Of a DNA stretch of 38,848 nucleotides, positions 1 through 38,848 are shown one piece after another (position 1 is the first letter of the stretch; each line of letters opens with the position of its first letter). Position numbers and translations under genes: made by a program. The DNA is taken from the NCBI GenBank assembly GCA_003979155.1, contig RYWL01000012.1, positions 1 to 38,848 on the forward strand, in the 5' to 3' direction. This stretch comes from Muribaculaceae bacterium (GTDB lineage: Bacteria; Bacteroidota; Bacteroidia; Bacteroidales; Muribaculaceae). Under the pieces are notes generated by a model. It did not search any database, was not told the origin of the DNA, and was given only the letters and a program-made list of their open reading frames with translations.

Positions 1-43
1 GATATATATATCACGGCGGCTCTGCTTTTTTAATTTTAAGCTG

Positions 44-1663
44 ATGTCCACAAAAATATTCATACAAATCTTAGCGGCCACAGCTCTGCTGACTTCGGCC
101 TCAACAGCCGCCGCCCAGTCGTGCGGCAACGACGTGAAGTATAAACTTCCATATAAGAATACATATGTAAAAGAGATTTTTACGGCCGAGAATGAGTTCC
201 GCACCAAAAAGCCCGAGACTATCGTTCCGGGCACCTTTGCCGAAGCCCGTCAGATACTGCCCAATCCCGTGTGGCCCGGGCATGACAAAGAGCTCGAAAT
301 GTATTGGCGCGCCTGGGAAATAGCTGTAGGCAATATACGACAGGTTCCAGAGGGCTCTGGTTTTGTTAGCCCTTATATCGACACTGCCTACAACGGCAAT
401 ATTTTCATGTGGGACAGCAGCTTCATACTGATGTTCGCACGTTACGGCGATCGCTTTTTTCCCTTCCAGAAAACTCTCGACAACTTCTACGCCAAGCAGC
501 ATCCCGACGGCTTCATATGCCGTGAAATCAAATCCGACGGTGCCGACTGCTTCGAGCGCTACGACCCCACGAGCACTGGTCCCAATCTCCTTCCCTGGAG
601 CGAAATCATATACTATCACCAGTATGGCGACATCGACCGTCTCCACAAGATATTCGCGCCGTTGGCCGGCTACAACAAATGGCTGAAACTCAACCACACA
701 TGGCAGAACGGCACTTACTGGAGCAGCGGCTGGGGTACCGGTATGGACAATATGCCCCGCGTCCCCGAAGAATACAATCCTATTTTCAGCCACGGCCACA
801 TGACATGGCTCGACACCAACCTGCAGCAGATTCTGGTGGACAACATTATGCTCGAAATCGGATTTTACATCGAGCGCTGGCAGGAAATCGAAGATTATGA
901 AGACGAAGTGAAACTGCTTTCCGAACATGTGGGCAAGCATATGTGGAACGATTCCACAGGCTTCCTCCACGACCAGTATCGCGACGGCAGTCTATGCCCG
1001 ACCAAAGGCATCGGTGCCTTCTGGGCTCTTCATACTCCCGGCGTGCTCGACAAAGAGCGCATGGACCGTCTTGTGGCGCATCTCGAAAACCCCGACGAAT
1101 TCAAGCGTCCCGGCATGATTCCCTCACTTTCACACGACAATGCCAAGTATCGCGACAACGGCCGCTACTGGCAGGGAGGCGTATGGCCCGGCACCAACTA
1201 TATGGTGCTCAGCGGTCTCGTAAAAAACGGATACAACGACCTCGCGCGGCGTATAGCACAGAACCACTACAACGAAGTACTCGATGTATACAAGAAGACA
1301 GGTACTTTCTGGGAATATTACTCGCCTGAAACTTCAGATCCCGGATTCATGGCCCGCGACGAGTTTATTGGCTGGACCGGTCTTGCACCGATAGCCGAGC
1401 TTATCGAATACATCTTCGGCATACGCGGCGACTACGTGGAGAAAGAAATCGTGTGGGACATGTCGCTGCTCGACGAGCATGGCATTGAGCGCTATCCCTT
1501 CGGTCCCGATGGCAATATTGCCCTGAAGGTGGCAAAGCGCCGCAGCGCCGACGAAGAACCTCGTCTTACTGTTGACTCTAACATCCCTTTCAGACTCAAA
1601 GTGCTCTACGGAAAGGGTAAAGAGAAAGTGGTGAATGTCGTTCCCGAAACTAAAAACTATTAA
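44..1663 (+). CDS. Secreted (alpha/alpha)6-barrel glycoside hydrolase, GH63/trehalase/MGH1-like
   Basis: 539 aa. The first 24 residues form a signal peptide with a cleavage site near STAAAQ, so the enzyme is exported, probably to the periplasm. The rest resembles the (alpha/alpha)6 barrel shared by GH37 trehalases, GH63 glucosidases and mannosylglycerate-hydrolase-like enzymes: aromatic-rich helices, the motif FMWDSSF, the segment SGWGTGMDN (the usual place of the catalytic acid Asp) and GTFWEYYSPET (the usual place of the catalytic Glu). These assignments come from motif position, not alignment. Substrate cannot be fixed; an alpha-glucoside or alpha-mannoside is likely. The GH20 gene starts only 20 nt downstream, so both are probably co-transcribed and act on the same glycan. 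Upstream context is cut by the window edge, so more of the locus may lie outside. Confidence 0.8.
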   Translation: MSTKIFIQILAATALLTSASTAAAQSCGNDVKYKLPYKNTYVKEIFTAENEFRTKKPETIVPGTFAEARQILPNPVWPGHDKELEMYWRAWEIAVGNIRQVPEGSGFVSPYIDTAYNGNIFMWDSSFILMFARYGDRFFPFQKTLDNFYAKQHPDGFICREIKSDGADCFERYDPTSTGPNLLPWSEIIYYHQYGDIDRLHKIFAPLAGYNKWLKLNHTWQNGTYWSSGWGTGMDNMPRVPEEYNPIFSHGHMTWLDTNLQQILVDNIMLEIGFYIERWQEIEDYEDEVKLLSEHVGKHMWNDSTGFLHDQYRDGSLCPTKGIGAFWALHTPGVLDKERMDRLVAHLENPDEFKRPGMIPSLSHDNAKYRDNGRYWQGGVWPGTNYMVLSGLVKNGYNDLARRIAQNHYNEVLDVYKKTGTFWEYYSPETSDPGFMARDEFIGWTGLAPIAELIEYIFGIRGDYVEKEIVWDMSLLDEHGIERYPFGPDGNIALKVAKRRSADEEPRLTVDSNIPFRLKVLYGKGKEKVVNVVPETKNY

Positions 1664-1683
1664 AGATTCTGCATAAACATAAT

Positions 1684-3909
1684 ATGAATATCAAGCTTAT
1701 ATCCGGAGCCATCGCCTTGTTGCTGTGCGTGGCATCGTGCACGCAGAAAGACGATGTCTATCTGACGGTGATTCCGCAGCCCAACAATGCTACCGAGCTG
1801 ACGGGCACTGTCGCGTTGTCGGATAATATCTGCATCACGGCACCCTCCGGCAACGACGGGGCCGACAAAGTGGTGCGCTACCTTTCCGGCCATTTCAATG
1901 TGTCGGACGGCGAAGCTTCCACGCCCATACTTCTCAAAGAAGACACGACCATGGCCGCAGAAGCCTATCTGCTCGAAATCACACCATCGAAAGGAGTGGA
2001 AATTACTGCGGCTCCCGACGGTAGCGGCTGGTTCTACGGCGTGCAGACTCTGATGCAACTCCGCAATGCAGGCAATGGCGTTGTAAAAGCAGTGCGCATC
2101 GACGATGCTCCGCGTTTTGTTCACCGAGGTGCGCATATGGATCCGGCGCGCAATTGGCTCCCAAAAGAAGAGGTGCTCAAGTTTCTCGACCTTATTGCGC
2201 TTTATAAGCTCAATGTCTTCCACTTCCACCTCACCGACGACCAGGGCTGGCGTATTGAAATAGAGCGCTATCCACGTCTCACCGAAGTAGGGTCGAAGCG
2301 TCCGCATACACAGATAGGCCACGCCGACACTTATAATCCCGTGCGCTACGACAGCATTCCCGATGAAGGCTATTACACGAAGGACGATATCCGCGAGATT
2401 CTGGCCTATGCCGCCGACCGTTTCATCACCGTAATCCCCGAAATCGAGATGCCAGGTCATGCCTCGGCTGCGCTTGCCGCCTATCCCGAGTATTCGTGCG
2501 GTCTCGGAAAGACATATATCGTACAAGGCCGCTTCGATGTGTTCGATGAGGTTTTCTGTCCCAAAGAAGAGACTTTCGAGTTTCTGTGCAACGTGCTCGA
2601 CGAAGTGATTGAGCTCTTCCCCTCGCAGTACATTCATATAGGCGGCGACGAATGTCCCAAAAAGGCATGGGCAAAGTGCGACCATTGCCAGAAGATGATA
2701 AAAGACCTCGGTCTTGCCGACGAACACGAATTACAGAGCTACTTTATAAAGCGTATCGAGCAACACGTCAACAGCCGTGGCCGCAGCATCATCGGATGGG
2801 ACGAAATCCTCGAGGGCGGCCTCGCTCCCAACGCCACCGTAATGTCGTGGCGTGGCGAAGAGGGCGGCATAGAAGCTGCTTCGGCCGGTCACGATGTGAT
2901 TATGACTCCGGCGCACTGGTGCTATATCGATTATTATCAGGAAGACCCGGCTCTTGCGCCTCAGGGCATAGGCGGCTATCTGCCGATTGACACCGTGTAT
3001 AGCTATAATCCCGTGTCGGCGGCTATTCCCGATTCGCTGCAGCATCACATAATCGGTTCTCAGGTGAATATATGGGGCGAATATATTCAGACTCCCGAGC
3101 ATTTCGAGTACATGGCATTTCCGCGTCTGCTCGCCATGTCGGAAGTGCAGTGGACTCAGCCTTCGCGCAAGAGTTTCGAGCATTTCTGCCGTGCTCTCGA
3201 TGCAGAGTTCCCGCGGCTCGACTCTCTTGGTGTGAATGCATGCCGTAATTTCTATCAGGCCAATATCTTCGGCCACTACAACCGCGACACGAAGCAGTAT
3301 GAGGTCGAACTCAAAACCCTCTGGCCCGATGCCGAAATAGAGTATACGCTCAACGACAGCACCTTTGCCGAAGCTCTGAAGTATACACAGCCTTTCGCGC
3401 TTGAGAACAATGCTACTGTATGGGCCCGCGCCTTGCGCGACGGCAAGCAGGAAGCCCCGGCCACTCACCGCATACTCAAGGTGAGCAAGGCTTCGGGAGC
3501 GACTGTCGACACCCACAGTGAGATTATCGATGGCTATGTAGGCTTGCCGCGCGACTCCTATGCATGGAAAGGCACGTATGGCGATACTATCACAGTCACA
3601 TTCGATGAGCCTGTGGAGGTGAGCAGTGTTCGAAGCCGTGCGCTCTATCGCCCTAACTATTTGTGGTGGCCGCCGTCGAGAGTCACAATCGAAGTGTCGG
3701 CCGACGGCGACAAATTCGAGACGGTGTTCGACCAAGAGAAAATGCCTTTTGCCGAGCCTCCCACAGAGTCGACCGCATATCCCGTCGCAGCCGACTTCAA
3801 GCCCACTGAGGCTAAAGTTGTGAAAGTGATTCTCAAATGCTGTAAGTCAATTTCAAGCGACTCCGGCGAGCCGGCTCACGTGGCGCTCGACGAACTGGAA
3901 ATCAACTGA
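1684..3909 (+). CDS. GH20 beta-N-acetylhexosaminidase lipoprotein
   Basis: 741 aa. The N-terminus has a lipoprotein signal ending in the lipobox VASC (Cys19), so the mature protein is membrane anchored. Next come a GH20 N-terminal (GH20b) domain, about residues 24-140, and the GH20 TIM barrel, about 145-490. The barrel holds the family motif HIGGDEC with the catalytic Asp322-Glu323 pair used in substrate-assisted removal of terminal beta-GlcNAc or GalNAc. The C-terminus looks like a chitobiase C-terminal domain followed by an F5/8-type (discoidin-like) carbohydrate-binding domain, about 600-741. This is the usual domain order of large Bacteroidota GH20 enzymes acting on host glycans. It follows the preceding hydrolase by 20 nt and ends in a strong terminator. 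GH20 assignment is secure; exact glycan is not. Confidence 0.93.
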   Translation: MNIKLISGAIALLLCVASCTQKDDVYLTVIPQPNNATELTGTVALSDNICITAPSGNDGADKVVRYLSGHFNVSDGEASTPILLKEDTTMAAEAYLLEITPSKGVEITAAPDGSGWFYGVQTLMQLRNAGNGVVKAVRIDDAPRFVHRGAHMDPARNWLPKEEVLKFLDLIALYKLNVFHFHLTDDQGWRIEIERYPRLTEVGSKRPHTQIGHADTYNPVRYDSIPDEGYYTKDDIREILAYAADRFITVIPEIEMPGHASAALAAYPEYSCGLGKTYIVQGRFDVFDEVFCPKEETFEFLCNVLDEVIELFPSQYIHIGGDECPKKAWAKCDHCQKMIKDLGLADEHELQSYFIKRIEQHVNSRGRSIIGWDEILEGGLAPNATVMSWRGEEGGIEAASAGHDVIMTPAHWCYIDYYQEDPALAPQGIGGYLPIDTVYSYNPVSAAIPDSLQHHIIGSQVNIWGEYIQTPEHFEYMAFPRLLAMSEVQWTQPSRKSFEHFCRALDAEFPRLDSLGVNACRNFYQANIFGHYNRDTKQYEVELKTLWPDAEIEYTLNDSTFAEALKYTQPFALENNATVWARALRDGKQEAPATHRILKVSKASGATVDTHSEIIDGYVGLPRDSYAWKGTYGDTITVTFDEPVEVSSVRSRALYRPNYLWWPPSRVTIEVSADGDKFETVFDQEKMPFAEPPTESTAYPVAADFKPTEAKVVKVILKCCKSISSDSGEPAHVALDELEIN

Positions 3910-3928
3910 CAATTGTATCATGAATATG

Positions 3929-3963
3929 GCGTAGCCGGCACTTATCTGTCGGCTACGCTTTTT
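3929..3963 (+). terminator. Rho-independent terminator after the GH20 gene
   Basis: A 12-bp stem with one G-U pair (GCGTAGCCGGCA pairing with TGTCGGCTACGC, 6-nt loop) is followed directly by five T. It lies about 20 nt after the GH20 stop codon and separates the hydrolase pair from the two-component system. Confidence 0.9.
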
Positions 3964-4031
3964 CATTTACGGCCGAAAAATAGCTGTGGAAATAGTTTAA
4001 TCGATAATAAAGGAGCGTTTGTAGATATTTT

Positions 4032-4063
4032 TTTGCAATGGAGAGAATAAATAGTTAAATTTG
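4032..4063 (+). promoter_or_regulatory. Bacteroidota-type promoter for the LytS/LytTR pair
   Basis: TTTG at 4032-4035, a 20-nt spacer, and TAAATTTG at 4056-4063 match the -33/-7 elements of the Bacteroidota primary sigma factor. The start codon is 18 nt after the -7 element, giving a short leader. Confidence 0.75.
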
Positions 4064-4081
4064 CGTAAAAATATTTAAGGT

Positions 4082-5146
4082 ATGGATACACAGAGCACAT
4101 CAAGGTGCCGACGTTTTGTAAATGTGTTGGTGCATTTGTTATTCATCGTCATCATTTTCGTTCTGCCGGAACTGGTGATGGCCATAGCCATGCCGCACCG
4201 TCGCCAGTTTGTGTTTTACCCCGGTCTTTATGTCAAGACACTGATATTAATCGTGGTGTTTTATCTGAATTATTTCATTATCATCGACCGTACAATCGGC
4301 CGTAAGGGCCGCCGCATATGGAGTTTTCTGCTTATCAATCTTCTCCTTATAATCGTAGGGCTTGTGCTGTCGGATATCATATCGGGCTGGCTCAGCTCAA
4401 ATCCTCCGCGGTGGTCGCGTACGAAACATAACAGTTTACTCAAATACGCATCGTTTCTGTTGCGCGACGGTGTGACGATGCTGCTTGTCATCGGTCTGTC
4501 GGTGGCCCTGCGCCTCTCTACAAAGTGGCGCGATATAGAGCGGAGTAATCAAGACCTCATAGCGGCACAGCGTACCATAGAGCTTGCCAATCTCAAAAGT
4601 CAGCTCAACCCTCATTTTCTCTTCAACACCCTCAATACAATCTATGCATTGGTGGATATAAGTCCTGACGATGCCAAAAAGGCCGTGCACCGCTTGTCGG
4701 CCCTGCTGAGGTATATGCTTTATGAAGATGTGAAATACGTTGCACTCAGGCGCGAGACCGATTTCATCACTGATTATGTCGACCTTATGAAGCTGCGTAT
4801 CGCCGATCGGGAAATCAAGTTTGATATCGATTTGGGAGATAATGCCGACCGCGAGATTCCGCCGCTGCTGTTTGTTCCGCTTGTCGAAAACGCATTTAAA
4901 TACGGCATTTCGGCTTCCGACAATGTTCCTGTGGAAATATCTATCAAAGCCGACGACAAAGTGATTACCTGCACCACGTCTAACTCTTTTATTCCTGGCA
5001 CAAAGACCGACAAGACCGCTTCGGGCATAGGACTCTCGAATCTGCGCCGCCGTCTGGCTCTCATTTATGGGGCGAACGCCACTCTGCGCATCACATGTCG
5101 CGACCATATCTATCGCGCCAAGCTCACCATACTTCTCGACAACTGA
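4082..5146 (+). CDS. LytS-type sensor histidine kinase (His_kinase, HATPase)
   Basis: 354 aa. Four N-terminal membrane helices, about residues 11-34, 43-68, 79-103 and 122-146, leave almost no periplasmic sensor domain. They are followed by a short linker and the His_kinase domain of the LytS/YehU type, with the motif LNPHFLFNTLN and phosphoacceptor His178. A C-terminal HATPase domain ends the protein (N-box-like VENAFKYG; GIGLSNLRRRL as the glycine-rich box). Such kinases signal through LytTR regulators, and one is encoded 18 nt downstream. The signal is unknown. With no extracytoplasmic domain, it probably senses a membrane-associated cue or works with another membrane protein. Confidence 0.92.
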   Translation: MDTQSTSRCRRFVNVLVHLLFIVIIFVLPELVMAIAMPHRRQFVFYPGLYVKTLILIVVFYLNYFIIIDRTIGRKGRRIWSFLLINLLLIIVGLVLSDIISGWLSSNPPRWSRTKHNSLLKYASFLLRDGVTMLLVIGLSVALRLSTKWRDIERSNQDLIAAQRTIELANLKSQLNPHFLFNTLNTIYALVDISPDDAKKAVHRLSALLRYMLYEDVKYVALRRETDFITDYVDLMKLRIADREIKFDIDLGDNADREIPPLLFVPLVENAFKYGISASDNVPVEISIKADDKVITCTTSNSFIPGTKTDKTASGIGLSNLRRRLALIYGANATLRITCRDHIYRAKLTILLDN

Positions 5147-5164
5147 ATATAAATCTCTGCCGCT

Positions 5165-5884
5165 ATGAATTCCGCCAATTTGCGATGCCTTGTTGTGGAC
5201 GACGAGCCCCTGGCAGCCCGTCTGATAAGCACATATGTCGAGCGCACGCCGTTTATGACCCTTGTAGCCGAGCTCCACGCTCCCGAGGCCGCTCTCGAAT
5301 TCATAAAAGATGGCGACATCGACCTTGTGTTTCTTGATATACACATGCCGAGGCTGTCGGGCATGCAGCTTGCAAGGATTTTGCCCGACACTACACGTGT
5401 GGTATTCACTACAGCCTATGCCGACCATGCGGTAGAGGGATTCAGAGTCAATGCCATAGACTATCTGCTCAAGCCTGTCAGTTACGAAGATTTTCTCGAA
5501 GCGGCCATGAGGGCGCAAAAATTATTCGAAGCCTCGTCGAATGTGGTGGCTCCCGTGCAGCCCACGGCCGGTTTTCTCACCGTTAAAAGCGAATACAGGC
5601 TGCTGCGTATTCCCTTCGACGAAATAATCTATATCGAAGGTCTCAAAGACTATGTACGCATCAACACAGGCGACGACAGCAAGCCGGTGCTCACTCTCAT
5701 GAGCATGAAGTCTCTCGAAGAAGCCCTGCCGGCAACGCAGTTCATGCGTGTGCATCGCTCGTTTATAGTCAATCTCGACAGAGTGCGCCTTATAGAGCGC
5801 AACTCCATAATCCTTGCCGGCCGTTGCATACCCGTGGGCGACAGTTACCGCAAGCGCTTCTTTGCCTATCTCGGCGGAGAGTAG
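5165..5884 (+). CDS. LytTR-family response regulator
   Basis: 239 aa. The receiver domain, about residues 5-120, carries the acidic pocket VVDDEP and phosphoacceptor Asp58 in the motif FLDIHMPRLSG. It is joined to a LytTR DNA-binding domain, about 135-239, with typical features: IIYIEGLKDYVRI, MKSLEEALP and FMRVHRSFIVN. It is the cognate partner of the kinase 18 nt upstream, and the two form one operon. In Bacteroidota such pairs are usually autonomous and often regulate a neighbouring transporter; here the nearest candidate is the MFS gene at 6000. Target sites cannot be identified from one locus. Confidence 0.93.
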   Translation: MNSANLRCLVVDDEPLAARLISTYVERTPFMTLVAELHAPEAALEFIKDGDIDLVFLDIHMPRLSGMQLARILPDTTRVVFTTAYADHAVEGFRVNAIDYLLKPVSYEDFLEAAMRAQKLFEASSNVVAPVQPTAGFLTVKSEYRLLRIPFDEIIYIEGLKDYVRINTGDDSKPVLTLMSMKSLEEALPATQFMRVHRSFIVNLDRVRLIERNSIILAGRCIPVGDSYRKRFFAYLGGE

Positions 5885-5962
5885 AGGCGTGCGGTGCCGT
5901 CATTTTAGCGAATACGAATCAGAGTGTTTGCGCTATGCGCTTCCGTATTTGATATTTTTTTG

Positions 5963-5995
5963 TAAATTTGCGCTCAAAATAATTAAGTAATTTTG
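5963..5995 (+). promoter_or_regulatory. Candidate promoter region for the MFS transporter
   Basis: Two -7-like elements occur: TAAATTTG at 5963-5970 and TAATTTTG at 5988-5995. Neither has a well-spaced -33 partner, and the second is too near the ATG at 6000 unless the mRNA is almost leaderless. The first is the better candidate. Just upstream, AATACG (5911-5916) and CGTATT (5944-5949) could form a weak terminator stem before the T-run at 5954-5961 for the regulator gene. Confidence 0.35.
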
Positions 5996-5999
5996 CAAA

Positions 6000-7433
6000 A
6001 TGACAGAAAAGATTAAAAAAACACTTCGAGACAAGGCGTGGGCCCGTTGGACAGCGCTCGTGCTTGTGGCCTCGATGATGTTTTTCGCTTACATGTTTGT
6101 AGATGTAATGTCGCCTCTGCAAAGTCTTGTACAGACCGAGTTGGGCTGGACGCCCGAGGCATTCGGCTATTATGCCGGAGCCGAGTATATACTTAATGTG
6201 TTCGGCTTCCTTATACTTGCCGGTATCATACTCGACAAGATGGGAGTTCGTTTTACCGGCGTGCTGTCGGCTTCGGTGATGTTTGTCGGCGCATGTATCA
6301 AATTGTATGCAATCAGCGATTATTTTGTCGGCAGCGGTCTCGATGCATGGCTTTCGTCGTGGTGGACCGATATGCCCGGCAGTGCCAAGCTGGCCGCCCT
6401 TGGTTTCATGATTTTTGGCTGTGGCTGTGAAATGGCCGGCATAACAGTGTCGAAAACCCTTGCCAAATGGTTCGAGGGACACGAAATGGCTCTTGCCATG
6501 GGTCTTGAGATGGCACTGGCCCGTGTTGGTGTGTTCGTTATCTTCACCATATCGCCGCGCCTGGCCTCGTGGCTGGGCGAGCCCACAGTGGTTACACCTG
6601 TTGCATTCTGCACAGTGCTACTGCTCATAGGTCTTATTTCGTATACGGTGTTTACTTTCATGGATACCCGTCTCGACCGTGAGATTGCCGCCGACCGTGC
6701 CGCCGATGCCCCCGAGGAAGAGTTCAAAATGAGCGACGTTGGCAATATCCTTTCGAGCAAACTCTTCTGGATTATCGCCATGCTTTGCGTGCTTTACTAC
6801 TCGGCTATCTTCCCCTTCCAGCGCTATGCCACCAATATGCTTCAGTGCAATCTTGGCATGGACGAGCAGCAGGCCGCTGACATATTCCGCTGGTTCCCTA
6901 TCGGTGCCGCGGGTCTCACCCCCGTGCTCGGCTTTGCGCTCGACCGCTGGGGCAAAGGCGCTACAATGCTTATGGGCGGCGCGATACTCATGATATTGTG
7001 CCATCTTACATTCGCGCTCATCCTTCCGGTATATCCCGAGCAGTGGCTGGCCTTCGTTGCAATCATCATTCTCGGCATATCGTTCTCGCTCGTTCCGGCC
7101 TCGCTGTGGCCTTCGGTGCCTAAGATTATGGAAGCGCGTTATCTCGGTTCGGCCTATTCGCTCATTTTCTGGGTGCAGAACATCGGCCTCGCCCTCTTCC
7201 CCATTCTTATCGGCAAAGTTATCATGTGGGCCAATCCCGGCATCGACGACCCGATGGAGTACAACTATACCGTGCCTATGCTTCTTTTTGCTTCGCTCGG
7301 TGTGCTCGCCCTCTTCTTCTCGATATGGCTCAAGCTCCTCGATGGCCGCAAGCACTATGGCCTCGAGAGCCCCAATATTGTGAAGAAAGACACTAAAGCT
7401 CTCGAAGCCGAAGACCAACAGGCCGACGCCTGA
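6000..7433 (+). CDS. Major facilitator superfamily transporter
   Basis: 477 aa with about 12 hydrophobic membrane segments arranged as two six-helix halves joined by a charged cytoplasmic loop near residues 220-245 (DREIAADRAADAPEEEF). Between the second and third helices sits LDKMGVRF, a degenerate form of the MFS loop motif. The C-terminus is a short acidic cytoplasmic tail. Substrate cannot be deduced. It has its own upstream region and a strong terminator, so it is probably monocistronic. The adjacent LytS/LytTR pair is a possible but unproven regulator. Confidence 0.88.
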   Translation: MTEKIKKTLRDKAWARWTALVLVASMMFFAYMFVDVMSPLQSLVQTELGWTPEAFGYYAGAEYILNVFGFLILAGIILDKMGVRFTGVLSASVMFVGACIKLYAISDYFVGSGLDAWLSSWWTDMPGSAKLAALGFMIFGCGCEMAGITVSKTLAKWFEGHEMALAMGLEMALARVGVFVIFTISPRLASWLGEPTVVTPVAFCTVLLLIGLISYTVFTFMDTRLDREIAADRAADAPEEEFKMSDVGNILSSKLFWIIAMLCVLYYSAIFPFQRYATNMLQCNLGMDEQQAADIFRWFPIGAAGLTPVLGFALDRWGKGATMLMGGAILMILCHLTFALILPVYPEQWLAFVAIIILGISFSLVPASLWPSVPKIMEARYLGSAYSLIFWVQNIGLALFPILIGKVIMWANPGIDDPMEYNYTVPMLLFASLGVLALFFSIWLKLLDGRKHYGLESPNIVKKDTKALEAEDQQADA

Positions 7434-7454
7434 TAGAATTCTCCCACATAAAAC

Positions 7455-7496
7455 AAACGTCCGCCTTACACAAATATGGCGGGCGTTTAGTTTTTT
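7455..7496 (+). terminator. Terminator after the MFS gene
   Basis: An 11-bp stem with one G-U pair (7455-7465 with 7478-7488, AAACGTCCGCC/GGCGGGCGTTT) is followed by AG and six T. It lies about 20 nt after the MFS stop codon. Confidence 0.88.
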
Positions 7497-7672
7497 ATAG
7501 AAAGGAAAAGTGGAATCGTGTGATTGATTCGGGCCATTTTGACAGTCTCCCCCGATTTTGGGGGATAGATGATGAATGAAAGCAGGAGATAAATACCCGG
7601 GAATTTGGAATTTATCTCCTGCTTGATTATCTTTTTGAAATGCAGTCGGCCGTGTGGCCGGTCAGAGGAAGC
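7497..7672. other. Convergent intergenic spacer with extra hairpins
   Basis: No ORF is credible here. Besides the terminators on either side, a short hairpin lies at 7548-7565 (TCCCCC, loop GATTTT, GGGGGA). The spacer separates the converging MFS (+) and ridA (-) genes. Confidence 0.5.
7581..7623 (-). terminator. Terminator for ridA, possibly bidirectional
   Basis: A perfect 14-bp stem: AGCAGGAGATAAAT at 7581-7594 pairs with 7610-7623 around a 15-nt loop. On the minus strand it lies about 50 nt after the ridA stop and is followed by a T-rich stretch (TTTCATTCATC). On the plus strand it is followed by TGATTATCTTTTT. It may stop transcripts from both converging genes. Confidence 0.7.
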
Positions 7673-8047
7673 TTAGCGCACTGCAATGACTTCCACTTCA
7701 ACAAGTACACCTTTGGGGAGCTCGCGAACGGCGACAGCCGAACGGGCCGGATAGGGCTCGGTGAAGACTTTGCCGTAAACCTCGTTCATGGCAGCGAAGT
7801 CACCCATGTCGGCAAGGAACACGGTTGTCTTTACAACGTTGTCGACAGATAGGCCGGCAGCCTCGAGAATTGCGCATACGTTGGCGAGAGACTGTGTTGT
7901 CTGTGCTGTGATGCCTTCGGGGATGTTTCCGGTTGCAGGGTCGAGGGGAATCTGGCCCGAAGCATAAACGAATGTGCCGGTGTCGATAGCCTGGCTGTAG
8001 GGGCCGATGGCACCGGGAGCTGCTGTGGTTGCGATTACTTTTTTCAT
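7673..8047 (-). CDS. ridA: RidA-family enamine/imine deaminase
   Basis: 124 aa, the full length of the YjgF/YER057c/UK114 family. These cytoplasmic trimers hydrolyse reactive enamine and imine intermediates, such as 2-aminoacrylate, made by PLP enzymes. Visible family features are the N-terminal [11 protein letters not shown], the [10 protein letters not shown] segment, the conserved Arg102 in PARSAVAV that binds the carboxylate, and the C-terminal VEVEVIA with the conserved acidic residue. The gene begins 35 nt after the end of the BrkB-like gene on the same strand, and no separate promoter is evident, so co-transcription is possible. Confidence 0.95.
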
Positions 8048-8082
8048 TGTCTTATGTTTTATTTTGTTTTGTGGGTTGATAG

Positions 8083-9453
8083 TCAGAGGTCGAGCGATTC
8101 GTCGCTTTCGAGCAGGCTGCTTATGGGCATGTCGTCTGTGAGCGACGAGTATACGGCTTCAATTTTGGCAAAGGATGTCGCCACTTGTGGAAAACGCTGC
8201 CGGAAGTGCGGTATGAAATTTGCCGTACCGAGCGTGTATAGCCGCTCGGTGAGCGATTTTATTGTAAATGTCGAGGGGTCTACGGCAAGCTGGAAGCCGT
8301 ACTCGTCTCTGTTTCCGTCAATGAGCACTCTGCTTATGATGCGAGTGCTCACCAGGCGGTCGGTTATCTCGGTTACGAGTCGTGCCGGGAGGTCGAAACG
8401 GCTCATGAGGTCGCGGGCTGTCGACGGCTCTTTGCCATTTATGAAGCGACGTGTGATAATTGCAGTTATGGCCAGTGTCACCATGGCTTTGTAGCGGTCG
8501 GAGATATTGCTTACCTCATGGTCGAGGTTAAAGGCGAAAACATTTTGCGACGAGTAGCAAATCACGGCACCGGCGAGTATTATGACCCACACAAGCTGCA
8601 TCCACAGCAACAGCAGAGGCAGAAATGCGAAGGAGCCGTAAATGGCGTTGTATTTTGTCACATAGAGTGTGCCTGTTACAAAGAGCCACTGTAGAACGAG
8701 AAAGGCTATGCTTGCTATGACACCCGAGATGAAAGCGTTGCGGAACTTCACCTTGGTGTTAGGTATGAGAATGTAGACGGCGGTGAAGAACAGAAATGTC
8801 ATCAGCATTGAGGCACCTTCGAGCGCTGCGCTGATTACGGGAGTCATGAAACTGAAATTGAACAGCGTGTTGAGTGTCGAGCTCAGCAGTATTGAAATGC
8901 CGCTTGCGCAGAGCATGAGTACCGGCAGAATGAGCAGCATGGCGGTGTAGTCGCTCAGTTTGCGCCATATGCTTCGGCCGGCTTTCTGTCCCCAGATAAG
9001 ATTGAAAGAATCTTCTACATTTGAAATCAGCGATATGAGGGTGTAGAGCAGGAAAACAATGCCCACGCCCACAAATATGCCTTCTGAAGTCTGTGCCAGA
9101 TAGCTGTCGACAAAATTCATGGCATATTGTATTGCCACGCGCTGTGCCGGGAAAAGCCTGTAGAGTTCTTGCTGAAGTATATTCTGAATGCCGAAGCCGC
9201 GTGCGATGGCCAGCATGAGAGCCAGTGCCGGCACAATGGCGAGCATCGTGCGGTATGTCATGGCGCATGCCTGGGTCTGTATGTCGCGGTTGAGAAACGA
9301 GTTGACCGAGAGGTTTGCGATGCGGAGCACGTTTATCCACCAGTTGCGGCGTGGGTCGCTCCACAGTCCGGTGCAGACATACGTCCATGCATCGGTGCAT
9401 CTTTTGATGAGCCGGGCTATGCGTGTTTGCGGTTCTTTGGTCGGTTCGTTCAT
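8083..9453 (-). CDS. YihY/BrkB-family inner-membrane protein
   Basis: About 456 aa from the ATG at 9453. In-frame ATGs lie upstream at 9480 and 9513, but a -7-like TAACTTTG sits at 9489-9496 on this strand, so transcription probably begins after the 9513 codon. Six hydrophobic segments span about residues 50-310, including [20 protein letters not shown] and [19 protein letters not shown], as expected for the YihY/BrkB family. A soluble C-terminal part of about 140 residues follows; it may hold a winged-helix-like fold (inference from length and the pattern [18 protein letters not shown]). Older 'ribonuclease BN' labels for this family are wrong. Function is unknown; it is often conserved and may affect envelope transport. 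Confidence 0.88.
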
Positions 9454-9488
9454 AGGAGTTCGATGGTCCGTCGTTGGCATTCCGACAG

Positions 9489-9496
9489 CAAAGTTA
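9489..9496 (-). promoter_or_regulatory. -7 element upstream of the BrkB-like gene
   Basis: TAACTTTG on the minus strand matches TAnnTTTG. No well-spaced -33 element is seen (TTTG at 9511-9514 is only 14 nt away). Its position argues for the 9453 start codon. Confidence 0.5.
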
Positions 9497-9549
9497 CAAC
9501 AAACTTGTGGCAAAAAGCGTTCATAAATTATATTTTCCTTTGAGAAAAA

Positions 9550-9580
9550 TTGAACAATCTATTTTTTCTGACTAATTTTG
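9550..9580 (+). promoter_or_regulatory. Bacteroidota-type promoter for the patatin-like gene
   Basis: TTG at 9550-9552, a 20-nt spacer, and TAATTTTG at 9573-9580. It faces the minus-strand promoter of the BrkB-like gene, so the two genes are divergent. It overlaps an in-frame upstream ATG at 9550, which rules that codon out as the translation start. Confidence 0.75.
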
Positions 9581-9606
9581 CACTTGAAAAGCGCGACTCC
9601 TTCCGT

Positions 9607-10452
9607 ATGAAGACAACAAACAACGCAACAACGGCATCTTTCACTGCAACGCAGTCGGCTCACAAGCCCTATAAGCTTGGTGTCACTTTCAGCGGAGGAG
9701 GAGCCCGCGGCTTTGCACATGCCGGCGCCCTTATGGCCATAGAAGAAGCGGGTCTTCAGCCCGATGCCGTTGCCGGTGTCAGTGCCGGTTCGGTCATTGC
9801 AGTGCTTTATGCCGCCGGGGTGAAGCCTCTTTCGATGGTCAGAATTTTTGCTCATACGGGTTTCCGTAATTTTGCCGGTCTGTGTTTCGGGCGTGGCGGC
9901 ATTTTCAATATTGAGAAGTTTGAAAACTTTGTAATGCGCGCTCTCGGCGGAGTCCGTTATCTCGAAGACCTCCGTATTCCCACCTACATAGCCGCTACCG
10001 ACCTCGACCACGGCAGTCCTGTGGCTTTCTCCTCCGGTGAAATAGGACCGCGGATGCTTGCGTCGTGCTCCATACCTATAGTTTTCAGTCCTGTGAAAAT
10101 CGATGGTGTCAATTATGTCGACGGCGGTGTGCTCAGCAACAATGCTGCATGGGTGCTTCGCGATAAGTGCGAGAAGCTCATCGGCATCAACGTGAGTCCG
10201 CTGCGTCCTTATAGCGATTCCAGTTCGATTCTGTCTGTTGCCCTGCGCACATATAATCTGCTTACCAAAGCACATACGGCCGAAGATATGGCGCTGTGCG
10301 ACGTGGCCGTCTCCACGCCGGAGCTCGCCAACTTCGGTGTCTTCGACCTGCGAAAAATAAAAGAGCTTTTTCTTATCGGCTACAAGAATACCCGCCAGTC
10401 TCTTATCGAGGCCGGTTTATGGAAGAAAGACAACGGTGTTCACCGACAATGA
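9607..10452 (+). CDS. Patatin-like phospholipase (RssA/YlbK type)
   Basis: 281 aa from the ATG at 9607, which lies 27 nt after the -7 element; an upstream in-frame ATG at 9550 falls inside the promoter. The protein has the three patatin signatures: the oxyanion-hole loop SGGGARGFAH (about 29-38), the nucleophile elbow GVSAGS with Ser59, and the catalytic Asp172 in VDGGVLSNNA. No signal peptide is visible, so it is probably a cytoplasmic or membrane-surface lipid acyl hydrolase of the small bacterial patatin group. The GH13 gene starts 35 nt later on the same strand and may be co-transcribed. Lipid substrate is unknown. Confidence 0.93.
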   Translation: MKTTNNATTASFTATQSAHKPYKLGVTFSGGGARGFAHAGALMAIEEAGLQPDAVAGVSAGSVIAVLYAAGVKPLSMVRIFAHTGFRNFAGLCFGRGGIFNIEKFENFVMRALGGVRYLEDLRIPTYIAATDLDHGSPVAFSSGEIGPRMLASCSIPIVFSPVKIDGVNYVDGGVLSNNAAWVLRDKCEKLIGINVSPLRPYSDSSSILSVALRTYNLLTKAHTAEDMALCDVAVSTPELANFGVFDLRKIKELFLIGYKNTRQSLIEAGLWKKDNGVHRQ

Positions 10453-10487
10453 AAAAGTAAAACTCATCTATATCAATATATCCAACG

Positions 10488-12266
10488 ATGGCTGCCCTCA
10501 AACCTGTCATATATCAGCTTCTTCCACGCCTCTTTGCCAATTACTGCGAGGCTCCTGTAGCCGACGGAACACTCGAACAGAACGGCTCGGGAAAGCTGAA
10601 CGACATAAACGAAGACATCCTCGCTTCTATAAAAGCACTCGGCGCCACTCACGTGTGGTATACCGGTGTGATTGAACATGGCCACGACGCCGACTATACG
10701 GCATATGGCATACCGCGTCACAACCGGCACATAATAAAAGGAAAAGCCGGTAGCCCGTATGCCATAACCGACTACTACGACATAGACCCCGACCTTGCCG
10801 TGAATGTGCCCGAGCGAATGAAAGAATTCGAGGCCCTGGTAAAGCGCAGCCACGAGGCCGGTCTTAAGGTGATTATCGACTTCGTGCCCAATCATGTAGG
10901 CCGCGAGTACAATTCCGATGCCAAGCCTGCCGGAATCGAAGACTTCGGCAGCAGAGACAACCGCGAGATGTTCTTTTCGGCGTCGAACAACTTCTATTAT
11001 ATGCCTCATCAGCAGTTCGCTCCGCATATCGACCTCGGTAGCGGTAGCGACGCATATGTAGAGTTTCCGGCTAAAGCCACAGGCAACGACTGCTTCACCG
11101 CTTTTCCCGGGGCCAACGACTGGTATGAGACTGTGAAGCTGAATTATGGCGTGGACTACTCCAACCACACCGAACACTTCTACCCTGTGCCCGACACGTG
11201 GTTCAAAATGCTGCACATACTCCGCTTCTGGGCTTCGAAAGGTGTCGACGGCTTCAGATGCGACATGGCGTTTATGGTGCCGCTGCAATTCTGGCACTGG
11301 GCCGTGCCGCAGGTTAAATCACATTATCCGCATGTGGTGTTCATTGCCGAGATATATGATGTGAATCTATACCGCCCCTTTATAGAATACGGCGGCTTTG
11401 ACTTTCTCTACGACAAAGTTAATCTCTACGACACCCTTCGTGCCATAGAGACCCAAAATCACTCGGCAGCCATGCTCACCAACTGCTGGCAGACCGTAGA
11501 CGGCATACAGCCGCAGATGCTGAATTTCATTGAGAATCACGACGAACAGCGTTTCGCATCGACATTCTATGCCGGTGATCCATGGCGCGTGGTGCCGTCG
11601 CTCGTTGTAAGTACAATGATGTCGACCGGCCCCATGATGATATATTTCGGCCAGGAGCTCGGCGAACCGGCTTCCGATGCCGAGGGCTTCAGTGGCCACG
11701 ACGGACGCACCACCATATTCGATTACTGGAGCCTCTCGTGCATACGCCGCTGGCTCAACCTCGGCAAATGCCACGGCCCTCTCACCGACAGTGAGCTTCG
11801 GCTACGCAGCATCTATTCGCGCATTCTCAATATGGCGAATTCAGAGCCGGCGATAGCCGAGGGGGCATTTTTTGACCTGATGTATGTCAACTATGAGAAT
11901 CCGGGCTTCAATCCTCACCGCCATTACGCCTTTCTGCGCAGTTGCGACGACGACCTGCTGCTTATCGCTGTCAACTTCTCCGACAGCGATGCCGACATGA
12001 GCATAAACATTCCGCAGCACGCCTTCGATTTTCTCGACATTCCCGAGGGCATCGATCAAAACGCCCGAGAGCTTCTAAGTGGCGCATTCGAGGCAAAGCA
12101 GCTCTCGACAACGATGCCATTTGTCACCAGAGTGCCGGCACACGGTGCCGTTATATGGAAAATCAGCCGTGAACGCCTGTCGGCGCCGGTCTCAGGCTCT
12201 GCAGCCACCAAAAAGGCAGCAAAGCCAAAATCGATAAAGAATAAGAAAAACCAATCCAACAAATAG
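10488..12266 (+). CDS. Cytoplasmic GH13 alpha-amylase-family enzyme
   Basis: 592 aa with no signal peptide. The N-terminal TIM barrel has the GH13 conserved regions: IIDFVPNHVGR (region I), GFRCDMAF with nucleophile Asp259, FIAEIYD with acid/base Glu288, and NHDEQR with Asp352 as transition-state stabiliser. A beta-sandwich C-terminal domain follows. The last 30 residues are a lysine/alanine-rich low-complexity tail (KKAAKPKSIKNKKNQ) beyond the usual domain boundary. The intracellular location points to glycogen or maltodextrin metabolism, but specificity cannot be read from sequence alone. prs starts 14 nt downstream. Confidence 0.92.
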   Translation: MAALKPVIYQLLPRLFANYCEAPVADGTLEQNGSGKLNDINEDILASIKALGATHVWYTGVIEHGHDADYTAYGIPRHNRHIIKGKAGSPYAITDYYDIDPDLAVNVPERMKEFEALVKRSHEAGLKVIIDFVPNHVGREYNSDAKPAGIEDFGSRDNREMFFSASNNFYYMPHQQFAPHIDLGSGSDAYVEFPAKATGNDCFTAFPGANDWYETVKLNYGVDYSNHTEHFYPVPDTWFKMLHILRFWASKGVDGFRCDMAFMVPLQFWHWAVPQVKSHYPHVVFIAEIYDVNLYRPFIEYGGFDFLYDKVNLYDTLRAIETQNHSAAMLTNCWQTVDGIQPQMLNFIENHDEQRFASTFYAGDPWRVVPSLVVSTMMSTGPMMIYFGQELGEPASDAEGFSGHDGRTTIFDYWSLSCIRRWLNLGKCHGPLTDSELRLRSIYSRILNMANSEPAIAEGAFFDLMYVNYENPGFNPHRHYAFLRSCDDDLLLIAVNFSDSDADMSINIPQHAFDFLDIPEGIDQNARELLSGAFEAKQLSTTMPFVTRVPAHGAVIWKISRERLSAPVSGSAATKKAAKPKSIKNKKNQSNK

Positions 12267-12280
12267 TAAATCATTTCGCA

Positions 12281-13225
12281 ATGGATTCATCCCTTCCCCC
12301 TTTCAAGATTTTTTCGGGCACAAAATCGCGCTACATGGCCGAGGAAATCTGCAAAGAACTCGGTGTAGAGCTCGGCTCTATGAAAATCGAACATTTCGCC
12401 GACGGTGAATTTGAAGTATCGTTCGAGGAATCGGTTCGCGGCTGCGAGGTATATCTCGTGCAGAGCACCTTCCCCAACTGTGACAACCTCATGGAGCTTC
12501 TCCTGATGATTGATGCCGCCAAACGCGCTTCGGCCAAGACCGTCGTAGCCGTTATGCCTTACTTCGGCTGGGCTCGTCAGGACCGCAAGGACAAGCCCCG
12601 TGTGTCGATTGCCGCCAAGCTTGTGGCCGATATGCTCACAGCTGCCGGTGTCGACCGTGTCATCACCATGGACCTCCATGCCGACCAGATTCAGGGCTTC
12701 TTCAACGTTCCCCTTGACCACCTCTACGCTTCGTCGGTTTTCATTCCCTACATCCAGAGCCTCAATCTCGAGGATATGGTAATCGCCACTCCCGACGTAG
12801 GCGGTGCAAAACGTGCAAACAACTACGCCAAGTATCTCGATGTGCCTCTGGTACTGTGCCACAAACAGCGTGCCAAAGCCAACGTGGTTGCAAAGATGAC
12901 CGTTATCGGCGATGTCAAGGATAAGAATGTGATTCTTGTCGACGACATGGTCGATACTGCCGGTACTATCACCAAGGCTGCAAACCTCATGCTCGAAAAC
13001 GGTGCGAAATCGGTTCGCGCCCTTGCTTCGCACGCAATCATGAGCGACCCCGCCACAGAGCGTGTGCAGAACTGCGGCCTCACCGAAATTATCTTCACCA
13101 ACTCGATTCCCTACAATCACGAGTGCAGCAAGTGCACCATTATTTCGGTTGCACGTCTGTTTGCCGACACTATCAATCGAGTTCACTCCAACCGTTCGAT
13201 ATCGTCGCAGTATCTTATCAAATAA
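12281..13225 (+). CDS. prs: Ribose-phosphate pyrophosphokinase
   Basis: 314 aa, the standard class I length. It makes PRPP from ribose-5-phosphate and ATP for nucleotide, His, Trp and NAD synthesis. Visible signatures are the N-terminal FSGTKSRYMAEEI, the ATP-contacting region YFGWARQDRKDKPR (about 89-102), DLHADQIQGFF with metal-binding His, and the PRPP-binding loop VDDMVDTAGT beginning at Asp221. It lies 14 nt after the GH13 gene and is followed by a strong terminator, so it is probably the last gene of that transcript. Confidence 0.98.
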   Translation: MDSSLPPFKIFSGTKSRYMAEEICKELGVELGSMKIEHFADGEFEVSFEESVRGCEVYLVQSTFPNCDNLMELLLMIDAAKRASAKTVVAVMPYFGWARQDRKDKPRVSIAAKLVADMLTAAGVDRVITMDLHADQIQGFFNVPLDHLYASSVFIPYIQSLNLEDMVIATPDVGGAKRANNYAKYLDVPLVLCHKQRAKANVVAKMTVIGDVKDKNVILVDDMVDTAGTITKAANLMLENGAKSVRALASHAIMSDPATERVQNCGLTEIIFTNSIPYNHECSKCTIISVARLFADTINRVHSNRSISSQYLIK

Positions 13226-13249
13226 ATACTTGATAATAAACGCCAACAC

Positions 13250-13300
13250 GGCCCGTGTGTCTGCCGATGACCTCTGCAGACACTACGGGCTGTACTTTTT
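13250..13300 (+). terminator. Terminator after prs
   Basis: A long near-perfect stem (13251-13264 with 13276-13290, one bulged A) around an 11-nt loop is followed by a T-run at 13296-13300. It separates prs from the dehydrogenase gene, whose ATG is at 13312. The sequence TACTTTTTG at 13293-13301 resembles a stretched -7 element and could serve the next gene, but this is weak. Confidence 0.88.
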
Positions 13301-13311
13301 GAATTGATGCT

Positions 13312-14268
13312 ATGAAAACAGTTTGTCTCGACTGCAATACAGTCTATACGCCCGATGATGCCCGTTGGGAGCGTTTTGCCTCGCTCGGCGACTTTGAGGT
13401 CTACGACCGCACCGACGAAAGCGCTATTATAGAGAGGTGTGCCGGAGCCGATGCCGTGCTCACAAATAAGGTGCCCCTGAATGCCGCTACAATAGCGCAG
13501 CTGCCCTCGTTGCGCTATATCGGAGTGCTTGCCACAGGCTTCAATATCGTCGATACAAAGGCTGCCGCCGCTGCCGGCATAGCAGTGACAAATATTCCGT
13601 CGTACAGCACTAACTCGGTGGCGCAGCATGTCTTTGCTCTGCTGATGGCCATAACAAACCGTGTGGAGGATTATGCCCGGATGAATGCCGACGGCCACTG
13701 GTGCCGTTCGCTCGATTTCAGCTATCGCCTACAGGAGTGGCACGAACTCGCCGGCAAGACAATGGGAGTCGTGGGACTCGGACATATAGGCTCGGCTGTC
13801 GCTGCCATAGCCTCGGCTATGGGAATGAAAGTGGCCGTATTCACGTCGAAGCCTCAGGATGCTCTTCCCGAGGTGTATGTGAAAATGGAACTCGATGAGC
13901 TCTTTGCCGAAGCTGATGTTGTAAGTCTGCACTGTCCGCTTGCCGACGGCACTCGCGACATGGTAGATGCACGCCGTCTCGCACTGATGAAGCCCTCGGC
14001 AATTCTCATCAATACTGCCCGTGGAGCCCTTGTCGACGAGAAGGCTCTTGCCGATGCCCTCAACAACGGCAAAATCTATGCGGCCGGTCTCGACGTGCTA
14101 TGCAACGAGCCTCCAAAACACGACTGTTCGCTCGTCGGTGCACGTAATTGCTTCATTACTCCGCACATTGCATGGGCATCGGCCGAAGCGAGAGAACGCC
14201 TTTTCGACATTGCCTTCGATAATCTGAAAGCCTATGCCGAAGGCCGTGTGCAAAACCGTGTCAACTGA
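13312..14268 (+). CDS. D-isomer-specific 2-hydroxyacid dehydrogenase
   Basis: 318 aa. NAD-dependent cytoplasmic oxidoreductase of the D-2-hydroxyacid family. The Rossmann dinucleotide motif GVVGLGHIGSAV lies at about 152-163, and the catalytic Arg237 (TARGALVDE), Glu266 (LCNEPP) and His285 (HIAWAS) are all present. Substrate is uncertain; hydroxypyruvate/glycerate dehydrogenase is the closest kind by feel (inference). The gene ends tail-to-tail with recG, and the two coding regions overlap by 8 bp. Confidence 0.92.
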   Translation: MKTVCLDCNTVYTPDDARWERFASLGDFEVYDRTDESAIIERCAGADAVLTNKVPLNAATIAQLPSLRYIGVLATGFNIVDTKAAAAAGIAVTNIPSYSTNSVAQHVFALLMAITNRVEDYARMNADGHWCRSLDFSYRLQEWHELAGKTMGVVGLGHIGSAVAAIASAMGMKVAVFTSKPQDALPEVYVKMELDELFAEADVVSLHCPLADGTRDMVDARRLALMKPSAILINTARGALVDEKALADALNNGKIYAAGLDVLCNEPPKHDCSLVGARNCFITPHIAWASAEARERLFDIAFDNLKAYAEGRVQNRVN

Positions 14269-16363
14269 TACGCGACCAGTCTGTGCTTCGGCTCACCATT
14301 GCCGCCAGTGCGCGGGCAAAGTAATTGTTTTCGTATAGCGATATAGTAGGGTCGGAGTCGAGAAAGGCTTCAGCCGCCTTACGGGCCATGTGTATTATTT
14401 GGCCATCGCGAGCAAGATTGGCAATTTTCAGCTCAAAAGGCAGACCGCTCTGTGCCGTGCCTTCAATATCGCCGGGGCCGCGCATTTCCATGTCGGCTTC
14501 GGCTATTACAAATCCGTCTGTGGTCGAAGTCATCAGTTCGAGGCGCTTGCGAGTGTCGGCGCTGATTTGATGTTTCGACATAAGAATGCAGTGCGAACTG
14601 TCGGCACCGCGGCCTACGCGTCCGCGCAACTGGTGCAACTGCGAGAGGCCGAATCGCTCGGCATTTTCAATCACCATGGTTGTGGCGTTTGGCACGTTGA
14701 CTCCTACCTCAATCACCGTTGTGGCAACAAGCACCGAGGCCTGACCGGAAGCGAAGCGCTGCATCGAGGCATCTTTTTCGGCCGGCTTCATGCGTCCGTG
14801 CACCAAAGCTACTTCGTAGGGCTTGAATGTGTCCTGAGCCGTTTCGTAGCCTTCGGTAACGCTGCGCAAATCGAGTTTTTCGTTTTCTTCCACCAGCGGA
14901 TATACAATGTAGACCTGATGTCCGGCTTCGAGCTGAGCCATTATGCCTTTGTGAACACGTTCGCGTTGTTCATCGAAACGCAACACTGTTTTTACCGGTT
15001 TGCGACCGGGCGGCAACTCGTCAATCACCGATACATCGAGGTCGCCGTAGACAGTCATTGCAAGGGTTCGCGGTATGGGAGTGGCCGTCATTACGAGCAC
15101 GTGCGGTGGAACTACGCTTTTTTTCCACAGCTTCGCTCTCTGTGCAACACCGAAGCGGTGTTGTTCGTCAATGACAACGAAGCCGAGGTTGCGGAATACA
15201 ACCTTGTCTTCAATCACAGCGTGGGTGCCTACGAGAATGTGTATTGAGCCGTCGCGAAGCCCTTCGTCAATGAGCCTGCGCTGTTTCGCACGTGTCGAGC
15301 CAGTGAGCAATTTCACGTTGAGACCTATTTTGGCGGCGAGTTGCGATATGGTCTCGAAGTGCTGTGTTGCAAGAATTTCGGTCGGAGCCATGAGGCAGGT
15401 CTGATAACCGTTGTCGATGGCCAGCAGCATGCACATGAGGGCTACAAGGGTTTTTCCCGAGCCTACGTCGCCCTGCACGAGACGGTTCATCTGTCGACCC
15501 GACATTATGTCGGCTCGTATCTCCTTTATTACGCGTTTTTGCGCGCCTGTGAGCTCAAAAGGCAGGCAGTTGTAATAGAAGTCGTTGAACCAACGGCCTA
15601 CATGTGGCATCATGAAGCCTTGAATGGCGTTTTTACGCTTGCGCGAGCGCATGAGCATGTCGGTCTGTATGTAGAACAGCTCTTCGAATTTGAGCCTGAG
15701 GCGGGCTTGCTCGAGTTTTTCGGGCGACCGGGGTATGTGGATGTTGCGTATTGCCTCATCGAGACTCATCAGTCCCAGAGTCTGCACTACAGAGGGGGGG
15801 AGTGTGTCGTGAAAGGGAGTGTTGCGCGACTTCAGAAAACCGACAATCACCGAGTGAATCGTACGTGAACTTATGTTGCGCTGACGCAGCTTCTCGGTGA
15901 GCGGATATACGGCTCTCACTCCGGGAGCATGCTCGGCGGCTTCGGGAGGGTCGACTTCGGGGTGCGTGATTTGCAAGGTGTCGCGAAACCATGTTGGCTT
16001 GCCGAATATCACATACTCTGTGCCTGCGGCAATGCGGCGACGCAGTTCGCGTATGCCCTTGAACCATACGCAGTCGAGTGTGGCGGTTCCGTCGGTGAAG
16101 AGTCCGATTAGCCTCATTGATGCGCCTTCGCCGAGCACGTTAAAGCTCACGAAGCGGCCGCGCAGCTGAAGCTGGGGGTATTCGCCCCGGTTGTCGCGTA
16201 TTTCGCGTACGGTGTGTGTCGTGCTCCGGTCGATGTAGGCCGTAGGGTAGTGGTGCAGAAGGTCGTATGCCGTGTGCATATTGAGCTCCGAGCCGAGAAT
16301 TTTAGCTTTCTGTGGCCCGATGCCTTTCACATAGGTTATGTCGAAGTTCTGCAGTGAGAGCAC
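14261..16363 (-). CDS. recG: ATP-dependent DNA helicase RecG
   Basis: 700 aa. RecG remodels stalled replication forks and Holliday junctions. The N-terminal wedge/OB domain (about 1-270) begins with a helix-hairpin-like segment (TYVKGIGPQKAKIL). The SF2 helicase core holds Walker A GDVGSGKT (about 297-304), the DEQH box at 399-402, the TATPIPRT motif, and C-terminal motifs including HGRMKP and QLRGRVGRG, ending in the RecG-specific C-terminal region. It starts 9 nt after ispD and is the last gene of the pyrB-recG run. Its 3' end overlaps the converging dehydrogenase gene by 8 bp. Confidence 0.98.
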   Translation of the reverse strand: MLSLQNFDITYVKGIGPQKAKILGSELNMHTAYDLLHHYPTAYIDRSTTHTVREIRDNRGEYPQLQLRGRFVSFNVLGEGASMRLIGLFTDGTATLDCVWFKGIRELRRRIAAGTEYVIFGKPTWFRDTLQITHPEVDPPEAAEHAPGVRAVYPLTEKLRQRNISSRTIHSVIVGFLKSRNTPFHDTLPPSVVQTLGLMSLDEAIRNIHIPRSPEKLEQARLRLKFEELFYIQTDMLMRSRKRKNAIQGFMMPHVGRWFNDFYYNCLPFELTGAQKRVIKEIRADIMSGRQMNRLVQGDVGSGKTLVALMCMLLAIDNGYQTCLMAPTEILATQHFETISQLAAKIGLNVKLLTGSTRAKQRRLIDEGLRDGSIHILVGTHAVIEDKVVFRNLGFVVIDEQHRFGVAQRAKLWKKSVVPPHVLVMTATPIPRTLAMTVYGDLDVSVIDELPPGRKPVKTVLRFDEQRERVHKGIMAQLEAGHQVYIVYPLVEENEKLDLRSVTEGYETAQDTFKPYEVALVHGRMKPAEKDASMQRFASGQASVLVATTVIEVGVNVPNATTMVIENAERFGLSQLHQLRGRVGRGADSSHCILMSKHQISADTRKRLELMTSTTDGFVIAEADMEMRGPGDIEGTAQSGLPFELKIANLARDGQIIHMARKAAEAFLDSDPTISLYENNYFARALAAMVSRSTDWSRIS

Positions 16364-16372
16364 GATACAGAT

Positions 16373-17101
16373 TTATTTCTTTAAAAGGAGTTCGGCTATG
16401 GCGAGGTCGGAGGGGTTTGTGATTTTTATGTTGCGTATGTCGCCGTCGACAGTGCGGAGAGCCTTTCCGGTGAAGCTGCTGTATATGGCAGCGTCATCGG
16501 GCATTGATTGTCCGCTCAGTGCGTTGTAGGCGGCATCGAGTATGAGCGTGCGGAAAGCCTGAGGAGTCTGCACGGTGCGGTAAGTTCCGCGGTCGGTTGG
16601 CGAACATGTGCCGTCGGAGGAGAAACAGGCTATGGCTTCGGTGAGCGGAACAACCGGAACTACGGCCTCTACGTTGCTGTCGGCAAAGGCTGCGACCACA
16701 CGCAGAATAGTGTCTGGAGTTACGAGGGGGCGTGCGCCGTCGTGAATCAACACTGTGCTGTAGCTGTCGGCATCATGTGCGAGCAGGCGTATGGCATTAT
16801 GCACCGATTCGCTGCGGGTGGCACCGCCGGCAACTGTCTCAGGCGACTGAAAGCCCGTTCTGTCGCATAGTTCGCGCCATATTTCGCGTCCGGAGTCGGA
16901 GAGTACGAGCAGAATGCGTGCGGCAGGAAGCGCCGTGCGGAACCGCTCGACAGTGTGCTGCAGAACAGGCTTTCCGTCGAGCAGAAGAAACTGCTTGGGC
17001 CGGTCGGCACCGAAACGCGAACCCGTGCCGGCTGCGACAATTATTACAGAAATATTGTCGCCCGGGCACGGGTTGTATTTAGTCTCGGTGACCTTTACCA
17101 T
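16373..17101 (-). CDS. ispD: 2-C-methyl-D-erythritol 4-phosphate cytidylyltransferase
   Basis: 242 aa. IspD uses CTP to activate MEP in the non-mevalonate isoprenoid pathway. The nucleotide-binding signature [16 protein letters not shown] sits at residues 23-38, with the family's Arg29 and Lys36, and the later [10 protein letters not shown] and [12 protein letters not shown] segments are typical. The ATG at 17101 overlaps the glyA stop by 7 bp and leaves about 16 residues before the core fold; no later Met lies before the active-site motif, so this start is preferred. recG follows after 9 nt. Confidence 0.96.
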
Positions 17102-18375
17102 GCAAAAATGGGACGGTCAGACATGAGCTGGTTGACGCGTTTGCGCACAGCTTCGATATTTGCCTCGCTTTCGGGGTTTGCAAGAACAGTGTCGATGAGT
17201 TCGGCAATCAGACCCATGTGCTCCTCTTTGAGACCGCGGGTTGTGATGGCCGGAGTGCCGAGGCGAATGCCCGATGTCTGGAAGGGCGAACGGCTGTCGA
17301 AGGGCACCATGTTCTTGTTTGCTGTGATGTCGGAAGCCACGAGCACTTTCTCGGCAACCTTACCGGTGAGTTCGGGGAACTTGCTGCGGAGGTCGACAAG
17401 GATGCAGTGGTTGTCGGTGCCGCCAGAAACGATGTTGTATCCCATGTCGAGCAGAGCCTGGGCAAGAACGTGTGCGTTGTCGCGCACTTGTGTCTGGTAT
17501 ACTTTGTACTCGGGCTGCAGAGCCTCGTGGAAAGCCACGGCCTTGCCGGCGATTACGTGTTCGAGCGGGCCGCCCTGTACGCCTGGGAAAACAGCCGAGT
17601 TGAGCAGCTCCGACATCATGCGGGGCTCGCCTTTGGGATTTGTCTTGCCCCAGGGATTGACGAAGTCTTTGCCCATGAGGATAATGCCGCCACGTGGACC
17701 ACGGAGGGTCTTGTGGGTTGTCGATGTAACGATATGGGCGTATTTGATGGGGTTTTCGAGCAGACCTGCTGCAATGAGGCCGGCGGGATGAGCCATGTCG
17801 ACCATTAAAATTGCACCGATTTGGTCGGCTACTTTGCGCATGCGTTCGTAGTCCCATTCGCGCGAATAAGCGCTGGCACCGCCTACAATCAGTTTCGGCT
17901 GTTCGCGGATACATGTTTCCTCGAATGCGTCATAGTCGATGCGACCGGTCTCGGGGCTTACGTTGTATTCGAGCGCGTGATATACGAGGCCCGAGAAGTT
18001 CACGGGGCTACCGTGGCTGAGGTGTCCGCCGTGGCTGAGGTTGAGGCCGATGAATTTGTCGCCGGGCTTGAGGCATGCCATGAATACTGCCATATTTGCC
18101 TGAGCGCCCGAGTGCGGCTGTACATTGGCGTACTCAGCTCCGAAGAGCTGCTTTACGCGGCTGATAGCGAGGTCTTCAATCTGGTCGACTACCTGGCAGC
18201 CGCCATAATAGCGTTTTCCGGGGTAGCCTTCGGCATACTTGTTTGTGAGACACGAGCCCATGGCACGCATCACTTCGTCGCTGACATAGTTTTCTGAAGC
18301 AATCAGCTCGATACCGTCTTTCTGGCGACGGTGTTCGGCTGCGATAAGGTCGAAAATCTGATTGTCGGTTTGCAT
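17095..18375 (-). CDS. glyA: Serine hydroxymethyltransferase
   Basis: 426 aa, full length. PLP enzyme converting serine and tetrahydrofolate to glycine and 5,10-methylene-THF, the main one-carbon source. Signatures include [42 protein letters not shown] and the PLP lysine Lys222 in [12 protein letters not shown]. It lies 40 nt after the flavin reductase gene and overlaps ispD by 7 bp. Linkage to pyrimidine genes makes metabolic sense, because methylene-THF feeds thymidylate synthesis. Confidence 0.98.
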
Positions 18376-18415
18376 GTATGTGATGTTTGATTAGAAATTT
18401 TTGTTTATACCTTAG

Positions 18416-18979
18416 TTATTTCTTTTTCCGGACAGAGAATCCGAATGTACCTATTTTTGCACCTTGCTCATAGTATGCTCCGTGGCTGTAGCTGAGCAGC
18501 CCGGCGCGTTCGAGGTCGAATTTGCCTGTGTCGGTGTCCATATATGCTTCGTCGGCAAGAACATTCATTACTTCGGCAATGAACATGTGGTGACTCCCGA
18601 GAGGCATTATGCTTTTTACGCGGCACTCGATTGATATTGGCGACTCGGCAACGGCCGGACAAGCCACTGCAACGCCCGGATACTGATGCAGGCCCGATGC
18701 TTCCCATTTGTCGCCGTCGGCACCTGAAATGACACCGCAGAGGTCGGTGGCGCGCACCATAGCGGCCGTGGTGAGGTTGAGCGTGAACTCCATCGACTCC
18801 TTGATGAGTGCGTAAGAAAACCGCTCGGGTCGCACCGATATGTAGAGCATGGCCGGATTGGTGCAGATAGTGCCGGTCCAGGCAACGGTGATAAGGTTTG
18901 AACGCCCGTTGTGGGCGCAGCTTACCAGTGCCGCCGGCAGCGGATACACCAGGGTGCCTGGTTTCCAGTTCTGTTTCAT
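18416..18979 (-). CDS. Flavin reductase family protein (FMN-binding split barrel)
   Basis: 187 aa with the split-barrel flavin reductase pattern: PAALVSCAHNGRSNLITVAWTG near the N-terminus, an FMN-contact region around PAMLYISVRPERFSYALI, FTLNLTT, and a late HHMFIAEV segment. Such proteins bind FMN and either reduce it with NAD(P)H or act as small flavoproteins. No partner monooxygenase is nearby. Its ATG overlaps the pyrI stop by one base (TGATG), so translation is probably coupled to pyrI. The partner and physiological role are unknown. Confidence 0.9.
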   Translation of the reverse strand: MKQNWKPGTLVYPLPAALVSCAHNGRSNLITVAWTGTICTNPAMLYISVRPERFSYALIKESMEFTLNLTTAAMVRATDLCGVISGADGDKWEASGLHQYPGVAVACPAVAESPISIECRVKSIMPLGSHHMFIAEVMNVLADEAYMDTDTGKFDLERAGLLSYSHGAYYEQGAKIGTFGFSVRKKK

Positions 18980-19440
18980 CAGATTATTTCAGCGTCGGAG
19001 CCGCTAATGGTGTGGTTACAGTAGTGGCAGCGGAGCTTTACGTTTTCGTGGTCGATGACGTTGAACCGGGTCGACATTGGTTCGTGATTTGTGACGCATT
19101 TGGGATTGCTGCACTTCACAAGACCAATGAGCACGTCGGGGAGCACCACCGCACGTTTTTCCACTACTTCGTAGTTGCGGATAATGTTTACCATAGCTGA
19201 GGGTGCTATTATCGCTATGCGGTTGAGCACGTCTTCAGGAAATTCGACGTCGGCAACTTTGATAATGCCTTTTTTACCGAGGCGGCTGCTGGGCAGGTTG
19301 TAGCCGATTGTCACTGCTGTGCCGAGCTGCTCTATGCCGAGAATCCGCACGGCGCGGAAAAGTGCCTCGGAGGGTATGTGGTCTATGACGGTGCCGTTCT
19401 GCAGGGCTGCGACGGCCAGTTCTTTCTTGTCTGTTGTCAT
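18979..19440 (-). CDS. pyrI: Aspartate carbamoyltransferase regulatory subunit
   Basis: 153 aa, the standard length. PyrI binds nucleotide effectors (CTP, ATP) and joins PyrB trimers into the allosteric ATCase. The C-terminal zinc site is complete: Cys110, Cys115, Cys138 and Cys141 in VKCSNPKC and LRCHYC. The N-terminal nucleotide-binding domain has [13 protein letters not shown]. Its start codon overlaps the pyrB stop by 4 bp (ATGA), consistent with stoichiometric co-translation. Confidence 0.97.
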
Positions 19441-20360
19441 TTTGAGAGGGGATTGATACCGAGAGCTCGGGTTAATATGGCCTGACGGGCGAAAACACCG
19501 TTGCGCGCCTGTTCGAAATAGTAAGCTTTGGGGTTTTCGTCTACGTCGATATTGATTTCGTTTACGCGTGGCAATGGATGGAGAATGCGCACTGTAGGCT
19601 TCGATGTAGCGAGCATAGAGTTGTGCAGCGTATAGAGATTTTTCACGCGTTCGTACTCCATGATATCGGAGAAGCGTTCGCGCTGTACGCGGGTCATATA
19701 TATGATGTCGCTGGCATCGATTACCTCTTGCGAGAACTCGGTGTACTCGTGAAATTCGATTCCTTCGCGACGGCAGAGTTTAATATATTCTTCGGGCATA
19801 CGCAGCTCTGGGCACGACACGAAGTTGAACACCGGCTTGAAGTGGCGCATTGCCATGATGAGCGAGTGCACTGTTCGGCCATATTTGAGGTCGCCGACCA
19901 TGGTTATAGTGAGGCCGTCGAGTCTGCCCTGTGTCTTGAGAATGGAGTAGAGGTCGAGTAGAGTCTGCGAGGGATGCTGGTTTGCACCGTCGCCGGCGTT
20001 AACAATAGGCACCTCGGTCACTTCGGTAGCATATTGAGCGGCACCCTCGAGGAAGTGGCGCATAACGATGATGTCGGCGTAGTTCGACACCATTTTGATG
20101 GTGTCTTTGAGGGTTTCGCCTTTCGATGTGCTCGATGTGGACGCATCGGAGAAGCCTATGACACGGCCTCCGAGACGATTGACCGCTGTCTCAAAGCTAA
20201 GGCGTGTGCGTGTGGAGGGTTCAAAAAAGAGCGTGGCCACTACGCGGCTGTCGAGAAGCCTGCTGTTGGGGTGCTCTTCGAAGTAACGGGTGCGCTCGAG
20301 CAGGTCGAGCAGCTCCTGTTTGTTTAGGTCGCCGATAGCGACAAAGCTGCGACTGTTCAT
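19437..20360 (-). CDS. pyrB: Aspartate carbamoyltransferase catalytic subunit
   Basis: 307 aa. Catalyses carbamoyl phosphate plus aspartate to carbamoyl-aspartate, the committed pyrimidine step. Active-site motifs are complete: [13 protein letters not shown] (residues 45-57, carbamoyl-phosphate binding), TSKGETLKD with Lys80, the [10 protein letters not shown] segment, and [10 protein letters not shown] near the C-terminus. It is the first gene of the pyrB-pyrI-flavin reductase-glyA-ispD-recG run. A -7 element about 20 nt upstream gives a very short leader, too short for a classical pyrBI attenuator. Confidence 0.98.
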
Positions 20361-20380
20361 GGATTGGGGTAATTGTTTTA

Positions 20381-20388
20381 CAAAATTA
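20381..20388 (-). promoter_or_regulatory. -7 element for the pyrB operon
   Basis: TAATTTTG on the minus strand, about 20 nt upstream of the pyrB ATG and just downstream of the fabG terminator. No clear TTG is seen at the expected -33 distance. Confidence 0.55.
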
Positions 20389-20423
20389 CAAAATCTCCGG
20401 TGATTACCAGCTTAAGTTTTGAA

Positions 20424-20458
20424 AAAAAACGGAGCGCCGCAGGGCAACTCCGTTTTTT
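20424..20458 (-). terminator. Terminator between fabG and pyrB
   Basis: A perfect 11-bp A/T-flanked stem (AAAAAACGGAG at 20424-20434 with CTCCGTTTTTT at 20448-20458). On the minus strand it lies just after the fabG stop and is followed by eight T. The symmetric sequence means it could also stop plus-strand transcripts. The pyrB promoter starts right after it. Confidence 0.88.
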
Positions 20459-20465
20459 GATGAGT

Positions 20466-21212
20466 TTACATGTTCATGCCGCCGTCGACTTGAATCACCT
20501 GGCCGGTGACATAGCTCGAGAGGTCGGAGGCGAGGAAGGTAGCCACATCTGCGATGTCTTCCACTTTGCCGCCTCGGCGCAGAGGTATTTTCTTTTTCCA
20601 TTCTTCGCGAACGGCATCGGGGAGCTGTGCCGTCATGGCAGTCTCGATGAAGCCGGGAGCGATAGCGTTGGCACGGATGCCGCGTGAGCCCACTTCCTGA
20701 GCGATGCTCTTGGCCAGTGCGATGAGGCCGGCTTTCGATGCTGCGTAGTTGCTCTGGCCTGCGTTGCCGTGAACACCTACTACCGATGCCATGTTGATAA
20801 TCGAGCCCGAACGCTGACGGAGCATGATGGGAAGCACGGCATTGATGAAGTTGAATGCGCTCTTGAGGTTTACGTTGATAACGGCATCCCACTGGCTTTC
20901 GGTCATGCGCATCATGAGGCCGTCTTTGGTGATGCCGGCATTGTTGACGAGGATGTCTATTGAACCGAAGTCTTTGGCTACAGTTTCTACCACTTCTTTA
21001 GTCTGGTTGAAGTCTGCTGCGTTTGATGCATAGCCTTTGGCTTTTACGCCCAGGGCTTCGATTTCGGCCTGTGTTGCGAGGCCGTTTTCATCTATGACGA
21101 GGTCGGTGAATGCAATGTTTGCGCCTTCAGCGGCGAAGCGAAGAGCAATGGCTTTGCCAATGCCGCGAGCCGCACCGGTGATGAGGGCGGTTTTTCCTTC
21201 GAGTAATTTCAT
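20466..21212 (-). CDS. fabG: 3-oxoacyl-ACP reductase
   Basis: 248 aa from the ATG at 21212, the usual FabG length. A longer reading would start at a TTG at 21242, but that TTG is the end of the promoter -7 element TACCTTTG, so it is rejected. It reduces 3-oxoacyl-ACP with NADPH in fatty acid elongation. Features are TGAARGIGKA (Gly13, Gly17, Gly19) for cofactor binding, NNAG at about 90-93, the catalytic Ser143, Tyr156 and Lys160 (NYAASKAG), and the C-terminal GQVIQVDGGM. It is monocistronic between its own promoter and terminator. Confidence 0.95.
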   Translation of the reverse strand: MKLLEGKTALITGAARGIGKAIALRFAAEGANIAFTDLVIDENGLATQAEIEALGVKAKGYASNAADFNQTKEVVETVAKDFGSIDILVNNAGITKDGLMMRMTESQWDAVINVNLKSAFNFINAVLPIMLRQRSGSIINMASVVGVHGNAGQSNYAASKAGLIALAKSIAQEVGSRGIRANAIAPGFIETAMTAQLPDAVREEWKKKIPLRRGGKVEDIADVATFLASDLSSYVTGQVIQVDGGMNM

Positions 21213-21239
21213 TTGCGTGTGTTTTGTTGTTTCCGGCTG

Positions 21240-21247
21240 CAAAGGTA
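21240..21247 (-). promoter_or_regulatory. -7 element for fabG
   Basis: TACCTTTG on the minus strand, 27 nt upstream of the fabG ATG at 21212. The expected -33 position holds only a weak match. Confidence 0.6.
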
Positions 21248-21297
21248 GCGATTTTTTTTGTTTTTCTTAATTCTGAGGCAGATAATAATTATACCGA

Positions 21298-24465
<3,168 letters not shown>

Positions 24466-24530
24466 AGCAAAAAAAAGGAAAAATGGAATCTGCGCCAACT
24501 TCGTTATCGCTCAGCGGAGTATAAAAATGA

Positions 24531-24564
24531 AGCGCCTCCGTCGCGAAGAAAAAGACGGAGGCGC
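24531..24564 (-). terminator. Terminator after the His-rich protein gene
   Basis: A perfect 11-bp stem, GCGCCTCCGTC at 24532-24542 with 24554-24564. On the minus strand it is followed by TTCATTTTTA. It lies about 25 nt after the stop codon at 24590 and is the first clear terminator downstream of the hmu genes. Confidence 0.82.
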
Positions 24565-24589
24565 CTGAAAGCTTGTATGATGTTTTCAA

Positions 24590-25549
24590 TCAGTGGCCGA
24601 AGGTGAGGGTTGTGTAATAGTTGAGACCGCCGTTGACCGAATACTGACCGCTATAGGTGAGGGTTATGAACTGATTTCCGGCACCCCACCACGAAGCAGA
24701 GAGCGAACTGCCCGAGAAGCTTTGCGAAGCCGGGGCTCCATAATTGCGGACGAGCGTGTTGTATACGCTGTCGAAGCGGTAGCGGTCGGGGCTTGGGGTG
24801 TAGTACACAAATTCCGAGCCGGCGAGCGAGCCGTTGTTGTAATACATTGTCGCGTCGGGCCAGTATACGTTCAGCATAGGCACATTATTGAGATAGATGG
24901 CATTGTTGACGTAGCTGTTGATAGTGTATCCGGCGTTGACAAGCATATTTATCGACGCGCTAATGGTCGAGCCCAGAGCTACACCTAAAATGGTACGGAA
25001 TGGATTCCAGTGAGCCGGAGCATGCCATGCAGGAGGCGGCAACGGTCTGTGATAAGGTCTTGCCGGAGGCAGGTATGGCCTGGGCGGAGGTGTCGGGCGG
25101 TAGTAATGGTGATGTTTGTTGCCGTGGTGGGCAGCCTGCGGCGGCATAGGAGGCCTGTAGCCGTGTTTGTTTGGGCCACCGGGCTTTTTGTTGTGCACCG
25201 GCGGGTTGTGGTGATTTCCGGCCGGACGAGAAGGCCGTGTAATCACATTTCCACCGGGACGGTCGTGTTTGCCGTTGTTTTGCTGCGGTTTTTTATTGGA
25301 GTTGTTGTTCGAAGGACGCTGTTGCGGCCGTGAGGCCGGAGCGTTCCCGGGACGGTTGTTGCCGCTGTTTCCGGGCCGGCGCTCCGGAGCTTTCCGGTCG
25401 TTGTCTTTCTTGTCTTTTGAGCCCTTGTTATTCCTGCGGGAATTATTGGATTGCTGAGAATACAGCTCGGTGCCGTGTGCTTCGACAACCGTGCCGCAGA
25501 GGAAGCTGCAAAGAAGCACAATGGATACATATCTGATTATTCTCTTCAT
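24590..25549 (-). CDS. Secreted His/Pro/Asn-rich protein of unknown function
   Basis: 319 aa; I do not recognise an enzyme family. A signal peptide covers about residues 1-24 (RYVSIVLLCSFLCGTVVEA). Residues 30-180 are low-complexity and strongly basic, rich in Asn, Lys, Arg and Pro, then Pro and His. Thirteen of the 15 His lie between 95 and 180, including HHGNKHHHYY. A folded C-terminal domain (about 182-319) is rich in Tyr, Asn and Ser and begins with a hydrophobic helix (FRTILGVALGSTISASINMLV). The gene lies 99 nt after hmuV on the same strand with no visible terminator between, so it may be read from the hmu transcript. Envelope location is likely; metal or haem binding by the His region is only inference. 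Confidence 0.75.
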   Translation of the reverse strand: MKRIIRYVSIVLLCSFLCGTVVEAHGTELYSQQSNNSRRNNKGSKDKKDNDRKAPERRPGNSGNNRPGNAPASRPQQRPSNNNSNKKPQQNNGKHDRPGGNVITRPSRPAGNHHNPPVHNKKPGGPNKHGYRPPMPPQAAHHGNKHHHYYRPTPPPRPYLPPARPYHRPLPPPAWHAPAHWNPFRTILGVALGSTISASINMLVNAGYTINSYVNNAIYLNNVPMLNVYWPDATMYYNNGSLAGSEFVYYTPSPDRYRFDSVYNTLVRNYGAPASQSFSGSSLSASWWGAGNQFITLTYSGQYSVNGGLNYYTTLTFGH

Positions 25550-25648
25550 GAAAGTACGGTTTTTAATACGTTATATTAATTAGACGTACAGTTGTGAAGA
25601 AAGTTTATTCCGAGCTTTATTTCTTGAAAAACGGGCTTACGAAGGCTC

Positions 25649-25975
25649 TCACTCCGGCACGTATATGATGTCGCCGTTTTCGAGTTCGTAGGCCACGCCG
25701 ACTCGTTTTCCTTTGTTTGCCGACTTGTCGTTGTCTTCCGAGGGGGTGTAACGGTTTATTTTTTCGCCTTCTTTTGTGATTATCTCCATATTTTCCTTGC
25801 CGGGATTCTTTACCATTGTAAAATCTTCCTGCGAGAACATTTCTGTCATATTGTAGCGGCTGACCAAAGCCACCATCAGAGCAACAGCAAAGACCATGGC
25901 CACATCAAAGAGGTTGCTCACCACACTCATAGGGTCGCCGTCGTCGCTGCGGCGTAGTAGGGGCCGTCGTCTCAT
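25649..25975 (-). CDS. hmuV: HmuV-like DUF2149 protein
   Basis: 108 aa. One membrane helix near residues 22-43 (LFDVAMVFAVALMVALVS) precedes a small soluble domain matching DUF2149 (NMEIITKEGEKINRYTPSE and GKRVGVAYELENGDIIYVPE). The topology copies ExbD/TolR: short cytoplasmic N-terminus, one helix, periplasmic domain. DUF2149 proteins occur beside MotA/ExbB-like channels and CobN-like proteins in Bacteroidota hmu loci. The start overlaps the hmuU stop by 4 bp (ATGA). I infer it is the ExbD-like partner of HmuU in a proton-driven module. Confidence 0.85.
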   Translation of the reverse strand: MRRRPLLRRSDDGDPMSVVSNLFDVAMVFAVALMVALVSRYNMTEMFSQEDFTMVKNPGKENMEIITKEGEKINRYTPSEDNDKSANKGKRVGVAYELENGDIIYVPE

Positions 25976-26577
25976 TTGCGGCCTCCTTTCTCTTTTTCTA
26001 CAATGTCGGCGAGATACTCGAGAATGGTAAGATTCTTTGCTGCCCAGCGTTCTTTTGTCTGCTGGGTTACAAAACCTATGGCGCTGACTACAAGGCCTAC
26101 CACTGTAGTGGCAAAGGCCACTTGCATATTATATGCCATAGATGCGATATCGCCCGAGGCGAGACCTACCAGAGCCGGACCCATAGGAATCAGTGTGCCC
26201 ATGAGACCCAGAATAGGCCCCATTTTGGTGAGAGTCTTCGATGTGGAGAGTTCCTTGTCGGCCTCGATTTCGTACTCCGAAATCAGCAGGTCGGCTTTCG
26301 AGCGGTCGGCTCCGGCTTCGATTACTTTGCGTATATAGGCTATGAGCACAGAGCCCGATTCCGACGGCAGTTGTTTCTCGAAGTCTGCGAGGGTGTCGGT
26401 GTTGAGGCCGGTGAGTTTCGCATAAATAACGGCTGTGGTCTTTTTCATCTGAAGATATTGGCCGAAAAAGCCTCCAATCATGATGAGCGCACGGATAAAA
26501 AAGAATATGAGTAGAACAATCACCGGTACAAGCAGTCCGGTCGAAATCCAGTAGAGGATATTGGATATGAGATTCAT
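25972..26577 (-). CDS. hmuU: HmuU-like MotA/TolQ/ExbB proton channel protein
   Basis: 201 aa. A hydrophobic N-terminal segment (about 8-36), a cytoplasmic loop, then the hallmark MotA/TolQ/ExbB region: TLTKMGPILGLMGTLIPMGPALVGLA followed by a second helix MQVAFATTVVGLVVSAIGF. ExbB-type pentamers conduct protons and drive partner proteins across the periplasm. Position between HmuT and HmuV matches HmuU of the P. gingivalis hmuYRSTUV operon. The start is 11 nt after hmuT. No canonical exbB/exbD/tonB set is in this window, so this is probably a dedicated motor for the haem system (inference). Confidence 0.9.
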   Translation of the reverse strand: MNLISNILYWISTGLLVPVIVLLIFFFIRALIMIGGFFGQYLQMKKTTAVIYAKLTGLNTDTLADFEKQLPSESGSVLIAYIRKVIEAGADRSKADLLISEYEIEADKELSTSKTLTKMGPILGLMGTLIPMGPALVGLASGDIASMAYNMQVAFATTVVGLVVSAIGFVTQQTKERWAAKNLTILEYLADIVEKEKGGRK

Positions 26578-26588
26578 AGTCGGTCAGT

Positions 26589-27290
26589 TTATAGTTTTTG
26601 TATGTTTCTTGTCTTTCGGTTGGAGATGATTCGGTTGCATAATAGCCCGGCGATAGAAGCAGTGGCAAGGAGTGCCACAACGGCTGCCAAGGCGTCCCAT
26701 TCTACCTTGTTTGTGCCTGCGGCGGCCGTGCGTCCGTTGACTGTGGCGATTATTCCGAGAATGATGATGAGAATATTTACCAGAAACATCAGTTCGATGC
26801 GAATTTCGTTTTCGGGCAGAAGCCATTTGAGAAGCAATGCGAAAAGCGGCACACTTACAAATATAAGCGACGCCGTGCCGAGGGCTATGCTTGCAAAACT
26901 GATGCCCGGAAGCGCAAAAATCAATTGAGTTAGCAAGGCGAAGAGTACGGGAAAGATTACCAGTCCCGGAATCCACCGGCAAATCTGCAGCGCCCTCCGG
27001 GCTTTTCGCGACAAAGAGCCGCAGAGGCCGGCAGCCATGAGTGTGCAGAAACAGATTTGAAATGCCACGTCGACAGTGAGCCATACCGAGATGTCGAGCA
27101 TCAGCGGAGGATTGGCGAGCCAGTCGGCAATCTGTGTCTTCGACTGCGACGATGCTTCTTCGTAAGATAAAAGAATCGCGCCCGCGGCAAGCAAGGCAAG
27201 CGTTATCGCACCCCACAGGCGGTGAAATGTAAGTTTCAGTATAAAACTAAAACCTACAGCCACCATGATTATGAGTACTACCGTTTCCAT
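26589..27290 (-). CDS. hmuT: HmuT-like polytopic membrane protein
   Basis: 233 aa, mostly hydrophobic, with about six membrane helices: near residues 3-22, 26-42, 69-90, 103-128, 134-160 and 164-195, plus one further helix near the C-terminus. I see no catalytic motif. Identity rests on gene order between the CobN-like hmuS and the ExbB-like hmuU, as in hmuYRSTUV. Its ATG overlaps the hmuS stop by one base (TAATG), so it is translationally coupled. Possible roles are a membrane subunit for HmuS, or a channel for released iron or porphyrin; neither is shown by sequence. Confidence 0.75.
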   Translation of the reverse strand: METVVLIIMVAVGFSFILKLTFHRLWGAITLALLAAGAILLSYEEASSQSKTQIADWLANPPLMLDISVWLTVDVAFQICFCTLMAAGLCGSLSRKARRALQICRWIPGLVIFPVLFALLTQLIFALPGISFASIALGTASLIFVSVPLFALLLKWLLPENEIRIELMFLVNILIIILGIIATVNGRTAAAGTNKVEWDALAAVVALLATASIAGLLCNRIISNRKTRNIQKL

Positions 27291-30200
27291 TATTTTTCGG
27301 TATATGTTTTCCTGCGGCGGCGGATGAGAATGAGTAGCCCGGTGACAGCTGCAACAACTGCAAGGGCCACAATGACGCCGTTGATGTTGTTTGTCACAGT
27401 ATCTGTGTTGTTAAGCTCATCGCGCTTCATCACCATACCGTCGTCGGACGATAAGTTTTCGGCACGAACGTGCGCTACAGCCTTATTGTATTTGGCGGCA
27501 GCCTGTTCCGGAGCTTTCGACGCAATGAAATCGCGCAGGCTGGCGTTGTCGCAGACAAAGCCCGAACATGCCGCACCGAATTCGTTCACAATTTCGGTGT
27601 GAAGCTCGGCCAGCGTGGCCACTTGCTCGGGCGATGCATCCCACATGCCTTTTCGCACGGTTTCGAGCATTACGGCAGTCATTTCCTGAATGGCGGCCGG
27701 GTTTACCGTTTTGAAATAGTCCTTGATTCCGAGGCTGTTTTTGTCGGCGACGTAAGTGTCGTATATGTCGTCCCATAGCTCATTGTCAATCGCATCGGGT
27801 TTCATTACGTTCCAGCCGTAGGTGTTGCGAATCACATCGGCAAAAGCCGACGCGTCGCCGGCACCGCCTTTCATCTTCGCCTTTATGTATGCCGGATTGA
27901 GAATTGTAGTGCGGCTTTCGACACCGATTGCCTCTTTCACTTCCTGCATGCGGGCACGGTTGCGATTGCGGTAATCGCTCAGATAAGCGTCGGGGTCTTT
28001 GCCGGTGACATTGCGCACGGCCAGATTCATGCCTCCCATAAATTCATACACATGGTCAAGACTCAGGGCTCCCCAGGTGTTGCTCTGTCGGGGCTGCACC
28101 ACTACATCGGTTCGTGTGAGGGCGGCCTCGAAAGCGTAGTCACGCATTTTCTCCCAGTCTTCTTCGCTACCGTATACCGCGCCCATGTTGTTGATATATG
28201 CCGATGCAATCTCGCTTTCGTTTTCCCAGCGGTCGCCCGCCTCGACCATGCCCTGGATGCCGCTGCCGTAGTTTCCGTTCACACCGCCGAAAACTCGTGC
28301 TGTCGAAAGCTCTCGAGCCTCTTTGGGCGAAACGCCTTTGTCGACGAGATGTCGCTCCGATTCAACCACACCTTCGGTCACATAATTGGGATAGATGTCG
28401 TTGTCTGCTTCAGCCGCCATTTTCACGGCGCGGCTTATGAGGAAAAGACGCGATGCGGCGAGGTCGCGCAACTGTCCGGAGGTCTGCACTACAACATCGA
28501 TTCTCGGACGGCCAAGTTCTTCCGACGGAATGAGTTTAAGGTCGGAGATGCGACCGAATGGGTCGCGGACAGGTTCAACACCGAGCATGTAGAGCACCTG
28601 GGCTATCGTAGCACCTTCTGTTTCGATAAATTCGCTGCTCCAGAGCGTGTAGCTCACTTTGCGCGGAATAGAGTCGCCGTGCTCTTTGCGATACATGGTT
28701 ATTGTATTGTCGGCCAATTCTTTGCCTTTGCTCCATGCCACAGCCGAAGGAGTCTCCTCGGCATTGATGGCATACATGTTACGTCCTGTAGGGAGAATGT
28801 CGGGATTGAGAATTGGGTCTCCTCCCGAAGTGGGAGCTGTGAAGCCACCGTTGAGAGCGTTGACAATCGACGATAATTCGTTTTGCGGACTGTTGCGGAG
28901 CGCGTCGCGGTATGCGCCGATGTTGAGCAGAGCGCGTTCGACTTCCGTTACTGTCATTGCAAATTGACGTTGCTCGTCGGTGATTTCGTCTTTTTTCATG
29001 CCCGGATGCCGTGGCATGGCACTGCGTTTAGCGTCCGACGACTTGCTTTTGATAGCCGCCTCCATTTTTTTAAGCGCTTCTTCGTCGGCACCCATTTTGC
29101 GTGCCATCTCGAGAGCTTTCTCAGACGACACGCCCGGAATCATGCCGTGTTTCTTTGTCGCCGGGCGCTCGGCTATTTTCGATGTTTTCTGCTCACGTGC
29201 AGGCATCATCGAAGCCATGACCATCATACGCGAAAGCATGTCTTTTGAGCCGTCGATAGCCGCCATGATTGTACGGGCGCTGTCGAGTTCGCTGCGCGAT
29301 ATTCCGGCTATGCGGCAGATTGCGTCGTCGTCGATTGAAACGCCCGAATTCACAAGTCGTTTTGCAGTTTCGCGGAGGCTTGCCAGCGAGCCGCCTCTGA
29401 GTGTGTGCAGACTGTAGGCTATAGGGTCGACAGTCATTGCCTCGACAGTGCTTTTTATATGTTCGTCGGAGTAGGGAACTCCCATTACATACAGGGCCCC
29501 GGTGATTTTTTCGTTGGCGAGCTCTTCGGCAAAATTCTCGATACGGGCGATGTCGTCGGGCGTAAAGAGCGCTACACTGTCGATACGCAGCTCGCGGTGA
29601 ATGCCCAACTCGACGGTATATTTCTTCACCATAGCCGCCGTCGAGGCCGAATCGGCCGACGATGTTGCCTGGTTGTAGGCGTTTATCGCGTCGGCGAGGT
29701 TTTTGTACACACCTCGGAGATTGCTCTCTATGAAAGGCGGTGTGAGGTAATTGACAATGCCTGCATAGCTGCGGCGTTTGGCTATCATGCCTTCGCCAAC
29801 ATTGGAGGTAGAGTAGATGTATACATGAGGCATGGTGCCCACGAGGCGGTCGGGCCAGTCGTTGCTGCCGAGTGCCACTTGTTTGCGAGGCGTGAACTCG
29901 AGCGAGCCGTGGGCGCCGAAGTGCATGAGGGCATCGGCTCCAAAGCCGTAGCGAGCCCACAGATATGCGGCGACATAGTTGTGCGGCGGTGCCGATTCGG
30001 TGCCGTGTACAATTTTAAAATCATCGTCGCCCAGGCCGGCGGCCGTCTGTGGAATAAGCACGACGTTGCCGAAACACAGTCGTGCAAGGGCGAGCCGGCC
30101 GTCTTCGTCGGCGAGGCCGTGTCCGGGAAAGCTGCCGTCGACCGTATCGATATCGTCTTTCATCTCTTTCGCAAAAGCATAGGCACACCATTTTTCGTAA

Positions 30201-31516
30201 TCTTCCTTACTGATGATTTCGGGATGGTTTCTAGTTACGAATTCCGCTTTTGCGCCGACAGCATAGCTGTTGAATACTTTGCCGTTTTCGTTAAGCAGTG
30301 CTTCAAATGCGTCGGCATCCGAGGGCAGATTGTCGACTTTGTAGCCCTCCGATTTCAGTCGTTTGAGAAGATTGAAAAGCGACGGAGCCACTTCCATGCC
30401 TTCGGCAATGAGGGCGTTCTGGCCCGGGCCTTTGAAATAAAATACAGCTAATTTTTTGTCGCTGTTAGGTTTGCGTTGTAGCGAAGTGTAGTTGTTCACA
30501 GTAGCTACAAAGTCATTGAGTCGGTCGGGGATTGCTTCGACATAGGGCAAACCGTCGCTGCCGGTGAAATGCGCGAAGAGAGTGTAGGGTCTTATGGCAC
30601 CGTCGATTTCGGGAGTGACGATACTCTGGGATAGAAATCCACCGTTCATGCCCATTTTGTCGGCGAGCCATTCGTCATAGTCTCGGTTGGCGTTGACAGG
30701 AGCGAAGAGTGGTATGTTTTCCGACTCGAGCCAGCGTGTCACCTGGTCGCCCATACGTCCGTGAGCCATGTTGATGACTGCCGACGCGTGTATTGAATCG
30801 GCATGGCCGCCTTTGATTAATGTCTGAATCACGTTGACAGGATAAACAATATTTCCGGTCTGCTCGAGCCTGGCGATTAAACTGTCGGACACCCCCATCC
30901 GGCCCGTGAGAATTATTCGTGGTGCGGAGTCGTTCCATCTGTCAGCTTTTTTGAGCCATGCTTCGTAAGCAGCCACAGAGCCGAAATTGAGGGTTTCGTT
31001 GTCGCCGGGATAATACAGCATCGATGATGCCGAAATTTCAGGGTCGCCCGGGAGTGGGGCGAAAAGTTTCTTGCTGTCGACGAAACGCCGCACGTAGCGC
31101 AGCATGTTGCGGTAGTTGTTGCGGCCGCCCACAAGATACTGGGCAAGAAATTCATTGTCGACCGAGTCTACCGACACAATATGATTGTCGGGGTTTGTAG
31201 CAGCAGTAGTAAGAACCGGGGTGCCGTTTTTAGCGGCTTCTTCGAGTGCATGGCGTTGCTCTGCTGTAATGCGTATGCCCATGCCGTTGACAAACACCAT
31301 GTCGTAGCGGCTTGCTTTTGCAAGCTCGTCGGCCGGCAACTCCTCGAGCTTTACGAAAGAGTTGTCGTTTGCCTTTGCGATTTGTCCGAGGGTGATTGCC
31401 TGATAGTTCACAAAGGCAATGCGTGTAGTCGACGCGAATACCTTCCACAGCACTATGCATGTGCCGATGATAGCCGCGCATGCGGTTGATAATATGATGA
31501 TTTTCTTTTTGCTCAT
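27290..31516 (-). CDS. hmuS: HmuS-like CobN/BchH-family protein, membrane-anchored and periplasmic
   Basis: 1408 aa from the ATG at 31516, one base after the hmuR stop. An open frame runs upstream inside hmuR but has no separate protein character. An N-terminal signal anchor (IIILSTACAAIIGTCIVLW) and a C-terminal helix followed by RRRRK indicate a large periplasmic domain held at both ends. The body is CobN/Mg-chelatase-H type, with the conserved motif MHFGAHGSLEFTP (His532, His536, Glu540). No CobS/CobT or BchI/BchD ATPase is present, and the location differs from cytoplasmic cobaltochelatase. HmuS proteins of Bacteroidota haem loci are reported to take iron out of haem anaerobically and reductively. 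Residues 760-845 form a Met/Lys-rich charged segment. Confidence 0.9.
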   Translation of the reverse strand: MSKKKIIILSTACAAIIGTCIVLWKVFASTTRIAFVNYQAITLGQIAKANDNSFVKLEELPADELAKASRYDMVFVNGMGIRITAEQRHALEEAAKNGTPVLTTAATNPDNHIVSVDSVDNEFLAQYLVGGRNNYRNMLRYVRRFVDSKKLFAPLPGDPEISASSMLYYPGDNETLNFGSVAAYEAWLKKADRWNDSAPRIILTGRMGVSDSLIARLEQTGNIVYPVNVIQTLIKGGHADSIHASAVINMAHGRMGDQVTRWLESENIPLFAPVNANRDYDEWLADKMGMNGGFLSQSIVTPEIDGAIRPYTLFAHFTGSDGLPYVEAIPDRLNDFVATVNNYTSLQRKPNSDKKLAVFYFKGPGQNALIAEGMEVAPSLFNLLKRLKSEGYKVDNLPSDADAFEALLNENGKVFNSYAVGAKAEFVTRNHPEIISKEDYEKWCAYAFAKEMKDDIDTVDGSFPGHGLADEDGRLALARLCFGNVVLIPQTAAGLGDDDFKIVHGTESAPPHNYVAAYLWARYGFGADALMHFGAHGSLEFTPRKQVALGSNDWPDRLVGTMPHVYIYSTSNVGEGMIAKRRSYAGIVNYLTPPFIESNLRGVYKNLADAINAYNQATSSADSASTAAMVKKYTVELGIHRELRIDSVALFTPDDIARIENFAEELANEKITGALYVMGVPYSDEHIKSTVEAMTVDPIAYSLHTLRGGSLASLRETAKRLVNSGVSIDDDAICRIAGISRSELDSARTIMAAIDGSKDMLSRMMVMASMMPAREQKTSKIAERPATKKHGMIPGVSSEKALEMARKMGADEEALKKMEAAIKSKSSDAKRSAMPRHPGMKKDEITDEQRQFAMTVTEVERALLNIGAYRDALRNSPQNELSSIVNALNGGFTAPTSGGDPILNPDILPTGRNMYAINAEETPSAVAWSKGKELADNTITMYRKEHGDSIPRKVSYTLWSSEFIETEGATIAQVLYMLGVEPVRDPFGRISDLKLIPSEELGRPRIDVVVQTSGQLRDLAASRLFLISRAVKMAAEADNDIYPNYVTEGVVESERHLVDKGVSPKEARELSTARVFGGVNGNYGSGIQGMVEAGDRWENESEIASAYINNMGAVYGSEEDWEKMRDYAFEAALTRTDVVVQPRQSNTWGALSLDHVYEFMGGMNLAVRNVTGKDPDAYLSDYRNRNRARMQEVKEAIGVESRTTILNPAYIKAKMKGGAGDASAFADVIRNTYGWNVMKPDAIDNELWDDIYDTYVADKNSLGIKDYFKTVNPAAIQEMTAVMLETVRKGMWDASPEQVATLAELHTEIVNEFGAACSGFVCDNASLRDFIASKAPEQAAAKYNKAVAHVRAENLSSDDGMVMKRDELNNTDTVTNNINGVIVALAVVAAVTGLLILIRRRRKTYTEK

Positions 31517-31517
31517 A

Positions 31518-33653
31518 TCAGTTGAAGAAATCGTTGATGTCGAGTGAAATACCGGCCGACCACGTTGTGCCTGTGGTGGGCGCCGAATTCCAGTAGTAGA
31601 CTTTCGGCTTGTAACCGAACAGATTGTCGATGACGAGGTTGACCCTGATGCCACGCCATACCTGTTGCTGCAGAGTAAATTTCCACAGTGAGTATGCGCC
31701 GTCGGTGTCGTAGTTTGATTGCGGTTTGGCGAGATATCGTCCCGATATGCCGGCATATAATCTGTACACGCTGCAGATTCGCTTGTCGTAATCGATTCTC
31801 CATGTCATAGAGTGAGGACGAGGCTGCGAAAACTGCGAGTCGATTGTGTTGCCGCCGGTGTGGAGGTAGTTGTAGTTCAGTTGCACACCAAGTCCACAGA
31901 CAGCCCGGTATCGTGCCGAGAAATCGAGTCCATATACACGCACGCCGTTTTCATTGCAGTAGACGGCGCCTTCCTCTCGTGTGTCATCGCCGGGATAATC
32001 GGTTGTTGTGATTCGACTGTTGTAGCGGTTGTAATATGCTGTGCCTGTGATGTTGTACGAGCCGGCGAGCAGAGAGCCGCGCAGATTGCCGCTATGTTCG
32101 AGAGAGAGGTTGAAGTTGTGGCTCTTCTCGGGTTTAAGGTCGGAGTTTCCGTAAATCATCTGAATGCCGGCCATGTCGAAATTCATGTACATCTCTTTGA
32201 GCGTTGGTGCTCTGAAACCTCCTGCATACGAAGCTCTTATGGAGAAACGGTCAAGCTTGAACATAGTGGCGAGCCGGGCCGTGAGGGCATTGTTGTCCGA
32301 CTCCGAGAAATAATCGTCGCGGATACTGGCAACAATATTCAGCCACGAAAGTGGATTGTAGTCAAACTGCACGAACACATCGGCCGATGTCTGCGAGTGC
32401 GCGTCGCCGGATACGAACTGATATGTCCTGAGATAGTCGTGCATGTAGTCGCCTCCTGCCGTGAGAGCATTTTTTCCGAAAAAATGAGTATATAGCGCAT
32501 GCACTATATTTTGCCTGTTGCTGTAGTCGTGGTCGTGAGTTCGTTCGCCGCCGGTATACCTCATCTTGTCGTATTGGTCGTAGCTGTACGACAGCTCGAG
32601 CATCTGCTCAGGCTTGATATTCCACACGGCCCGCAGTCCGCCCGAGTAGTCGAGATAGTGGTCGTCGTAGTTCACACGGGTGCTCACGCGGTTGAAATAT
32701 CCGCCGCGGGCAATAAGTCTGAGATTGTTGGCGGCCTGAAAGACGAGACGTTCCTTGACGTTAAGTGAGTTCCCTCCGAAGACATTCTGAATTTTCGACT
32801 CCGTGTCGAAGGCATCGGTTAGTTTCACTGTCTCAGAAGTCGAGTACTGTATGTTGGTATTTGACGAAACTTTGCCTGAATGAAGATTGAGATCGGCTCC
32901 GTGACGCCACTCCTTGCCGAAGCTGCGGTAGCGAGAGTTCACATTGAGCCTCCACGGCATATTGTCCTCGCGAGTTATGATGTTCACGACTCCGCCCACG
33001 GCATTTGCGCCGTATAGGGCAGAAGAGGCTCCTTTTACCACTTCGACGCGTCCTACATTGTCAAGATTGAGGCGGTTGAAATCGACATTGTCCATGGTCT
33101 CACCGGCAAGTCTCTCTCCGTCGACAAGAAAGAGGATAGCCTTGCCGCCGAAGCCGTTCATGTTGAGCGAAGTCTCCTGACTCATTGCATAGCTGAATTC
33201 CAGGCCAGGCAACGCCTCGGTGAGCAAATCCTGTATGTTTGTGGCATCTGCTTTCTTTATATCGTCGGCAGAAATCAGCTGTGTCACCACAGGCACGTCC
33301 TTGAGAGCCTTGGGCGTACGGGTGGCCGTGACCACGACTTCGTTGAGAGCGCTTATGTCCGGTGCGAGAGCCAGCAACTCCACATGTGAGGCATCATGGT
33401 TTTTGAGTATGAATGTATCCTTGATAAACCCTATATAAGAAACCTCTATTTTAGCTGTGTTTTTGTCTACATCGAAGCTGAATTCACCATCGATGCCGGT
33501 TACTGCAGCCCGGCCGTTGTCAAGCGACCTGACAGTCGCTCCCGTTAGGGGGCTGCCCGTCTCATCCACCACTTTGCCCCTAAAGGTATAAGCTGATGAA
33601 ATGAGCGGACAAATCAGCCCCGCAAGGAGTATGGCAGTATATCTTAAGTTCAC
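31518..33653 (-). CDS. hmuR: HmuR-like TonB-dependent haem receptor
   Basis: 711 aa outer-membrane receptor. A signal peptide (about 1-21) is followed by a CarboxypepD_reg-like domain (about 24-105; GKVVDETGSPLTGATV), a plug (about 115-225; VVVTATRTPK, then VEVVKGASSALYGANAVGGVVNI) and a 22-strand barrel ending in aromatic F (DINDFFN). Phe480-Arg-Ala-Pro483 and Asn503-Ser-Asp-Leu506 match the FRAP and NxDL (NPDL-like) signatures of haem/haemoglobin receptors. It transports haem or haem-protein cargo using TonB energy. It lies 13 nt after the calycin-like gene and one base before hmuS, in one operon. Confidence 0.92.
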   Translation of the reverse strand: MNLRYTAILLAGLICPLISSAYTFRGKVVDETGSPLTGATVRSLDNGRAAVTGIDGEFSFDVDKNTAKIEVSYIGFIKDTFILKNHDASHVELLALAPDISALNEVVVTATRTPKALKDVPVVTQLISADDIKKADATNIQDLLTEALPGLEFSYAMSQETSLNMNGFGGKAILFLVDGERLAGETMDNVDFNRLNLDNVGRVEVVKGASSALYGANAVGGVVNIITREDNMPWRLNVNSRYRSFGKEWRHGADLNLHSGKVSSNTNIQYSTSETVKLTDAFDTESKIQNVFGGNSLNVKERLVFQAANNLRLIARGGYFNRVSTRVNYDDHYLDYSGGLRAVWNIKPEQMLELSYSYDQYDKMRYTGGERTHDHDYSNRQNIVHALYTHFFGKNALTAGGDYMHDYLRTYQFVSGDAHSQTSADVFVQFDYNPLSWLNIVASIRDDYFSESDNNALTARLATMFKLDRFSIRASYAGGFRAPTLKEMYMNFDMAGIQMIYGNSDLKPEKSHNFNLSLEHSGNLRGSLLAGSYNITGTAYYNRYNSRITTTDYPGDDTREEGAVYCNENGVRVYGLDFSARYRAVCGLGVQLNYNYLHTGGNTIDSQFSQPRPHSMTWRIDYDKRICSVYRLYAGISGRYLAKPQSNYDTDGAYSLWKFTLQQQVWRGIRVNLVIDNLFGYKPKVYYWNSAPTTGTTWSAGISLDINDFFN

Positions 33654-33666
33654 TGCTATATTGGTT

Positions 33667-34143
33667 TTATTGTTTTGTTGCGGTAGAGGAGCAAATCATC
33701 GGCATGGGCATGGCTCCGTACTGTAGATTGAATTTGATGTCGAGAGTCTTGTCGCTGACAGTGCCCGAAACAGTGCACGTATAAGATTTTCCGCTGTCGG
33801 TCTGGCCGCTGTATTCGGTAGTGGCGAGAGTGCTTATACCGTTCACTTCTGTAACTTTCACGCCAGTAATGGTGATTGAAGGCATTGCCATTGGAGCTTC
33901 GCCGAAAGCGGGAAGTGTGACAGTAACGGTCGCGTCATCGGTGGCGGAGAGGACGAACGAAAGATTTTCGAATGTTGATGCGCTGCCCATTACAGAGCAT
34001 TCCATATCCCCTGCGTATGTGCCTGCAATGGCTTTGGCCGCGGGTACGGCAGGTTCGTCTTCGTTATCGTCGCTGCAGGAAGGAAGTGTAACAAGCGCGA
34101 GTACCGCAATCATGGTTGCGAAAAGGAATTTGATTGGTTTCAT
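33667..34143 (-). CDS. Calycin-like lipoprotein in the HmuY position
   Basis: 158 aa. A lipoprotein signal ends in lipobox LPSC (Cys23), followed by SDDNEDE, an acidic stretch like surface-export signals of Bacteroidota lipoproteins. The mature domain opens with IAGTYAGDMECSV and continues as short beta strands, matching the Calycin_like (lipocalin-type barrel) family of Bacteroidota. Two methionine clusters occur, APMAMP mid-protein and GAMPMPMIC at the end. It sits directly upstream of hmuR (13 nt), where hmuYRSTUV operons carry the haemophore HmuY, but I see no HmuY resemblance. A surface haem-binding role is inferred from position; the fold call is moderately secure. Confidence 0.75.
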   Translation of the reverse strand: MKPIKFLFATMIAVLALVTLPSCSDDNEDEPAVPAAKAIAGTYAGDMECSVMGSASTFENLSFVLSATDDATVTVTLPAFGEAPMAMPSITITGVKVTEVNGISTLATTEYSGQTDSGKSYTCTVSGTVSDKTLDIKFNLQYGAMPMPMICSSTATKQ

Positions 34144-34160
34144 GAGATAATGAATGGTTT

Positions 34161-35669
34161 TTAATTATGTGATTTATGTTTTTTACTTACTATGTAACCC
34201 GATATGAGTATCAGCATTATCAATGTGCCGGAGAGGAATACGAATAGGTCGGAGAACGGCCCCAGAAAGGTGGAATAGCATCGGCCTACGTGCAACTCGA
34301 GAGCAAAATTCCACAGCGACATAGGCTGCTTTTCAATCAGGCTGTAGGATGTCAACGGTTTATCGGCACCACGTACATAATCGAATACGATTGGTTCTTT
34401 TGTGTCGGCAGTATAGCCGCTCACGATATTACCCCCCAGGTCAAACGGACGTTTTTTTGTAAGGTCGATTATTTCATTGGTGAAATAGTCTTTGACGACA
34501 CCGATGTCAGGTTGCCACCTGTAAAGGCCGCTGAACGAGCCGATAAGCCAGTCGCCGTTGTTTCCCTGTTGAAAAACCGTGATTCCCATAGGGCTTACAG
34601 GAGGTGTGGATTTTTTTTGGAAGGCTACAGGGATAGCCGACAAGGAATCGAGACTGAAAAATCCGTCGGAGGTAGAGAGTAGCCACTTATTCCCGTTTTC
34701 GTTCCACCTCAATGCCCGCAGTTTGTCGTGCCATGCGTTGGGACTGTTGAGACTCGAACCCGGCATTGGCTCTGTCTTGGTCATGACGAAAGGAATCATC
34801 AGGGGCGGTCGCAGACAAGTGCCTGTAAATACAATCAGGAATACTATGGGGAGTGTGTAGTAGCCTATTCTGTTATGCCACGAGAAATTCCAACTGAACA
34901 CTTTCGAATCTCTGATTGCGGCCATATGGCGTTTCACTTTCGAGCGGATGTGGTAGGGAAGTATAAAAAGTATGATACCCGATATACTCAGAAATGCGAG
35001 TATGACAGCGATGACGTCCACTATGATTTTTCCTGTAGTCCCAAACAGTTCTCCGCTGTGGAGCTGCCAGATTGTCTTGAAAAGAGATACTTCGTTCTTG
35101 TACCCGTCCGGGGCAGGAAATTCAGACGGACGGAAAGTGCCGTCGGGCGAAAGACGATAGATTTTTGACCTTGTTACCACCACGACGGCGGTGCTGTCGG
35201 GTGTAATACATACATCGGTGAGACGTTCGGAATTGTCAGACAGATCTATGGGGCTCCATTTTCCGTCGTCATATCTGTAGACGCCGTATTGTGCGGCACA
35301 CCACAATTCGCCGTTTTTTGTCCGCACTATATTGCGGATGTTTCTGTTGTCGACACCGTCGGGCAACCCTTGGTTAAAATCAGCAAAGCTGTCGAGGAAG
35401 GTATCGGTAAGCCATGCGCCGCAAGTGCCGAACGCGAGGATGCTGTCGTTGTCGAGGGCGAGGCTTCCTTTTATTATACCATTGTTGCAGTTTCTGATTT
35501 TATAAGACGCCGGCATAATGCTACGGCTTACTTGGGCTCCTCTGAAAACATCCCGGTGATTCAGAATGATTCCGGAGACACAGAATACTAAAGTAAAGAC
35601 AGAAACCAACAGCCCAGCCCATCGGTGAAATAAACTCCAAAAGTGTTTTCTGTTTCTGTGTGGTTTCAT
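34161..35669 (-). CDS. PepSY-type transmembrane protein with propeller-like periplasmic insertions
   Basis: 502 aa, first gene of the hmu operon. Four membrane helices: about 17-37, 213-240, 267-286 and 474-493. The framework is PepSY_TM: HRWAGLLV at His15, a helix ending in NH at His38, WHNRIGYYTLPI before the third helix, and LHVGRCYSTFLGPFSDLFVFLSG at the fourth. The conserved His pairs suggest haem-b coordination and electron transfer across the inner membrane, as proposed for this family. Both large periplasmic loops contain strands like two-component-regulator propeller blades (NGELWCAAQYGVYRYDDGKW; DWLIGSFSGLYRWQPD) instead of clear PepSY domains. The next gene follows after 17 nt. It may reduce haem or iron for HmuS (inference). 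Confidence 0.8.
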   Translation of the reverse strand: MKPHRNRKHFWSLFHRWAGLLVSVFTLVFCVSGIILNHRDVFRGAQVSRSIMPASYKIRNCNNGIIKGSLALDNDSILAFGTCGAWLTDTFLDSFADFNQGLPDGVDNRNIRNIVRTKNGELWCAAQYGVYRYDDGKWSPIDLSDNSERLTDVCITPDSTAVVVVTRSKIYRLSPDGTFRPSEFPAPDGYKNEVSLFKTIWQLHSGELFGTTGKIIVDVIAVILAFLSISGIILFILPYHIRSKVKRHMAAIRDSKVFSWNFSWHNRIGYYTLPIVFLIVFTGTCLRPPLMIPFVMTKTEPMPGSSLNSPNAWHDKLRALRWNENGNKWLLSTSDGFFSLDSLSAIPVAFQKKSTPPVSPMGITVFQQGNNGDWLIGSFSGLYRWQPDIGVVKDYFTNEIIDLTKKRPFDLGGNIVSGYTADTKEPIVFDYVRGADKPLTSYSLIEKQPMSLWNFALELHVGRCYSTFLGPFSDLFVFLSGTLIMLILISGYIVSKKHKSHN

Positions 35670-35685
35670 GTTGTAATTTTTGATG

Positions 35686-35716
35686 CAAAATTACTTTGGC
35701 ACCGATAAGTGGGCAA
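35686..35716 (-). promoter_or_regulatory. Promoter of the hmu operon
   Basis: On the minus strand: TTG at 35714-35716, a 20-nt spacer, and TAATTTTG at 35686-35693, 16 nt before the ATG of the PepSY-type gene. I could not pick out a convincing Fur-type palindrome. The rest of the 169-bp gap to the ZIP gene shows no ORF and no clear terminator. Confidence 0.7.
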
Positions 35717-35838
35717 TACTCAAACCACGTCAAAAAGATGGCGCGAGAATACCGAAAAAAGGCTATTGTTCAGCGCTGTGAAAATGCAGGCTGTCGCCAA
35801 TTATAGTTATGGTCGGGAACCGATACCAAATTATGGCA

Positions 35839-36615
35839 TCATACAAACATCTGGATATAGAGCATGGTCATTACTCCGGCCACGAGGGCGTAAGTGGCGT
35901 GTTTCTCGAACCCGTGGCTGTGCGTTTCTGGAATCATTTCATCGCTTATCACGTAGAGCATGGCGCCTCCGGCCAATGCAGTGAGCGCCGGAAGCAGAGC
36001 CGACGATATATCGCCGATAAAATATCCGGCAACGACCCCGGATACCTCGAGCAGAGCCACTGTGAGCGCTACTCCCAGCACTCGCCACATGCTCACCCCT
36101 ATCATTATAAGGGGTGTGACAACGACCATGCCCTCTGGTATGTTCTGAATGGCTATGGTGATGGCTACAGTATAGGCGTTGGTGAGGTTGTCGCCGTCGA
36201 ATACCACTCCGGCTGCAATACCCTCGGGAAATTTGTGTATGGCTATTGCTATGACGAACAGCAATACGCGATTTATAGAGCGTGAGCTTGCCGTGTGGGG
36301 CTCTTCAATCTCACCGGCCTCGAGGCCCGCTATGTGGTGGAGATGCGGAGTGATGCGGTCGAGCACACCGATAAGAGCCACTCCGAGTGCAACGCCCACC
36401 ACAGATTGCCACCAGCCGCTTCTGCCGGCCATTTCTACCGACGGAACTATAAGACAGACCAGAGCAGCCGTGAGCATCATGCCGGCACAGAATCCGAGAA
36501 AGATGTCGTTCCACTTATGTGGAATACGGCGTACAATCACGCCGGCCAGCGAGCCGACCAAAGAAGCCAGCCCCAGTCCGGCGGCGCATATTAAAAGTTG
36601 TTCCAATACTGTCAT
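35839..36615 (-). CDS. ZIP-family divalent metal transporter (GufA-like)
   Basis: 258 aa, about eight membrane helices. The two metal-site helices are clear: AIHKFPEGIAAGV with His127 and IAIQNIPEGMVVV with Gln157. A Gln in the second motif, rather than His, fits GufA-type bacterial ZIPs rather than classical ZupT. Between helices 3 and 4 is a short loop with His residues (RITPHLHHIAG). ZIP proteins import Zn, Mn or Fe into the cytoplasm. The gene lies upstream of the hmu operon on the same strand, separated by the hmu promoter, and has its own promoter with a leader of about 150 nt. Metal specificity is not readable; context favours iron or manganese only loosely. Confidence 0.92.
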   Translation of the reverse strand: MTVLEQLLICAAGLGLASLVGSLAGVIVRRIPHKWNDIFLGFCAGMMLTAALVCLIVPSVEMAGRSGWWQSVVGVALGVALIGVLDRITPHLHHIAGLEAGEIEEPHTASSRSINRVLLFVIAIAIHKFPEGIAAGVVFDGDNLTNAYTVAITIAIQNIPEGMVVVTPLIMIGVSMWRVLGVALTVALLEVSGVVAGYFIGDISSALLPALTALAGGAMLYVISDEMIPETHSHGFEKHATYALVAGVMTMLYIQMFV

Positions 36616-36680
36616 AATTTATTAATGTCGCTTTGAGTGAAAATGTTTGAAAACTGTCGCGAAATAGGGGCAGTATGCAA

Positions 36681-36709
36681 TGAGGCGAAGTTTTCACAAC
36701 TTCGCCTCA
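36681..36709 (-). promoter_or_regulatory. Strong hairpin in the ZIP gene leader
   Basis: A perfect 12-bp inverted repeat (TGAGGCGAAGTT / AACTTCGCCTCA, 5-nt loop) lies between the ZIP promoter and start codon. No T-run follows in either direction, so it is not a standard terminator. It could be a protein operator or a structured mRNA leader element. The 283-bp gap that holds it has no credible ORF. Confidence 0.55.
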
Positions 36710-36772
36710 CCTTTGGCTTATATAACTACTTATGTGATTAATCTTGAAAAAAACTGTCATTTTTTACTGATG

Positions 36773-36803
36773 CAAAATTAATGCAGGCCTGTAGTTTGCG
36801 CAA
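36773..36803 (-). promoter_or_regulatory. Promoter for the ZIP transporter gene
   Basis: Minus strand: TTG at 36801-36803, a 20-nt spacer, TAATTTTG at 36773-36780. The expected start site is near 36766, about 150 nt before the ATG. Confidence 0.7.
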
Positions 36804-36839
36804 TACCTAAAAATAATGAACTTTTTGAAATAAAATTTG

Positions 36840-36847
36840 TAATTTTG
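36840..36847 (+). promoter_or_regulatory. -7 element for the phosphodiesterase gene
   Basis: TAATTTTG, 51 nt before the ATG at 36899 and divergent from the ZIP promoter. The nearest TTTG (36824-36827) is only 12 nt upstream, so the -33 element is unclear. Confidence 0.5.
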
Positions 36848-36898
36848 CGAATGATAATATTATAATCAACCGGTTGTAAACGAGTTAAGTATTTGACT

Positions 36899-37684
36899 AT
36901 GTGGAGATTCCGCCGATGTGCCTTTGCAGGATTTGTTTTAATGGTCTTTTTCGCCCTTACCGCGCCGACATATGCGCAGGGTAGCGGCATGACAAAAGTG
37001 ATAGCCCACCGCGGACACTGGACTCCGGCCGGCGCGGCTCAAAACAGCATACGCTCATTTATAAAGGCTGATTCTATAAATTGCTATGGCTCGGAATTCG
37101 ATATATGGATGACCGGCGACGATGTGCCAGTGGTAAATCACGACACGTCGTTCAAGGGAGTTGTCATGGAAGAGTCGCCCTCAGGCGATGTTCTTGCCGT
37201 GATACTCGATAACGGCGAGACTCTTCCACGTCTTGATAATTTTCTTGAGGCCATAAGGCCTACGTCCACTCGTCTGATTTGCGAGGTGAAATCACATAAA
37301 GACAAAGTCAAAGAGCAGAAACTTATCAAAGAAACAGTGAAAATGATGGAGGCCAACGGTCTTTCGCCCCGCGTGGAATATATTACCTTTTCGCGCGAAG
37401 GCCTGCTCAATCTTATTAAATACGCTCCTGACGGAACTCCTGTCTACTATCTTAACGGCGACATGACTCCGGCAGAGCTCAAAAGCGTAGGCGCGGCAGG
37501 GTTCGATTATAGTCTGTCCACTGTAAGAAAGCATCCCGAATGGTTCGATGAGGCTCGCAAACTCGGTCTCAAAACTAATGTATGGACGGTAGACGACGAA
37601 GCCGACATGCAGTGGTGTATCGACCTGGGTGCCGACTTTATTACAACCAACAGGCCTGAGCGTCTTTTCAGACTGCTTTGGTGA
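36899..37684 (+). CDS. Secreted glycerophosphodiester phosphodiesterase
   Basis: 261 aa from the ATG at 36899; a TTG two codons upstream is a less likely start. A signal peptide (about 1-26, ending TYAQ) sends it to the periplasm. The GDPD TIM-barrel motifs are present: AHRGHW with catalytic His37, SEFDIW with metal ligands Glu66 and Asp68, VVNHD with His81, and C-terminal TVDDEADMQWCIDLGADFITTNRP. The usual PENT motif reads AAQNS here, a form I recall in other Bacteroidota members. It would cleave glycerophosphodiesters, from phospholipid turnover, to glycerol-3-phosphate and an alcohol. The next gene starts 28 nt later and is probably co-transcribed. Confidence 0.93.
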   Translation: MWRFRRCAFAGFVLMVFFALTAPTYAQGSGMTKVIAHRGHWTPAGAAQNSIRSFIKADSINCYGSEFDIWMTGDDVPVVNHDTSFKGVVMEESPSGDVLAVILDNGETLPRLDNFLEAIRPTSTRLICEVKSHKDKVKEQKLIKETVKMMEANGLSPRVEYITFSREGLLNLIKYAPDGTPVYYLNGDMTPAELKSVGAAGFDYSLSTVRKHPEWFDEARKLGLKTNVWTVDDEADMQWCIDLGADFITTNRPERLFRLLW

Positions 37685-37712
37685 TAGTTTTAAAATTTCA
37701 AAGACAATTGAT

Positions 37713-38744
37713 ATGTTACATTTCGACACAGATTATATGCGCGGTTGCCATCCCGAAGTGCTTGAGCGCCTTGCGCAGACAAATATGGAGCAGACTCCCG
37801 GCTACGGAAAAGACGAGTACACCGCCAGAGCGAAAGAACTTGTGCTTGAGGCCTGCGGGCTCGATAAAGTTACGGGCGATGTAGTGTTTCTTGTCGGAGG
37901 CACTCAGACCAATACCACTGTCATCGACCTCGTGGCAGGTCGCTACGACGGTGTGATAAGTGCCGACACCGGACATATCAACGTGCATGAGTCGGGCGCT
38001 GTAGAGGCTTCGGGGCATAAAGTAATCGCCCTGCCTTCGCACGGTGGTAAAATGGATGCCGGCGAGCTCGACAGTTGGTTTTCGGCTTTCTATGCCGACG
38101 ACAGCCATGAGCATATGGTGCGTCCTGGAGTTGTGTATATCACTTTCCCCACAGAGGTAGGAACTGTGTATACAAAAAACGAATTGACCGCCATACATGA
38201 AGTCTGCGACAAGTGGAACACTCCGCTTTTTATCGACGGCGCGCGTCTGGCTTATGGTCTGGCCGCATCGGCCGACGTGAGCCTCAAAGTCATTGCCTCG
38301 ATAGCAGATGTTTTCTATATAGGAGGTACGAAATGCGGCACCCTTTTCGGTGAGGCTGTCGTTACCCGTCATCCCGAATGGTTCGGGCATATCGTGTCGC
38401 ATATCAAAGCGCACGGAGCCCTCATGGCCAAAGGCCGCCTGCTCGGCATACAATTTGCCACACTTTTTGAGAATGACCTTTACCTGCGCATTGGCCGTAA
38501 TGGAGTCGACACCGCCATGGCGCTCAAACAAGGCATGCTCGAACGTGGTTTTGAGTTGTTTATGGATTCGGCTACAAATCAGCAGTTTTTTGTTCTCCCC
38601 AACGAATTACTCGACCGACTTCTTCCTGAAGTTTCGTTCGAACTCTGGGGTCCGAGATGTGCTTCCCATACACCCGTCCGATTCGTCACCGACTGGGCCA
38701 CTACACAGACCGATATCGAAAATTTCTTCAAGCTGCTTGACTGA
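37713..38744 (+). CDS. L-threonine aldolase-like PLP enzyme (beta-eliminating lyase family)
   Basis: 343 aa from the ATG at 37713; an in-frame ATG at 37629 lies inside the preceding gene and is rejected. A fold-type I PLP enzyme of the threonine aldolase/beta-eliminating lyase family, cleaving L-threonine or L-allo-threonine to glycine and acetaldehyde. Visible: LHFDTDYMRGCHPEVLERL at the N-terminus, VFLVGGTQTNTTVID, FIDGARLAYGL with the PLP-pairing Asp, and the Schiff-base Lys207 in YIGGTKCGTLFGEA. It follows the phosphodiesterase gene by 28 nt. Substrate preference cannot be told from sequence. Confidence 0.9.
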   Translation: MLHFDTDYMRGCHPEVLERLAQTNMEQTPGYGKDEYTARAKELVLEACGLDKVTGDVVFLVGGTQTNTTVIDLVAGRYDGVISADTGHINVHESGAVEASGHKVIALPSHGGKMDAGELDSWFSAFYADDSHEHMVRPGVVYITFPTEVGTVYTKNELTAIHEVCDKWNTPLFIDGARLAYGLAASADVSLKVIASIADVFYIGGTKCGTLFGEAVVTRHPEWFGHIVSHIKAHGALMAKGRLLGIQFATLFENDLYLRIGRNGVDTAMALKQGMLERGFELFMDSATNQQFFVLPNELLDRLLPEVSFELWGPRCASHTPVRFVTDWATTQTDIENFFKLLD

Positions 38745-38794
38745 CGCACGCACGTCATAGGTTTGCCGGTAGATTTGCGTCGTAAACATGCAAC

Positions 38795-38848
38795 TAAAAA
38801 CAGAGTGGGAATGATTGCAATATTGCAATCATTCCCACTCTGTTTTTA
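38795..38848 (+). terminator. 54-bp perfect palindrome, probable bidirectional terminator
   Basis: Each base from 38795 pairs with its counterpart up to 38848, centred on AATATT, with no mismatch. It has A-run and T-run flanks, as in a terminator working in both directions, and lies 50 nt after the aldolase stop. It is cut by the window edge, so it may extend. Confidence 0.7.

Follow-up and report, generated by a model that had tools for sequence, protein, structure and literature searches.

The locus described here raises the question of how an hmu-type haem-iron operon might capture haem without the haemophore HmuY, and of what a PepSY_TM-type membrane protein encoded at its head might contribute. 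It belongs to a Muribaculaceae MAG (76% complete) of a gut bacterium, and the window is the whole analyzed stretch of 38,848 nucleotides (contig RYWL01000012.1). A sequence-only reading had described a haem locus in which a calycin lipoprotein had replaced HmuY and a putative electron-transfer protein had been added. We put at roughly 0.5 the probability that the locus is a HmuY-less hmu variant, with a PepSY-calycin-HmuR front joined to an hmuSTUV back, in which the PepSY_TM protein is a putative electron conduit serving HmuS.

Organization of the operon

Seven minus-strand genes, read earlier as separated by gaps or overlaps of -4 to 17 nt, were all confirmed by ORF and Pfam analysis as an hmu-type operon without HmuY; from the PepSY_TM gene to hmuV, the intergenic distances are 17, 13, 1, -1, 11, and -4 nt.

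35686..35719, minus strand: promoter-like motif GTATTG-N20-TAATTTTG, the sole one found heading the operon (pattern scan)
34161..35669, minus strand: PepSY_TM-type membrane protein, 502 aa, four TM helices (Pfam PepSY_TM, 8.6e-31)
33667..34143, minus strand: calycin-like lipoprotein, 158 aa (Pfam Calycin_like, PF13944, 7.8e-20)
31518..33653, minus strand: hmuR-type TonB-dependent receptor, 711 aa, GTG start (Pfam TonB barrel 2e-32, Plug 4.9e-25)
27290..31516, minus strand: hmuS, CobN-like haem de-chelatase, 1408 aa (Pfam CobN-Mg_chel, 2.8e-290)
26589..27290, minus strand: hmuT, polytopic membrane protein, 233 aa (from its place and homology to HmuT elsewhere)
25972..26577, minus strand: hmuU, MotA/TolQ/ExbB family (Pfam MotA_ExbB, 1.2e-10)
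25649..25975, minus strand: hmuV, DUF2149 (Pfam DUF2149, 3.2e-35)

The mechanical ORF of hmuS extends 240 nt upstream of the likely ATG, which is at 31516, 1 nt past hmuR; for HmuT, the Pfam search returned nothing above cut-off. The HmuR-type receptor, HmuT, HmuU, and HmuV stand in canonical hmu order, and because seven further genomes of the family, among 197 searched, have the complete order PepSY-calycin-R-S-T-U-V, the arrangement is not a product of chance.

Over almost its full length, the window HmuS can be aligned with the B. thetaiotaomicron HmuS of known structure (PDB 9d26); the score is 1715 bits, against 331 bits with CobN. It also keeps equivalents of the B. thetaiotaomicron residues Met79, His254, His538, His1209, and Glu1212. 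It carries the HFG(T/A)HG and LSLDHxxEFMGG motifs together with the haem-site Met/His, and Met79, His252, His532/His536, and His1155/Glu1158 are present in the window and invariant in the 12 HmuS sequences aligned (residue and motif roles according to the excerpts of PMC12583661). A role with some tetrapyrrole other than haem, for instance cobalamin, is very improbable: a TonB-B12 model does match the receptor (1.1e-39), and cobalamin riboswitches are known at some hmu-like operons without HmuY (PMC10100974, in excerpt), yet the receptor is matched best by the haem model (1.1e-43, though under the curated cut-off of that model), no riboswitch reached the Rfam gathering threshold in the window, HmuS retains its haem-site and catalytic residues along with its much higher score, and the promoter motif is common to feoAB. 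The identification as a haem (hmu) locus was thereby borne out.

A single promoter had been claimed for the seven genes, and the sequence is consistent with this, since one promoter-like motif (35719-35686), which we take to be the -33/-7 promoter type of Bacteroidota, heads the operon. As had been read, the PepSY-type gene lies behind this motif in linkage with the receptor and HmuS genes; neither a separate promoter for the first two genes nor, in related genomes, their unlinking from hmuR was found by sequence. The motif is rare. Of the 77 hmu loci, 32 have it at the first gene, with 39 matches in total in 3.19 Mb (both strands) of those loci, and across six genomes it gave 19 matches, versus 2 for a reversed control pattern. 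In the MAG it is common to the hmu operon, feoAB, and a ZIP gene. Scans for sigma-70-type promoters (13 vs 9.7) and terminators (12 vs 12.0) gave about as many matches as the shuffled background, and a limited literature search found no published Bacteroides iron-regulator motif that matches.

The description of the system as self-contained was too strong. The feoAB genes lie on a contig other than that of the operon, TonB and an electron donor would have to be supplied from elsewhere, and several HmuS-bearing genomes of the family lack a PepSY_TM match at E 0.001 (see below).

Probable loss of HmuY and retention of the calycin

The absence of HmuY, noted at the outset, held up. No match to the HmuY family (PF14064) was found in the operon or in the 76%-complete MAG, so the operon is a variant rather than a member of the canonical hmuYRSTUV group. 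HmuY is likewise absent from 15/15 family genomes with HmuY-less operons (the MAG and 14 relatives), while all five HmuY-positive control genomes gave a match.

The claim that a calycin replaced HmuY was not supported. The lipoprotein encoded before hmuR matches PF13944 only, above cut-off, and 36 of the 53 HmuY-positive, PepSY-negative loci have a calycin gene immediately ahead of hmuY; the calycin is therefore no newcomer and looks like an old neighbor that stayed. Judged from these gene orders, the history is most simply one in which HmuY was lost and the calycin retained. Nor is the single-domain form special to HmuY-less loci, as it also occurs with HmuY (L135, L172, L180, and others).

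The calycin could still be a new haemophore that binds haem through Met and passes it to HmuR. This is possible, and we lean against it. Its lipobox ends at Cys23 and is followed by an acidic stretch, presumably a type of surface-export signal; all 19 calycins of HmuY-less loci carry both an MPM motif and a Met preceded by Pro or Ala; nitrobindins, which bind haem, are among the weak fold matches; and HmuY is missing from the incomplete genome. However, presence beside HmuY in most HmuY-positive loci means that a role of the calycin probably predates the loss of HmuY, and MPM also occurs in the HmuY-positive loci L135, L150, L180, and L191. Nitrobindins match only weakly (TM about 0.4), lipocalins match too, and alignments that include the calycins of HmuY-less loci show no conserved His as a candidate haem ligand. 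The best PDB match is 3rwx (sequence E 1.3e-4, fold E 5e-8), B. fragilis BF2706, which shares the Calycin-like family but is a two-domain protein, unlike the single-domain calycin of the window; 3rwx was also rejected as the B. fragilis hmu calycin, since it matches the hmu calycin of B. fragilis Q1F2 only distantly.

Separate histories of the front and back ends

From 123 HmuS loci, 8 were dropped as near-duplicates (99%), and 38 of the remaining 115 were left out for a missing receptor, a weak HmuS score, or short flanks, which left 77. In the receptor tree, which omits receptor-like ORFs shorter than 500 or longer than 1000 aa (including that of L149), a single clade with support of 100 holds 19 of the 22 HmuY-less receptors, that of the window among them. 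In the window receptor, residues 372-376 read THDHD and fall on a predicted outer loop; the sequence is found in 17/19 receptors of this clade and in 0/63 others.

The HmuS tree tells a different story. Over the 31 loci common to both trees, hand-picked from the 77 (17 HmuY-less and 14 HmuY-bearing), the receptor tree needs one change of HmuY state and the HmuS tree eight. A single HmuY-less clade was rejected for HmuS (AU p 8e-17), a value that leans on the choice of groups, because both the receptor clade and the tested groups were named after the receptor tree had been seen. As far as such trees can tell, the front end (PepSY-calycin-HmuR, with its own receptor clade) and the hmuSTUV back end are shown to have different histories, and from the counts of one and eight changes PepSY-calycin-HmuR appears to behave as a cassette exchanged over hmuSTUV. 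The three genes, ordered PepSY-calycin-R, precede S in nine Muribaculaceae loci; in B. heparinolyticus they follow V.

The PepSY_TM-type protein as accessory and candidate electron conduit

The first gene product scores 108.3 bits against PF03929 (cut-off 28.8). Only this membrane scaffold is recognized; no PepSY domain was matched by Pfam, and the periplasmic part is modeled as a beta-propeller split over both loops (pLDDT-91 model). After removal of duplicates L083 and L087 and of sequences of 400 aa or fewer, His 15, 38, 204, 265, and 460 are invariant in 60/60 aligned sequences. With sidedness taken from charges and the structure model, H15 and H265 are predicted on the inner side and H38, H204, and H460 on the outer side, placed as in di-haem transmembrane reductases. 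The invariance of these five residues makes a role in electron transfer plausible. FoxB was set aside as a fold assignment, not being among the 50 fold matches listed, which beta-propellers dominate.

This gene, described earlier as an addition, is linked to the operon, and we correct its status to that of an accessory. On its own tree, at least three separate branches carry it as a neighbor of hmuS, and other branches as a neighbor of hmuY/hmuR. As an hmu-specific family it was ruled out, since only 9 of 40 fetched loci (drawn from 70 match rows) are hmu-linked, or 12/43 with the window, L112, and L114. By gene order, 31 of the 40 show no hmu linkage, L202 and L212 lying on contigs too short to judge linkage, and some unlinked loci adjoin hemerythrin, hybrid-cluster, or NapC/NirT-type cytochrome genes. 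The gene is not in 7/16 HmuY-less operons of the family. Among ten HmuS-bearing family genomes without it in the operon, seven have no PepSY_TM match at E 0.001, so the protein is not needed everywhere, and one more matches only below cut-off. Co-occurrence scoring, which had been proposed as a check, gave a mixed answer: the PepSY gene is associated with HmuY absence by raw counts (12/2 vs 10/53, where 53 are HmuY-positive and PepSY-negative; Fisher p 1.2e-6), but the association is not significant by independent pairs that take relatedness into account (median p 0.25), and the calycin commonly occurs with hmuY. A strict correlation was accordingly dropped.

This patchiness would suit a passenger gene that encodes some general redox protein, came by drift to lie behind the promoter, and adds little, as would the mostly hmu-unlinked family. 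We nevertheless regard that reading as improbable, given the recurrent positions beside hmuS and hmuY/hmuR, the invariant His, and a gene order kept across genomes whose PepSY-type proteins are only 49-54% identical to that of the window.

A different partner is also conceivable, in that the protein would not serve HmuS directly and would instead reduce iron after its release from haem, or imported ferric chelates, for FeoAB, as XusC and FoxB are thought to do. PepSY_TM proteins of known function reduce ferric siderophores (excerpts of PMC13038864 and PMC13142918), feoAB and hmu have the promoter motif in common, and 8/60 tree sequences are linked to hmuY/hmuR without hmuS; on the other side, the gene directly precedes hmuS in L112, L114, L203, L214, L239, and L240. 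HmuS itself already yields Fe(II) (PMC12583661, in excerpt), and on balance we consider a FeoAB-directed role unlikely.

Proposed working and significance

In the preferred reading, that of a HmuY-less variant with an electron conduit for HmuS, the surface calycin lipoprotein and the receptor, with its clade-specific His on predicted outer loops, would take haem without HmuY, and import would be driven by TonB with HmuU/HmuV. Periplasmic HmuS would then remove Fe(II) from reduced haem. As an inferred step, the PepSY_TM protein would act as a di-haem conduit passing electrons across the membrane from the cytoplasmic side into the periplasm; there they may keep haem or haem iron ferrous for HmuS and FeoAB. 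The physiological (in vivo) electron donor of HmuS is left open in the excerpts of PMC12583661 and PMC13227078, and the PepSY_TM protein, with its gene beside hmuS on several branches and its di-haem signature, may be that route and is a concrete candidate.

A bolder and rather doubtful version holds that PepSY-calycin-HmuR is an exchangeable haemophore-free module, that loop His of the receptor took over capture after a single loss of HmuY, and that the propeller di-haem protein is the electron route of HmuS. Given the cassette exchange, gut Bacteroidales may be able to change haem capture en bloc, without the haemophore HmuY.

Comparison with known systems

The window resembles the canonical hmuYRSTUV of Porphyromonas and Bacteroides in its hmuR-S-T-U-V order and in the key residues and 1408-aa length of HmuS, but it lacks hmuY in operon and MAG, has a receptor of a separate clade, and carries a PepSY_TM-type gene and a single-domain calycin in front. 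According to the excerpts of PMC10100974, HmuY is treated as one diagnostic part of the system, and HmuY-less hmu operons are already known (pattern 011111, 385 species). Genes labeled 'pepSY' and 'cal' were drawn in hmu clusters of some Bacteroidota in 2025 (Figure 1, PMC12106395), so that both extra gene types stand beside hmu genes as in the window, whereas the figure legend and section 3.1 of that paper discuss no function, receptor clade, or exchange. Among the portions of reports covered by our literature search, no other was found to mention both genes with hmu. What appears to be new here, judging from sequence comparison, is the HmuY-less receptor clade with its THDHD loop, the cassette behavior of PepSY-calycin-HmuR, and the recurring promoter.

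XusABC, the xenosiderophore system of B. thetaiotaomicron, also combines a TonB receptor, a surface lipoprotein, and a PepSY-type inner-membrane protein (PMC13142918, in excerpt); XusB-type proteins, however, are DUF4374 proteins for siderophores, whereas in the window the lipoprotein is a calycin, the receptor is of haem type, and a de-chelatase is encoded as well. FoxB and other PepSY_TM di-haem periplasmic reductases differ in that the periplasmic part in the window is modeled as a beta-propeller and has no PepSY-domain match, but they share with the window protein the scaffold, the two-sided His, and a large periplasmic part carried on the helices (PMC13038864, in excerpt).

Identity of the operon and the loci compared

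The sequence-only reading had described seven closely spaced minus-strand genes (25649-35669) encoding a PepSY-type membrane protein, a calycin lipoprotein, a haem-type receptor, HmuS, HmuT, HmuU and HmuV, and the gene calls in the window bear out both the genes and their spacing. Gene families were checked against Pfam and NCBIfam; the probable HmuS start is 31516, and the mechanical ORF start is 31756. The window HmuS aligns with the solved B. thetaiotaomicron HmuS along almost all of its length, scoring 1715 bits, versus at most 403 bits for ChlH and at most 331 bits for CobN. It keeps the equivalents of Met79 and His254 (haem site) and of His538, His1209 and Glu1212 (active site), roles described in the accessible part of PMC12583661, and all five are invariant in 12 diverse HmuS. 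There are strong grounds for identifying this as an hmuRSTUV-type haem-iron operon. The window's MAG (G000, contig 32) comprises 1.76 Mb and is 76% complete, and Muribaculaceae are its nearest named relatives by HmuS among the best 80 of 590 loci from named genomes.

Comparison loci were sought in 197 genomes at family level (30 with an HmuS match), in 148 at order level (11 with a match at 0.001, part of them CobN-like), and in a single scan of named genomes, from which those best 80 loci were retained. Removing near-duplicates reduced 123 HmuS loci to 115, of which 77 had a receptor and sufficient flank. Neighbouring genes were labelled with profiles made for this analysis, the seeds being Pfam-confirmed for five HmuY, the window calycin and two of three two-domain calycins, and the others assigned on profile scores. 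The haemophore gene hmuY occurred without the PepSY-type gene in 53 of the 77 loci, the PepSY-type gene without hmuY in 12, both in two and neither in 10; L149, in which other genes occupy the ~2.7 kb between an upstream PepSY-type gene and hmuS, was scored as without. A second CobN-like group of the same family (L096-L102, ~1300 aa) has different neighbours, namely a 424-aa lipoprotein gene and genes sized like those for a binding protein and an ABC transporter, and perhaps serves another tetrapyrrole.

Exchange of the front end

No match to the HmuY family (PF14064) was found in any of the 15 family genomes whose operons lack HmuY (four are 76-84% complete), or in G343-G346. Five HmuY-positive genomes did match, namely G217, G243, G341, B. 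fragilis (three) and P. endodontalis (one), and these serve as the positive control because the search of 14 further control genomes gave no match. B. heparinolyticus has one HmuY, encoded elsewhere in its genome. In B. fragilis, an HmuY gene adjoins a 507-aa PepSY_TM gene apart from the hmuS locus (G347:C1:771422-773387).

The 19 HmuY-less receptors of calycin type group on a single branch of the receptor tree (support 100), 12 with the PepSY-type gene and seven without; the HmuY-less loci L110 and L130 fall outside it, and the HmuY-less L149 receptor was omitted because of its length. On the HmuS tree, HmuY-less loci of calycin type are interspersed with HmuY-bearing ones. Among 31 hand-picked loci, HmuY state changes once on the receptor tree versus eight times on the HmuS tree, some of these on weak branches, and forcing the HmuY-less HmuS of these loci into one group is 768 log-likelihood units worse (AU p 8e-17). 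Gene order also varies, being S-T-U-V-PepSY-calycin-R in B. heparinolyticus and calycin-R-S-T-U-V-PepSY in two Bacteroidales loci (L176 and L185). Within the loci sampled, there is a strong case that the front end (PepSY-type gene, calycin gene and hmuR) has been exchanged as a module. Since both of the deepest-branching lineages in the receptor clade have the PepSY-type gene, its absence from seven clade loci probably reflects loss.

The accessible text of PMC12106395 already names "pepSY" and "cal" in an hmu figure legend, and that of PMC10100974 counts HmuY-less operons; no prior report of the receptor clade, the front-end exchange or the promoter described below was found in the literature searched, subscription papers and figures being beyond reach.

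Receptor and calycin lipoprotein

Clade receptors carry His at positions 332 (16/19), 373 (18/19), 375 (19/19) and 385 (18/19; numbering of the 711-aa window receptor), positions occupied mostly by Asp or Arg in HmuY-type receptors, and THDHD at residues 372-376 occurs in 17 of 19 clade members versus none of 63 other receptors. Residues 332, 373 and 375 would lie on outer loops, judging from the strand pattern, and the receptor loops may capture haem. A FRAP motif and a nearby NPxL-type motif with Met residues (NSDL in the window receptor) are common to the clade and most HmuY-type receptors.

All 12 PepSY-type loci lacking HmuY contain the calycin gene; in HmuY-only loci it lies directly before hmuY in every instance where present (36/53). 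The protein's lipobox ends at Cys23, and an acidic stretch and then an eight-stranded barrel come after it; its best PDB match is 3rwx, with weaker fold matches to lipocalins, a SusCD-associated lipoprotein and nitrobindins. Met residues are kept, with MPM in 19/19 HmuY-less loci, and the calycin alignment contains no conserved His. The lipoprotein may act with the receptor in taking up haem.

A shared promoter motif

The motif GTATT(G/T)-N18-21-TAA(T/C)TTTG precedes the first gene in 32 of the 77 loci, HmuY-bearing and HmuY-less alike (the strict form was not found in 45), the loci containing just 39 matches in 3.19 Mb over both strands. It is present in 8/9 loci starting with the PepSY-type gene (the exception being L118) and in 6/9 HmuY-less loci starting with the calycin gene. 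Across six genomes, the form with G gave 19 matches versus two for the reversed pattern. Five matches occur in the window's MAG: before the hmu operon, a ZIP gene just upstream, feoAB (L242, G000:C7), a hemerythrin-domain gene (L258, G000:C118) and an ftsX-like gene named by eye from sequence.

35839-36615, minus strand: gene for a ZIP-type metal transporter, immediately upstream of the hmu operon
36773-36806, minus strand: rare hmu-type promoter motif of the ZIP-type gene

This distribution suggests that hmu, feoAB and the hemerythrin-domain gene form one iron-related regulon. A divergent gene of hemerythrin-LuxR type stands beside 13 of 76 other hmu operons scanned (for example, L073:11298-12257 and L091:11621-12571), and its product is a candidate regulator of hmu. 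In some loci, such as L142 and L177, an inverted repeat (TACCC...GGGTA or AATAC...GTATT) upstream of the first gene was seen by eye to overlap the -33 box, and is a possible operator.

The PepSY-type protein

The family search matched the PepSY-type protein in 20 of 197 genomes at 0.001, with 13 strong matches (E 1e-112 or better): eight, the window included, in hmuS loci of identical gene order throughout, three in calycin-HmuY-HmuR-X295-PepSY loci without hmuS, and two elsewhere. The arrangement without adjoining hmuS is seen in L104, L106 and L107, and L201, likewise with no hmuS alongside, has HmuR-HmuY followed by X295 (two hits) and the PepSY-type gene; X295 is a membrane protein of approximately 290 aa, with no Pfam match in L104 and L106. 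At order level, 64/295 genomes had a match at 1e-20, and nine of 40 loci fetched from 70 match rows were hmu-linked. Some non-hmu relatives (L206, L210, L234 and L238) have a redox or nitrogen-oxide context, adjoining hybrid-cluster (prismane), hemerythrin/DUF438/DUF1858 or NapC/NirT-type cytochrome genes. hmuS-linked members occupy at least three separate places in a tree of 60 sequences, in which gains and losses are not distinguishable. A general need for the protein is argued against by seven of the 10 family genomes that carry HmuS but no PepSY-type gene in the operon: they lack any PepSY_TM match at 0.001, and one further genome has a match solely below the cut-off.

The model of the 502-aa window protein (pLDDT 91) has helices at 5-37, 207-246, 252-284 and 463-501, the segment joining helices 1 and 2 forming three four-stranded units and that joining helices 3 and 4 about three, which are less regular; among the matches listed, its fold matches are mostly beta-propellers. 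His15, 38, 204, 265 and 460 are invariant (60/60 sequences), and the model would place His15 and His265 in the inner half of the membrane and His38, His204 and His460 at the outer side, given an N-terminus inside. We infer that the protein may supply electrons, a case worth testing because the HmuS papers, in their accessible parts, leave the electron donor of HmuS open. The predicted His placement agrees with that of FoxB as described in the accessible part of PMC13038864.
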